Shown here: piece by piece, positions 1 to 48,385 of the stretch
Position numbering within the stretch: position 1 is the first letter of the stretch
Layout of the letters: the number at the start of each line of letters is the position of its first letter
Source: Candidatus Bathyarchaeota archaeon
GTDB lineage: Archaea > Thermoproteota > Bathyarchaeia > Bathyarchaeales > Bathycorpusculaceae
Assembly (NCBI GenBank): GCA_012515445.1
Contig: JAAYYI010000095.1
Coordinates: forward strand, 1-48,385
DNA: 48,385 nt
Direction: 5' to 3'
Notes under the pieces: generated by a model
Database searches by the model: none
What the model was told of the DNA's origin: nothing
Seen by the model: only the letters and a program-made list of their open reading frames with translations
Made by a program: the position numbers and the translations under genes

Positions 1-221
1 AAATTAGCGCTAATACCTGAAAATTGGCTCCGACAATAATCTACATGAAAAGTACTCAAAAACCGAATCCTAGAGGTAGAATTACATGAAAAAGAACATA
101 TACTCAACCCGTCGACGTAACCGCAGTATGCAAAACCGATCAAAACATCCGCAATTTAACCATTTTACGCCACGAGTCCTTATTTAGTCGAAACCTGTTC
201 TCTGCTATCAGTGAAAATCCC

Positions 222-401
222 ATGTGCGAATTCAACGTAATCCTCGACGGTAAAATACAGTTCAAAGAAGTGATCTACGTTAAACAAGAAGGCCTAAACG
301 TTGTTGTTAGAGACGTTATGGGCGCCATGCAGGAGTTCAAGAACTGTAGAATCCAAGAAGTAGATGTACCGCACGCCCGACTAGTGCTTGTTTTGGCATA
401 A
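222..401 (+). CDS. cooT: CooT-like nickel-binding protein
   Basis: A 59-residue protein opening with MCEFNVILDG, the N-terminal signature of the CooT family, in which Cys2 right after the initiator Met is the nickel-coordinating residue of a small homodimer. In bacteria CooT helps deliver nickel to carbon monoxide dehydrogenase; many archaea carry homologues of unproven role. The reading frame is complete, the length matches the family (about 60-66 residues), and the only other cysteine is C42. No strong ribosome binding site is visible, so a short leader is possible. The host probably has nickel enzymes: the large subunit at 37576 has the nickel ligands of a [NiFe] hydrogenase. Family assignment is fairly firm; the client enzyme is inferred. 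Confidence 0.75.
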   Translation: MCEFNVILDGKIQFKEVIYVKQEGLNVVVRDVMGAMQEFKNCRIQEVDVPHARLVLVLA

Positions 402-494
402 TTAGCCATCAGACAAGACGCTGGTGCAGCTAGTATATTCAGCTGTTTTTAGTGATAGACAGCCTGCAGCGTTAGGGTTTGATACTTTCCGCTC

Positions 495-502
495 TTTATA
501 TA
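495..502 (+). promoter_or_regulatory. TATA-box promoter for the 561 gene
   Basis: TTTATATA in an AT-rich patch, about 60 bases upstream of the ATG at 561. Archaeal TATA boxes lie about 25 bases before the transcription start, which would give a leader of roughly 35 bases holding the AAGGA ribosome binding site at 549-553. Inferred from sequence only. Confidence 0.4.
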
Positions 503-560
503 TTGAGAAATGAACTAGTAGTAAAGCTGGAAACGCTCAGGTTCTGGTAAGGAAACAGCC

Positions 561-1229
561 ATGAGTAGGGACGACAAATTCGAACGTGACCTAACAGTTA
601 TTCTTGACCGATTAGCATTTGACGCTAAACCCACAACGGAAAACAAGTTATCCATGCTTAAAGATTGGCTGATTAAGCTGCAGCACCAGAACCTCGTGAA
701 AATCAACCACTCCGTCATGGAGCTGGTATGCGCCAAGTACCTTATTGAGCGGGACTACGAAATCCAGCTTGAGTATCCACTTAATGAACTGCTTAACTGC
801 GACCTGTATGGCATTAAAGGCTTAGGAAACATAGTGGTTGAAATCGAAACCGGTTTTATACCGCCTGAGAATGCGCTTGCGCCCCTCACGTATACTTCTG
901 CGCGGCTGGCAAGCAAGATCATCCGCTACAGCAGCTTTGCCGGAAAATTCGCATTAGGTGTGCCTCCGCATTACATTCTGCCATTCCCAAGAGTGTTGGC
1001 TAAGCCGCCGCGTAACCGTACCCAAGTTGAGATCGAGCAGGTTAAAGCACTTGTTGACGCCTACTACCAGAAGCCGCCCGTGACAGAGGAGGAGATACTT
1101 AACGCCCGCATACATGTAGTTTACATAATCGATGTAGACCGTGCGAGGGTGTCGGAGATTGAACCGGATACTTATCTGCACAGGGCAATGCAGAAAGGTG
1201 TCGTGTTTGACTGTTTATCCCCTGAATAG
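561..1229 (+). CDS. Conserved hypothetical protein, possible PD-(D/E)xK-fold
   Basis: A 222-residue soluble protein with no family I can name. The region around residues 50-100 (VMELVCAKYLIERDYEIQLE, then NCDLYGIKG, then NIVVEIETGF) resembles the core of PD-(D/E)xK nuclease-like folds: a helix, then a strand with Asp (about residue 80), a short loop, and a hydrophobic strand ending in E-I-E. The usual final Lys is absent (E-x-E instead of E-x-K), so it may be inactive or a variant. The C-terminal half has a Pro-rich stretch and a second hydrophobic strand (IHVVYIIDVD). ATG start with AAGGA 8 bases upstream. The GIY-YIG gene follows after 16 bases, so both may sit on one transcript. The fold assignment is a guess from pattern. 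Confidence 0.65.
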   Translation: MSRDDKFERDLTVILDRLAFDAKPTTENKLSMLKDWLIKLQHQNLVKINHSVMELVCAKYLIERDYEIQLEYPLNELLNCDLYGIKGLGNIVVEIETGFIPPENALAPLTYTSARLASKIIRYSSFAGKFALGVPPHYILPFPRVLAKPPRNRTQVEIEQVKALVDAYYQKPPVTEEEILNARIHVVYIIDVDRARVSEIEPDTYLHRAMQKGVVFDCLSPE

Positions 1230-1245
1230 CGGGGCACAAGTGGGC

Positions 1246-1500
1246 ATGTCGTTCTACGTGTACATACTCAAATGCGTGGATGGAAGCTTCTACACTGGCT
1301 ACACTAAAGACATAGATCAGCGCACAAGGCAGCATCAGACTGGCAAAGGTGCAAGATACACTAAGGCTCACCCGCCGGAGTGCTTGGCATACGTGGAGGT
1401 TTTTGATGAACGCGGCAAAGCAATGCGGCGAGAGCGCGAGATAAAGCGGCTCAGTCACCAGCAGAAGCATGCGCTGGTTGTTTCTCAGAAGAAGCCGTAG
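1246..1500 (+). CDS. GIY-YIG nuclease superfamily protein (YhbQ/UPF0213-like)
   Basis: An 84-residue single-domain GIY-YIG protein. The start MSFYVYILKC gives the 'YVY' strand and FYTGYT the 'YIG'-type second strand; R(T)RQHQTGKGARYTKAH is the conserved Arg/His/Lys-bearing helix, and the later ERGKAMRREREIK contains the Glu that binds metal in this family. Small GIY-YIG proteins of this size are common in bacteria and archaea; a role in DNA repair or stress is suspected but not proven. The ATG at 1246 was chosen because the domain begins there; an in-frame GTG lies two codons upstream at 1240. Its 3' end overlaps the convergent HAD/polyprenol-kinase gene by 16 bases. Confidence 0.85.
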   Translation: MSFYVYILKCVDGSFYTGYTKDIDQRTRQHQTGKGARYTKAHPPECLAYVEVFDERGKAMRREREIKRLSHQQKHALVVSQKKP

Positions 1501-2735
1501 CCTGTCAGCAGTGTTAGGGCGGCTCCGGTTAAGATCGGGACTGAAACGTTGTCGTTGATTGGCAGCGGAAGCACCTCGATTGTCATGGCGATTGCTGCTC
1601 CGACGAGTGCCAGAATTGGGGATACAAATAAGGTTCCTGCTAGGAAGGCGAAGAAGAACCCTGCCAGTGAGCCTTCGATGGTTTTGCCTTTGTTAAACGG
1701 GAGCGAAGTGGTTAGCATGCCTCCGAAGAGTGAGGCTGTGCTGTCGCCTAAGCAGAACATGGCGATTGCTGCTCCGCCTGCCTGTGTTGGAAAGAGCAGA
1801 AGCGTGGTTACGATGCCGAACGCGAAGTACAGTGGGGCTGCGGCGAAGCCGAAGAGTTCAGACTGGTTCGCGGCGTGACGCGTTACAGCGGAGATTACTG
1901 GCAAATTGAAGCCTTCTAGCCGTAGCAGTTCAGATGATGCGTAGATCAAGGCTATGGTTATGATTGCTGCCGCGACTATGGGGACTCCGATCATGGATGC
2001 GATGACCGGCATGAACAAGCCTGCGGCGTGGATGTCTTCGCGTACGAAGTCGTTGGTTGAGGGAAACGAGCGTTTGTGCTTTACGCCGTCGATTACCGGC
2101 AGGATTCCGGTTAGTTTACCGTTGACTACTCTGTCGGCTTTCACTCGGATCACGAAGTCGGCGTTGAAGCCGATCTTAAGTGCGCTCGGAAGGAAGATGC
2201 AGCGGTTGTTTCTGTCATCAGCTACTATCACGCTGTCTTCCACCGCTAAGTGTTCCCGGTTGAGGATGTCGCAGAGGATTTTGAGTTTGCCATTTTTAGT
2301 TATGGCGTCGCCCCAGATTTCGCCTGTTAAGCGGCCGTCGGATTCGCCTACTTCGACGCCGTAAGCGTAGTCGGCGCATATGGAGGCGGCTAGTTTCTTG
2401 ACTGCAGCGGTTGGGATACCTGAGCTTACGAGTGCCACTGTGCAGTTTCTGGCTTTAAGCTGACTGCATAGCCCATGAAGGTACATTGAAGCTGGGATTT
2501 TGCTAAAGACGCTTAGCATGGTGTCTACTTTTACGCCTCTTAGCTGGCTGTAGATACGTTTGAGCGCTGATTCTAAGCTGATGATGCCTGCTTCGTAGAG
2601 GAAACCGAAGATCAGGACTTTTAGAAGCGTAGTGGAGCCTATGGTTGTGGCTATCTGGTAGAAGAAGCGGTTCTTGGGAATCAGCACTCCCTCAACGTCG
2701 AGAACGACTAGTCGGGGTTTGGGTTTCTGGGCCAT
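1485..2735 (-). CDS. HAD phosphatase fused to a polyprenol (dolichol) kinase-like membrane domain
   Basis: A 416-residue two-domain protein. Residues 1-215 are a HAD-superfamily phosphatase of the phosphoserine-phosphatase type: motif I DVEGVL (D13, with Glu15 where most members have Asp), motif II LVSSG (S104/S105), a motif III Lys near 150-152, motif IV VADDRNN (D173, D174). Residues 235-416 form about six membrane helices with the signature of CTP-dependent dolichol/phytol kinases (SEC59/VTE5 family): GDSTASLFGG at 330-339, NKGKTIEGS at 348-356 and LPINDNVSVP near 391-400. One polypeptide thus carries a lipid-kinase-like and a phosphatase domain, suggesting recycling or tuning of polyprenyl phosphate or another isoprenoid alcohol. 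The gene lies 68 bases after the radical SAM gene and could share its transcript. Substrates are unknown. Confidence 0.8.
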   Translation of the reverse strand: MAQKPKPRLVVLDVEGVLIPKNRFFYQIATTIGSTTLLKVLIFGFLYEAGIISLESALKRIYSQLRGVKVDTMLSVFSKIPASMYLHGLCSQLKARNCTVALVSSGIPTAAVKKLAASICADYAYGVEVGESDGRLTGEIWGDAITKNGKLKILCDILNREHLAVEDSVIVADDRNNRCIFLPSALKIGFNADFVIRVKADRVVNGKLTGILPVIDGVKHKRSFPSTNDFVREDIHAAGLFMPVIASMIGVPIVAAAIITIALIYASSELLRLEGFNLPVISAVTRHAANQSELFGFAAAPLYFAFGIVTTLLLFPTQAGGAAIAMFCLGDSTASLFGGMLTTSLPFNKGKTIEGSLAGFFFAFLAGTLFVSPILALVGAAIAMTIEVLPLPINDNVSVPILTGAALTLLTGYGFF

Positions 2736-2803
2736 GACTGTTTGGCACTCACAAAAAGGGGCGCTTTGCCCTAACAGAGTAAAAGCGGCTGCATACTGAT
2801 AAA

Positions 2804-4150
2804 TTATGCTGTTGGTTTGCAGGTGCGCTCTTTGTTTTGCAGTTCAAGTGGGCAGCCGCCTCCGCATGCTTGCAAATCAGGGCAGTCGTGGCATTTAGTT
2901 TCTATATATTCGCGTTTACGTAGCTTGGCGGCGAGGGGGCTGTTCCAGATTTGCTGCCACGGCTCCGACAGAATGTTGCCCATTGATTCGAAGTAGCTTT
3001 GGCAGGGGTACACGTCGCCATTGGGGCCGACGCAGGCGTTTATCATGGCGGCTGTGCAGCTTTTGATTCCTAAACCGAGTTGTACGGGGTTGAAGCTGCA
3101 ATACTGGGTTGGGGTATACCAGAGGAACTTCAGTGCCAGCAGTTGGGCTTTGTCACGGACTTTAGGCAGAAGCGCTTTGAGTTCATCGGTTGTCAATGCG
3201 AATTCGTCGCTTGCTGAGGGCGCTTTTCCGCTGTAGATGAGGCTGTTGCATCCGAATGCATCTACGTCGAGTTCCTTTAGGTAGTCGATGGTTGTTAAGA
3301 AGTCAGCTGCGTTTTGCTTGGAGAGCGTGGTGTTGGTGGATACATAGATGTCGGATTTTACTGCGTTCTCGATGCCTACGACGGTTTCTTTCCAGCTGCC
3401 ATCGGCGCCGGTCATGGCGTCGTGGACTTTGGGTTTGTGGGATTCAAGGGTTATCTGCACGAAGTCCAGCCCCGCCTTCTCGAGCTTTGATACGTAGGCT
3501 GGGTCTTTGAGACGTCGTCCGTTAGTGATTAAGCCTGCAACTAAGCCTTTTTTCTGCGTGTAGGCGAGCAGTTCTGGGAGGTCTTCTCGCAGTGTTGGTT
3601 CGCCGCCGGTGAAGGTTAGGATGAAGACGCCGACGTCGCTTAGTCGGTCGATGGTCTGCTTCCACTGCTCCGTTGAGAGTTCCGGTGTTTCGTGTGGGCC
3701 GCCGGCGTAGCAGTGAACGCAGTCGTTTTGGCAGCGGAAAGTCAGTGCCATATCCATGCGCAGAGGCGCGGAGTACTGGTGGCTGAAAGGTTCCTCTCTT
3801 TGGATTTCTAGGTAGGTTACGGGGTCGATTTTCTGCGTCTGCGCCAGCGTGCTGATGGTGAAGACGAGTTTTTCGTAGTCGGCTTTGGCTTGTTCGGCAC
3901 CGACGCGGTACATGCTGCGAATTTGTTTTATTGCTTCTGCTTCGGAGATACCCTGCATGAAGTAGTATGCATATGCGGTGGCGGTTTGGTTGAGATGAAG
4001 CACGTTGTTGCCGTTTATGACCATGACGCCCTGCCCCTCGTGCTCAACTCGGAGCTGCAGTGACATTCCGGCGTACTTGTCTTGGCCTCGGTAGCTGTAT
4101 CGTCCGAACGGAACATGCTGTTTTTTGCCTAAGTGTTTTAGGAAACTCAT
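2804..4150 (-). CDS. Radical SAM/SPASM enzyme with PqqD-like N-terminal domain
   Basis: A 448-residue peptide-modifying-type radical SAM enzyme. The radical SAM cluster motif is FRCQNDCVHCY (C140, C144, C147), followed by the glycine-rich FTGGEPTLRED. The N-terminal part (about residues 36-105, INGNNVLHLNQTATAYAY and on) has the pattern of a PqqD-like domain, the leader-peptide recognition element of RiPP systems. The C-terminus is a SPASM domain with a full set of auxiliary-cluster cysteines (SCTAAMINAC, GDVYPC, CHDCPDLQACGGGCP, final C444). The start MSFLKH was chosen over an upstream in-frame codon because it has GGAGG 9 bases before it; that GGAGG lies inside the Gly codons ending the preceding gene, so the two genes are translationally linked. 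The product probably modifies the Cys-rich tail encoded immediately upstream (inference). Confidence 0.9.
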   Translation of the reverse strand: MSFLKHLGKKQHVPFGRYSYRGQDKYAGMSLQLRVEHEGQGVMVINGNNVLHLNQTATAYAYYFMQGISEAEAIKQIRSMYRVGAEQAKADYEKLVFTISTLAQTQKIDPVTYLEIQREEPFSHQYSAPLRMDMALTFRCQNDCVHCYAGGPHETPELSTEQWKQTIDRLSDVGVFILTFTGGEPTLREDLPELLAYTQKKGLVAGLITNGRRLKDPAYVSKLEKAGLDFVQITLESHKPKVHDAMTGADGSWKETVVGIENAVKSDIYVSTNTTLSKQNAADFLTTIDYLKELDVDAFGCNSLIYSGKAPSASDEFALTTDELKALLPKVRDKAQLLALKFLWYTPTQYCSFNPVQLGLGIKSCTAAMINACVGPNGDVYPCQSYFESMGNILSEPWQQIWNSPLAAKLRKREYIETKCHDCPDLQACGGGCPLELQNKERTCKPTA

Positions 4151-4151
4151 T

Positions 4152-5777
4152 TTATCTTCCTCCTCCACCCGCACAGGCGCATGCACATGACACGCAGGCA
4201 CACGCGCAGGCGCAAGCTGCACAAGCACATACGCATCCGCTTTTATGCGGTGCGGGCTCGTGGCTGGCTTTAGGCGGCGGTGGTACTATGGAGTTGGCGA
4301 ATTTCTCGAGGTTGACTACGATGTTGCTTGAGGTTTTCTCCAGTGAAGTGGCGATGTTGTTGGCGAAGTCCGCGCCGGGTATTGCTGGTGCGGGTCCTGA
4401 CTGCGCTGGGTTGCCTATGTTTGGGCGATATGTTGGGTGCGGGTGATAGATTGTGTAGCCGTACCACCACCAGAACCACATGGGCTGCGGCTGGAATGGG
4501 CGGTCGCGGAATATGGTTTCGGTTTTTACGCGCTGGTTGGGATCCATCATGAGCCAGAGCAGCTGCTCGTCGTAGGCGCTGGACGCCAACTCGGGGGTGC
4601 CTGCCATCTCGACCTGCTTCCATGCTTGGTCGACGATTTTACGGTAGTAATCAACAGTGTCCTTTCTGCTGTAGCCTTTTAGTTTCTCTTCGGTGGTGTC
4701 CCGGAGGAACATGACTGTTTTGGCGAGTTTCTCCTCGTCAAGTGATCCGTCGGGCTTGAGGCTGTTTAGGAAGTCGATTTCGTAGTAGCGCAGCGGGTTG
4801 TCTTGGGTGCTTGTTTTGTTCTCGTAGGGCGGTAGAACCTTGAGCTTTAGCGAGGGCTTTGTTTCTTCGGCCCAGACTGCACGTTTCTGCAGCAGACTAT
4901 AGAGGATCTCTGTTACCAGCTGCGGCGGCTTCATATCGAGAAGGTATGATGCCTCGACTGCGGTTAAGCCGCGTTTTACTCCGAGGGTTTCCATGCTGAC
5001 TCGGGGCTTCTGGTAACTGCTTTTGCTGGCGCGGTAAATAATGAACAAAAAGACAGCGATGGCTATGAACACCGCTACCACCGCCAAGATGATTATGACA
5101 AAGTCGGAGCCAAAACCGCCTGAGGATGAAGCAGGAACATAATTTGGCATGTACTGGGCTGGGAAGGATACGCCGACCATAAACTGCTCGTTTGCGCCGA
5201 TGGAGGGTTTTTCCCAGTAAACCGCTGTTCTGCCTTCCACTGTGGAGGTGCCGTTGTAGAAGACCTCTGTGGTTTTCACTTCACCAACCTGCACGCCTTC
5301 CGGCAGCACGATTTGGATGCGGACATCGTTAATCCCAACTGATCCGTCCCATTGCGGTATGAATTGCATGCCGTAGTTGCCGGGGTTAGTGGTGTCGTTA
5401 ACTATCATGCCTGCGACGTTGGTGGTTATGGTCCACCAGATTGTTTCTCCCACGGTTATCGGGCGAGTGAAATCCACCGACGCCACGTCGTCATTGAACT
5501 TGTAGGTGTGCAGTGAGTTGCCGTACTGGTCAACCGCTTCTCCAATGGTGAAGTCACGCTTAGGTTGGCCGAGGTCAAACGCGTTAATGGTGCCCTGCGT
5601 GACGGTTATACTTACATTGTAGATGAGGTCGATGGTGCCGTCTTGCTGGATGAATATCTGCGCCCACTCCTGATTCACCGTATACTGGTTGGTTTGAGCC
5701 TGCGCTACGCTAGCCAGTGAAGCCGAAGCGATGCAGACTGCCAGAAGGGCGACAAAAAGCGCTGTTCGGTTTACCAT
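4152..5777 (-). CDS. DUF2207 membrane protein with C-terminal Cys-rich (CxC-repeat) tail
   Basis: A 541-residue protein with a signal peptide (about 1-28), an extracytoplasmic beta-rich domain of DUF2207 type (about 30-220), one membrane helix (about 225-248, FVIIILAVVAVFIAIAV), and a cytoplasmic part with a winged-helix-like stretch (about 265-305) and a helical region. After a Pro-rich linker it ends in an extraordinary tail: ten cysteines at 515, 517, 519, 522, 524, 526, 528, 531, 533 and 535, almost all alternating with alanine, then GGGGR. DUF2207 proteins of bacteria often end in a Gly-rich tail; here it is Cys-rich and predicted cytoplasmic, within reach of the radical SAM/SPASM enzyme encoded 1 base downstream. 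The start codon overlaps the stop of the preceding zinc-ribbon gene (ATGGTAA). Domain assignment is firm; the role of the tail is inferred. Confidence 0.85.
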   Translation of the reverse strand: MVNRTALFVALLAVCIASASLASVAQAQTNQYTVNQEWAQIFIQQDGTIDLIYNVSITVTQGTINAFDLGQPKRDFTIGEAVDQYGNSLHTYKFNDDVASVDFTRPITVGETIWWTITTNVAGMIVNDTTNPGNYGMQFIPQWDGSVGINDVRIQIVLPEGVQVGEVKTTEVFYNGTSTVEGRTAVYWEKPSIGANEQFMVGVSFPAQYMPNYVPASSSGGFGSDFVIIILAVVAVFIAIAVFLFIIYRASKSSYQKPRVSMETLGVKRGLTAVEASYLLDMKPPQLVTEILYSLLQKRAVWAEETKPSLKLKVLPPYENKTSTQDNPLRYYEIDFLNSLKPDGSLDEEKLAKTVMFLRDTTEEKLKGYSRKDTVDYYRKIVDQAWKQVEMAGTPELASSAYDEQLLWLMMDPNQRVKTETIFRDRPFQPQPMWFWWWYGYTIYHPHPTYRPNIGNPAQSGPAPAIPGADFANNIATSLEKTSSNIVVNLEKFANSIVPPPPKASHEPAPHKSGCVCACAACACACACVSCACACAGGGGR

Positions 5778-6124
5778 TTCGGTTCCTCAGTTACTTCAAA
5801 AGTTGTGCCACAGTATGGACACTTAACATAGGGTACGCCTTGGGTTATTTTGATTTGGTCTGCGTTTATGCTTCCTCCGCAGTTGGGGCACTTGATCTGC
5901 GCCGCCGCCATGCGGCCTGAGACTTCGAGGCGTTGCACGACGGTTTTGGGTCTGCGATTAAGATACCAGACGCCGGCAATAACGACCATGCCTATCAGGA
6001 ACAGGACGATGCTTACGGCGAGCCTGGTTGTAGTGGCCTGCACGGAGGCTGCTAGCCCAAAGATCACTGCGAAGAAGAAACAGATAATAGCGATTATTCC
6101 GCCGATAACAGTGGAGATTTTCAT
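5771..6124 (-). CDS. Small membrane protein with C-terminal zinc ribbon
   Basis: A 117-residue protein with two membrane helices (about 4-28 and 34-56) and a cytoplasmic zinc ribbon (CPNCGGSI about 80-87, then CPYCGTTFEV about 102-111). It is the first gene of the operon encoding the Cys-tailed DUF2207 protein and the radical SAM enzyme, overlapping the former by 7 bases. The ATG at 6124 was preferred to one at 6145 because the likely TATA box (6151-6156) lies 29 bases upstream of 6124, giving a leaderless message, and would abut 6145. Its role is unknown; small membrane zinc ribbons often act as assembly or docking partners. Fixed association with the DUF2207/radical SAM pair is inferred from gene overlap. 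Confidence 0.75.
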   Translation of the reverse strand: MKISTVIGGIIAIICFFFAVIFGLAASVQATTTRLAVSIVLFLIGMVVIAGVWYLNRRPKTVVQRLEVSGRMAAAQIKCPNCGGSINADQIKITQGVPYVKCPYCGTTFEVTEEPKW

Positions 6125-6150
6125 GATTAGTGCTTGATAATGCATTAGAA

Positions 6151-6156
6151 TTTAAA
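6151..6156 (-). promoter_or_regulatory. TATA box for the zinc-ribbon/DUF2207/radical SAM operon
   Basis: On the minus strand CTTTAAATTC lies centred 29 bases upstream of the ATG at 6124, the spacing expected for a leaderless archaeal transcript. It faces the divergent promoter of the 6272 gene. Confidence 0.45.
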
Positions 6157-6232
6157 GATAGCCCCATTCTATCCTTTAGCAAGGAACTCTAATTACCATT
6201 TTGAGTGTCATTTCCTTGGAAATGCATAAACC

Positions 6233-6242
6233 ATAAAAAATA
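6233..6242 (+). promoter_or_regulatory. TATA box for the beta-helix protein gene
   Basis: ATAAAAAATA centred about 34 bases before the ATG at 6272, consistent with a very short leader. Confidence 0.4.
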
Positions 6243-6271
6243 CCCCTTCTCTTGCGTTTAATTGATGCGTC

Positions 6272-7273
6272 ATGAAACGCAAGTTCCTCTATGGTCTTGT
6301 CGGAATTTCAATTGCCGTAGTCGTTACATTCGGCTTCTTAGTCGTTTACCAACCTAATCTGTTTCGTAGGTACACAGAATTGTCTTGGAGCGGCATCGTC
6401 GCTCCAGGGAATTTTACTGTTGCTAACGGTGTTAGGCTTACTATTCAGCCTGGTACAGTTGTTAACCTTAATAATTGCATTTTGCAGGTGGACGGCATGC
6501 TAGTTGCCCGAGGAACTGATGATCAAAAGATTACTTTTAACGGCAGCTACAATGGAAAAATAGTTTTCACAGCTTCAAGCGCACCTTGGACTGATTCAGC
6601 GAACACTGGCTGCATAATGGAGAACTGCAAATCCAACTGCTACATTATATGTAACAGCTCATCACCAAAGCTTACGCATAGTTTGCTTAACGCTTCCGAC
6701 TCTTACAATCGTGTGTTAGCAATCGATGACGGCGCACCCATAGTTACTGATAACGTGATTACCGGGAGTTTGCATCCTTACCGTAATGGTTTAGCGGGGG
6801 ACAGCAACATTCTCTTTTGGGATGGTACTGGCGCAGTAATAACAGATAACGTGATTCAGAAGGGAATGTTTGGAATAGCGGTCAGTTTTGTAACTGAGGA
6901 CTTCTCTGGTTCTCCGACGATTAAGCGTAACCTTATTGTTGATAATAATGAGGGCGTGACTTTAGGTGCCCCGCTAAAGGTTGTGTTTGAGGATAATACG
7001 GTGACACGTAACAGGGTGGGCGTCTTGGTTTCGGGGTACTCTGATGAATCGGTTTTCTCAGGCAACAACATCTATGATAACACCAACTCGTCGGTGCAGA
7101 TATACAAAAGCCACTGGCCAACAAATATGGCGGCGCCCGATAACTGGTGGGGAACAACCGGCACCACTGCAATAGCACAGTCAATCATTGACTCATATGA
7201 CAATCCTGAACTGGGAACAGTTGATTTTACGCCAGTGTTACAAGTGGCGAATGAGGATGCGCCAAACCCATAA
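6272..7273 (+). CDS. Membrane-anchored right-handed beta-helix (PbH1/NosD-like) surface protein
   Basis: A 333-residue protein with an N-terminal membrane anchor or signal (about residues 5-27, hydrophobic after MKRK) and an extracellular domain built from short beta-helix turns: repeated patterns such as IVTDNVITGS, VITDNVIQKG, TIKRNLIVDNN, VFEDNTVTRNRVGVLVSG and VFSGNNIYDNT. It ends with the WWGT motif often seen after the last coil in NosD/pectate-lyase-like surface proteins. Such proteins commonly bind or cleave polysaccharide; no catalytic set can be named here. It is preceded by a TATA box and followed by about 440 bases of non-coding DNA. Secretion and fold are well supported, function is not. 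Confidence 0.8.
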   Translation: MKRKFLYGLVGISIAVVVTFGFLVVYQPNLFRRYTELSWSGIVAPGNFTVANGVRLTIQPGTVVNLNNCILQVDGMLVARGTDDQKITFNGSYNGKIVFTASSAPWTDSANTGCIMENCKSNCYIICNSSSPKLTHSLLNASDSYNRVLAIDDGAPIVTDNVITGSLHPYRNGLAGDSNILFWDGTGAVITDNVIQKGMFGIAVSFVTEDFSGSPTIKRNLIVDNNEGVTLGAPLKVVFEDNTVTRNRVGVLVSGYSDESVFSGNNIYDNTNSSVQIYKSHWPTNMAAPDNWWGTTGTTAIAQSIIDSYDNPELGTVDFTPVLQVANEDAPNP

Positions 7274-7713
7274 ACACAACTCATTGCATAGCATCCTTAT
7301 TTCACTTAACACCCAGTTGAACCTGCCATTGCCGCCTTTAAATAAGAGGGGTTTACTCGGAAATCAAAGGTGAGTGCAGTTTTGGTCGGTGTGTGAGGTG
7401 TTTGTAGAAGGCGCTTTTGCTATCTGTGTTAGTTGTACTGTCGCCTCAACCAGCCTGCAATCTAAAGCAGAAGCTGAATTAAAATCAGCTGTTTCTGTAA
7501 AAACTTATAGAAGATGAAGTAGCAGGGCAGCCCCCTCTTCTTCTAATTTGAAAATTTTTATGTAACTGAGTGCATGTTTGGCTCTAAACGAGGCATTTCT
7601 AGGGCTTAAACGGTTTACGCTTGCGACATTTATTTAAACTTGGAATGATAAAGATAGCCAAATAATGTGTGTTAATATATCCTTGGCGGATATTTACTCG
7701 AGGATGGCTTGGC
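7274..7713. other. Intergenic region holding repeat element copy A
   Basis: Non-coding stretch of 440 bases. It contains an orphan TATA-like motif followed by a G tract (7337-7351), the conserved repeat element (7432-7557), and a TATA box around 7629-7637 (TTTATTTAA) that probably serves the 7714 gene. No open frame with a convincing start was found. Confidence 0.5.
7432..7557 (+). repeat. Conserved intergenic element, copy A
   Basis: This stretch aligns with 27979-28106 over about 126 bases with few gaps. The core 7488-7531 matches 28035-28078 at 41 of 44 positions. A perfect hairpin is formed by AGCTGA (7472-7477) and TCAGCT (7485-7490), with weaker outer pairing CAGAA/TTCTG. Both copies lie downstream of a plus-strand gene for a secreted protein. 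It could be a small RNA gene, a 3'-UTR element or a decayed miniature mobile element; orientation is assigned arbitrarily. Confidence 0.65.
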
Positions 7714-8547
7714 GTGGCTTGGTATGATGACCCAGTAATAGTTGTGGCTGTAGCTTTAGTTATCATAGTCGCCGTCACCACTGCCATTTACGCGATGAGA
7801 CGAACTGGTACAAAAAAGCCATCTAAGCAGGAGCAGCCCGCACCCCAGCCAGCGCAACCCGCCCAACCAGCACCAGCACCAACTCCAGCGCCCACGCCGA
7901 CACCTGATCCAATCGCACTCCAATACGCATCCCTGCCGCTAACAAACGCGCCCTTCAAACTATCAAAAAGCATCCCATCCTCCTCAGCCGTAAACGCCAA
8001 AGACGAACTCCGCATGCTAGACCTCGAACGCGAAATATTAGGCGATGCAATCCGCAGACTCTACGAGGCGCAGGCGGAAGGAAAAATCACTGAAGCTGAA
8101 CGTGACAAACTCGCAGCCAGCTACAAGCAACGCATGAACACAATCAAGGAATCCATAACAAAAGACGAAGGCATAATCGCCCTGCACGAACTCGAATCAA
8201 TGCAGGAAGACCTCATGAAGCTCTTCAGCGAACGATTCGGCGAATTAACAAGCAAAGTCGAGGAACTCAGAGGCAGAATCGACGTTAAACCCATCCGCGA
8301 GATACAGGTAAAACCCATACCGACCCAACACATCATGATGGATGACGCCGAAGAAGAAGACGAGGAAGAGGAAACTTCTGAAGTAGCTGAAAAGAAAACG
8401 GCAGTAACAGCCGCGCCGAGAAAACCTCGCAAGCCAGCCGAGGAGAAGCCCAGCCAGAAGACTGAGGCAGAAAAACGTATCGAAACAATACGAAGCGAAG
8501 TAGAAAAGGTACTTGACAAACTAGGACAGATGGAAATTGAAACTTAG
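7714..8547 (+). CDS. Single-span membrane protein with cytoplasmic coiled coil
   Basis: About 277 residues. A short N-terminus (VAWYDD) precedes one membrane helix (VIVVAVALVIIVAVTTAIYA), then a Pro/Ala/Gln-rich linker (alternating P-A-Q and P-T-P), a long charged helical region (about 105-190 with EREILGDAIRRLYEAQAEGK and LSSKVEELRGR-like heptads), an acidic run (DDAEEEDEEEE), a Lys/Pro-rich stretch and a final amphipathic helix. The GTG at 7714 was chosen because GAGG lies 10 bases upstream; another GTG at 7669 is possible but would put soluble residues before the helix. I do not recognise the family. It overlaps rpiA by 11 bases, so both are probably co-transcribed. A scaffold or tether role is only a guess. 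Confidence 0.7.
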   Translation: MAWYDDPVIVVAVALVIIVAVTTAIYAMRRTGTKKPSKQEQPAPQPAQPAQPAPAPTPAPTPTPDPIALQYASLPLTNAPFKLSKSIPSSSAVNAKDELRMLDLEREILGDAIRRLYEAQAEGKITEAERDKLAASYKQRMNTIKESITKDEGIIALHELESMQEDLMKLFSERFGELTSKVEELRGRIDVKPIREIQVKPIPTQHIMMDDAEEEDEEEETSEVAEKKTAVTAAPRKPRKPAEEKPSQKTEAEKRIETIRSEVEKVLDKLGQMEIET

Positions 8548-9250
8548 CCCAGACCCAATCACCCTGCAGAAACAGAAAGCAGCCCTCAAAGCAGTAGAAC
8601 ACGTAGAAGACGGATTCATCGTTGGCCTTGGAAGCGGCAGCACCGCAGCCTTCGCGGTTGAAGCAATCGGTGAACGCATCAGAATTGAAGGCATACACGT
8701 TATGGGTATCCCCAGCAGCTACCAAGCTTTTGAACTAGCCGTACAGCACGGAATCCCCGTTACAACGCTTGAGGAACACCCAGTAATCGACGTTACAATC
8801 GACGGCGCAGACCAACTTACACCAGAACTCACCCTCATCAAAGGTGGTGGAGCAGCGTTGGCAAGAGAAAAAATTGTTGCCTCCGCCTCAAAAGTTAACA
8901 TAATCATCGCGGACGCAGCCAAAAAAGCGCCGTATCTGGGATGCAACAACCAATTCGTGCCAGTGGAAGTCATCCCCTTTGCGCTTTCACCCGTAAAACG
9001 CAGATTAGCGGAAATGGGCGGCAAAGTAACCGCCCGAGAAGCCAAAGGCAAACTAGGCCCAATAATTACCGACAACTCCAACGCCATAATAGACGTAGTA
9101 TTCGGCGAAATCAAAAACCCCGCTGAACTCGCAGTGAAAATCAAGATGATTCCAGGAGTCGCTGAAACCGGCTTATTCGTCGGTTTAACTGACATAGCAT
9201 ACCTCGGTACAGCAGAAGGCGTAGAGAAATTCACAGCTAAAAGAGCTTAA
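8537..9250 (+). CDS. rpiA: Ribose-5-phosphate isomerase A
   Basis: A 237-residue RpiA, which interconverts ribose 5-phosphate and ribulose 5-phosphate in the cytoplasm and supplies pentose for nucleotide synthesis. Family motifs are complete: the phosphate loop GLGSGSTA near residue 31, DGADQL (the catalytic Asp pair of DGAD), and KGGGAALAREKIVA carrying the conserved Lys and catalytic Glu. Length is typical (about 220-235). The start is a TTG at 8537 inside the end of the preceding gene; no other start fits the N-terminal helix. In archaea without an oxidative pentose phosphate pathway RpiA works with the ribulose monophosphate or non-oxidative route; which applies here cannot be seen. Confidence 0.95.
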   Translation: MKLSPDPITLQKQKAALKAVEHVEDGFIVGLGSGSTAAFAVEAIGERIRIEGIHVMGIPSSYQAFELAVQHGIPVTTLEEHPVIDVTIDGADQLTPELTLIKGGGAALAREKIVASASKVNIIIADAAKKAPYLGCNNQFVPVEVIPFALSPVKRRLAEMGGKVTAREAKGKLGPIITDNSNAIIDVVFGEIKNPAELAVKIKMIPGVAETGLFVGLTDIAYLGTAEGVEKFTAKRA

Positions 9251-9333
9251 CTCTGCTTTCTGTGGCTGAAGCTGTTCAGTCACAACTCCATAAATAACCA
9301 GAACTCTTCTTTTCACTATCAGGCGTTTTAGGC

Positions 9334-9489
9334 ATGTCAATTCTACTTTGGATAGTCGTGATTGTTATACTGCTTTGGCTCTTCGGTTGGATACTAATAC
9401 CCGCCGCTGGCTTGCTGATACATATTCTGCTGGTCATCGCTGTCATAATTCTAGTCGTGTGGTTGATCACTGGAAGAAAGCCCGTCTAG
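9334..9489 (+). CDS. Small lmo0937-type membrane protein
   Basis: A 51-residue, two-helix membrane protein: MSILLWIVVIVILLWLFGWI, then PAAGLLIHILLVIAVIILVVWLITG and a short basic tail RKPV. The pattern (hydrophobic helix, glycine turn, GLLIHILLVIAVI) matches the lmo0937/DUF5670 family of tiny membrane proteins common in bacteria and found in archaea, often linked to stress. It is complete and followed by a T-run terminator at 9514. The gene stands alone between rpiA and a non-coding stretch. Function unknown. Confidence 0.7.
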   Translation: MSILLWIVVIVILLWLFGWILIPAAGLLIHILLVIAVIILVVWLITGRKPV

Positions 9490-9794
9490 CAGAAGAACCA
9501 AAAAATCCTTCCCTTTTTTTAAAAAACCACTCTACACCCCCTAAAGCTCACAAAACCAGCAAACAACCTAAAACTAAACCCAACCAACCAATCGCCATCC
9601 AAAAGACCTGCCTATCTCAGCAGTACATCCTCCCTTATTTAAGGAAAAAAGAGCTTAACCTCCTTTGTCTTTTAGATAACCCCTGCCGTAAATTGATGCA
9701 TTCTCGTCGGTAGCATGTATATGTTGTAAACGCTACGGCAAAGAATCGTTTAAATCCGAGAAAACAGAAGCTCTATTGGGGTTAAAAGGGAAAA
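9490..9794. other. Intergenic region with terminator and possible orphan promoter
   Basis: Non-coding stretch of 305 bases. It holds a T-run (9514-9520) followed by an A-run, which would end transcripts from either side; a strongly C/A-rich tract (about 9530-9600); a minus-strand TATA-like motif with a G tract (9631-9644); and a plus-strand TATA-like TTTAAA near 9750 for the 9795 gene. The 121-residue frame crossing it is low-complexity and not credible. Confidence 0.45.
9514..9520 (+). terminator. T-run terminator after the small membrane protein gene
   Basis: Seven T residues 25 bases after the stop at 9489, immediately followed by six A residues; archaeal RNA polymerase commonly terminates at such U-tracts. 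Confidence 0.5.
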
Positions 9795-10484
9795 GTGCTA
9801 CAAGAGCTGCAACTCTCACTAGGCATAATCTCTGTCTTGTTAGTCGTAATTTTAGTCTACTTGTTTTTTAGAGTATACAAGACCCAACGCCAAATAATCC
9901 TCCTCGGACTGCCATTAGGCTTCTTACTATTAGCAATATCCTACTTTTTCTTGGGAATACATCTATTCTACCCGTTCTCAGGCACCCTCTCATATGCGCT
10001 CATGTGGCTTCGCGTCGTCACACAGACTGGCGGTTTCCTCCTGATCGCTATCTCATACTTATTGGCTGGAAGAATCAAGAGAGAAACCAAGCTTACAATA
10101 CCTACAATTTCATTAGCCCTAGTACTCTCTGTTACCCTCGCCTTTGGCTTACTAGACATTTCAAACAACCCTGGATTATCAATAATATACCAGCTAAACG
10201 AGTTATTCGTCGTAGCCAACCTGGCTCTACTGAGCTACATCATCATCTTCTTGATAAGAAACATCCAGCTATCCCGCAACAATAGCACCGGCTTAATCAG
10301 TGCACCAGTAGCGTTCACAGCATTCTGGATAGGACAATTATCCTATTTGATCTGGGAATTCATCAGAAGTGACATTGCTTTGGTAGGCTCCCAAGTTGCG
10401 AGAGTAAGCAGCTTAGCGATTTTCATATACATATACTACTTGGCAAGCAAGGAGGCTTTATCAGATGACAGCGGGCAAACGTAG
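9795..10484 (+). CDS. Seven-helix membrane protein, possible sensor
   Basis: A 229-residue integral membrane protein with about seven hydrophobic segments (starting near residues 8, 36, 68, 100, 130, 165 and 200) separated by short loops, one of them basic (AGRIKRETK). No catalytic motif is visible. The layout resembles archaeal seven-helix proteins often encoded beside winged-helix regulators. GTG start with an AAAGGGA-like ribosome binding site. Its last 20 bases overlap the winged-helix gene downstream, which suggests the two products work together, the membrane protein perhaps sensing a lipophilic or redox signal. That coupling is inferred; the family is not one I can name. Confidence 0.7.
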   Translation: MLQELQLSLGIISVLLVVILVYLFFRVYKTQRQIILLGLPLGFLLLAISYFFLGIHLFYPFSGTLSYALMWLRVVTQTGGFLLIAISYLLAGRIKRETKLTIPTISLALVLSVTLAFGLLDISNNPGLSIIYQLNELFVVANLALLSYIIIFLIRNIQLSRNNSTGLISAPVAFTAFWIGQLSYLIWEFIRSDIALVGSQVARVSSLAIFIYIYYLASKEALSDDSGQT

Positions 10485-10743
10485 CAAAGTCGATATTTAC
10501 TCCGCTGTCCTTGACTCGATCTGTAGAGAGGGCGGAAGAGAAGGTACAGCAAGCCCAACAAGAGTAGCCCACAGAGCCAACATATCCTACGATCGATTCC
10601 TGAAAATACTCGACCATTTTGTAGAACTAGGATGGGTTCATAAAACAGACGCAGGTTTAGAAATCACATTAAAAGGCGTCAAATGCTACAGTGAAATTAA
10701 AAAAACAACTGAATTTCTGCGACGAATCGGGTTATCCATATAG
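10465..10743 (+). CDS. Winged-helix DNA-binding protein
   Basis: A 92-residue archaeal winged-helix protein. The first half, DIYSAVLDSICREG, then SPTRVAHRANISYDRFLKIL, is a helix-turn-helix with a recognition helix near residues 43-55; the wing follows (LGWVHKTDAGLEITLKG) and the end is a short helix ending RRIGLSI. This is the pattern of the HTH_45-like family frequent in Thermoproteota. AAGGAGG lies about 9 bases before the ATG, inside the preceding membrane protein gene, which it overlaps by 20 bases. Probably a transcription regulator partnered with the seven-helix protein. Target genes are unknown. Confidence 0.8.
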   Translation: MTAGKRSKVDIYSAVLDSICREGGREGTASPTRVAHRANISYDRFLKILDHFVELGWVHKTDAGLEITLKGVKCYSEIKKTTEFLRRIGLSI

Positions 10744-10752
10744 ACGACTACT

Positions 10753-11577
10753 TTAGCCAAATTGAAGCTCCTCAAGAATGTTGTTATGTATTTCTGATTC
10801 CCCTAACCAACTTGCGTCGAAATGATGCTGGCATATGTTAACTAAGACCGAATTATTTGACCAAAGCATTGGTACCTGAGTTAAATCTCCATCCTCGGAT
10901 ATGGCGATCTGTACTTCTTTTTTATCAAAGATAGCTACCACTGATCGAGGTCTATCCACCGAGAACTTCACTTCGCAGAATGTATTCCTACAGAATAGCT
11001 CGAACTCTTTGGCTAAAGGCTTATTCATCACAAATTTATCTAATATAAACCGGATTTTTACTCCTCTGTTTGCTGCATTAATTATTTCGTCGCTAGCAAG
11101 CATAAGCGTTTGATTAAACCTTTTAAAAGAGGTGATACAGTCAAAGCTACTTTCCGCATTTCTTATTGCTAATAGCCTCTTCTTTATACATGCCGCGCCT
11201 TTGGGTACGATAACAAACTGGGTTTCGCAGTCAGCCTCGTGTTTCTCTGTCTTAACTTCAAACTGATGAAGCAGCTTACCGGATTTTTCTTTAAGGCTCA
11301 TTATTTCTCTTCGTTTCTGACCCATGAGAATCGCAATTGCATCAGAAATTTTAATCGCTCTATACCTTGTAGGACTATCTAGGATAGTCTCGATTAAACC
11401 CGTTTTTGTAAGATCAGCCATAGCTCTATAGGTGTCTGGGCGGCCGACTCCCGAATGTTCTGAGGCTGACCGCAAAGTTAAGGTTCCTTTTTCTGCTAAT
11501 GTGAGATAAACTTTAGCTTGTGTCCTGCTGATGCCGAATTCCACAAGCGTTTTAATGCTGTTTTCTTTATCCCGCAT
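10753..11577 (-). CDS. TrmB-family transcription regulator
   Basis: A 274-residue TrmB-like regulator. Residues 1-80 are the winged helix of the family (LVEFGISRTQAKVYLTLAEK, then SGVGRPDTYRAMADLTKTGL and the wing IETILDSPTRYRAI). A helical linker (MGQKRREIMSLKEKSGKLLH) leads to a C-terminal phospholipase-D-like effector domain (about 120-270) that senses sugars in characterised members. No classic sugar-binding signature can be assigned. The gene is transcribed away from the 894-residue beta-propeller gene at 11788; the shared upstream region has a strong TATA box and a perfect inverted repeat (11636-11652). Control of that divergent gene is a reasonable inference. Confidence 0.85.
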   Translation of the reverse strand: MRDKENSIKTLVEFGISRTQAKVYLTLAEKGTLTLRSASEHSGVGRPDTYRAMADLTKTGLIETILDSPTRYRAIKISDAIAILMGQKRREIMSLKEKSGKLLHQFEVKTEKHEADCETQFVIVPKGAACIKKRLLAIRNAESSFDCITSFKRFNQTLMLASDEIINAANRGVKIRFILDKFVMNKPLAKEFELFCRNTFCEVKFSVDRPRSVVAIFDKKEVQIAISEDGDLTQVPMLWSNNSVLVNICQHHFDASWLGESEIHNNILEELQFG

Positions 11578-11619
11578 AGCCTTAGGTCCCTGTATATTAT
11601 TTTTCCAAAATAGCTATTT

Positions 11620-11632
11620 TAACTATATATAT
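11620..11632 (+). promoter_or_regulatory. TATA box between TrmB-like regulator and beta-propeller gene
   Basis: AACTATATATATT, a nearly symmetric TATA box. For the plus-strand gene at 11788 it predicts a transcription start near 11655 and a leader of about 130 bases; the same box could also serve the minus-strand regulator. Confidence 0.5.
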
Positions 11633-11635
11633 TAG

Positions 11636-11652
11636 ATGCACTTCTAGTGCAT
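11636..11652. promoter_or_regulatory. Inverted-repeat operator candidate
   Basis: ATGCACT-TCT-AGTGCAT, a perfect 7-base inverted repeat with a 3-base spacer, starting 4 bases after the TATA box and reaching the predicted transcription start. A dimeric regulator bound here would block the beta-propeller gene; the adjacent TrmB-like protein is the obvious candidate. Confidence 0.5.
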
Positions 11653-11787
11653 TCCCAAATCCAACCGCTTTCTTAGTTGTTGGGGAACCCACCAACACCA
11701 TTTTATTACCGTCAGAAGGGCTTCGTTTTGGCTGAAGGTGAGCAAGACTGCAACTTTGTTCACTCTTTAATTTAGGAGATAAAAAAA

Positions 11788-14472
11788 ATGGATAAAAAAA
11801 CTAGATTATCAACGATTTTTGCGATTCTTTTGATTGTCTCAATGGCAGTTTCAATGATACCAATGGTGACAGCAGTTTACGATAATCCTACGCAGACAGC
11901 GATCAACCAAGGCATGAACTGGGACTTGAATGCTAACGCTTCCTCTATCAGGTTGGATATGTGGAACCGTTACCAGGACAAGGTTCCTACATGGGTGTAT
12001 GCGGTTATTTCACCAAACCCAGTAGGAGTCGGCCAAAAATTCACTATGGTCATCTACAATCCAATGTGCCCACTGGGTTCATCTGAAGGTAACGACATCC
12101 GATACAAATACCACGTAGAAATCACAACCCCCTCAGGAGCAAAGGAGCGATTACCCGCAAGCGGCTCTCTTGTTTCTGACTCTACAGGTACTACATACAC
12201 CTCTTACACTCCCACTGCAGTCGGTAGCTACACTGTAAATGTAGTCTTTGAAGAACTCAAATGGACATGGACCTTTACAGGCAGAGGCGGATTCACAACA
12301 GGCGCACCAATAGACTACTATGGCGTAACTTTACTATCCAGCAATCGTACATACACTGTAACTGTTCAGGAAGAACCCGTTTATCCAACTGCAATCACAT
12401 CATATCCTTTACCGACAGAGTACTGGAACAGACCAATCGAAGGACAGAACAACCAGTGGGGACAGATTTCATCTAACTGGCTAAACAGCGCAATGGATCG
12501 CAACTATGGAAGCACCAACAACAGAATCCAAACACAAGGCACTGGCCCAAACAGCGGACATATACTTTGGACAAAACCCACTGAAGACGGCGGTGTAGTC
12601 GGCGGAGACTGGTACCCCAAAGATGGCGATACCTTTAACGCGGGCCACCAATACCAAACCAGAATGCAGGACACATCAATCATCATGCACGGACGGCTCT
12701 ACTACCAAGAACCAATAGCTTGGTCTGGTGGCGGTGGCGCATGGGTATGTGTCGACCTAAAGACCGGCGAAGAAATTTGGCGCAACCGAACTATGAGTGC
12801 ATCACCTTCATTCGGCTACTATTATGCCTTCGACGACATGAACCAGCACGGCATTGTTAACCCTGGCTGGCTATTCTCAAACAACTTTGGCACCGCAATT
12901 AATCCACGCTATGGAACAACATATGGCTCAACTCCACTAGGTCTCACTGATGTGCCTTCAGGTACTGAAGTTATTGGTCCAAAAGGCGAAGCGCTACGTT
13001 ACCGAATACAAAGAGAAGGCTCTATTTGGCGTCTCTACGAATGGAACTCTTCTAGAGTGTTTACCTCTGCAAGCACTGGCTCTCAAAATGCAAGCCTATA
13101 CCGCGCCGTCGTCCCTTCAACAACATATACTGCCGGCGCGTTACCGACTTGGGACTTCAACGTTACACTAAGCACTACAATGCCATCGAACTGGAACCCA
13201 ACTATTCGTTATGCAGCTTATGGTGATGTACTATTATGCAGCAACGGCACACTACCATCGGCAGGCACAGGTTCTTTGAGTTACCACAACGTAGCTGAAT
13301 CTACATTGTTCGCAGTTAGCTTAAAGCCTGGTCAAGAAGGCCAAATTCTTTGGACAAAGAATTACCCGATGACTTTCACTGACGGATCGCAAAATATCTT
13401 TGTACGCGCAGGCGAAGGTGCATTTGTCATGCAGCATATGCCTGACTTAGCGTGGAGCGGATATGATATCTATACTGGCAATAAACTATGGGAAGGTGCA
13501 GCAGAAGCAGACGAAAATCCATTTGGCTATTTCAGCTGGGTCAGCCTAATGAACGTATATTGTTCATCCATCTATGACGGCAAACTATTCACTACAGGCT
13601 ACACAGGCAGAGTAAACGCCTACGACCTATACAACGGAACCCTGATCTGGACGCAAGAGGCACCAACAGGCGGCGAAATCTTCGTAGATTACACATTAAT
13701 GCATGGAGTAACCGCTGACGGTAAGATTTACATTGGCACTCACGAGCACTCAGCAGATACACCGCTTCTAAAAGGCGCTAAAGTACGTGTCTATGATGTC
13801 GATACAGGCGAAGAAGTCTGGAGTATGATTGGCTGGGCTAATCCAGTCTCTATGGCATTAGCAGACGGAGTTCTTACATACTGGAATAATTATGACCACC
13901 AGGTATATGCAGTCGGCAAAGGCCCAAGCAGCACAACGGTCCAAGCCACAGACGTAATCCAATTAGGCAATAGTGTGATGATTAAAGGAACTGTAACCGA
14001 TGTATCAGCAGGCACAAAGCAGGAGCAACAAGCGGCAAGATTCCCCAACGGCGTCCCAGCAGTCTCAGATGAAAGCCAGAGCGCATGGATGGAATACGTC
14101 TACATGCAGAAGCCACGTCCAACAAACGTTACAGGCGTAACAGTTGACATAAACGTAATAGACGCAAACGGCAACTACAGAACTATCGGCTCAACCACAG
14201 CTGACGCAGAGGGATTCTACAGCTTCAACTGGGTACCAGACATAGAGGGTAAATTCACAGTCTACGCATCATTCGGCGGATCGGAATCGTACTGGCCATC
14301 ACACGCAGTGACAGCATTCAACGTTGACCCCGCACCAGAAGCAGCAACACCACAGCCAACACAGCAACCATCAATGGCTGACACATACTTCCTGCCAGCA
14401 ATCATCGGCGTAATCGTAGCAATCATAGCCGTCGGACTGTTAACTATCCTGACTCTAAGAAAACACCCATAA
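11788..14472 (+). CDS. Secreted PQQ-type beta-propeller protein with C-terminal membrane anchor
   Basis: An 894-residue surface protein. A signal peptide (about 1-30, ending near VTAVYDN) leads to an immunoglobulin-like N-terminal domain (about 70-170), then a long PQQ/WD-like beta-propeller with blade motifs WVCVDLKTGEEIWRNR, GYDIYTGNKLWEG, VNAYDLYNGTLIWTQEA and VRVYDVDTGEEVWSM. A beta-sandwich follows (about 740-850, YSFNWVPDIEGKFTVYASF), then a Pro/Gln/Thr-rich linker and one C-terminal membrane helix (FLPAIIGVIVAIIAVGLLTI) with tail LRKHP. GGAG lies 11 bases before the ATG. Archaeal proteins of this layout are cell-surface proteins, often abundant; ligand or enzyme activity is unknown. 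It may be controlled by the divergent TrmB-like gene. Confidence 0.8.
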   Translation: MDKKTRLSTIFAILLIVSMAVSMIPMVTAVYDNPTQTAINQGMNWDLNANASSIRLDMWNRYQDKVPTWVYAVISPNPVGVGQKFTMVIYNPMCPLGSSEGNDIRYKYHVEITTPSGAKERLPASGSLVSDSTGTTYTSYTPTAVGSYTVNVVFEELKWTWTFTGRGGFTTGAPIDYYGVTLLSSNRTYTVTVQEEPVYPTAITSYPLPTEYWNRPIEGQNNQWGQISSNWLNSAMDRNYGSTNNRIQTQGTGPNSGHILWTKPTEDGGVVGGDWYPKDGDTFNAGHQYQTRMQDTSIIMHGRLYYQEPIAWSGGGGAWVCVDLKTGEEIWRNRTMSASPSFGYYYAFDDMNQHGIVNPGWLFSNNFGTAINPRYGTTYGSTPLGLTDVPSGTEVIGPKGEALRYRIQREGSIWRLYEWNSSRVFTSASTGSQNASLYRAVVPSTTYTAGALPTWDFNVTLSTTMPSNWNPTIRYAAYGDVLLCSNGTLPSAGTGSLSYHNVAESTLFAVSLKPGQEGQILWTKNYPMTFTDGSQNIFVRAGEGAFVMQHMPDLAWSGYDIYTGNKLWEGAAEADENPFGYFSWVSLMNVYCSSIYDGKLFTTGYTGRVNAYDLYNGTLIWTQEAPTGGEIFVDYTLMHGVTADGKIYIGTHEHSADTPLLKGAKVRVYDVDTGEEVWSMIGWANPVSMALADGVLTYWNNYDHQVYAVGKGPSSTTVQATDVIQLGNSVMIKGTVTDVSAGTKQEQQAARFPNGVPAVSDESQSAWMEYVYMQKPRPTNVTGVTVDINVIDANGNYRTIGSTTADAEGFYSFNWVPDIEGKFTVYASFGGSESYWPSHAVTAFNVDPAPEAATPQPTQQPSMADTYFLPAIIGVIVAIIAVGLLTILTLRKHP

Positions 14473-14502
14473 TGAAAGAATGAGAAATCATCTTTCCTTC
14501 CC

Positions 14503-14508
14503 TTTTTT
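14503..14508 (+). terminator. T-run terminator after the beta-propeller gene
   Basis: A run of six T after a C/T-rich stretch, 31 bases past the stop at 14472. Confidence 0.45.
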
Positions 14509-14668
14509 AGTCATATCTAAAACAGCAGATAGGTTGGGGCTGAAAAGACCTCTTATTGCACTAACGGTGGTTGTAGTCATCGTTTATACTTCTTGTCTTT
14601 TCTCCTTAATTTGGTAATACGGGGTCTCAGCTAACCCAACCTATTTTCTTGGAATTCAAAGCCAAATC

Positions 14669-14674
14669 TTTTAA
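14669..14674 (+). promoter_or_regulatory. TATA box for the DUF523 gene
   Basis: CTTTTAAGG centred 27 bases upstream of the ATG at 14699, implying a leaderless transcript. Confidence 0.45.
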
Positions 14675-14698
14675 GGCTCAAACAATGAATTCACCAGT

Positions 14699-15154
14699 AT
14701 GAAACTTGTATCTGCCTGCCTGCTCGGCGTAAACTGCAACTTCGAAGGCAAAAACAACCTCAAAGCCGAAATGCTTGAAGAATTCAAGAAAGGCGAACTC
14801 TACCCAGTCTGCCCCGAAGTCCTAGGCGGCTTATCCGTACCACGTATACCAGCCGAAATCCAAGATGGAGACGGCTTAGACGTTATCGAAGGTAAATCCT
14901 ACGTCGTGAACATGCAGGGCATAGACGTCACAGACGAATTCATGAAAGGCGCCTACGAAGTTCTAAGAATCGCTGAAGTGCTGAACGCCAAGGAGGCGCT
15001 GCTGATTGAGAAGAGCCCTTCATGCGGCTGCGGCGGTGTTATCTTCGATGGCACTTTCACAGCGAAATTTCGTTCAGGCGACGGCGTTACCGCTGCTCTG
15101 CTCAAGAAGAAGGGTATAAAGGTGACGTGTATATCTGCTCCGAAAAAGGAGTAG
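14699..15154 (+). CDS. DUF523 family protein (TudS-like [4Fe-4S] desulfidase candidate)
   Basis: A 151-residue DUF523 protein. The signature is complete: VSACLLGVNC (C7, C13), YPVCPEVLGGLSVPR (C38) and EKSPSCGCGG (C109, C111). In the characterised member TudS, three of these conserved cysteines bind a [4Fe-4S] cluster that removes sulfur from thiouracil; the same chemistry here is likely but unproven. Length is that of a stand-alone DUF523 domain. A TATA box 27 bases before the ATG suggests a leaderless message. The gene ends 3 bases from the end of the convergent lysM gene, with no sign of functional linkage. Confidence 0.85.
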   Translation: MKLVSACLLGVNCNFEGKNNLKAEMLEEFKKGELYPVCPEVLGGLSVPRIPAEIQDGDGLDVIEGKSYVVNMQGIDVTDEFMKGAYEVLRIAEVLNAKEALLIEKSPSCGCGGVIFDGTFTAKFRSGDGVTAALLKKKGIKVTCISAPKKE

Positions 15155-15157
15155 CTT

Positions 15158-15568
15158 CTACCAGTTCCTTAGTACAATCATTGTGTTAGTTTTCATTATG
15201 CCGTCTACGCGGCGAATCTTCTCTAGGCACTCGTTGACTTCGGTCACGTTCATGCCGCTTATAACAGCGACTATGTCGTATTCGCCTGTTACCTCATAGA
15301 TTGTCTCTACGTTGGGTATCTCCATGATTCTTTTGGATACTTCAACTGTGGGCTGAGAGGGGTTTGTTGCTAGTAATGTGATGGCTTGCGCGCCTTCTGC
15401 GACGCCGACTTTAACGGTGAATTTCCGGATGACGCCGTCGTCTGTTAAGGTTTTGATTCTCTTGCGGACTGCGCCTTCTGATAGGCTTATTTGGTTGCCG
15501 ATGTCTTGGTAGCCTGCTCGGGCGTCGTTTTTTAGGATTTTTATTATTTGCTTGTCTTTCTCATCCAT
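15158..15568 (-). CDS. lysM: Lrp/AsnC-family regulator, probable LysM
   Basis: A 136-residue Lrp/AsnC regulator: an N-terminal helix-turn-helix (DEKDKQIIKILKNDARAGYQ, then LSEGAVRKRIKTLTDDGVIR) and a C-terminal RAM ligand domain (about 60-136, with VTGEYDIVAVISG). It is divergent from lysW, the same arrangement as Sulfolobus LysM, a lysine-responsive Lrp protein that activates lysW and its operon. The 249-base shared region holds an inverted repeat (15704-15719) and TATA boxes on both sides. Start ATG at 15568 fits the family's usual MDEKD opening. The name rests on family plus position. Confidence 0.85.
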   Translation of the reverse strand: MDEKDKQIIKILKNDARAGYQDIGNQISLSEGAVRKRIKTLTDDGVIRKFTVKVGVAEGAQAITLLATNPSQPTVEVSKRIMEIPNVETIYEVTGEYDIVAVISGMNVTEVNECLEKIRRVDGIMKTNTMIVLRNW

Positions 15569-15703
15569 CCACTTAACCCACTGTGTATTAAGCGTCTCTT
15601 AATTTAACGATTTCCATACTGAACTATGTAGTTATGGTGCGTTTTCCGTCTTTATTTGTGCGGTTATTAGCATGTTTTTTGGGGAAAACAAGTGCGATTT
15701 AAC

Positions 15704-15719
15704 TGTACCAAATAGTACA
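15704..15719. promoter_or_regulatory. Inverted repeat in the lysM-lysW region, candidate LysM site
   Basis: TGTAC-CAAATA-GTACA, a perfect 5-base inverted repeat with a 6-base AT-rich spacer, about 52 bases upstream of the lysW TATA box. The size suits a dimeric Lrp-type protein, and an activator site upstream of TATA fits known LysM behaviour. Confidence 0.4.
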
Positions 15720-15770
15720 TTCAAAGCCCAACTTGTAACAAATAAGTCACAACGTTTAAAAGTTCCACAA

Positions 15771-15778
15771 AAATATAC
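15771..15778 (+). promoter_or_regulatory. TATA box of the lysW operon
   Basis: AAATATAC in an A-rich context, giving a predicted start near 15800 and a leader of roughly 18 bases before the lysW ATG at 15818. Confidence 0.5.
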
Positions 15779-15817
15779 GAATGCATTTCCAATAAAAAAT
15801 AAAGTGACGAACAAAAA

Positions 15818-16030
15818 ATGATTAAACAAGCAAACTACCCTGAAGATATGAAGGCCTGTACAGCAAAATGCCCAGATTGTGATGCAGAACTAGACGTACC
15901 AGCAGACACAGAAAAAGGCGAAATTCTAAGCTGCCCTGGCTGTGGACTTGAGCTCGAAGTCAAACAGGTTAAAGGCGGATGCGTAGACCTTCAAGAACTC
16001 ACTATTGAGGGCGAAGACTGGGGCGAATAA
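15818..16030 (+). CDS. lysW: LysW, amino-group carrier protein
   Basis: A 70-residue acidic carrier on which alpha-aminoadipate (or glutamate) is protected and carried through lysine (or ornithine) synthesis. Both zinc-binding CxxC pairs are present (AKCPDCDAEL and LSCPGCGLEL), and the C-terminus is EDWGE, the conserved motif whose terminal Glu forms the isopeptide-type bond to the substrate. It is about 14 residues longer at the N-terminus than typical LysW; the extension IKQANYPEDMKACT includes an internal Met at codon 11 (15848) that could be the true start, which would give 60 residues. First gene of the lysWXYZJK operon. Confidence 0.95.
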   Translation: MIKQANYPEDMKACTAKCPDCDAELDVPADTEKGEILSCPGCGLELEVKQVKGGCVDLQELTIEGEDWGE

Positions 16031-16102
16031 GCAGTCACCCACCTCAACTATTGTTTTAAGCCACCCTTTTAAAATAGAAAAAACAGCGGACGATGGCAAG
16101 CG

Positions 16103-17287
16103 ATGAGCATAGCACTTCTCTATGAGCGATCGGAAAACGACGAAAACGGCATTAAGCTAACTGCACAGCAACTAGGCATCGAATTAGCGTTTATCCCATT
16201 CCGCAAAATTGCGTTGTCCATAGGCAAAGACGGTTTCTCAGCTAAAACCAAGGGCAAAGACTATACCCCCGCGTTTAGCGATGCCAAGGTAGTTTTGAAC
16301 CGTGCCCAGAGCAAGAACCGCCGGCTCCAAGCAAGCTACATCATGGAAGTGCTGGGCAAAAAAGCCATCAACTCATCGCAGATCGAATTCGTTTGCTACA
16401 GTAAACTTCGAACACTGCTAAACCTGCATAAAGCAGGAATCCCAATCCCTAAAACTGTGTTTGTGCCCTGTGACGCAACCGATGTAATGAAGAATGGGCG
16501 AGAAATCCATAACGAGAAAGACATCGCTGACCTCTTCGAAGCAGAAATCCCCCTAAGCGAGGGCATCGTGATTAAGGCGGATGCAGGGACCCATGGTAAA
16601 ATGATTATGCTCAGTAAAGACCGCGCTGAACTTGAAGCTAATATCAAGGAGACCAAGCCTGGCATCATCAACCCAATCGGCGTCGTCGCACAGGAACTGA
16701 TTGAGAAATGGTTCTATGACCTCCGAATAATCGTTCACAAAGAAGCCGGTAAAGAGCCACAGTGTTACCATACTGCGATGGCTCGGGCAGGCTTCAAAGA
16801 TTTCCGCACCAACACATTCTTGGGAAACTTGGTTTTCCATTCAAAATTACCTCAAAGCGTACAGGACCTAGCCGTCAAATGCGGGAAAACACTCGGCGAA
16901 GGAACAGATGCATGGATTTTCGCCTTAGACGCCATGGTAGACGTTGCTGACAAGAAGAATGCTGACGAAGAATTCCTCAAACAGCAACTTGACAGCGCTG
17001 CCCAGGCATGGACTGGGGTGCAGAAGGTAAAAGCAGACGAAACCCGCCTTACAGCTTTTGAGGAATGGAACAAGAAACTTGAAGCAGCATTCAAAACTTA
17101 TAAGGCGACCACAGCATACGAAAACGTTAACCGCATAATTGAGGAAAGTGTAGAGCAGAACCAGCGTGCTCTGGTGTTCCATGAGTCGAATAGTTGCCCG
17201 GAATTCTGGGAGAACACACGACTTGCCACTGGACTGAACGTGGCTGAGCCACTGCTGAAGAGTGCTCAGAGCCTAGTTGACAGTTAA
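16103..17287 (+). CDS. lysX: LysX-type ATP-grasp ligase with a C-terminal insertion
   Basis: A 394-residue RimK/LysX-family ATP-grasp ligase that attaches alpha-aminoadipate to the terminal Glu of LysW using ATP. The core is recognisable: LNRAQSKNRR, the ATP-grasp lid region GIVIKADAGTHGKMIML, VAQELIEKWFYDLRIIV and AMARAGFKDFRTN, then the closing segment HESNSCPEFWENTRLATGLNVA, equivalent to the substrate-recognition loop of LysX/ArgX. The protein is about 110 residues longer than usual; roughly residues 282-355, between FALDAMVD and the closing segment, form a charged helical insertion absent from the LysX proteins I know. The loop sequence fits neither textbook LysX nor ArgX, so it could act in both pathways. 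Position between lysW and lysY supports the assignment. Confidence 0.85.
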   Translation: MSIALLYERSENDENGIKLTAQQLGIELAFIPFRKIALSIGKDGFSAKTKGKDYTPAFSDAKVVLNRAQSKNRRLQASYIMEVLGKKAINSSQIEFVCYSKLRTLLNLHKAGIPIPKTVFVPCDATDVMKNGREIHNEKDIADLFEAEIPLSEGIVIKADAGTHGKMIMLSKDRAELEANIKETKPGIINPIGVVAQELIEKWFYDLRIIVHKEAGKEPQCYHTAMARAGFKDFRTNTFLGNLVFHSKLPQSVQDLAVKCGKTLGEGTDAWIFALDAMVDVADKKNADEEFLKQQLDSAAQAWTGVQKVKADETRLTAFEEWNKKLEAAFKTYKATTAYENVNRIIEESVEQNQRALVFHESNSCPEFWENTRLATGLNVAEPLLKSAQSLVDS

Positions 17288-17311
17288 TCATTAATCAGGG
17301 AGAGAAAAAAC

Positions 17312-18370
17312 GTGACTACAAGAATTGGAATAATCGGCGGATCAGGATACGTTGGCAGTGAATTACTGCGTATACTCCTGTTGCACCCGGAAGTAGAGGT
17401 AACTATGGTTACTTCACGTCAGAGTGCAGGAGAATTCGTCTTTAACTTGCACCCTAACCTCAGAGGCTTAACCCAGCTTAAATTCGTACCTCAGGACATG
17501 GAGGTGCTGAAAAGCAACTGCGACGTAGTCTTCACAGCTACCCCACACGGCGGCTCAGTTAACCTAGTCCCGAAGCTACTTGATGCGGGCTTGAAAGTTA
17601 TCGACATGAGCGCTGACTTCCGATTCAAAAACCCCAAAGATTACCCAACCTACTATGGCTGGGAACACGCTCACCCAGAAATGCTAAAAGAAGCCGCATA
17701 CGGCTTACCTGAATTGCACCGGGAAGAAATCAAGAAAGCCAAGCTTGTCGCGTGCCCCGGATGTGAAGCAACAGCAGCAATCTTAGGTCTGGCTCCAATC
17801 GTTAAAGCAGGCCTAATTGATCCTAATCACATTGTTGTAGACCTAAAAGTCGGCAGCTCCGGCGGCGGTAGCAAACCCACCCTCGCCTCGCATCACCCTG
17901 AACGATTCGGCGGCGTACGCCCCTACAAAGTAGTAGGTCACCGCCACATAGGCGAAGTGGAACAAGAGCTAAACGCGTTGGGAACTGAACCGGTAAAAAT
18001 CAGCTTCACTCCACATGCAGTTAACATGGTCCGAGGCATCCTTGCAACCATCCACACTTTCCCCAAACAGAAAGTTGAAAACAAAGACCTCTGGCGTGCA
18101 CTACGCGGAATGTACGGAAACGAACCTTTCGTGCGCATAGTAAAGTACCTTAAAGGACCCTACCAGTTGCCTGATCCCAAAATCAATATAGCGACGAATT
18201 ACTGTGATGTCGGTTTCGAAATCGATGAGCACGCAAACCGCCTCATCATGTTCTCTGCGGTCGATAACATGGTTAAGGGCGCAGCGGGGCAAGGCGTACA
18301 GTGCCTCAACCTAGTAATTGGATGCGACGAAACCACGGGCCTCAAAAGCGCCGGGTTCCACCCGATGTGA
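17312..18370 (+). CDS. lysY: LysY, LysW-aminoadipyl phosphate reductase
   Basis: A 352-residue ArgC-like NAD(P)H-dependent reductase that converts the LysW-bound acyl phosphate to the semialdehyde. Seen are the Rossmann motif IGIIGGSGYVGSELLR at the N-terminus, PHGGSVNLV, YGLPELHREEI, and the active-site Cys in ACPGCEA (C151 by alignment to the PGC motif of ArgC), plus the conserved HRHIGEVEQEL and FTPHAVNMVRGI segments. GTG start with GGGAGAG 9-10 bases upstream. Its stop is 5 bases before the lysZ ATG. A homologous role with LysW-glutamyl phosphate in ornithine synthesis is possible. Confidence 0.95.
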   Translation: MTTRIGIIGGSGYVGSELLRILLLHPEVEVTMVTSRQSAGEFVFNLHPNLRGLTQLKFVPQDMEVLKSNCDVVFTATPHGGSVNLVPKLLDAGLKVIDMSADFRFKNPKDYPTYYGWEHAHPEMLKEAAYGLPELHREEIKKAKLVACPGCEATAAILGLAPIVKAGLIDPNHIVVDLKVGSSGGGSKPTLASHHPERFGGVRPYKVVGHRHIGEVEQELNALGTEPVKISFTPHAVNMVRGILATIHTFPKQKVENKDLWRALRGMYGNEPFVRIVKYLKGPYQLPDPKINIATNYCDVGFEIDEHANRLIMFSAVDNMVKGAAGQGVQCLNLVIGCDETTGLKSAGFHPM

Positions 18371-18375
18371 TAGCT

Positions 18376-19185
18376 ATGCTGTTAGTCATAAAGATGGGCG
18401 GAAGCATACTAAAAGAGGGCGCATCAAGCGACCTCGTATCTGACCTCAAGGAAGTCGCCAAACAACACAAAATCGTATTAGTGCACGGCGGCGGCGCAGA
18501 GGTTACAGAGATCGCCTCCAAGTTAGGCAAAGAGCAGAAGTTCATTATGTCGCCTGAGGGTTTCCGAAGTCGCTATACCGACAAGGAAACCATCGAAATC
18601 TACACTATGGTTATGGCTGGCAAGATGAACAAGCAAATCGTTCTCGCCTTGGAAGCTCAAGGTATACCCGCCGTCGGCTTATGCGGCCTTGATGCTGCAC
18701 TCCTGAAAGGTGAACGCAAAACCCGATTAATCGCTGTAGATGAGCGCGGCCGCAAAAAAGTCATCGACGGCGGCTACACGGGCAAAATCACAGAAGTAAA
18801 CGTGGACATTCTCAAACTGCTACTTGAAAAGGGATACGTGCCAATCGTTACACCGATTGCGCTAAGCCAGGATAGTGAACCGCTTAACGTGGATGGCGAC
18901 CGAACCGCGGCAATCGTTGCTGGCGCACTAAAAGCAGACAAACTAATCCTACTAACAGACGTTGAAGGCTTAATTCTAAAGGGCGAACGTGTGCCCAAGA
19001 TTGCGGCGACCGAAGTCAAAGAGGTCCTCCCCAAAATCGGCGGCGGCATGAGCACTAAAGTACATGCAGGCCTCGAAGCACTAAACCAGGGTGTAGGCGA
19101 AGTTCTAGTTACCTCTGGCATAGTCAAGCAGCCTATAACATCAGTTCTAAACCACCAAGTTGGTACAGTGATAACCAGTGAATGA
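18376..19185 (+). CDS. lysZ: LysZ, LysW-aminoadipate kinase
   Basis: A 269-residue amino acid kinase (ArgB fold) that phosphorylates LysW-bound alpha-aminoadipate. Motifs: IKMGGSILK at the N-terminus (phosphate-binding Lys and glycines), LVHGGGAEVTEIA, NVDGDRTAAIVAGALKADKLILLTDVEG, and the C-terminal GGGMSTKVHAGLEAL with its nucleotide-binding Lys. The ATG at 18376 gives the family's usual short N-terminus; an in-frame GTG at 18367 overlapping the lysY stop is the alternative. It overlaps lysJ by 8 bases. Confidence 0.95.
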   Translation: MLLVIKMGGSILKEGASSDLVSDLKEVAKQHKIVLVHGGGAEVTEIASKLGKEQKFIMSPEGFRSRYTDKETIEIYTMVMAGKMNKQIVLALEAQGIPAVGLCGLDAALLKGERKTRLIAVDERGRKKVIDGGYTGKITEVNVDILKLLLEKGYVPIVTPIALSQDSEPLNVDGDRTAAIVAGALKADKLILLTDVEGLILKGERVPKIAATEVKEVLPKIGGGMSTKVHAGLEALNQGVGEVLVTSGIVKQPITSVLNHQVGTVITSE

Positions 19186-20389
19186 AAACGAGATAATAAC
19201 AACTGAAAATCGGTATCTAGCTAACGTTTTCTCTAAGAAGCCAGTGGTATTCACGCATGGTAAAGGTGCGCTTCTCTGGGATATTAACGGTAAAGAATAC
19301 GTTGACTGCGGTAGCAGCTACGGCGTCGCGGCACTCGGCCACTGCCACTCGAGAATCGTTGAAGCAATCCGGGCACAAGCAGAGCAACTAATTACTTTGC
19401 ATAGCTGTTACTACAATGATAAACGCGCTGAATTCATAGAGAAACTGGTCAAAATCACGCCGAAAGGTCTAGACAAGGCTTTTCTGTCTAATAGCGGGGC
19501 GGAATCCGTTGAATGCGCAATGAAGTTAGTACGTAAGGCAACTGGGAAAACAGAAATCATCGCTCTGATGGGCGGCTACCACGGTAAAACCATGGGTGCA
19601 GTATCTGCAACTTGGGATAAGAAGTACCGTGAACCCTTCATGCCGCTTGTTCCAGACATCAAGCATGTTTCGCCTGAGAACCCCGCGAAGCTTTCGGAGG
19701 CGATTTCTGAAAAAACCGCTGCAGTCATCATGGAGCCCATCCGCGGCGAAGGCGGCATCCGCATGCTACCCGACGGTTACCTGCAGGAGGCACGCGAAAT
19801 CTGCAACCGCAAGGGCGTACTGCTAATCTTTGACGAAGTTCAAAGCAGCTTCGGTCGAACTGGCAAAAACTTTGCCTGTCAAAACTGGGATGTCACGCCA
19901 GATATAATGTGTTTGGCAAAGCCTTTCGCTGGCGGTTTACCCATAGGCATTACCGTCGCCCGGGAGGATCTCATGTCAGCTTTCAAAATGGGCGAGCACA
20001 CTACTACCTTCAGCGGCAGTCCGATGGTTTGCGCTGCAGGATGCGCAGCAATCGACACACTCGTCGAAGAGAAACTCGCTGACAAAGCTGCATCTAACGG
20101 CCGATACTTCAAGACTCAACTTGAAGAGTTGGCGCAGAAACACAGGATGATCAAGGAAATCCGCGGTTTAGGTTTAATGCTTGGTATGGAACTCCGTTTG
20201 GACGTTCACGGCATACTGCTTAAAACCCTCAAAAAAGGCGTACTCGTAGTCGATGCAGGGCGAACCGTAGTACGCATATTGCCACCGCTGGTTATTACTA
20301 AACCGCAGATTGACCGCGCAATAACAGCCTTAGACGAGGTATTAGGAGAAGAAGCGAATGAGCGAGCAAGCAGTACGGTTCCTAACTAA
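19178..20389 (+). CDS. lysJ: LysJ, LysW-aminoadipate semialdehyde aminotransferase
   Basis: A 403-residue class III PLP aminotransferase (acetylornithine aminotransferase family) that makes LysW-lysine from the semialdehyde, with glutamate as amino donor. Visible are SNSGAESVECAMKLVRKATG (phosphate-binding region), GGYHGKTMGA, LIFDEVQSSFGRTG (PLP-ring Asp near 219), and the PLP Lys in LAKPFAGGLPIG (K248). GTG start overlapping lysZ by 8 bases; the 3' end overlaps lysK by 32 bases, indicating tight co-translation. Confidence 0.95.
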   Translation: MNENEIITTENRYLANVFSKKPVVFTHGKGALLWDINGKEYVDCGSSYGVAALGHCHSRIVEAIRAQAEQLITLHSCYYNDKRAEFIEKLVKITPKGLDKAFLSNSGAESVECAMKLVRKATGKTEIIALMGGYHGKTMGAVSATWDKKYREPFMPLVPDIKHVSPENPAKLSEAISEKTAAVIMEPIRGEGGIRMLPDGYLQEAREICNRKGVLLIFDEVQSSFGRTGKNFACQNWDVTPDIMCLAKPFAGGLPIGITVAREDLMSAFKMGEHTTTFSGSPMVCAAGCAAIDTLVEEKLADKAASNGRYFKTQLEELAQKHRMIKEIRGLGLMLGMELRLDVHGILLKTLKKGVLVVDAGRTVVRILPPLVITKPQIDRAITALDEVLGEEANERASSTVPN

Positions 20390-21503
20390 CCTACTTGGCA
20401 TCTACAGCCCATCTGGCAAAGAGCAGGATGCAGCTAACTTTATCGCCACCGAAATGAAGCGCATGGGCTTCGAAGTCGGAATAGACAACATCGGCAACGT
20501 CATCGGCGTAATAGGTAAAGGCGACCCAGTTATCCTGCTATGCGGACACATGGACACAGTCGCAGGTCACATGCCGCTACGATTAGAGGAAGGCAAAATT
20601 TATGCCCGCGGAGCAGTCGACGCCAAAGGGCCACTCGCTGCCATGATAATGGCCGCTGAGCAAGCGGGCAAAGATCCCCGCTTTAAAGGCAAAATCCTAA
20701 TCGCAAGCGTAGTAGAAGAGGAAGCTACAAGCAAAGGCGTCCGCCACCTAATCACACAGGGCATAAACGCTGACTACGCAATCTTCGGTGAACCAAGCGG
20801 AGTAGAAAACATCACCATTGGTTACAAAGGTCAAATTCAGCTGAAAGTAACGGTTAAAACAGAAACAGGGCACGCTTCTACGCCTTGGCTATACGATAAC
20901 GCGCTTGAAAAGGCCTATGAGTTATGGGAGAAAATCCGATCTGCCTGCACTTACCCCTCGATTGAACCAATTGAAACGCCTTTTACAGCCATCACAGTGT
21001 GCCTTGTACGCATGGTAGGCGGCAGAGGAAACTCGGTTATTCCCTTTGAAGCCGAAATGAACCTTGACATACGAGTCCCTATCCAGTATACTACTTCGCA
21101 GGTTTACGATAAGATGATGAAGATCATAGCTGCTTACCAGAACGCTAACCCTAAAATCGGCGTTAAAGCCTCGGTTCTTGATACAGTTGAACCGTTTGAA
21201 GCAAAGAAAGCTACGCCTATCGTGAATGTTCTCGCGTCTTCGGTGCGTAAGGTTCTCAACAAACCTGCAACGCTGCTGCGTAAGACAGGCACAGGCGACA
21301 TGAACATCTTGGGTAACGCTATGAACTTGCCCATAGTCACTTACGGCCCTGGCGACGGACACTTAGATCACACGCCTGATGAGCACATAGAAGTCAAAGA
21401 GTACCTGCAAGGCATCGAAGTCTACAAGGAGTTCCTGCTAAAACTCTCAGAAGTACACAACAACAAAAACGGTAACGCTGCATCGGATGAAGTGCCAGTC
21501 TAA
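20358..21503 (+). CDS. lysK: LysK, LysW-lysine hydrolase
   Basis: A 381-residue M20-family zinc hydrolase that releases lysine (or ornithine) from LysW as the last step. Metal ligands expected for M20 are visible: H64 in CGHMDTV with the catalytic D66, D88 in GAVDAKG, the Glu pair in VVEEEATSKG (about 121-122), and the C-terminal His in GDGHLDHTPDEHI. Lysine hydrolases of this group are usually about 340-350 residues; this one has an ordinary core and a slightly longer tail (NNKNGNAASDEVPV). AGGAGAAG precedes the ATG inside lysJ. Last gene of the operon; about 150 non-coding bases follow. Confidence 0.95.
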   Translation: MSEQAVRFLTNLLGIYSPSGKEQDAANFIATEMKRMGFEVGIDNIGNVIGVIGKGDPVILLCGHMDTVAGHMPLRLEEGKIYARGAVDAKGPLAAMIMAAEQAGKDPRFKGKILIASVVEEEATSKGVRHLITQGINADYAIFGEPSGVENITIGYKGQIQLKVTVKTETGHASTPWLYDNALEKAYELWEKIRSACTYPSIEPIETPFTAITVCLVRMVGGRGNSVIPFEAEMNLDIRVPIQYTTSQVYDKMMKIIAAYQNANPKIGVKASVLDTVEPFEAKKATPIVNVLASSVRKVLNKPATLLRKTGTGDMNILGNAMNLPIVTYGPGDGHLDHTPDEHIEVKEYLQGIEVYKEFLLKLSEVHNNKNGNAASDEVPV

Positions 21504-21593
21504 GGCTCTAAACACAGTGGATGTTTTATCATTCACTTTCTTAGGCTTTTTCTTAATTATTTGGTTAGCCGCTAAGCGCTTTTTAGTAACTGC

Positions 21594-21600
21594 TTTATAC
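21594..21600 (+). promoter_or_regulatory. TATA box of the cell-surface glycosylation genes
   Basis: TTTATAC, placing the predicted transcription start near 21622-21625 and a leader of about 30 bases before the GTG at 21654. Confidence 0.4.
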
Positions 21601-21613
21601 CTCCTGTCTTCAT

Positions 21614-21629
21614 AGAGGGGTACACCTCT
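21614..21629. promoter_or_regulatory. Palindrome at the predicted start of transcription
   Basis: AGAGGGGTACACCTCT, a 16-base palindrome with a single mismatched pair centred on GTAC. It begins 14 bases after the TATA box and covers the predicted transcription start, a position suited to a repressor; it could alternatively fold as an RNA hairpin in the leader. Confidence 0.4.
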
Positions 21630-21653
21630 TAAGCGAGGGCCAATTTCAGTGGG

Positions 21654-24635
21654 GTGTATAGCGTAGAAACAGAAAACGTTAGCAGCGACCATAAAGAAGA
21701 CCTGCTGGTTTCTATGCTGATTCTGGCTTTTGCGGCGTTTTCCTGGTGTGTATATGCCTTCGTTAACCGGTCATGGTTTGCCGCTTTTGGCCAGGTTATG
21801 GCGTGGCTGGGTAACCCAACGATTAATTATGCTTCGCTGCAAGTTGAGGGTTTGCCTCAGGCTGTTTTTGCGGTAACCGAGGTTTTAGTTTTAGGTGCTC
21901 TCTGCTCTAAGCTGCTGCTAAACAAGGAGAAAGATTTTGTAGTCAAATTCGTAACGGCACTTGGCTTAGGCGCTGGTTTAACAGGCTTAATCGTTATCAT
22001 TTTAGCGATTTTCGGAAGCCTCTACCAGTTGCCATTGAACCTTGCGGTTTTAACTGTATGCGTGATTTCTTTATCTGTCATCGTTTACCGAGGCAAAGCA
22101 AATAGTCTTTCATTAAAACAATTTTTAACTTCCTATTTCTCGCTTCCTATGCTGCAGCTGCCCTCGAACCTCAAACTCTGGCTACCCGCGTGCTTAGCAA
22201 TCATGGCGGTATTCTTCTTTAGCTTCTACCATGCTCTCTCCACCGTGATCGTGCACTGGGATGCGCTTGTCTACCACGCGGCGATGGCTAACATAATGTA
22301 TAATGAACACGCAATTCCCTTGATTGTGGGGCCATCAATCGGGCTCGAGATGAGCGCCAACTTTCCTCCGCTTTACTCCGCTTTAGGCGCTTATGTTTAC
22401 ACTCAAATCGGCTCAGTGCAAGACGTTTACCTGCGGCTGATCGCTCCAATTATGGGGTTGCTGACGGTTCTGGCGACTTACAAAATAGGCGAAATCGCTG
22501 TGGGCAAAAAATTCGGGTTAATAGCCGCACTATTTCTTGCGTTAACCCCGTTATTCTTCAGGTACTCGATCTATGCAACAAGCTACTCGACTTTGACCTT
22601 CTTTTGCACTGTGACAATCCTTTTTCTGGTCTTAGCAATCGGGCGAGGAGGCGCAAAGTACTGGGTTGCGTCCGGAGTGTTTTTCGGGTTTGCCACACTT
22701 ACCTCATATATTGCTCTCTATTTGGCGCCGTTTCTCCTGATAGCCCTGCTCGCTCACCTGTTAATAAAACGAACTTCTTTCAGGTTGAGCTTTAAAAACT
22801 CGGTGTTACTGCTGGTTTCAGCTTTGCTGGTCGGCGGCGTTTGGTACCTACGCAACCTCATATTAGTCGATAATCCAATTTATCCAAACGCCTACACCGT
22901 GCTCGGCGGATTAAACATTGACCCGCTGATAATGCAGACAACCTTCGCCGGAATTAAACAGTCAGCCGTCGTATCCTTCTTCGGTGGAGACGTCTCCATC
23001 TTTGAGCAAATAATGACTTTCCTGACTTACCGGACTAGTTACCCCGCGATTTCGTTACTAACTGTGCTCGCAGTAATTCTTCTACCAACCATAAAGAACA
23101 GAAAACTTTGGCTGATCGCGTTGTGGCCGTTAACTTTGGGGTTCCTTGTCCTCAGCGGAGTTTCCTGGGGTTTTCCAAGGCACATCGTGTTTGCGATGCC
23201 CGGCTTTGCACTCCTCAGTGCGGTGCCAATACTGAAGCTACTTGACTTTTGCAGGAGCTGTGATTTGTCTGGGCAAAGTAACTTTTTGCAGCGGATTAAT
23301 CCTCGGCTGCCGAAAATCCGAGTTAGCAACCTGCTCAGGTTAGGTTTGGCTGCAGTATTGCTGGTTGGTTTAGTTTTCCCCAGCTTAACCTTGGTCATGG
23401 GCGGTAAGGTTTGGGCAGAGAACCTCAACGATCAAGTCCCAGCCGATTACCTGTGGTTCCTCAAAAACCCCAACGCTGACACGTGGGCGGCTGCAAGCCA
23501 ACTGTACCCCGAAGCGGATGCGTGGCAGTACATCAACGCAAACCTGAGTGAAGGCGAAAGAGTCGCTACAGTCGAGAACAGGCTTTACTACGTTAAAAAC
23601 TGCAGTAACGATTACTTCTTCTACCTCGACGGCTGGGAAGCAAGAGACCTCTACAACATCACAGACCCCGCCCAAATGGTCCAATTTCTCAGAGATCGCA
23701 ACGTAAAATTCGTAGTTGATGTATCATGGGCTAGGGATCACGGCCACTTTGAGGTGCTACCTCTCTCAAAGTATCTGGGAGACCCATCGCCGTACTTCCC
23801 CACACTTTTCAATAACGCGTCTAACCCCGCTATCTATAATGTAGGCCCAATTCAGACGCCGCTAACAGATAGCTCACCGCTTCCCCTCTCTATTAATACA
23901 GGCGGATGGAGCGAAATAGTAGCTATAAACGGTGTGCAGACTCAGTCGGTTATTGCCGATAGCGACGCTGCACGACTATACGTTTCGACAGAGAATTTAA
24001 CAGAAGTCAGCATAACCTACCTTGACTGTGGCACTGGCAGCATAGCGGTTAACATTAGGGATCCCAACTCGTTGGAGTGGTACAACGGTGTTGCAGTTAT
24101 CCAAAAAACCAATACGGGGCAATGGAAAAATTACGACTTTATCGCGCCAATAGCTGAAAGAGGATACGTTGAATTGGGAATTCACGCTTATCACGAAAAC
24201 TTTACTGTAAAAAGAATTGTTGCGACACCCTACCAAGCCATAGGCCGAACTGCAGTATCTTCCATCAACAGCACAATCAGCATGCAAATAACCAACAATA
24301 CACTTCCGCCGACAGCCACTGTTTATCTTCCAATGCTCAACAAAACTGATACAATAAAGATTAATGCAATCTCAAACGGGCAACCTATCTGCATAGAACT
24401 CTACCGAGGCATTATCCAACCAAGAGAAGCCACTTCTTGGTGGCTAAACCATGACTTGACCTCTCGCTCGCCCAACAGCACCGAAGTCGGAGAAGTCACT
24501 CCTTCACTTACTTGGCAAGTCGACCAGTGTGGTTCATACACGGTAGTCATAGTGTTGAGGGATAGCTACCATGTAGGCGCCCAAGTGGACTTGCAGATAA
24601 CATGCATAACATCTAACGGAGGCGCCATCAAGTAG
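21654..24635 (+). CDS. GT-C type membrane glycosyltransferase (ArnT/PMT-like)
   Basis: A 993-residue protein with about 13 membrane helices in its first 590 residues and a large C-terminal extracytoplasmic domain (about 600-993, beta-rich). The helical part has GT-C hallmarks: VIVHWDALVYH near residue 200 (the Asp of the first outer loop), then IPLIVGPSIGLEMSANFPPL, the equivalent of the conserved loop after helix 3 in ArnT/PMT enzymes. Such enzymes transfer a sugar from a polyprenyl-linked donor to protein or lipid outside the membrane. GTG start. The next gene is a clear paralogue that starts 1 base after this stop. Acceptor and sugar are unknown; the neighbours (flippase-like protein, DPM1-like transferase, epimerase) fit a surface glycosylation pathway. 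Confidence 0.8.
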   Translation: MYSVETENVSSDHKEDLLVSMLILAFAAFSWCVYAFVNRSWFAAFGQVMAWLGNPTINYASLQVEGLPQAVFAVTEVLVLGALCSKLLLNKEKDFVVKFVTALGLGAGLTGLIVIILAIFGSLYQLPLNLAVLTVCVISLSVIVYRGKANSLSLKQFLTSYFSLPMLQLPSNLKLWLPACLAIMAVFFFSFYHALSTVIVHWDALVYHAAMANIMYNEHAIPLIVGPSIGLEMSANFPPLYSALGAYVYTQIGSVQDVYLRLIAPIMGLLTVLATYKIGEIAVGKKFGLIAALFLALTPLFFRYSIYATSYSTLTFFCTVTILFLVLAIGRGGAKYWVASGVFFGFATLTSYIALYLAPFLLIALLAHLLIKRTSFRLSFKNSVLLLVSALLVGGVWYLRNLILVDNPIYPNAYTVLGGLNIDPLIMQTTFAGIKQSAVVSFFGGDVSIFEQIMTFLTYRTSYPAISLLTVLAVILLPTIKNRKLWLIALWPLTLGFLVLSGVSWGFPRHIVFAMPGFALLSAVPILKLLDFCRSCDLSGQSNFLQRINPRLPKIRVSNLLRLGLAAVLLVGLVFPSLTLVMGGKVWAENLNDQVPADYLWFLKNPNADTWAAASQLYPEADAWQYINANLSEGERVATVENRLYYVKNCSNDYFFYLDGWEARDLYNITDPAQMVQFLRDRNVKFVVDVSWARDHGHFEVLPLSKYLGDPSPYFPTLFNNASNPAIYNVGPIQTPLTDSSPLPLSINTGGWSEIVAINGVQTQSVIADSDAARLYVSTENLTEVSITYLDCGTGSIAVNIRDPNSLEWYNGVAVIQKTNTGQWKNYDFIAPIAERGYVELGIHAYHENFTVKRIVATPYQAIGRTAVSSINSTISMQITNNTLPPTATVYLPMLNKTDTIKINAISNGQPICIELYRGIIQPREATSWWLNHDLTSRSPNSTEVGEVTPSLTWQVDQCGSYTVVIVLRDSYHVGAQVDLQITCITSNGGAIK

Positions 24636-24636
24636 C

Positions 24637-26970
24637 TTGAAGAAAAGTATCCTTACGATAGCCGCCAGCTTAATACTGGTTTTTTCCGCCGCGCTATATG
24701 CTCTTTTTCACGCGGTAACTCAGGCTTCTATAGAATCAATCCCGCTTGATTGGGGCTGGTTAGGCTTAGCCTTAATTTTCATTAACGGCTATTTCTTCTC
24801 GTTAGCTTTTAACCGCAGTAGCGTCGGCTTCGCGGAGAGGTTGCTCCTCTCGATTGGAATAGGGTTCGGGTTTACCGTTTTTGGGTTGATACTGCTTGGG
24901 GTATCATTGGGCTTTTCGTTTAGCTCTGTTCTTCTCACCCAAATGGTTCTGTTAGGTATTTCGATCGTTGCTGCGCTGCTTCGCGGCTGGCGACCACTAA
25001 GCCCTCAGAGCAGAAACCTACAGATAACCAAACCCACTACCCTGCAGACAACACTAGCCGCGCTTATCTGCGTCTTTGGCGCTTTTGCACTTTTCAAAGC
25101 GCTGGTGCTTCCAGCAACCGAATGGGACTCCCTCGCGTATGGCGTAAATTATGCCAAAATAATCTTTGAAAACGGCAGCATCCCACTTATCGCGGGGCCC
25201 TCAATTGGGTTAGAGATGAGTGCAAGTTATCCGCCCGGTGTCCAGTTAACCGCTGTCGTGCTGTACACTTTTGCGGGAAGTGCCAACGACTTCTACTATA
25301 GGTTGCTTGCGCCGCTATGCGGAGTAGCCACGGTTCTTGTCACATACAAGTTTGCGCTGCATCTAACTCGGAACCGCACTTTTTCAGTCTTCGCCGCTTC
25401 GCTTCTATGTGTTATTCCATTCTTCTGGGAGCTGTTCATTCAGGAAAGCTACCTGATGGCGTTAACGTTGATGTTGACTTCATGCGCATACTTTTTCTAC
25501 AGAGCCTACATTTCATCGCCGGAGGATGCCAAGAAGTATGAGGCTATCGGCGCGGTTTTTTGCGGTTTTGCGGCGCTTACAAGCTACATTGGATTGGCCG
25601 CCTTCGGTATCCCATTGCTTTACGCGGTGCATAAAAGAGTTAGCTTGAGAAGGGCTGTTTGCTTGGTAGCTTTTGCTTTTGTGCTTGTTGCGCCGTGGTA
25701 TCTGCGTAACATTGCATTGCTTGGCAACCCCTTTTACCCCTTCTTCGGCGTCGGGAACTATCTTGATCAATCATTGCTTACTTCAACGACGCAGCACTTT
25801 CAAGATCACCTGCGTATTCCAGAGTACCTATGTCGTAGCGTACTTAGTGTACTCGGCGCCAGCCTCATAGGCGTCGGCATAGCCTACTATAGTTTCTCTA
25901 AGCGCAAAAAATTCGACTTAATACTGCCCTACTACTTGATTCTTGTCTGTTTGGCGATCATGGGCTTGTATGTTGCTTTTCCACGTTACATAGTAATCAC
26001 TGCTCCCTCTGTGGCGGTTATCTTCGTGACATACGTCGCGTTGGTCTGTGCTAGAAAACCCCGTTTTTCCAAGTTAATCACCTCAGCTGTAATTCTCACT
26101 ATAGTTCTGTCAAGCGCGATCATGCTGCCCTACATAGACACGGTAAAACCCCCCGCTAAAGCAGGCGAAGACCAGTCGCAGTACATCTCCAGATTGTACA
26201 CGGAGGGCGAGGCGTGGGCTTGGATCAATGCAAACACTTCGGCTACCGATAGGATTGCAACTTTTGACATCAAAGAGTATTACCTTCAACGGAGCATCCT
26301 ACCTTTAGACGGTTACGAGGCAGTTCCGATCTATCAGATGGACATGGACATCAACGAGAGTATCACTTTCCTAAAGGATAAAGGCGTGAACTATGTTCTG
26401 AGTGTTCCGTGGGCAAGTATTGGTGATAACAGGATGCCGCATGCCTACATGTTGTGCCCGCTGTCACCGTATCTTATTGATCCAGATTACTTGCCGATGG
26501 TTTTCTTCAATAAAAATGGAACCGCTGTCTACCATGTTGGCCCAATCATCAACAACCCTCTGGCGGAAGCCTTCGCCGCCCAAAACATTACTGTTACCTC
26601 GAAGAGTATGATGCTTAACTTTACAGTATCCAATGATACTCAGCCTGACGGGTGCCAGTTCCGTCTCGCTATACCCGTTGACTGCAGGAATGGGATACTG
26701 AATGTCTGCGTTGACTCTCCAGACGCTGTTACTGTACGCGTTTGGGATGGCCTACTTACTACCGAACAGTTAGAAATAAACTCAGATACGGCGACTCCTA
26801 TAATTGATCGATTAACTGAACGGTTGAATGCTGAGACGCCGGCGTCATCTTACTCTTGGGTAGTGGATAAAGCAGGTTACTTCACCTTTACAGTCTCAAA
26901 TCCAGATTTAAGTGCTTTTAGAGTCATAGTCAGTTACGATAGCTTTTTTGAATCTGACAATAAAAGCTAA
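24637..26970 (+). CDS. Second GT-C type membrane glycosyltransferase, tandem paralogue
   Basis: A 777-residue paralogue of the preceding gene. The shared segments are ATEWDSLAYGVNYAKII near residue 160, IPLIAGPSIGLEMSASYPPG, and in the soluble part a matching block (YYLQRSILPLDGYEA against YFFYLDGWEA, then LSPYLIDPDYLPMVFFNKNG against LSKYLGDPSPYFPTLFNNAS). About 13 helices occupy residues 1-500, followed by an extracytoplasmic domain. TTG start, with GGAGG in the end of the previous gene. The pair probably arose by tandem duplication, and the different C-terminal domains suggest different acceptors or donor sugars. Catalytic role as for the first copy, inferred from the conserved Asp and loop. 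Confidence 0.8.
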   Translation: MKKSILTIAASLILVFSAALYALFHAVTQASIESIPLDWGWLGLALIFINGYFFSLAFNRSSVGFAERLLLSIGIGFGFTVFGLILLGVSLGFSFSSVLLTQMVLLGISIVAALLRGWRPLSPQSRNLQITKPTTLQTTLAALICVFGAFALFKALVLPATEWDSLAYGVNYAKIIFENGSIPLIAGPSIGLEMSASYPPGVQLTAVVLYTFAGSANDFYYRLLAPLCGVATVLVTYKFALHLTRNRTFSVFAASLLCVIPFFWELFIQESYLMALTLMLTSCAYFFYRAYISSPEDAKKYEAIGAVFCGFAALTSYIGLAAFGIPLLYAVHKRVSLRRAVCLVAFAFVLVAPWYLRNIALLGNPFYPFFGVGNYLDQSLLTSTTQHFQDHLRIPEYLCRSVLSVLGASLIGVGIAYYSFSKRKKFDLILPYYLILVCLAIMGLYVAFPRYIVITAPSVAVIFVTYVALVCARKPRFSKLITSAVILTIVLSSAIMLPYIDTVKPPAKAGEDQSQYISRLYTEGEAWAWINANTSATDRIATFDIKEYYLQRSILPLDGYEAVPIYQMDMDINESITFLKDKGVNYVLSVPWASIGDNRMPHAYMLCPLSPYLIDPDYLPMVFFNKNGTAVYHVGPIINNPLAEAFAAQNITVTSKSMMLNFTVSNDTQPDGCQFRLAIPVDCRNGILNVCVDSPDAVTVRVWDGLLTTEQLEINSDTATPIIDRLTERLNAETPASSYSWVVDKAGYFTFTVSNPDLSAFRVIVSYDSFFESDNKS

Positions 26971-27056
26971 GAACCCTCTAATTTTATGCTTTTTTATATG
27001 TGATAGATGAATATGATTGCTAATATTTTTGCGTCTAAAACTGTATAATGGAAAAA

Positions 27057-27064
27057 TTTTTAAG
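27057..27064 (+). promoter_or_regulatory. TATA box for the secreted VPE-tailed protein gene
   Basis: TTTTTAAG within an AT-rich stretch, about 54 bases before the ATG at 27115, suggesting separate transcription of this gene from the upstream glycosyltransferases. Confidence 0.35.
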
Positions 27065-27114
27065 CGTACTAATAAGAAATAACCGATTAAAAATAAAAAT
27101 GAGATTGATTGCAA

Positions 27115-27912
27115 ATGAAAAAAATTATTGCTTTATTCGTTTGTATTGTTACACTGAGTCTTCTATTACTCGCTGGAAACGCCGCGGCTTATAATGCTGC
27201 GTTCACACACACTGATTATCAGGGATCAGCCATGCCTACACTTGACGGAAAATACACAACCAACGCTGAATACTCCGCTGGAGCATCGCTGGGCTTTGGA
27301 ACAGACGGCGTCTTTAGGGACATATGGGCTAGTTCAGGCAACGTATTTGAAAACTTTATCCTCGAAACAATGGACACAACAGATGATGCCACTGATTCCT
27401 ATACAATCTGCTATGACTCAAACGCTGACGGTGGCTCTACACCGAAAACCGATGACTTCAAGATAGTTATCACAGGACATGGCGCCTCAGCCACTGTTGC
27501 GTGGTTCAAAGGAACCGGAACAGCCTGGGCTACTGCAGCTACACCCGCAGCCACTATATTTGACTTCAAAGAATCCTTAGCTACCTCACCAACCTCGTCA
27601 ACACCTCACTATATGGTTGAAGCAAAAGTCGATAAGCAAGATACAACTGCCTTTGGCGCTGTTATTATCGGCATGGAATTCGGGATGAGAATAGCATACA
27701 CTGACGCAAGCACTGGCACTACTCAAGCTTGGCCGCCGGCACCAGCTACCGCCGACAATCCTGACGGTTGGGGATACGTTCCGTACTCGATGGAACCAGT
27801 TCCTGAATCATTAAGCACAGTTATCATACTGGCGCTGTCATCTTTCGCTGTTGTTGCCGGAGCAGTTTTGATAAAGAAACCAAAAACGATAGCGCTAAAA
27901 TTCAACCGTTAA
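27115..27912 (+). CDS. Secreted protein with PEF-CTERM-like sorting tail, archaeosortase substrate candidate
   Basis: A 265-residue surface protein. Signal peptide MKKIIALFVCIVTLSLLLLA with a cleavage region near NAAAYNA; a central domain (about 25-220) with DGKYTTNAEYSAG and TDSYTICYDSNADGG, a pattern resembling carbohydrate-binding CBM9-like or DOMON-like folds; then a C-terminal VPES motif, hydrophobic helix (LSTVIILALSSFAVVAGAVL) and IKKPK tail. The tripartite tail (VPE, helix, basic residues) is that of PEF-CTERM-like archaeosortase substrates, although Ser replaces Phe in the motif and 12 residues follow the helix. An archaeosortase is encoded 3.2 kb downstream at 31114. The start at the ATG 27115 is preferred to a TTG two codons upstream. 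Sorting is predicted, not shown. Confidence 0.75.
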   Translation: MKKIIALFVCIVTLSLLLLAGNAAAYNAAFTHTDYQGSAMPTLDGKYTTNAEYSAGASLGFGTDGVFRDIWASSGNVFENFILETMDTTDDATDSYTICYDSNADGGSTPKTDDFKIVITGHGASATVAWFKGTGTAWATAATPAATIFDFKESLATSPTSSTPHYMVEAKVDKQDTTAFGAVIIGMEFGMRIAYTDASTGTTQAWPPAPATADNPDGWGYVPYSMEPVPESLSTVIILALSSFAVVAGAVLIKKPKTIALKFNR

Positions 27913-27917
27913 ACAAC

Positions 27918-27939
27918 TTTCCTTTTTCTTTTTTTCTTT
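27918..27939 (+). terminator. T-rich terminator after the VPE-tailed protein gene
   Basis: Three T-runs (3, 5 and 7 T) separated by C within 22 bases, starting 6 bases after the stop at 27912. Confidence 0.55.
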
Positions 27940-27978
27940 GTCCTGATAAAAATAACAATTTGTTTTTTTGCTTTCTTG

Positions 27979-28106
27979 CTTGTACAGTCGCCACAACCAA
28001 CCGGCAACCTAAAACAAATGCAGAACCAAAAACGGCTGTTTCTGCAAAAACTTTTAGACGATGAAGTAGCAGGGCAGCACCCTTTTCTTCTATTAACTTA
28101 AAATTT
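27979..28106 (+). repeat. Conserved intergenic element, copy B
   Basis: Second copy of the element at 7432-7557; the 44-base core 28035-28078 differs at three positions. A different but equivalent hairpin forms here: TGCAGAA (28019-28025) with TTCTGCA (28040-28046). It lies between convergent genes, just past the T-rich terminator of the VPE-tailed protein gene, and its end touches the stop codon of the minus-strand flippase-like gene. Confidence 0.65.
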
Positions 28107-29131
28107 ATTTTTGGCTTGCCTTCATTTCCAGTCTAAATCCAACTTTAACCAATGAGCCCAAACCGATAATATCCGTTCCCGTAAACAGAATTCTAGTTAT
28201 AAACGCAAACGCCAACAGTCTCGGATCAATAGCCGTAAGCGACAATCCCAAAAGAAGCTGCAGAAGCAGAACATAGCCCGTTTCCTGAACACCCAGCCCA
28301 GCTATAGTTATCGGCACATAGGTTAAAGCCGAAGCAAAAGACGCGAGCAAAAAGAAATCAAGCAGACTAAGCGCTGGAACATGCCAGAGACCAATAAAAA
28401 CACAGTACAGCGCAGCAGCATTCACGATTAATGACGCTAAAATCAGAAGCGTCACTACTCCGAAGGAACGCTTTACTTTACCGCTTTGGCGCTGGATATC
28501 GGTAAACATTTCCGTTATTTTATGCAGCTTCTTCCCAATCAGCGGTAACCCCTCCATTTTGGCGACCGCTTTTGTCATACGCTTCTCCCACATTAGTAAG
28601 AGTAAAAAGACGCCTGCGACAAGCAGAATAGCGACTCCAACTATCAGGGAGTTCGTTACTGAAGCTGGTAGCGGCAGAAAACTGATAAAATAAGCCAAAC
28701 CAATCAGGCATACCGCCGCTTTAACGAGGGCATTGATTGCTCCCGTGGCAAGAACACCAGTCATTCCCTTCTCAATTGGAACGTTAGCCAAGCGGTTGAC
28801 TAAAATCGGTGTTAAGAAGTAGCCTGACCTAGCAGGGGTAACGTCACTTAGCAGTTGCCCGCCGAAGCTAGCCAATACCACTTTCCCAGCTGGCACCACG
28901 GGATCACTTTGTTTTAAGGGCACATACAATGCTAACCCCACAAGAGTGGATGAAACAACAAAAAGCGATGCAGCCGCCAACAAGTAAAGCACATTTATCT
29001 GCAGTATAGCCGAGAAAGTGTCGCCTATGTCTGCTATTTGAAGCAGCCAAAGCACTATTGCGGCTCCGACGACTAGCTGAACAATGGTTGCTGTACGTAA
29101 GCGAGCGATGTTAATTTTTCTCCTTAATCAT
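28105..29131 (-). CDS. Flippase-like membrane protein (UPF0104/LPG synthase TM family), start region disrupted
   Basis: An integral membrane protein of about 340 residues with eight or more helices, of the lysylphosphatidylglycerol-synthase transmembrane family (UPF0104, AglD-like). Diagnostic segments are GGQLLSDVTPARSGYF and VPITIAGLGVQETGYVL. Members are thought to move or handle polyprenyl-linked sugars, which suits its glycosylation neighbours. The frame has no ATG, GTG or TTG before 29055, yet codes for a typical first helix upstream (INIARLRTA, VQLVVGAAIVLWLL). Either translation starts at an ATT at 29115 after AAGGAG, or one extra base sits in the T-run 29115-29119; removing it joins the frame to the ATG at 29131, giving MIKEKINIARL, with a TATA box 25 bases upstream. 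Confidence 0.8.
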
Positions 29132-29150
29132 CTGAATGTTATGTCGCTCT

Positions 29151-29160
29151 TTTACTATAA
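29151..29160 (-). promoter_or_regulatory. TATA box of the flippase-like gene
   Basis: On the minus strand TTATAGTAAA is centred about 25 bases upstream of the ATG at 29131, so transcription would begin at or next to that ATG. Confidence 0.4.
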
Positions 29161-29260
29161 TCGCTTCAATGTATTAAGATTAATTCTTCCAACATGCAGA
29201 ATATGCAAAGACATAAAAAGAAAACAGTCTCAAATGAATCTCATCAAGAGAGGGCTAACA

Positions 29261-30310
29261 GTGAAAGGTAAAAGCGTTCTGGTAACAGGCGGCGCTTCAT
29301 TCATCGGAAGCCATTTGGTTGACACACTTCTAAAAGCCGGCGCCGAAGTATCTGTCGCTGACGATTTCTCCAGCGGCAAACTAGAAAACCTCAACTACCC
29401 ATTCAAAAAGATCAACTCATCACAATGGAAGAATAGGTCACTAACAGTTTTTAGGGGCGACCTGAAGAACCGAAGCTTTACACGGCGTATGGTAAAAGAT
29501 GTCGATGTTGTTTTTCATCTTGCTGCACTTCATGGCGGTAGAGGCTACATAGACATTCATCCAGCTGAATGCTGCTCCAATATGATTCTTGATCAGCTTG
29601 TTTTTGAAGAGGCATGCAAAGCAGGGGTTGAGAAGTTGTGTTTTGCAAGTTCGGCCTGTGTTTACCCATCTTACCTTCAGGGTGAAGCCGGCTCAAGTTA
29701 TCTCCTTAAGGAAGCGGATGCTGACCCGTTCAAGCGTGATAATGCGTTTGCTGATTTGGAGTATGGCTGGGCAAAGCTGATGGGCGAGATGGCCCTGAAG
29801 GCTTACCATAGAGAGTACGGTATGAAGACGGCGGCTGTGCGTATCTTCACGGCTTATGGTCCACGTGAGAACGAGACACACGCGATTGTCGCACTCATAG
29901 CTAAGGCATTCATCAAAATGGATCCATACGTTATCTGGGGTAACGGCGAGCAAGACCGCAACTTTACCTACGTGCAAGACATCGTTGATGCCTTAGTGGC
30001 TGCTTGTCAGAAAATCGAGGATGGCTCCTCAGTTAACGCGGGCAGAAGCGACCGTTTAACGATTAATCAGGCGATCGATCTGGTTTTCGATCTTGTCGGG
30101 TGGAAGCCAAAGCAGATTGCACGGGACACAAGTAAACCTCAGGGTGTCGCTTCAAGAGCCGCTGATATAACCAGAGCAAAGGATGTCCTGTGCTGGGCGC
30201 CACAGGTTACGTACCGTGAGGGTTTCAAGAAAACAATCGACTGGTACTTCTCTAATCACCGTGTTGACAGCGTAAAATCGAATTTGGATAGGCTGCTCCT
30301 AGAACGCTGA
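29261..30310 (+). CDS. NAD-dependent sugar epimerase/dehydratase (extended SDR)
   Basis: A 349-residue extended short-chain dehydrogenase of the GDP-mannose/UDP-glucose epimerase type, acting on a nucleotide sugar. Motifs: VLVTGGASFIGSHL (NAD-binding TGGxxFxG), VFHLAALHGGRG, CFASSACVYPS with the catalytic Ser, YGWAKLMGE with the Tyr-x3-Lys pair, and VRIFTAYGPREN. The HGGRG and SSACVYP motifs resemble GDP-mannose 3,5-epimerase/GMD-like enzymes. The GTG at 29261 was chosen because GAGAGGG lies 6-7 bases upstream; an ATG at 29234 would add nine residues. It precedes the DPM1-like transferase by 15 bases, so the pair probably makes and transfers a sugar for surface glycans. Confidence 0.85.
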   Translation: MKGKSVLVTGGASFIGSHLVDTLLKAGAEVSVADDFSSGKLENLNYPFKKINSSQWKNRSLTVFRGDLKNRSFTRRMVKDVDVVFHLAALHGGRGYIDIHPAECCSNMILDQLVFEEACKAGVEKLCFASSACVYPSYLQGEAGSSYLLKEADADPFKRDNAFADLEYGWAKLMGEMALKAYHREYGMKTAAVRIFTAYGPRENETHAIVALIAKAFIKMDPYVIWGNGEQDRNFTYVQDIVDALVAACQKIEDGSSVNAGRSDRLTINQAIDLVFDLVGWKPKQIARDTSKPQGVASRAADITRAKDVLCWAPQVTYREGFKKTIDWYFSNHRVDSVKSNLDRLLLER

Positions 30311-30325
30311 TGAGTAAGGGTACTT

Positions 30326-31081
30326 ATGCAAAAAAACCTCAGAGAACCGTTACCTGATCCAGACTCAAAGATAGCTCTGATTATGCCAGTCTACAACGAA
30401 GCAGACACTATCGAAGATACAATACTCGAACTACACCAAAAAGTCGTAACAAAAATGGATAATGTTGACGTTTGGGTTTTTGAGGACGGTAGCACTGACG
30501 GAACTAAAGAAGTTCTTGGGAGACTGAAAAAAGATGTTCCCTGGTTATACGCTGAGGTTTCAGCTCAAAAGAAGGGTTACCCGTGTGCAATGAGGGAGGC
30601 TTTTCTACACATTAATCCCGACAGGTATGATTATGTGGTTGCTATTGACTCTGACGGGCAATATGACCCTGACGACTTCTTCAAACTTTGGAGTATCATG
30701 CAGCGGGATTCGCCTGACATCGTTATGGGCAGGCGTATGACTCGACGCGAGCCGCCATACCGACGTATGCTCTCAAGAGGCCTTCAGATGCTGGAGCATG
30801 TGATGTTTCCGGTTAAATGCCGGGACGTGACCAGCGTAATGCGACTTATGCGGGTAAATCTTGCCCACGAAATAGTGAGGGAAGTAAAGTTTTCTCCTTA
30901 CAATTTTTGGCTGGAATTCACCGCTCGGATGTCCCTTAACGGGTACAGAGTAGCTGAGATACCGATTACTTATCGGGAAAGAGTCGGGGGCAGTAAAGTT
31001 TACAGTGTAAAAAAGATGCCGAAAGTCGTTTTTTCAGAGTTTAGGGCTCTACGGGCTGTTAGGCAAGAGCTGAAACGATAA
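30326..31081 (+). CDS. GT2 family glycosyltransferase, dolichol-phosphate sugar synthase-like
   Basis: A 251-residue cytoplasmic GT-A glycosyltransferase. IALIMPVYNEADTIEDTI is the family-2 N-terminus, WVFEDGSTDGTKEVL carries the nucleotide-binding acidic residues, AIDSDGQYDPDDF has the DxD motif, and the RVGGSKVYSVKKMPK segment near the end corresponds to the acceptor-side loop of DPM1-like enzymes. It has no membrane helices, like the catalytic part of dolichol-phosphate mannose synthase; it probably loads a sugar onto a polyprenyl phosphate, the donor for the two GT-C enzymes upstream. Donor specificity is unknown. Ends 32 bases from the convergent archaeosortase gene. Confidence 0.85.
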   Translation: MQKNLREPLPDPDSKIALIMPVYNEADTIEDTILELHQKVVTKMDNVDVWVFEDGSTDGTKEVLGRLKKDVPWLYAEVSAQKKGYPCAMREAFLHINPDRYDYVVAIDSDGQYDPDDFFKLWSIMQRDSPDIVMGRRMTRREPPYRRMLSRGLQMLEHVMFPVKCRDVTSVMRLMRVNLAHEIVREVKFSPYNFWLEFTARMSLNGYRVAEIPITYRERVGGSKVYSVKKMPKVVFSEFRALRAVRQELKR

Positions 31082-31113
31082 ACAGATTGAGCCACTGTAA
31101 AGCAACCGACACT

Positions 31114-32253
31114 CTACGCAGGTTCGTCTTTTCTGCTTTCCTGAACGATTCTAAACCTTGACCCCAGCTTCGCTATGCCAATCTGCGTTCTCTCCACCAG
31201 CGAGAAACGCTCAATCAACACTATCATAAGGATAAAACCAAAAATCCAAGTAAACCCAAATAGTTCCCCGTAGGTGTTATGGAACGTTACTCCAGCGGCT
31301 TTTCCGTCGTAAAGGTACACGAGGATGATGGCAAAGATTCTTAGCACTGCAGCGAAAAATGTTCCGACTAACCCTATAACAAAGTATAGCAGTTTTCTGA
31401 AGGAAGATATGTTTGTTCTCTTAAAGAATACAAGCATTACCAGCACATAGAGCAGTAAACTGTAAACCCCCGCGCAGGCCCACGATACCGCGACGGATGC
31501 GGCTGATGTACCATTGTTGACCAGTAGCGCCGGAAGCATAGAGTCGCCTGAATTTACAGGGAAAGTAAACATAACTTTGTAGCCAAGCAAATCAAAAAGT
31601 GCCGCAGTAGTCGCAGTTATGGGCAGAGCTAATTCCTGAAGCGGCTTTAAAACGCCGAATGGAAAGACAGTGTCAAGCAGGTATGCGATGCCTATTGCTC
31701 CAATGAGCGAAAGTGAGATAGCGAAAGTTTTGATTCCCTTGGGCTTATACGCTAAGATTATTGCTGTTGTAAAAAAGGCGAAGAAAATAAGGTACTCAAA
31801 CGAGAGAGGCCAGAATAGATGCAGAAAATCTGAGGGTGTGTTATCAGAGTAAACCGCCGGAATGCCTGCGGTGATTCCTGCCTGCAGAAGGGATAGGTCA
31901 AGTCCAAGAAAGTTTGTTGCTAAAATGTAGCCTGTTGGGATAGCCGCGCATGCAAGAGATGAAGCGAGGAGGATGCGGTTTTGTGTTTTCCGCTTATTCA
32001 TTTCCTGCCAGCCGAATGCTGCCTCCATAACTAAGAACCATGCGAAAAAGAGGTAGAACATTCTGCCTTTCCACGTGACGTCGAAGGTAAAGCTGCTGTT
32101 AAAAAAAGTGTTGTTCCAGTCTTGGAAAGTGTTTGTTTCAGGGTCCCAGCGGTGATTGTAGCCCTCGATGTTAATGTAATCAAAAGTGTAGAGTAATGCT
32201 ATCGGTAGGATAATTAGTATTAGGAGTGTTATATGGAACCAGTACTGTTTCAA
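31114..32253 (-). CDS. Archaeosortase/exosortase-family transpeptidase
   Basis: A 379-residue membrane protein with about nine helices and the three active-site residues of archaeosortases in the right order and spacing: Cys260 in VSWACAGVYSLL, Arg305 in FFAAVLRIF, and His325 in TFHNTYGE. Archaeosortases cut surface proteins at a C-terminal tripartite signal outside the membrane and attach them to a lipid. A candidate substrate with a VPE-hydrophobic-KK tail is encoded at 27115. The N-terminal loop (about residues 30-60) is extracytoplasmic and longer than in ArtA. TTG start with GGCAGAGAG upstream and a TATA box centred 27 bases away. The Cys-Arg-His set is strong evidence; the sub-family is not assigned. 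Confidence 0.85.
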   Translation of the reverse strand: MKQYWFHITLLILIILPIALLYTFDYINIEGYNHRWDPETNTFQDWNNTFFNSSFTFDVTWKGRMFYLFFAWFLVMEAAFGWQEMNKRKTQNRILLASSLACAAIPTGYILATNFLGLDLSLLQAGITAGIPAVYSDNTPSDFLHLFWPLSFEYLIFFAFFTTAIILAYKPKGIKTFAISLSLIGAIGIAYLLDTVFPFGVLKPLQELALPITATTAALFDLLGYKVMFTFPVNSGDSMLPALLVNNGTSAASVAVSWACAGVYSLLLYVLVMLVFFKRTNISSFRKLLYFVIGLVGTFFAAVLRIFAIILVYLYDGKAAGVTFHNTYGELFGFTWIFGFILMIVLIERFSLVERTQIGIAKLGSRFRIVQESRKDEPA

Positions 32254-32644
32254 ATCTCTCTGCCTGCTTTAATTGTTTATTTAACTGATGCATCGTCTTT
32301 TAGATTTTGCCATAAAGCGTCTTCTAAGCAGACAGAAATGCGCCTATTCTCCTCGTGTATCGTTGCGGTTGCATTCCGCTTTAGGCCTATACTCCACTTT
32401 TCGGTGACGCGCTTTGTAGTGCCTCTCACACTCTTTTACACGCACCAGCATCCACTCGGTTTCTTCATAAACGCAGCCGCATAGCAGGGTTCTTGTTGTC
32501 AATTTCTAAAACCAACCATGAAATAGGCTTCTTTTTTGATAAAGATTATCCACCCAGCAATCGCCTATTTCTCTAATTAGATGCTGAAAAGAGTAATATT
32601 TTAGTGTAACTTGCGACATTTGATTGATCAATTGTGATGTACCT
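32254..32644. other. Intergenic region between archaeosortase and small basic protein genes
   Basis: 391 bases without a convincing gene. The 83-residue open frame over 32233-32484 is antisense to the archaeosortase start, has no ribosome binding site and no family resemblance. Contents seen: the archaeosortase TATA box (32276-32284, minus), an AT-rich TATA-like stretch near 32594-32602, and a 10-base perfect palindrome ATTGATCAAT (32623-32632) just before the 32645 gene. Confidence 0.45.
32276..32284 (-). promoter_or_regulatory. TATA box of the archaeosortase gene
   Basis: Minus strand TTAAATAAA centred 27 bases before the TTG start at 32253. Confidence 0.45.
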
Positions 32645-32770
32645 ATGCCGAACATGAAAAAGAAAAACATTAACACCCGCAAAGAGCAAGAAAAGAAAGC
32701 TCAACGCGAAAAAGAAGCAGCTAAAAAAGCACAGTTATCAAATCTTCCACCAAAGGGAAAGAAAAAGTAA
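32645..32770 (+). CDS. Small lysine-rich basic protein
   Basis: A 41-residue highly basic peptide: MPNMKKKNINTRKEQ, then a Lys/Glu/Ala helix (KKAQREKEAAKKAQ) and LPPKGKKK. The codon pattern is clean, a T-run terminator follows the stop, and a palindrome (ATTGATCAAT) and TATA-like sequence precede it, so it looks like a discrete small gene. Composition suggests a nucleic-acid- or ribosome-associated peptide; no family recognised. It precedes the nuclease/helicase gene by 210 bases. Confidence 0.55.
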   Translation: MPNMKKKNINTRKEQEKKAQREKEAAKKAQLSNLPPKGKKK

Positions 32771-32774
32771 CCGC

Positions 32775-32780
32775 TTTTTT
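32775..32780 (+). terminator. T-run terminator after the small basic protein gene
   Basis: Six T residues 4 bases after the stop at 32770, followed by further T-rich sequence. Confidence 0.45.
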
Positions 32781-32980
32781 CGTCTCTTTTGCCTTTAGCT
32801 GTCTTTCTTTCGTTTTTCTTATTCACAATTATCAATCTCAAAGCTTGTGATTTTACTAGTTTCTCGACAGAGGCGGCGTATGCTTTACCAAGAGGCTTAA
32901 GCGGATATCAACGGTAAATACAAAAGCTTCCTCACAAGATAGAGTCAGCAAGATAAAACATCAGTGGGGAGGCGGCAGGG

Positions 32981-35900
32981 TTGGTTGAGGATGACTTCAG
33001 CATAGAATTAAGCGAAGACGACGATGGTGAGCCGGCTGAAGGCTCAGGTTTAACAGCCTCCGGCATCGCCGAGTACATCCGTTTCAACTGCTGCCCACGG
33101 TTCTTCAAGCTTAAATTCGAAGGCAAGGAAGTCCGCAAACGCATTTGGCCTGAAGCCTTCAAACCCATCAGCCCGCTGCTATACGGCACAGGCAAAGCGC
33201 TTGAAGAGAAAAAAGTAGCTGAACTCAGAGCCAAAGCAGCTGACTACATGGATTTCACATGCTATGACCCAAACGCGTTTGGTAAGCGAGGCTGGGAGAA
33301 AGCTGTTGACTCAATGAATAACCTCCGCTACATTATCGAGCACCAGATAAGCGAAGGCGAAAAAGCTGACGGCCACCCGATGCTGCTCTATCAGGTGCCC
33401 ATGAAGGGACCTATCGGCGTCTGGGACGTTAAAGGCATCGCCGACTTAATCGTGGTTTGGCCGCTAAAGGACGGCAAAGTCCGCGTACGTATCTTCGAAT
33501 TGAAATCCAGCTGGAAAGAGCAGACCGCCCACCGCATCCAAGTAGCAATCTACGTTATCCTGCTCTCAAGGGAACTTGGCGGCTTATCCGCTAAGGTGGA
33601 GATTGAGGGCGGAGTAATCAACCGCGAAACCAGCCTTGAAAGCCTCGACCCAGATAAACTGCCTAAATTCAAACTAAGCCCCCTAATCCAAGACGTCGAA
33701 CGTTTGCTGGCTAAAAACGGCGAGTTAAACCGCATTCACAACACGCCGCTTGAGAAAGTCGAGTACCAGTTGTGCTGGCGATGTGACAACTGCGGCTTCA
33801 ACGAATGCTGCGTCGTCTGCTCGGTAGAAAACGAAAGTATAGCTCTTTTGAATTTAAGCCGCGGCGAGCAGAAGGCGCTGAGCCACCATGGAATAGAACG
33901 CCTCGAAGACTTAGCGAAACTCAAAACCGTCGTTGCTACCACAAGCATGCGACCCTACGACTTCAAAACCATCCCCGCAAAAGACCCCGCGAAGGTTCAT
34001 GAGCTTTCAACTGACCCAATAGTGGGCGCCAAGCTGGATTGGCTTATTGAGCGTGCGCAGTTTATGCTCGGCGGCATAAGGCCCGGCAGTCCCAACGCGA
34101 ACAAGAGCCGCTGGATGCCGTGGCTGACTGGAACCGGTTACGGCAGTCTGCCAGAGGACAGTCCATCCGCCGGCACCGATTCGCCGCTTCTCTACAGCCC
34201 CGACGGTTTAGTCCGCGTCTACCTCTTCGTAGAGTGGGACTATATGCTCGATGTGGTTTCTATGCTGAGCGCTAAAGTAAGCTGCACACGCTACAGAGGC
34301 GAACCGCAGCAGATTTCGCAGGTTATCCACAGTCTGCCCGACGACCGCGCCCAGTGCCTTGACGAGGAAAAAGCGCTCATGGAGACCTTCTTCAAAGGCT
34401 TAACGGATGCAATAACAAAAGTCGCCAACGCCGTAGGCAGCCCCGACGAGGCGCCGATTCACCTTTACTTCTTCAGCCGCCAAGAACGCGACGTGCTGAT
34501 GAAGGCGGTTTGTCGTCAGCCTTCGCTGATTAGTGCGCGCGCCATCCGCGATCTACTTGGGCTTCGGCAGGCAATTGATCAGCCTATGTTTTCGATAATA
34601 CAGGACGAAGTGGTGCATCGCAAGGCACTGCGTTTCCACAGCTCCGGGTTGCTGCCGATTCTGGAGCAAGCAAGCTTCTTTGACCGCCACAACTGGACCG
34701 CGAAACGCAAAGACGGCTCCCTATTAGACCTCAGCTTGGTCTTCCGCGATGGCCTGTTCAATTATTCGCTTCCGTTCCACCGAAACTCAGACGGCACAAT
34801 AGCGTTTCTTAAAGAGGGCTTAAACGACGGTTACTACCCAGCCAGAGCCAGATTCGGCGACCAATTGCCCATCGAATACATTTGGGGCGCAAAAGGTCGC
34901 TTAGACCACTTCGAGCAAGTTAAAGGCCCAGCCAAGATCCTTCTTGACAAGCGCAAATGGTGCGATTACACAAGTAAAAACCGCCGTATAACAGACGAGG
35001 AACTCAGCTTGATGGGTCAGAAGATCTGTTTGGCCATTGAGCATATTGAGCGTTCACTTAACATCCGCAACCGCAGGCTGGGCAAGAAGCCAATTGCCGT
35101 GCCAAGAATCAGCGAGTTCTCGCTGGGCGACGCCACGCTGGAGCGTAGCTGCCGCGAGTTTCTGGATTTGGAGTACTTCTCTAAGCGCCAAGAGATGTAT
35201 CAGCACTACGCCATGTTGCCATATCAGCGTGTGGCGTCGGGGCGTTCGGTGATTTTCCAGTGCACCAGAGTTGACGAGTTTGACCGGGAATTCATTGTCA
35301 AGGGTAAATTGGTGTATGAGGGCATCGGGTTGCCTAAAGCTGATTGTGTCGCTAACGCGTGCCGCGTTAAAGGCTCAGATGGTTCCAGCAGCGGCGATTG
35401 GATGGTTGTCACTGAGCTTCGCAGGAACGAGCATGGGCAGTTTGAGGAAGCAGAGAAGCGTTCCCCCTCCGAGGTGGAGAAATCGGCTCGGGCAATAGTT
35501 GACAAGGTAGATGTGCCTAAGCTGGAAATCATGATTAAAGTGGTCAGTTGGCCAAGAGGCAAGGGCAGCAAATACAGCGCCTGGCACAACCTCCCAACCA
35601 CAGACCCCGAAAAAGCCGCTCAGAGCAAATTCTTGCAGCTCTTCGAAGCAGGCCGCTACTATATCCTCGACGAACTCGCCGACGACATTATATCTGATCG
35701 CGCAGCGAAGTGCCTCGACTATGCAGCAAACAATGTGCTTTACTGCCTTTTGGCTGAGTATTTAGCTGGAAAAACCGGCGGCTCAACGCACAATGCTCTA
35801 CCCAAAGCTGCCGCCGAGAAGTTTCTCAAGTGGATTGAAGGTCGCAGGCTTCCGCCGAAGACCGAGCAGAAGCGCTTCGTAGACCAAGTGTTTAGTAAAG

Positions 35901-37336
35901 AACCGATCGTTATGCTTCAGGGTCCGCCTGGCACCGGAAAAACAGAAACACTCCAGCTGGCTGTTCTCAGCCACATCGCCGCTCACAGGGCTAACAGCCG
36001 ATGCCGCGTTTTGATGGTTGCGCCGACACACAAGGCAATTCAGGAATTTGTTGCTAAACTCGCACGCTGCTGGGAAGAATACACCAGCCAAGGCGGCAGA
36101 GACCTTAAAGACCTCAGAATATACCGTGTGCTTAGCAGCGACATTGACAAGGCAGCCATTTTGCCGGGAGTCAAGTACTTCAACTACAACGAAGACCCGG
36201 ATACCGTTCAGGAACTCTCCGGCTGCCTAATGAACCAGATCTCGCTAACACCTACTTCCGTTATAGGCGCGCCTGTGGTTCTATGCTTAACTTCACCGGG
36301 GCTCTATGGGCTGATGAAGAAAATCGGTGACAAAGAACCGCCCTGGGGCGAAGGCTTCTTCGATTTGCTCGTGGTTGACGAGGCAAGCATGATGCGGCTC
36401 CCCGAACTCATCTTATCAGGCAGCTTCCTAACCAAGAACAGCCAAATCCTCGTCGCAGGCGACCACCGCCAGCTACCGCCGATTGTGGCGCATAACTGGG
36501 AAAAAGAAGACCGCCGCACACTCGAGGAGATGGCGTCCTTCCTATCAGCCATGGACTTTCTAAGGCTGCTTCGTAACGAGGATCTTGGGATGGATCGCAT
36601 CGTCTGCCGCCACCCCGCAAACATCCCCACTGAGCGCCTATGCGAAAGCCATCGATGTCACAAAGTTGTCGCTGAATTTCTCCGCGAGTGGGTGTACGAG
36701 AAGGACCAGATTGATTTCCGCTCTAACCGAAACGAACTGCTACCCACATCTCAAGCAAAAACCGCGGGTTTAGCTGCAGCATTGGAGCCTGAGAACGTGT
36801 TTGTGCTGGTTGTGCATGATGAGGCGGAGAGTTTCCAATCAAACCTCACAGAAGCAGCAATCGTAAATGCGCTGGTAAGAAGCGCTCCAACCGACAAGGT
36901 GGGAATTATCACGCCGCATAACGCCCAGAAGGGGCTGCTCAAGAACCTTCTGCCAGACGGCTGCAAAGACCTCCGCGTGGACACAGTTGAGCGCTATCAG
37001 GGCGGCGAAGCAGACTTCATCATCATCTCAAGTTGCGTAAGCGACCCCGACTACGTGCGCACAGAAAGCGAGTTCCTTCTGAACCTTAACCGCATTAACG
37101 TCGCCATCAGCCGTATGAAAAAGAAGCTCGTAATAGTGGCTAGCCGCAGTATTTTCGAGTTTATGCCTCAGGACGCAAGGGACTACGATAAGGCGCTGCT
37201 GTGGCGCGGGATCTCGGAGACGGTGGGTTTCACGGCTGACTCGACGCCTGACTGGGTTGGATCGCTGTCTGAGTTCATCGGCGCTGAGGCTTCGGCGGTT
37301 AAGGTGGAAGTCTACGTTAAATCCGCTAAGCCCTAA
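32981..37336 (+). CDS. RecB-type nuclease fused to SF1 (Dna2/Upf1-like) helicase, TM0106-like
   Basis: A 1451-residue DNA-processing enzyme. After an acidic N-terminus, residues about 25-290 form a RecB/Cas4-type PD-(D/E)xK nuclease: GIAD (D155), FELKSS (E173, K175) and QVAIY (Q187, Y191), flanked by cysteines at 37-38 and a cluster near 265-280 (CWRCDNCGFNECCVVC) that could hold an iron-sulfur cluster as in Dna2/AddB/Cas4. A large middle region (about 300-900) is unassigned. The C-terminal helicase has Walker A GPPGTGKTE near 980, VVDEASMM near 1131, GDHRQLPPIV, RYQGGEADFIII and NVAISRMKKKL. TTG start with GGGAGG upstream. Domain order matches the TM0106-type RecB-like nuclease/helicases. 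Likely roles are DNA end resection or defence; neighbours do not decide. Confidence 0.85.
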   Translation: MVEDDFSIELSEDDDGEPAEGSGLTASGIAEYIRFNCCPRFFKLKFEGKEVRKRIWPEAFKPISPLLYGTGKALEEKKVAELRAKAADYMDFTCYDPNAFGKRGWEKAVDSMNNLRYIIEHQISEGEKADGHPMLLYQVPMKGPIGVWDVKGIADLIVVWPLKDGKVRVRIFELKSSWKEQTAHRIQVAIYVILLSRELGGLSAKVEIEGGVINRETSLESLDPDKLPKFKLSPLIQDVERLLAKNGELNRIHNTPLEKVEYQLCWRCDNCGFNECCVVCSVENESIALLNLSRGEQKALSHHGIERLEDLAKLKTVVATTSMRPYDFKTIPAKDPAKVHELSTDPIVGAKLDWLIERAQFMLGGIRPGSPNANKSRWMPWLTGTGYGSLPEDSPSAGTDSPLLYSPDGLVRVYLFVEWDYMLDVVSMLSAKVSCTRYRGEPQQISQVIHSLPDDRAQCLDEEKALMETFFKGLTDAITKVANAVGSPDEAPIHLYFFSRQERDVLMKAVCRQPSLISARAIRDLLGLRQAIDQPMFSIIQDEVVHRKALRFHSSGLLPILEQASFFDRHNWTAKRKDGSLLDLSLVFRDGLFNYSLPFHRNSDGTIAFLKEGLNDGYYPARARFGDQLPIEYIWGAKGRLDHFEQVKGPAKILLDKRKWCDYTSKNRRITDEELSLMGQKICLAIEHIERSLNIRNRRLGKKPIAVPRISEFSLGDATLERSCREFLDLEYFSKRQEMYQHYAMLPYQRVASGRSVIFQCTRVDEFDREFIVKGKLVYEGIGLPKADCVANACRVKGSDGSSSGDWMVVTELRRNEHGQFEEAEKRSPSEVEKSARAIVDKVDVPKLEIMIKVVSWPRGKGSKYSAWHNLPTTDPEKAAQSKFLQLFEAGRYYILDELADDIISDRAAKCLDYAANNVLYCLLAEYLAGKTGGSTHNALPKAAAEKFLKWIEGRRLPPKTEQKRFVDQVFSKEPIVMLQGPPGTGKTETLQLAVLSHIAAHRANSRCRVLMVAPTHKAIQEFVAKLARCWEEYTSQGGRDLKDLRIYRVLSSDIDKAAILPGVKYFNYNEDPDTVQELSGCLMNQISLTPTSVIGAPVVLCLTSPGLYGLMKKIGDKEPPWGEGFFDLLVVDEASMMRLPELILSGSFLTKNSQILVAGDHRQLPPIVAHNWEKEDRRTLEEMASFLSAMDFLRLLRNEDLGMDRIVCRHPANIPTERLCESHRCHKVVAEFLREWVYEKDQIDFRSNRNELLPTSQAKTAGLAAALEPENVFVLVVHDEAESFQSNLTEAAIVNALVRSAPTDKVGIITPHNAQKGLLKNLLPDGCKDLRVDTVERYQGGEADFIIISSCVSDPDYVRTESEFLLNLNRINVAISRMKKKLVIVASRSIFEFMPQDARDYDKALLWRGISETVGFTADSTPDWVGSLSEFIGAEASAVKVEVYVKSAKP

Positions 37337-37439
37337 AAACACTGATGGCTCTGTTGGCAATCAAGGAGGGCGGGGGACCTGCTTCTGAGGTAGGTAGTAG
37401 TGGCGTTTCAATTTAGTAATACGCGAATTTTGCGATTAC

Positions 37440-37456
37440 CTCGTCTAGACGACGAG
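37440..37456. promoter_or_regulatory. Inverted repeat upstream of the hydrogenase/complex I genes
   Basis: CTCGTC-TAGAC-GACGAG, a perfect 6-base inverted repeat with a 5-base spacer that overlaps the palindrome CGTCTAGACG. It ends 8 bases before a TATA-like stretch (37465-37477), where a regulator could affect TBP/TFB binding. Confidence 0.5.
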
Positions 37457-37464
37457 TTTAGATA

Positions 37465-37477
37465 GATAAAAATAAAG
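37465..37477 (+). promoter_or_regulatory. TATA box candidate for the hydrogenase/complex I genes
   Basis: GATAAAAATAAAG, predicting a transcription start near 37495 and a leader of about 80 bases before the ATG at 37576. Confidence 0.4.
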
Positions 37478-37575
37478 CCTACATAGAACATTCAAACTTA
37501 AAGCAGGTTACAGCCTGCGCATAGTTAACTCCAAAGTCAAGGGTCATCTAATTCAGGTTCAAACAAGGCATAAAC

Positions 37576-39153
37576 ATGACTCAAACAGAGAACATACAAG
37601 AACTCGATATACCCAAGCTAGTCGGAGCGTCTTTTAAAGCAGACAACCTGCCAATCCAAACTGGTGCCATGTCAGCCGTGCAGGCGCCACCGACAAAAGT
37701 CCATGACATACTCAAAGTGATACTTGACGCCGACAAGAAATCGGCGCTGACAACAATCAGCTGCCTAGACCTCGGCGAAAACCTCGGCGTCTACTACCAT
37801 ATGCGCCTAACAAAGGGCTACTTTACCATTAAAACAGAAGTACCTAAAACCGACCCGAAAACCCAGACAATCACTGACCTGCTTCCGGGCGCAAGCTTCG
37901 CGGAGCTAGAAGGCACCGACCTGCTCGGCGTAACCTACGAGGGCAACCTACTTTCTGGCCACTTTATGCTCTCAGAGAACTGGCCAATCGGCGTTTACCC
38001 GCTGAGAAAAGACGTGAACATGGCTGAGGTAAAGCTTGTTCCATCTCCGCCGCAAGAGGAAACCGATGACCCGAACGTTTACAAATTAACCATCGGACCG
38101 CAGCATCCGGCGCTTATTGAGCCAGAGAAGCTCTCCGTAACGGTGGAGGGGGAAATAGTAACCAACGTTGAGCCCCGCTTGGGCTACGTGCATAGGGGTA
38201 TAGAGAAAGCCACCGAGTCACGAACCTATCTGCGCGATATCTACCTTGTGGAGCGTGTCTGCGGCATCTGCAACCCATCACATGCAAGGGTCTTCGTCGC
38301 CGCTGTGGAAAAAATCTTGGGCGTAGATGTTCCGCCCAGAGCTAAATACATCCGAACCGTCGCATTGGAACTCAACAGGCTTCACAGTCACTTGCTAACT
38401 TTGGGGCACGCCTGCTTAGAAATGGGTTTTGACACCCTTTTCCAGTACCTTTGGCGCGACCGAGAACCAATCATGGACCTAATTGAATTAACAACCGGCA
38501 ACCGCGTCTACGGTTCACTCATGGCTATCGGCGGAGTCAGAAGAGACCTAAACCCCGACCATATCCCAAAGATTAAAGCCACACTTGAAACGTTGCGCAG
38601 TAAGCTACCCGGCTACAGGGACACCTACCAGAACGACAAATCATTGAGGCTGCGTATGCAGGGCGTCGGCGTGCTCTCAAGAGATGACGCGCGTATCCTC
38701 TGCTGTGTAGGTCCAGTCGCAAGAGGCTCCGGATTAGAAATCGACGTACGCAAAGACGAGCCTTATGAGGCATACGGCGAGATTCCGTTCAAAGAAATAG
38801 TCTACAAGGAAGGCGACGCGTGGGCACGCATGAACGTGCGAATGGACGAAGTAGGGGAGAGCATAAGCATGATCGAATATGCACTTGACCACCTGCCAAC
38901 AGGGCCAATCAAAGTCACAGTGCCGCGTATAGTGCCTGCCGGTGAATCTACCGCAGCAATCGAGGCACCACGCGGTGAACTCTTTTACTACGTGAAAAGT
39001 AACGGAACCCAGAATCCAGACCGAGTAAAAGTCCGCACACCAACCTACGCCAACTTGCCCTCATTCCTAAAGACCGCCATCGGACAGAACTATGCGGATT
39101 GCCCCGTAAACTTTGTTAGCTTAGACCCCTGCTTCTCTTGTACGGACAGGTAA
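37576..39153 (+). CDS. NuoC-NuoD fusion with [NiFe] hydrogenase active-site cysteines (group 4-type large subunit)
   Basis: A 525-residue fusion. Residues about 40-150 are the 30-kDa (NuoC) domain (GASFAELEGTDLLGVTYEG, SENWPIGVYPLRKD); about 165-525 are the 49-kDa/hydrogenase large subunit (LTIGPQHPAL, GYVHRGIEK). Unlike NuoD of true complex I, it keeps both nickel motifs: RVCGICNPSH (C229, C232, H236) and the terminal DPCFSCTDR (C519, C522). All four cysteines that bind the NiFe centre are present, so hydrogen oxidation or evolution is expected rather than quinone chemistry. The protein stops right after the Arg of the second motif, with no C-terminal extension for a maturation protease. It leads the cluster with nuoI 8 bases downstream. 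No NuoB-like small subunit gene is seen in the window. Confidence 0.9.
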   Translation: MTQTENIQELDIPKLVGASFKADNLPIQTGAMSAVQAPPTKVHDILKVILDADKKSALTTISCLDLGENLGVYYHMRLTKGYFTIKTEVPKTDPKTQTITDLLPGASFAELEGTDLLGVTYEGNLLSGHFMLSENWPIGVYPLRKDVNMAEVKLVPSPPQEETDDPNVYKLTIGPQHPALIEPEKLSVTVEGEIVTNVEPRLGYVHRGIEKATESRTYLRDIYLVERVCGICNPSHARVFVAAVEKILGVDVPPRAKYIRTVALELNRLHSHLLTLGHACLEMGFDTLFQYLWRDREPIMDLIELTTGNRVYGSLMAIGGVRRDLNPDHIPKIKATLETLRSKLPGYRDTYQNDKSLRLRMQGVGVLSRDDARILCCVGPVARGSGLEIDVRKDEPYEAYGEIPFKEIVYKEGDAWARMNVRMDEVGESISMIEYALDHLPTGPIKVTVPRIVPAGESTAAIEAPRGELFYYVKSNGTQNPDRVKVRTPTYANLPSFLKTAIGQNYADCPVNFVSLDPCFSCTDR

Positions 39154-39161
39154 GTGAAAAC

Positions 39162-39572
39162 ATGACCAGGCACTCTTTCTCCACGAAAATCGCTAAAGAA
39201 GCCTTCTCAAACCTCTTCAAAAAGCGGGCTACAGAAAAGTACCCTGCGGTGCCAGCAAACGTGGCAGAGGGATTCCGCGGCAAACAGGTGCTGAACCTCT
39301 CTAATTGTATCAGCTGCGGACTGTGCGCTAGGGAGTGCCCATCTAACGCGATTGAAATGGTTGTGGTTGACGGTAAAAAGAGGCCTTTGATTCATCTGGA
39401 TAGGTGTGTTTTCTGTTATCAGTGTGCTGACACCTGCCCGCGTAAGGTGTTTGAGACGTCTAAGGTTTTCGAGTTGGCTGTTACTGACAAGAGTACGCTT
39501 GTGATTAAGCCGGAATCGGTCTCGCCTGCACAGGTAGCACCGCCTGCTCCAGCGGCAAGCAGTACACAGTAA
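39162..39572 (+). CDS. nuoI: NuoI-like 2x[4Fe-4S] ferredoxin subunit
   Basis: A 136-residue NuoI/FpoI/hydrogenase ferredoxin-type subunit that relays electrons to the catalytic subunit. Two full cluster motifs are present: CISCGLCARECPSNAI and CVFCYQCADTCPRKVF. The N-terminus (SFSTKIAKEAFSNLFKK) is the amphipathic segment by which the family docks on the membrane arm; the tail is Pro/Ala-rich. The ATG at 39162 follows the large-subunit stop by 8 bases; an earlier in-frame codon would overlap that gene and is less likely. Its end is 19 bases from the convergent nuoH. Confidence 0.9.
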   Translation: MTRHSFSTKIAKEAFSNLFKKRATEKYPAVPANVAEGFRGKQVLNLSNCISCGLCARECPSNAIEMVVVDGKKRPLIHLDRCVFCYQCADTCPRKVFETSKVFELAVTDKSTLVIKPESVSPAQVAPPAPAASSTQ

Positions 39573-39591
39573 ACCGCTAAAATGCAACTGC

Positions 39592-40551
39592 CTAAGCTAT
39601 TCCTATGCCTAATTCTATTAAGATAATCTGCAGGATAGCCAGCGGCAGCAGATACTTCCACATTCCCGCGATGGATTGGTCAAGGCGTAACCTAGCAAAA
39701 ATAGCTCTGAGGAAGGATATCAGCAGTACTACTGCGATTGTTTTGATCAGGAAGACTACGATTGCTGGGATGAAGTATAGGTCTTGGATGCCGCCGAGGT
39801 AGAGTGCTGCGATTAGTGCGGATGCTAGGACGAGTTCGAGGTTTTTGCCGAGGCGGATTAGGGCGAATTTTCTGCCGCTGAATTCTGTGCGCCAGCCAGC
39901 TACGACTTCTGACTCGGACTCGGGGATATTGAATGGCGCGGTTTCCAGCTCAGCCATCAAGCAGATAACCAGCACAACAAAACCGATTGGTTGCAGCAGA
40001 ATCAGCCACGTCGAGGTGCCCTGCCACATTGAAATGACGCTGATGGAGAGGCTTTTTGCAGCGATTGCGGGACCGCTTAAAGCCAATGCAAGCGGGATTT
40101 CGAAGCTTATCATCTGAAGCATTGCGCGTGCGCCTCCCAGTTGGCTGTAGCGGTTTCTTGAGCTCCAGCCGCCCAGAAACACGGTTATGATCATTAATGC
40201 GAAGATGAATAGGATGAAGACGAGGTCGCCTTCGAAGGCTGCGATTGCGGTGCTGCCCGCGATGGGCATAACGAAAAGTGCGGTTAACGGAAGTGCGAGG
40301 TAAATGATTGGGGTTACTGTGAAGAGTATTCTGTCGCATACTGCGGGGACGATGTCTTCTTTAGAGAGGAGTTTTATGAAGTCGGCAAGCGGCTGCAGGA
40401 TGCCTCCGGGTCCAGCGGTGACTGGTCCATATCTGGTCTGGATTTTCGCGTAGGTTTTGCGGTCAATCCATTCGTAGAGGAACGCCAGTATCAGTAGAAA
40501 TAGAACGCCGGGAAATATGAGGATCTCGGCAATCTCAAGTGCAACCGTCTT
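39592..40551 (-). CDS. nuoH: NuoH-like membrane subunit, start codon unclear
   Basis: An approximately 320-residue NuoH/FpoH/EchB subunit with eight helices, which links the catalytic arm to the proton channels. Conserved segments are YGPVTAGPGGILQPLADFIK, KLLSKEDIVP and MAELETAPFNIPESESEVVA (the acidic loop). Homology clearly extends upstream of the first ATG (40269) to near 40548, covering the first helix (IAEILIFPGVLFLLILA). No ATG, GTG or TTG lies in that frame before a stop at 40564-40566. Deleting one G of the GGGG run (40560-40563 on the plus strand as C's) would join the frame to the ATG at 40585 (MKQSTTLREHKK). The gene follows nuoA on the minus strand. Confidence 0.85.
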   Translation of the reverse strand, partial: KTVALEIAEILIFPGVLFLLILAFLYEWIDRKTYAKIQTRYGPVTAGPGGILQPLADFIKLLSKEDIVPAVCDRILFTVTPIIYLALPLTALFVMPIAGSTAIAAFEGDLVFILFIFALMIITVFLGGWSSRNRYSQLGGARAMLQMISFEIPLALALSGPAIAAKSLSISVISMWQGTSTWLILLQPIGFVVLVICLMAELETAPFNIPESESEVVAGWRTEFSGRKFALIRLGKNLELVLASALIAALYLGGIQDLYFIPAIVVFLIKTIAVVLLISFLRAIFARLRLDQSIAGMWKYLLPLAILQIILIELGIGIA

Positions 40552-40621
40552 TTTATGCTCCCCTTAAAGTCGTTGATTGTTTCATAGCGCTTTTAATATT
40601 ATCGATTGCCTGTCTCCATAA

Positions 40622-40975
40622 TTATGGGTAAGGCCTCTGTTTAGAGTTTTTACGTGCGAATATCAACATGCCCACGGCTGTCAAAACAACCAGCGCGTAT
40701 ATGACTGGCAGAAAGCCGCCGGCGTAAAAAGACGTCATAGCGGCGAACGCGAAGACGTCGAAGATCAAGAAGTACACGGCGTAGGTTAGAAACCGCTCGG
40801 AGTTCAGTTTAGCCTCTTTTACTGGGCCATGTTCTCCGCAGCTATACGGGGCGTTCTTGTCGGTGCCCTGAATGCTTTTTGGCGCAAGCCTGCCGCCTAT
40901 CCAGTAGATAATCAGAGCGACTGCTAGCGATACACCAAAAACGATCGGTAAAACGTATGTTAATCCACCAACCAT
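40622..40975 (-). CDS. nuoA: NuoA-like membrane subunit
   Basis: A 117-residue three-helix NuoA/FpoA subunit. The first helix (YVLPIVFGVSLAVALIIYWI), the loop APYSCGEHG with the family's Cys-Gly-Glu, and the second helix TYAVYFLIFDVFAFAAM match NuoA, but the usual Glu of the F-D-V-E motif is Phe here. In complex I this loop closes over the quinone site, so NuoA beside a hydrogenase-type large subunit is unexpected. ATG start, with TATA-like CTTTATGC (about 40995-41003, minus) 24 bases upstream. First gene of the minus-strand pair nuoA-nuoH. Confidence 0.9.
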   Translation of the reverse strand: MVGGLTYVLPIVFGVSLAVALIIYWIGGRLAPKSIQGTDKNAPYSCGEHGPVKEAKLNSERFLTYAVYFLIFDVFAFAAMTSFYAGGFLPVIYALVVLTAVGMLIFARKNSKQRPYP

Positions 40976-41074
40976 CTTCTAACCTGTTGCGAAAAGCATA
41001 AAGCATCCTATTAAGCTTTTGATTAATAAACTGGGGGTGGCTGGACGCTGGAAGATGTACTTCAGATTGCACTG

Positions 41075-41296
41075 ATGGTTGCCACCATACTTCTTGCACT
41101 CTACACGATCGAAGCCAAAAACATCCTGCATGCAGTAATCGGCTTCTGCGGCATGTGCATTTCCATCGGCGGCATCTTCTGGCTGCTAAACGCGCCCTAT
41201 GTTTCTGTCTTCCAGATTCTCATCTATGCAGGCGCTGTAGTTGCCATCTTCATCGCAGCTATCATGCTGACCACAAGCAAGGAGAGCATCAGATGA
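41075..41296 (+). CDS. nuoJ: NuoJ N-terminal part (split NuoJ)
   Basis: A 73-residue protein equal to the first three helices of NuoJ, with the hallmark VFQILIYAGAVVAIFIAAIML that lines the central channel next to NuoK. NuoJ is also split in Methanosarcina Fpo. The ATG at 41075 truncates the first helix (the frame continues upstream as LEDVLQIALMVA); a CTG at 41048, 7 bases after a GGGGGTGG sequence, may be the true start, adding nine residues. The stop overlaps the start of the C-terminal part by 4 bases (ATGA), so the two halves are made together. Confidence 0.85.
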   Translation: MVATILLALYTIEAKNILHAVIGFCGMCISIGGIFWLLNAPYVSVFQILIYAGAVVAIFIAAIMLTTSKESIR

Positions 41297-41568
41297 AGCT
41301 AAACGCGGCAGTCATCGTCGGGATAGTCTGTGCGGTCGTGGCTATGGTATTGTTTGCCGCGATTGCCATACAGCAGAGTTTTCCAGTCTTCGGAGCATCT
41401 CAAGCCGCCAGCAGCGTGAGCGTGAATGGCGACGTTGGCGCTGAGGACAGCAGGTTCCTTTGGAATAACACTGGTTTAGCCGTGACTGCGCAGGCGTTTG
41501 TGCTCTTTGCGGCTGCAGCAGCTACATTAGGATTATTGAGAAACGGAGAGGAAAACAAAGATGCTTGA
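41293..41568 (+). CDS. nuoJ: NuoJ C-terminal part (split NuoJ)
   Basis: A 91-residue protein with two helices (AAVIVGIVCAVVAMVLFAAIA near the N-terminus and AVTAQAFVLFAAAAATLGLLR near the end) joined by a polar loop. It matches the C-terminal portion of NuoJ, which loops over the membrane side of the channel. The start is the ATG overlapping the stop of the N-terminal half (ATGA); longer in-frame starts at 41155 would lie inside that gene and are rejected. It overlaps nuoK by 8 bases. Confidence 0.8.
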   Translation: MKLNAAVIVGIVCAVVAMVLFAAIAIQQSFPVFGASQAASSVSVNGDVGAEDSRFLWNNTGLAVTAQAFVLFAAAAATLGLLRNGEENKDA

Positions 41569-41875
41569 TCTCGCTTACTACCTCATCTTCTCCTTCGCCC
41601 TCTACATCGTGGGCATCTACTGTTTGGCAACTAAACGCAACCTCATCCGGCTGCTGCTGGGTGTAGAGATGCTCGTAAACGCCGCCAACATCAACTTTAT
41701 CACTTTCGCCGCATACGCCGCCCCGGGCTTCGTGGATTCGCTGGGGCACTCTTTTGCGGCTATCTCAATTGGGCTTGCGGGTGCATTAAGCGCTGTTGCT
41801 CTTGCAGTTGTTGTGCTGCTGTATCGGCGCTATGGAACTTTGGATTCGGATGAACTCAAACAGTTGAGGGGATAG
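41561..41875 (+). CDS. nuoK: NuoK-like membrane subunit
   Basis: A 104-residue three-helix NuoK/FpoK/MrpC-type subunit of the proton channel. The conserved LIRLLLGVEMLVNAANINFI carries the membrane Glu (near residue 37), and the third helix AISIGLAGALSAVALAVVVLLYRRYGT is typical. ATG start, overlapping the preceding gene by 8 bases. It ends 10 bases before the NuoN-like gene. Confidence 0.95.
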   Translation: MLDLAYYLIFSFALYIVGIYCLATKRNLIRLLLGVEMLVNAANINFITFAAYAAPGFVDSLGHSFAAISIGLAGALSAVALAVVVLLYRRYGTLDSDELKQLRG

Positions 41876-41885
41876 AAAAGCCGCT

Positions 41886-43352
41886 ATGTTTACGTTACCG
41901 TTTGATCTGCTGCTGATATTCACAGTTGCTTCACCTATACTTGGTTGGGTGTCTCCCAAGCAGTACAGGGCTAAAATATGCGGCGTATTCGCCGCGGCTG
42001 CGCTGGTAGTGGTTGGAGTTGCGTTATTCGGCTTATACCAAGATGTAGTCGCCAACGCAGCGGTTTATTTGCCGAGCAACGCCCTTAACTTTGCCACACT
42101 TCGAGTCGACGCCTTAAGCATCTTCATGACCGCTATCTTCTTAGGTTTAGGCTTCGCGGCAACTATCTACTCAATCGCGTACGTTGAAAACAGCGGCAGA
42201 ACACCATTCTACTTCACCCTGATTTTGGCATTGATCAGCGGCATGGTCGGCATAGTGTTCGCAGGTGACCTCCTGGCGCTCTATGTGTTCTGGGAGCTCA
42301 TGTCCATCTCCTCCTACGCGCTCGTCGCGTTCTTCAAAGAGGAAGGCACACCTATCGAGGCAGGCTTCAAATTCCTGATCATGAGCGCCGCTGGCTCCGC
42401 AACCGCACTATTCGGCATTTCACTAATCTACGGATTAACGGGCACATTGAACTTTGAAGGCTTGGTAGCTGCTTTAAGCGGTGCTACACCGAACGCTTGG
42501 ATTTACCTTGCCGCAGTATTCGTCTTTGTTGGTTTCGGCGTAAAAACTGCGGTTTTCCCACTGCACACCTGGTTGCCAGACGCCTACTCAGCAGCTTCCG
42601 CCCCGATATCTGCGATTCTCTCAGGCATAGTAATAGGCCCCGGAGTTTACGCGCTGGCTAAAGTGTTCTTCACAGCGTTCCTCCCAATCCAGACCGCTTG
42701 GACGCTGGCGTTCGCCGTGCTTGCAGTTGTAACGATGCTTATCGGCAACATAACTGCACTCAGGCAAACCGACCTAAAACGGATGCTCGCATACTCAAGC
42801 ATAGGCCAAGTCGGCTACATGCTAATCGGTTTCGCAGCGGCATCGCAACTGGGCCTAACCGGAACTTTTCTGCAGTTCTTCAACCACGCGCTCATGAAGG
42901 GATGCGCTTTCCTCTGCGCCGGCGCAATCATTTACAGGCTCGGCTCCCGCGATATCTCTGGCATGCAGGGCGTAGGCAGAAAGATGCCTCTAACAGCGTT
43001 TGCGTTTGCCATCTCAGTCGCTGCGTTGGTCGGGTTGCCTCCGCTGTGCGGTTTCCCCGGTGAACTCACGCTTTTCTCTTCCGCCGTTCAAGCTGACTTA
43101 ACTTGGCTGGGTGTTGCGCTTCTGCTTAACAGCGTCATCTCCGCAGGCTTCTATCTCCGCATTGTCTACGTTTTAGTCCAGCCGGTTTCGTCGCCGGCGG
43201 TTGAGAAGATAAAAGAGTCACCGCTACTGATGCTGATACCGATCCTTGCGCTTATGGTGCTCATTATATTGTTTGGCGTCTGGCCTGATCCGCTGGTAAA
43301 CTTTGCAGGCGACGCAGCGAACGCACTGATTTCTCTGGGAGGTAACCCGTAG
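41886..43352 (+). CDS. nuoN: NuoN-like antiporter subunit
   Basis: A 488-residue, 14-helix Mrp-antiporter-like subunit. Key elements are FVFWELMSISSYALVAFFKEE (channel Glu and following Lys), LHTWLPDAYSAASAPISAILSGIV, and a Lys/His helix near LQFFNHALMKGCAFLCAGAII. It sits directly after nuoK, where NuoL lies in many operons; length and the GVGRKMPLTAFAFAISVAALVG region suit NuoN or MrpD/HyfB relatives, so the letter is tentative. Contributes one of the three proton-pumping channels. GGGGATAG upstream of the ATG. Confidence 0.85.
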   Translation: MFTLPFDLLLIFTVASPILGWVSPKQYRAKICGVFAAAALVVVGVALFGLYQDVVANAAVYLPSNALNFATLRVDALSIFMTAIFLGLGFAATIYSIAYVENSGRTPFYFTLILALISGMVGIVFAGDLLALYVFWELMSISSYALVAFFKEEGTPIEAGFKFLIMSAAGSATALFGISLIYGLTGTLNFEGLVAALSGATPNAWIYLAAVFVFVGFGVKTAVFPLHTWLPDAYSAASAPISAILSGIVIGPGVYALAKVFFTAFLPIQTAWTLAFAVLAVVTMLIGNITALRQTDLKRMLAYSSIGQVGYMLIGFAAASQLGLTGTFLQFFNHALMKGCAFLCAGAIIYRLGSRDISGMQGVGRKMPLTAFAFAISVAALVGLPPLCGFPGELTLFSSAVQADLTWLGVALLLNSVISAGFYLRIVYVLVQPVSSPAVEKIKESPLLMLIPILALMVLIILFGVWPDPLVNFAGDAANALISLGGNP

Positions 43353-43353
43353 A

Positions 43354-45435
43354 ATGCAGATAATCGACGTTGCACCGTGGCTCTGCTGGATACTGCCGGC
43401 AATCGGCGCCTTAGCCGCTTTAGCCTTAAACAAAGTCAACCGCAAAGCCATGAACATAACCGTACTGTCCACGACGCTGCTAAGCTGCATAATGACGCTA
43501 CTAATGGTCCCGTCACTGCTCAACAATAGCAGCATTGATCATGCCCTGTTCTGGTTCCAGATTGCAGGCGCCCAAGTTAACGCGGGCTTACTCATCGACG
43601 CCCTAAGCATCATAGTAGCCAACGTCGTATCCTTCCTAAGCCTGCTCATCATGATTTACTCCACCAAGTACATGGCTGAAGACCCAAGCATCGCACGCTT
43701 CTGGTTCTTCATGTCACTCTTCCTCTCGTCTATGCTGCTGCTGGTTTTAGCGGACAACTTCATCTTAATGTTCATCGGCTGGAAACTGGTCAGCCTCTGC
43801 AGCTTCGGCTTAATCGGCTACTACTACCGCGACGAAAAAGAACACTGGATAGGCGGACCCGCACCCTTCCCATTCCAGAAGCCCAGCCGCAACGGCCTTA
43901 AAGCGTTGCTTATGACAAGCTTCGGTGATACCGCACTGCTCGCGGGAATAATCATACTCTACCTGTACTCTCATACCTTCAACTTTATGGAGCTGATACA
44001 GACCGCTGGCACATGGCTCCCCGCGATGGCTGCTACCCCCGGCATACTTGCGCTAACCTGCGTTCTGCTGTTGCTTGGGCCACTGGCAAAGTCTGCTCAG
44101 TTCCCATTCCACGAGTGGCTGCCCGAAGCAATGTCCGGCCCGACCCCCGTCTCCGCGTTAATCCACGCTGCCACCATGGTTAAAGCAGGAGTCTACCTAA
44201 TCGCGCGCATGCTGCCCATATTCTTCTTCGCCGCATGGGTTGCAGCACCGGCGTACCCTGAAGCCTTAACATTCTTTATTATGGCTGGCGCAATCGGTGC
44301 GTTCACCGCTTTCTTGGGCGGCACGCAGGCTATGGTTGCTAAGGAACTCAAGAAAGTCCTTGCGTACTCAACGATGAGCGCCATCGGCTACATGGTTTTG
44401 GCGTTGGGCATCTCAGGATTAAGCGCCGGCTCCTTAGTTGCTGGAACTTCGTCATCAATTTTCTTCCTGATAAACCACGGCATCTTCAAAGTCGTCCTAT
44501 TCCTCTGCGCAGGCGTAGTCATCCACTCAGCAGGCTCAATCTACCTTGACCACATGAACCTCTCAACCAAGAGGATGCGCTTCACCTTGGTTTCCATGTG
44601 GATAGGCGGATTGGCCTTGATGGGTGTGTTTCCGCTCTCTGGCTTCTGGAGCAAAGATAACGTACTAATCGCCTGTCTGGAAAGCGGGCAGTACGCGATA
44701 TTTGCGGTGGCGATGATCTCTGTGGTGTTAACTGCGTTCTATGTGTGTCGTATGATGGGTTTAGCATTCCATACAGGCACACCAGACGGTAACATCCACC
44801 GCGACGAAGAATTCCGTGACCGCAAACTAGCTGAAGACCACGCCCACGGCGAGGAAGGCCACTGGATAGAGATTTTGCCCTACGGTTTATTGGCTGCCCT
44901 AACAGTCGTGATCGGCTTAGTCGGGCCTTTGGTCAGCGAGTTTCTGTCCTCAGCTTTCTCCACTTATTACGCTAATATGGGTCTTGAAGTAGCTGCTGAA
45001 ACCCACACAGGCTTTCTCGGACTCAGCGGTTTAGGTTTAGAAGTTTTAGTTGCAGCCGTCTCAATAGTGATGATTCTAATCGGCGCAGTTCCCGCATACT
45101 TCCTCTACATCAAACCCACATCAAACCCCAGCAACCTTTTGCCGCAGACTGGTATACGCCGAACACTCTACAATTTCCTGTGGAACCGCTGGTACATCAA
45201 CGCCTTCTACAACAAAGTCTTCGTTGAACCATCAATCTGGGTGAGCAAGAGAGTTCAACGTTATATCGAGGACCCACTGAATCAAGCCATCAACGGCGGC
45301 ATACCTGAGGGCTTCAAATGGCTAAGCAGGGGCTTAAGCAGAATCCAAACGGGGAAACTGCGAATCAACATGCTCTATCTTCTGGTAACGATTGTTATCG
45401 CTTTAATCGTACTCTGGCTGGGAGGCTTCATCTAA
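43354..45435 (+). CDS. nuoL: NuoL-like antiporter subunit
   Basis: A 693-residue NuoL, the distal pumping subunit. The core 14 helices (about 1-500) include MFIGWKLVSLCSFGLIGYYY, FPFHEWLPEAMSGPTPVSALIHAATMVKAG and FLINHGIFKVVLFLCAGVVIHSAG; a further C-terminal helix plus the long amphipathic segment (about 590-693) follows, as in NuoL. Unusual is Lys rather than Glu in the motif at GWKLVSLCSFG, where other pumping subunits read G-W-E-L. A charged His-rich insertion (HRDEEFRDRKLAEDHAHGEEGH) lies near 475. GGGAGG precedes the ATG. Confidence 0.9.
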   Translation: MQIIDVAPWLCWILPAIGALAALALNKVNRKAMNITVLSTTLLSCIMTLLMVPSLLNNSSIDHALFWFQIAGAQVNAGLLIDALSIIVANVVSFLSLLIMIYSTKYMAEDPSIARFWFFMSLFLSSMLLLVLADNFILMFIGWKLVSLCSFGLIGYYYRDEKEHWIGGPAPFPFQKPSRNGLKALLMTSFGDTALLAGIIILYLYSHTFNFMELIQTAGTWLPAMAATPGILALTCVLLLLGPLAKSAQFPFHEWLPEAMSGPTPVSALIHAATMVKAGVYLIARMLPIFFFAAWVAAPAYPEALTFFIMAGAIGAFTAFLGGTQAMVAKELKKVLAYSTMSAIGYMVLALGISGLSAGSLVAGTSSSIFFLINHGIFKVVLFLCAGVVIHSAGSIYLDHMNLSTKRMRFTLVSMWIGGLALMGVFPLSGFWSKDNVLIACLESGQYAIFAVAMISVVLTAFYVCRMMGLAFHTGTPDGNIHRDEEFRDRKLAEDHAHGEEGHWIEILPYGLLAALTVVIGLVGPLVSEFLSSAFSTYYANMGLEVAAETHTGFLGLSGLGLEVLVAAVSIVMILIGAVPAYFLYIKPTSNPSNLLPQTGIRRTLYNFLWNRWYINAFYNKVFVEPSIWVSKRVQRYIEDPLNQAINGGIPEGFKWLSRGLSRIQTGKLRINMLYLLVTIVIALIVLWLGGFI

Positions 45436-45436
45436 A

Positions 45437-46924
45437 ATGGATACTGCTATTCCTTCAATACTGCTACAAGCTGTTATAGTACCGTTAATTGGTGCATTAC
45501 TCTGCGCTTTCCTAGGCAAGTACCTTAAGAGAAACACAGGGTGGATAGCTGCAGCAGCAACAATCTACTCAACCGCATTACTGGCATATGTTGCGGTGCA
45601 ACTCTGGACGCAAGGCGGACAACTAGTTGAAACCTACACTTGGGGCACCATTGTGTTCCAGTTGGACTTCGGTTTCCTCGCCGACGGCTTAAGCATACCA
45701 GTCGCGCTTGCCATGAGCATAATCTGCACAGCCATGACGGTTTACTCAATCAACTACATGGATCACCGAATAGAGCACCTCTACGGCAAAGACAAACCCG
45801 GAACCTACGCGCTCTACTACGCATTGTTCCTGCTGTTCCCAGTCGGCTTAATCGGAGGTGCCCTCTCAACAAACACCATCGAATTATTCCTATTCTTGGA
45901 ATCGGGCTTGTTCCCCTTCTACATACTGATGGATGTGTTCGGCTACAAAGATCGCCACCGCATCGCTATGATGTCTTTTGTCTGGACACAGATCGGCGCA
46001 GCGGTTTTACTGATCGGAGCCGTAATTGCAGGCGTTAAAGCGGGAAGCTTCGCCATTACCTCGTTGTCTGTGCTGTCAGGCACGGATTTAGGCTTGCTGG
46101 CATGCGGATTGATTCTTGTAGGTATCCTTATGAAGATGGGTACTTTTGGCTTCCACGTTTGGCTGCCTCTTGTGCACGCTGAGCACCCAACCTCGATAGC
46201 CGCCGTGTTAGCAACCATCGTGGGCTTCGGCACATACATGATCGCACGCCTGCTCTTCCAGAACATGTTTGCCTCATTCCAGCTCTTCAGCCTGCCACTC
46301 ATGATACTTGCAGTAGTCACGATGTTTTACGGCGCCTACCTCACCATGGGGCAAGATGACGTTAAGCGCCTCTTCGCGTGCTCAACCATCGGACAAACCG
46401 CTTACTCGATTTTAGGACTCGCAAGCATGAACGCTATGGGAGTCGAAGGCGGAGTGTTCTACTTCATCAGCCACATACTGGGCAAAGCTATCCTCTTCTC
46501 CGTCGCCGGTATCCTTGTAACGCAGACTGGCACCCGTAGCATCAAAGAGATGGGTGGCTTAGCAGGCAAAATGCCCCTGACAGCGACGCTGTGCCTTCTT
46601 GGCGCGATGATCCTTTCCGCTATTCCGCCGCTAAGCGGTTTCCAAGCGGAGTGGATACTGTTCACTGGCGTATTCATGCAGGGCCTCACAGGCACAGCCT
46701 ACATGATCTTGGCTATCCTAGCCCTCTTCGCAACCTTCCTAACCGCCGTCTACACGTTCTGGCCGGCGATCCGCATCTTCTTCGGCCCTACTCCAGCAGG
46801 CATGGAGAAAACCAAAGAAGCCCCCCTGACCATGACGGCTCCATTGGTTGCGTTAGCGGTAATTTCAGTGCTAATCGGATTATTCCCCGACATCATAATG
46901 CACTTCCTAACCTCAGTGTTTTAG
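45437..46924 (+). CDS. nuoM: NuoM-like antiporter subunit
   Basis: A 495-residue, 14-helix NuoM-like subunit. Motifs are IELFLFLESGLFPFYILMDVFGYKDRHR (channel Glu region), FGFHVWLPLVHAEHPTSIAAVLATIV and FISHILGKAILFSVAGILV. The start ATG lies 1 base after the nuoL stop. It closes the operon; no nuoN-type gene follows, so the 41886 gene supplies the third antiporter subunit. Confidence 0.9.
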   Translation: MDTAIPSILLQAVIVPLIGALLCAFLGKYLKRNTGWIAAAATIYSTALLAYVAVQLWTQGGQLVETYTWGTIVFQLDFGFLADGLSIPVALAMSIICTAMTVYSINYMDHRIEHLYGKDKPGTYALYYALFLLFPVGLIGGALSTNTIELFLFLESGLFPFYILMDVFGYKDRHRIAMMSFVWTQIGAAVLLIGAVIAGVKAGSFAITSLSVLSGTDLGLLACGLILVGILMKMGTFGFHVWLPLVHAEHPTSIAAVLATIVGFGTYMIARLLFQNMFASFQLFSLPLMILAVVTMFYGAYLTMGQDDVKRLFACSTIGQTAYSILGLASMNAMGVEGGVFYFISHILGKAILFSVAGILVTQTGTRSIKEMGGLAGKMPLTATLCLLGAMILSAIPPLSGFQAEWILFTGVFMQGLTGTAYMILAILALFATFLTAVYTFWPAIRIFFGPTPAGMEKTKEAPLTMTAPLVALAVISVLIGLFPDIIMHFLTSVF

Positions 46925-47305
46925 GGCTTGCGAATCGGCGCTTTTTATAAGGGGGGGCGGTACTGTGAGAGCAACAAAGCCCCAAACAGCCAAACGCAAT
47001 AGGCTTTTGGCGCAAACGCATAGCCGCCAAGTGAATCTGCTTGCAACCGCTTAACTTCCGCTTTTTTAGAATCAGCAGACGCATGCTACAAAGCAGTTTT
47101 CTGCTGCAAACGTTTAGCCTATAAATAAGGGGGGTCTAGAAAAAATCACGTGATAGAGCAGCATTCCTCTACCTTGATTTATCTGCTCAATGCTTTATTT
47201 GCCCCAATTCTTTGTGATGGTACAGCAAAATTTTTAATTCCACCGCTGATACTTCTCTGACAACTAAACATTACAGTAGTCGTTAGTCTCTGGAGATGCA
47301 AAAGT
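46925..47305. other. Intergenic region before threonine synthase
   Basis: 381 bases without a protein gene. It holds a second orphan TATA/G-tract motif (47119-47134), a short perfect hairpin AGCAG-TTTT-CTGCT (about 47091-47104), a perfect 10-base palindrome ATCACGTGAT (47145-47154), a longer-range inverted repeat GAGCAG (47156-47161) with CTGCTC (47183-47188), and a TATA-like TTTTTAA near 47230 for the threonine synthase gene. The region between 47140 and 47200 could encode a small RNA. Confidence 0.4.
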
Positions 47306-48385
47306 TTGGTACATCAAGAATGCATAAACTGCAAAGCAACCTACAGCATAGACGAAATCGTTTATTTCTGCAGGAAATGCGGCGATATCCTCGAAATCAA
47401 GTTTGATGGAAACGAGTTAGCGGAAGCAGCAAAGACTAGCGACTGGAAAACTAAACCGCTCTCAGTCTGGCGCTATCGCCCATTCATGCCCATCCACGAA
47501 TCCACAAAACTCGTCACACTCGGCGAAGGCGGCACAGGACTCCACCGCTCAGTCCGCTTAGGCAATGAACTTGGCCTCAAAAACCTCTACGTCAAAAACG
47601 AAGGCGAAAACCCAACAGGCAGCTTTAAAGACAGAGGCATGACAGTCGGCGTAACCAAAGCCGTCGAACTAGGTGTCCGCCACGTAATCTGCGCATCAAC
47701 AGGCAACACCAGTGCAGCCCTCGCAGCATACGCTGCACGCGCAGGAATCAAATGCACAGTCCTTATCCCCTCAGGCAAAATCGCATATGGCAAACTCAGC
47801 CAAGCCATGATCCACGGCGCCAAAGTGCTCCAGGTCAGAGGCAACTTTGACGAGGCACTAGAGTTTGTGCTCAAGTTGGGAGAGACTCACAAGGACATTT
47901 ACCTGCTAAACTCAATCAACCCCTTCAGAATCGAAGGGCAGAAATCGCTCGGCTACGAAATCTGCGAGCAACTAAACAACGAAGCGCCAGACCGCATTGT
48001 CATCCCAGTCGGCAACGCAGGAAATATCAGCGCCGCGTGGAAAGGACTCAAGGAATTTTACGAATTAGGATTAATCAAAAAACTGCCTAAAATGACGGGC
48101 ATACAAGCAGCAGGTTCAGCGCCAATCGCGCAGGCAATCAAAGCCAACAGCGAAAAAATCACACCCGTCCAGAACCCGGAAACAATCGCCACAGCAATCC
48201 GCATCGGTGCACCAGTCAGCTGGAAAAAAGCAGTGACGGCCATCCGCGAATCACACGGAACAGCCGAAACAGTAACAGACGACGAAATCCTCGACGCACA
48301 AAAAACGCTGGCGAGAGTCGAAGGCATCTTTGTCGAACCCGCAAGCGCTTCATCCATCGCTGGACTCAAGAAACTCATCAGAAAC
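47306..48385 (+). CDS. thrC: Threonine synthase (incomplete, runs off the window)
   Basis: The first 360 codons of a PLP-dependent threonine synthase, which converts O-phosphohomoserine to threonine. An N-terminal zinc ribbon (HQECINCKATY, YFCRKCGDILE) is followed by the PLP-binding NPTGSFKDRGM with its Lys, the ASTGNTSAALAAYAARAG phosphate-binding region and PVGNAGNISAAWKG. The gene is open to the last base, so the C-terminal end lies beyond the window. Start is a TTG at 47306 with GGAG 10 bases upstream; the ATG at 47296 is out of frame. Archaeal threonine synthases of this type carry the ribbon. Confidence 0.9.
   Translation, partial: MVHQECINCKATYSIDEIVYFCRKCGDILEIKFDGNELAEAAKTSDWKTKPLSVWRYRPFMPIHESTKLVTLGEGGTGLHRSVRLGNELGLKNLYVKNEGENPTGSFKDRGMTVGVTKAVELGVRHVICASTGNTSAALAAYAARAGIKCTVLIPSGKIAYGKLSQAMIHGAKVLQVRGNFDEALEFVLKLGETHKDIYLLNSINPFRIEGQKSLGYEICEQLNNEAPDRIVIPVGNAGNISAAWKGLKEFYELGLIKKLPKMTGIQAAGSAPIAQAIKANSEKITPVQNPETIATAIRIGAPVSWKKAVTAIRESHGTAETVTDDEILDAQKTLARVEGIFVEPASASSIAGLKKLIRN

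What the first reader, a model, noticed from the sequence alone, without database searches (positions are those of the whole stretch)
2804..6124. Radical SAM/SPASM enzyme paired with a membrane protein ending in a ten-cysteine CxC tail
The DUF2207 protein (4152-5777) ends in ten Cys alternating mostly with Ala, then GGGGR, predicted in the cytoplasm after its single membrane helix. The next gene encodes a radical SAM/SPASM enzyme with a PqqD-like peptide-binding domain, and its ribosome binding site is built from the Gly codons of that tail. SPASM enzymes typically modify peptides, often at Cys (thioether links). The reading is a RiPP-like modification of a tail fixed to a membrane protein, perhaps making a metal-binding or redox patch. 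The zinc-ribbon gene overlaps upstream. I cannot name a described system with this layout.
Basis: partly seen in the sequence, partly recalled or inferred. Interest (0 to 1): 0.88.

Follow-up and report, generated by a model that had tools for sequence, protein, structure and literature searches.

The report
Enzyme-paired cysteine tail on membrane protein
Some archaea and bacteria share a membrane protein that ends in an almost unchanging cysteine-alanine tail and nearly always travels with a radical enzyme of the peptide-modifying kind, so the tail is probably chemically rebuilt in place on the membrane protein.

Summary
In a Bathyarchaeota-like genome a one-helix membrane protein (4152-5777) ends in a ten-Cys tail, CVCACAACACACACVSCACACAGGGGR. 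The next gene (2804-4150) encodes a radical SAM/SPASM enzyme with a PqqD-like domain; a zinc-ribbon gene overlaps upstream. The unit is widespread: Bathyarchaeota, other archaea, Chloroflexota (including the isolates Bellilinea and Levilinea) and a few other bacteria. In own-phylum genomes 27 of 30 with the membrane protein also have the enzyme. In Chloroflexota, queries without this tail found 24 strong homologues; all 24 carry tail and enzyme. The tail is far more constrained than the body (pN/pS 0.041 against 0.343). The nearest solved enzymes are SkfB, SuiB, CteB and PqqE. A sibling with a different Cys tail (ACHSAC repeats) has its own enzyme. Bacteria often add an enzyme copy without the catalytic cysteines. 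Best reading: the enzyme modifies the tail in place, RiPP-like, likeliest by thioethers to Ala or Gly. One genus has the enzyme without the tail. Chemistry and role are untested.

The parts
5771..6124 (-). Small membrane protein with C-terminal zinc ribbon, ending ...EEPKW; overlaps the next gene by 7 bases
   Evidence: (MJ0042-type zinc finger 27.3 bits, cut-off 20.9); present in 28 of 30 family loci
4152..5777 (-). DUF2207-like membrane protein, 541 aa, carrier of the tail
5694..5777 (-). Signal-peptide-like N-terminus (residues 1-28; boundary by eye)
   Evidence: helix 4-22
5160..5693 (-). Predicted external beta domain (residues 29-206)
5025..5108 (-). Transmembrane helix (residues 224-251)
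4449..4985 (-). Cytosolic domain (residues 265-443)
   Evidence: includes the best conserved part of the body
4155..4235 (-). Ten-Cys tail CVCACAACACACACVSCACACAGGGGR (residues 515-541)
4158..4166 (-). Shine-Dalgarno-like GGAGGAGGA inside the Gly codons of the tail
   Evidence: sequence
2804..4150 (-). Radical SAM/SPASM enzyme, 448 aa
3839..4105 (-). PqqD-like (RRE) N-terminal domain of the enzyme, about residues 16-104
3710..3733 (-). CxxxCxxC radical SAM motif (C140, C144, C147)
   Evidence: 67 of 67 rows of A7
2852..3058 (-). SPASM region, C365 to C433
   Evidence: PF13186 45.4 bits; C365 and C383 in 67 of 67, C420/C423/C429/C433 in 65 of 67 rows

Best explanation
This is a RiPP-like maturation system whose substrate is the C-terminal tail of a membrane protein rather than a free peptide. 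Shown: the enzyme gene follows its presumed substrate, the two co-occur, the tail is under strong protein-level constraint, and the enzyme belongs to the PqqD-SPASM peptide modifiers. Inferred: the PqqD-like domain docks on the linker before the tail, and the radical site acts on the Cys-Ala repeat, most likely joining Cys sulfurs to Ala or Gly carbons as thioethers; an auxiliary cluster with an open site may hold the Cys thiolate, as reported for CteB (passage of PMC8172795). Speculative: the repeat is two or more Cys-Ala blocks parted by VS or by one Gly, so a hairpin with nested bridges is possible, and the product stays anchored at the inner membrane face as a metal-binding or redox patch. 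The zinc-ribbon protein is a frequent, unexplained partner. Sub-estimates: tail is the enzyme's substrate 0.85; thioether given that 0.55; metal or redox patch 0.35. The confidence below is for the first sentence.
For: Co-occurrence in own phylum: membrane protein in 30 of 398 genomes, enzyme in 30 of 397, 27 shared; chance p 3e-35 by genome and 3e-17 by genus, treating them as independent. Own family: 30 of 30 fetched loci have the tail, 29 the enzyme, the missing one at a contig end. Chloroflexota with tail-free or other-tail queries: 24 of 24 strong homologues have tail and enzyme. Tail pN/pS 0.041 against body 0.343 at equal pS. Sibling family with another Cys tail has its own PqqD-SPASM enzyme. 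Four tail-less homologues have no such enzyme in the stretches read. Enzyme nearest to SkfB, SuiB, CteB and PqqE. Other CACACA hits in 14 own-phylum genomes look like chance.
Against: No chemistry was seen. Two genomes of one genus (G321, G445) have the enzyme with no detectable membrane protein or tail. L108 has an intact tail but only a truncated enzyme, and no full one elsewhere. The enzyme is not always directly downstream: it lies upstream in L061 and L062 and on the other strand in L085. The PqqD score is below cut-off in the window enzyme. A last C-terminal Cys of the enzyme is poorly kept (18 of 67 rows). Cys-rich tails can bind metal without modification. Some close structural matches (PqqE, SuiB, and BlsE, which does not act on a peptide) do not make thioethers.
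Confidence: 0.78

Rival explanations
1. The enzyme modifies the tail, but not by thioethers: for example Cys oxidation to formylglycine as by anSME, carbon-carbon links, or epimerisation.
For: anSME and the epimerase EpeE are among the structural matches; SuiB and PqqE, close matches, make carbon-carbon bonds (recalled). The same reaction on a repeat has precedent: TvgB makes cyclopropylglycine on TVGG repeats (passages of PMC9062424).
Against: The best match by sequence and by fold is SkfB, a thioether maker, and the conserved residue is Cys at every second place. No anSME-type Cys motif (recalled) is evident in the tails.
Confidence: 0.35
2. The tail is an unmodified metal- or iron-sulfur-binding segment, and the enzyme serves another substrate or matures something else in the same pathway.
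For: CxC repeats and a zinc-ribbon partner suit metal binding; two genomes have the enzyme without the tail.
Against: 27 of 30 co-occurrence in own phylum, 24 of 24 in Chloroflexota, and a second tail type with its own enzyme all tie the enzyme to the tail. No other conserved small peptide gene was noticed, though recurring-neighbour clustering covered only frames of 80 aa or more.
Confidence: 0.1
3. The tail is not substrate but helper: it lends Cys ligands, sulfur or electrons to the enzyme, or anchors it at the membrane.
For: One-to-one linkage and a possible open auxiliary site would also fit this.
Against: The enzyme carries a substrate-binding PqqD-like domain, and no alternative substrate gene was recognised.
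Confidence: 0.05
4. The Gly end and the repeat are a by-product of DNA constraint, such as the ribosome site of the next gene.
For: GGAGGAGGA in the Gly codons is a good Shine-Dalgarno site in the window.
Against: In loci found without the tail, the CACACAGGGR end is kept where the enzyme frame opens 103, 147 and 535 bases downstream (L171, L180, L179). Six tail-seeded loci with heuristic starts 83-683 bases away agree, but their seed included part of the Gly run. Synonymous sites in the tail vary as much as in the body.
Confidence: 0.01

Closest known systems
TIGR04222 membrane proteins with MNIO (DUF692) enzymes
   Same: Membrane proteins with C-terminal Cys-rich low-complexity tails, proposed to be modified on the protein (passages of PMC12452194); weak similarity of relatives to the TIGR04222 model (16.1-25.2 bits).
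   Different: Below the 43-bit cut-off, and the window protein itself gives no hit; the enzyme here is radical SAM/SPASM, not MNIO; tails are regular Cys-Ala repeats; the paper predicts TIGR04222 tails in the periplasm, here the tail is predicted inside.
Sactipeptide and ranthipeptide systems (SkfB, CteB/SCIFF)
   Same: Same enzyme architecture (PqqD-like RRE, radical SAM, SPASM or twitch), closest solved relatives; Cys-rich substrate segment.
   Different: Their substrates are short precursor peptides; here a 541-aa membrane protein. No peptidase or exporter gene recurs beside it in the clusters that were looked at.
QhpD with QhpC (quinohemoprotein amine dehydrogenase)
   Same: A radical SAM/SPASM enzyme that makes thioethers on a protein subunit (passages of PMC7876137).
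   Different: QhpD links Cys to Asp/Glu; the present tails have neither in the repeat, and the carrier is a membrane protein.
DUF2207 membrane proteins (PF09972)
   Same: Signal peptide, beta domain, helix, cytosolic domain, low-complexity C-terminus; profile-profile probability 98.1 over 347 columns.
   Different: Bona fide members found in three genomes searched have Gly-rich ends without Cys and, by eye, further hydrophobic stretches; the present family scores on no Pfam model.

Membership tests
Radical SAM/SPASM enzymes | PF04055 and PF13186 above cut-off, CxxxCxxC present | tested here: met
   89.8 and 45.4 bits (cut-offs 29.5, 21.5); motif in 67 of 67 rows
PqqD-like RiPP recognition element (RRE) | PF05402 above cut-off or the fold | tested here: inconclusive
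   Window enzyme 17.0, L126 enzyme 21.2 against 23.4 bits; the second (dead) copy 29.2 and the ACHSAC enzyme 30.8 pass. Model has the expected strands and helices and matches SuiB and 5why/5wgg along 431-466 alignment columns
Sactipeptide/ranthipeptide systems | Short precursor peptide | tested here: not met
   The tail is part of a 541-aa membrane protein
Sactipeptide/ranthipeptide systems | Cys thioether in the product | not testable with these tools
   needs mass spectrometry
DUF2207 (PF09972) | Score over Pfam cut-off | tested here: not met
   no PF09972 hit for the window protein at E 0.1 or for L126, L129 and L270 proteins at E 1
DUF2207 (PF09972) | Distant homology by profile comparison | tested here: met
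   hhalign probability 98.1, E 6.7e-14
TIGR04222 with MNIO | TIGR04222 over cut-off (43 bits) | tested here: not met
   no hit for the window protein; 16.3, 16.1, 25.2 and 19.1 bits for relatives
TIGR04222 with MNIO | MNIO gene nearby | not tested
   no systematic search; only 10 neighbour proteins were scanned with Pfam and none was MNIO
QhpD-type protein maturation | Cys-to-Asp/Glu acceptor residues in the modified segment | tested here: not met
   no Asp or Glu between the first tail Cys and the Gly end in the 77 tails listed

The most novel reading that the evidence does not exclude
A separate class of protein-anchored RiPP-like cofactor: DUF2207/TIGR04222-like membrane scaffolds serve as general carriers for Cys-rich tails that different enzymes rebuild in place (radical SAM on CACACA tails, another radical SAM on ACHSAC tails, perhaps MNIO on TIGR04222 tails). 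In Chloroflexota the catalyst works with a catalytically dead twin that helps hold the substrate. The finished tail would be a permanent metal or redox patch on the inner membrane face, shared by archaea and bacteria.
Probability: 0.35. Interest if true: 0.92.

Novelty: new variant of a known kind. Interest (0 to 1): 0.82.

Why it matters
Radical SAM maturases are mostly studied on small peptides. Here a conserved enzyme and tail pair would build a modified patch on a membrane protein, in uncultured Bathyarchaeota but also in cultured Anaerolineae, so it can be tested directly. The constant core of the tail has only Cys, Ala and Gly, which limits the possible chemistry sharply. It would also give a functional handle on a DUF2207-like membrane family and on a radical SAM pseudoenzyme.

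Tried and rejected
Stand-alone tail peptides: a 145-aa frame in G052 looked like one, but the rest of the gene is hidden by a run of unknown bases.

CACACA tails on other proteins: 41 of 397 own-phylum genomes match the DNA pattern; the reversed control pattern matches in 8. 27 of the 41 have the membrane protein. In the other 14, loci of seven (G003, G009, G014, G025, G050, G069, G371) and fetched stretches of seven (G137, G182, G255, G297, G310, G315, G328) were inspected; none showed a convincing tail protein. Short frames with CACACAC in G009, G182 and G328 look like chance.

ACHSAC-like hits in G517, G574 and G628 are simple repeats. Anti-phage defence: PADLOC gave only viperin models on the radical SAM domain. 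A PDB sequence search with the membrane-protein body gave nothing. Distances of enzyme and membrane protein correlate (r 0.93 over 43 loci, 0.86 over 21 bacterial), as shared descent alone would give, so this is not used as evidence.

Literature (open-access library only): DUF2207 plus radical SAM, 0 papers; tail letters, 0; layout terms, 0. The listings show no title that describes the pair; of those papers only passages of PMC9062424, PMC8172795, PMC8326336 and PMC7876137 were seen, and passages of PMC12452194. The 2011 radical SAM target-peptide survey by Haft and Basu (recalled) is not held, so an earlier mention there cannot be excluded.

Alignments A7 and A8 come from those loci. In one search, 7 of 37 match rows came without a locus; stretches for five of them were read later, one is the second half of L038, and G056:C10 was not read. 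Loci from different calls overlap, so counts such as 122 enzyme frames include the same gene more than once.
Full report
WHAT IS THERE. Three genes run on the minus strand: a small membrane protein with a zinc ribbon (5771-6124), a 541-aa membrane protein (4152-5777) and a 448-aa radical SAM/SPASM enzyme (2804-4150). The membrane protein ends in CVCACAACACACACVSCACACAGGGGR, with ten of its eleven cysteines in the last 27 residues; no other frame of at least 100 aa in the window looks like this (1 of 83). In an enzyme tree the window row falls among Bathyarchaeota records (support 100/95).

ANATOMY. AlphaFold2 models the membrane protein (mean pLDDT 82.3, pTM 0.47) as signal-like helix, beta domain, one transmembrane helix, a second domain and a disordered tail. 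The beta domain resembles a subunit of eukaryotic oligosaccharyltransferase (ribophorin I, name recalled) and the N-terminal part of M1 aminopeptidases such as LTA4H (query TM-scores only about 0.27). No Pfam or NCBIfam model is reached, but a profile of the tail-less body matches bona fide DUF2207 proteins (probability 98.1). The enzyme model (pLDDT 89.4) has an N-terminal PqqD-like domain, a radical SAM barrel and a SPASM region. The first ten structural matches are SkfB, SuiB, 5why/5wgg (5wgg is CteB) and PqqE; by sequence profile SkfB leads with E 1.4e-24, then PqqE.

CONSERVATION OF THE TAIL. In the own family 33 of 90 genomes match the membrane protein. All 30 loci returned carry the tail, 29 the enzyme (in broken pieces in L037) and 28 the zinc ribbon; the missing enzyme (L035) is at a contig end. 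Over 29 aligned sequences the tail has pN 0.031 against 0.261 for the body at equal pS (0.76), so it is the protein sequence that is held constant. The Gly end is not only a ribosome site: in loci found with a tail-less profile it is kept where the enzyme frame opens 103, 147 and 535 bases downstream (L171, L180, L179).

CO-OCCURRENCE. In 397-398 own-phylum genomes, 30 have the membrane protein and 30 the enzyme at E at most 1e-60; 27 are shared (my tally of the two tables; one of them, G074, has both genes broken into frames). Of the three with membrane protein only, G005 runs into a contig end, G236 stops within 50 bases of one, and G067 is a weak tail-less homologue. Of the three with enzyme only, G381 lies at a contig end; G321 and G445, one genus, show neither the membrane protein nor the tail pattern. 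In Chloroflexota the tail-less profile matched 21 of 301 genomes; the 19 strong ones (over 340 bits) all have the tail and an enzyme in the stretch (in G680 the membrane gene is split between frames). A second query with a different tail, over 370 genomes, added five more, all with both. The tail-seeded scan adds context: of bacterial loci with at least 1500 bp downstream, 43 of 46 have an enzyme with CxxxCxxC in the stretch; of archaeal ones, 25 of 25. Of the three misses, two genomes have it elsewhere (G451, 599 bits; G757, 508 bits) and L108 has only a truncated copy. L138, with 1377 bp downstream and so outside that count, also lacks an adjacent enzyme and has one elsewhere (G452, 547 bits). 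The enzyme is not always directly downstream: it is upstream in L061 and L062 and on the opposite strand in L085, L117 and L119.

VARIATIONS. Archaeal tails mostly have ten Cys; the commonest bacterial one is CACACACAGCACACAGGGR (37 of 77 tails listed, a tail-seeded set). In Chloroflexota a second enzyme-like gene is common (30 of 36 bacterial loci with at least 5 kb downstream). In L126 it keeps the PqqD-like domain (29.2 bits, over cut-off). None of the 36 full copies keeps CxxxCxxC, whereas 120 of 122 strong enzyme frames do, the other two being one broken gene seen twice. A methyltransferase cluster occurs in 26 of those 36 loci but may include unrelated methyltransferases. The zinc-ribbon gene is upstream in 46 of 47 bacterial but only 12 of 21 archaeal loci with room for it. 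L129 (Theionarchaea) and L139 (labelled Methanomicrobia) instead carry two CxxC motifs inside the membrane protein, matching a Pfam zinc-ribbon-like model in L129 (DUF7575, 30.0 bits).

A SECOND TAIL TYPE. Two Chloroflexota genomes encode a divergent homologue ending in ACHSAC and VHDAC repeats, followed at once by a PqqD-radical SAM-SPASM gene. Four tail-less homologues (L065, L186, L187, L188) have no such enzyme in the stretches read. So enzyme and Cys tail go together even when the tail sequence changes, though two genomes are few.

SPREAD. Relatives occur in Bathyarchaeota, other Thermoproteota, Methanocella, Theionarchaea and Methanomicrobia records, Chloroflexota including two isolates, two Edwardsbacteria records and single records labelled Zixibacteria and Cloacimonadota (best 80 of 187 only). 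The enzyme tree separates archaeal from bacterial rows except for the Cloacimonadota row, a long branch; its root is a midpoint for drawing. Old vertical descent or an old transfer would both fit.

HOW IT LIKELY WORKS. Shown: linkage, constraint, enzyme family, and topology by prediction. Inferred: the PqqD-like domain binds the linker, the radical centre attacks the Cys-Ala repeat, and the product remains anchored. SkfB and CteB form thioethers (passages of PMC8172795), and QhpD does so on a protein subunit (passages of PMC7876137). Since the constant core holds only Cys, Ala and Gly, a bridge within it must end on one of these. A metal or redox role is a guess.

COMPARISON. The closest published idea is that some TIGR04222 membrane proteins with Cys tails are MNIO substrates (passages of PMC12452194). 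Relatives of the present protein score 16-25 bits on TIGR04222 (cut-off 43) and the window protein none, so it is not a member, but the resemblance suggests a shared scaffold logic with a different enzyme. No paper describing the present pair was found in the searches named, in an open-access library.

VERDICT. The modification hypothesis survives its own refutation test; chemistry and role remain to be shown.

Noticed in passing
L270:3669-6847 and L271:2649-5824: Divergent homologue of the membrane protein with a different Cys tail (ACHSAC/VHDAC repeats), followed at once by its own PqqD-radical SAM-SPASM gene; two Chloroflexota genomes.
   Followed up: partly
L126:11086-12270 and 35 similar genes: Second radical SAM-like gene in Chloroflexota loci without CxxxCxxC: a probable pseudoenzyme partner.
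   Followed up: partly
L126:12222-13004: Class I methyltransferase gene near the unit in 26 of 36 bacterial loci with 5 kb downstream; could be a further tail-modifying enzyme or unrelated.
   Followed up: partly
L107:12603-13625 and 8 similar genes: Unknown protein recurring downstream in 9 loci, no Pfam or NCBIfam hit.
   Followed up: no
L187:682-3381: The external beta domain of the family inside a 900-aa protein that by eye starts with a protein kinase and ends with a sulfatase-modifying-factor-like domain.
   Followed up: no
window 5160-5693: Predicted beta domain resembles an oligosaccharyltransferase subunit (ribophorin I, recalled) and M1 aminopeptidase N-terminal domains.
   Followed up: no
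L129:4127-5737 and L139:8001-9587: Two CxxC motifs (zinc-ribbon-like) inside the membrane protein, in loci where no separate zinc-ribbon gene was found.
   Followed up: partly
L274:3797-4941: Tail-less cytosolic-domain homologue with a zinc-ribbon gene beside it and no radical SAM gene in 8 kb.
   Followed up: partly
L265:4273-5628 and L266:5648-7027: Enzyme orthologues (about 522 bits) in one genus with no membrane protein or tail found: possibly another substrate.
   Followed up: partly
window 1141-1500: GIY-YIG nuclease domain protein (64.0 bits).
   Followed up: no
window 1485-2735: HAD-like N-terminal part with a multi-helix C-terminal part; relatives lie two genes after the membrane protein in 5 loci.
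   Followed up: no
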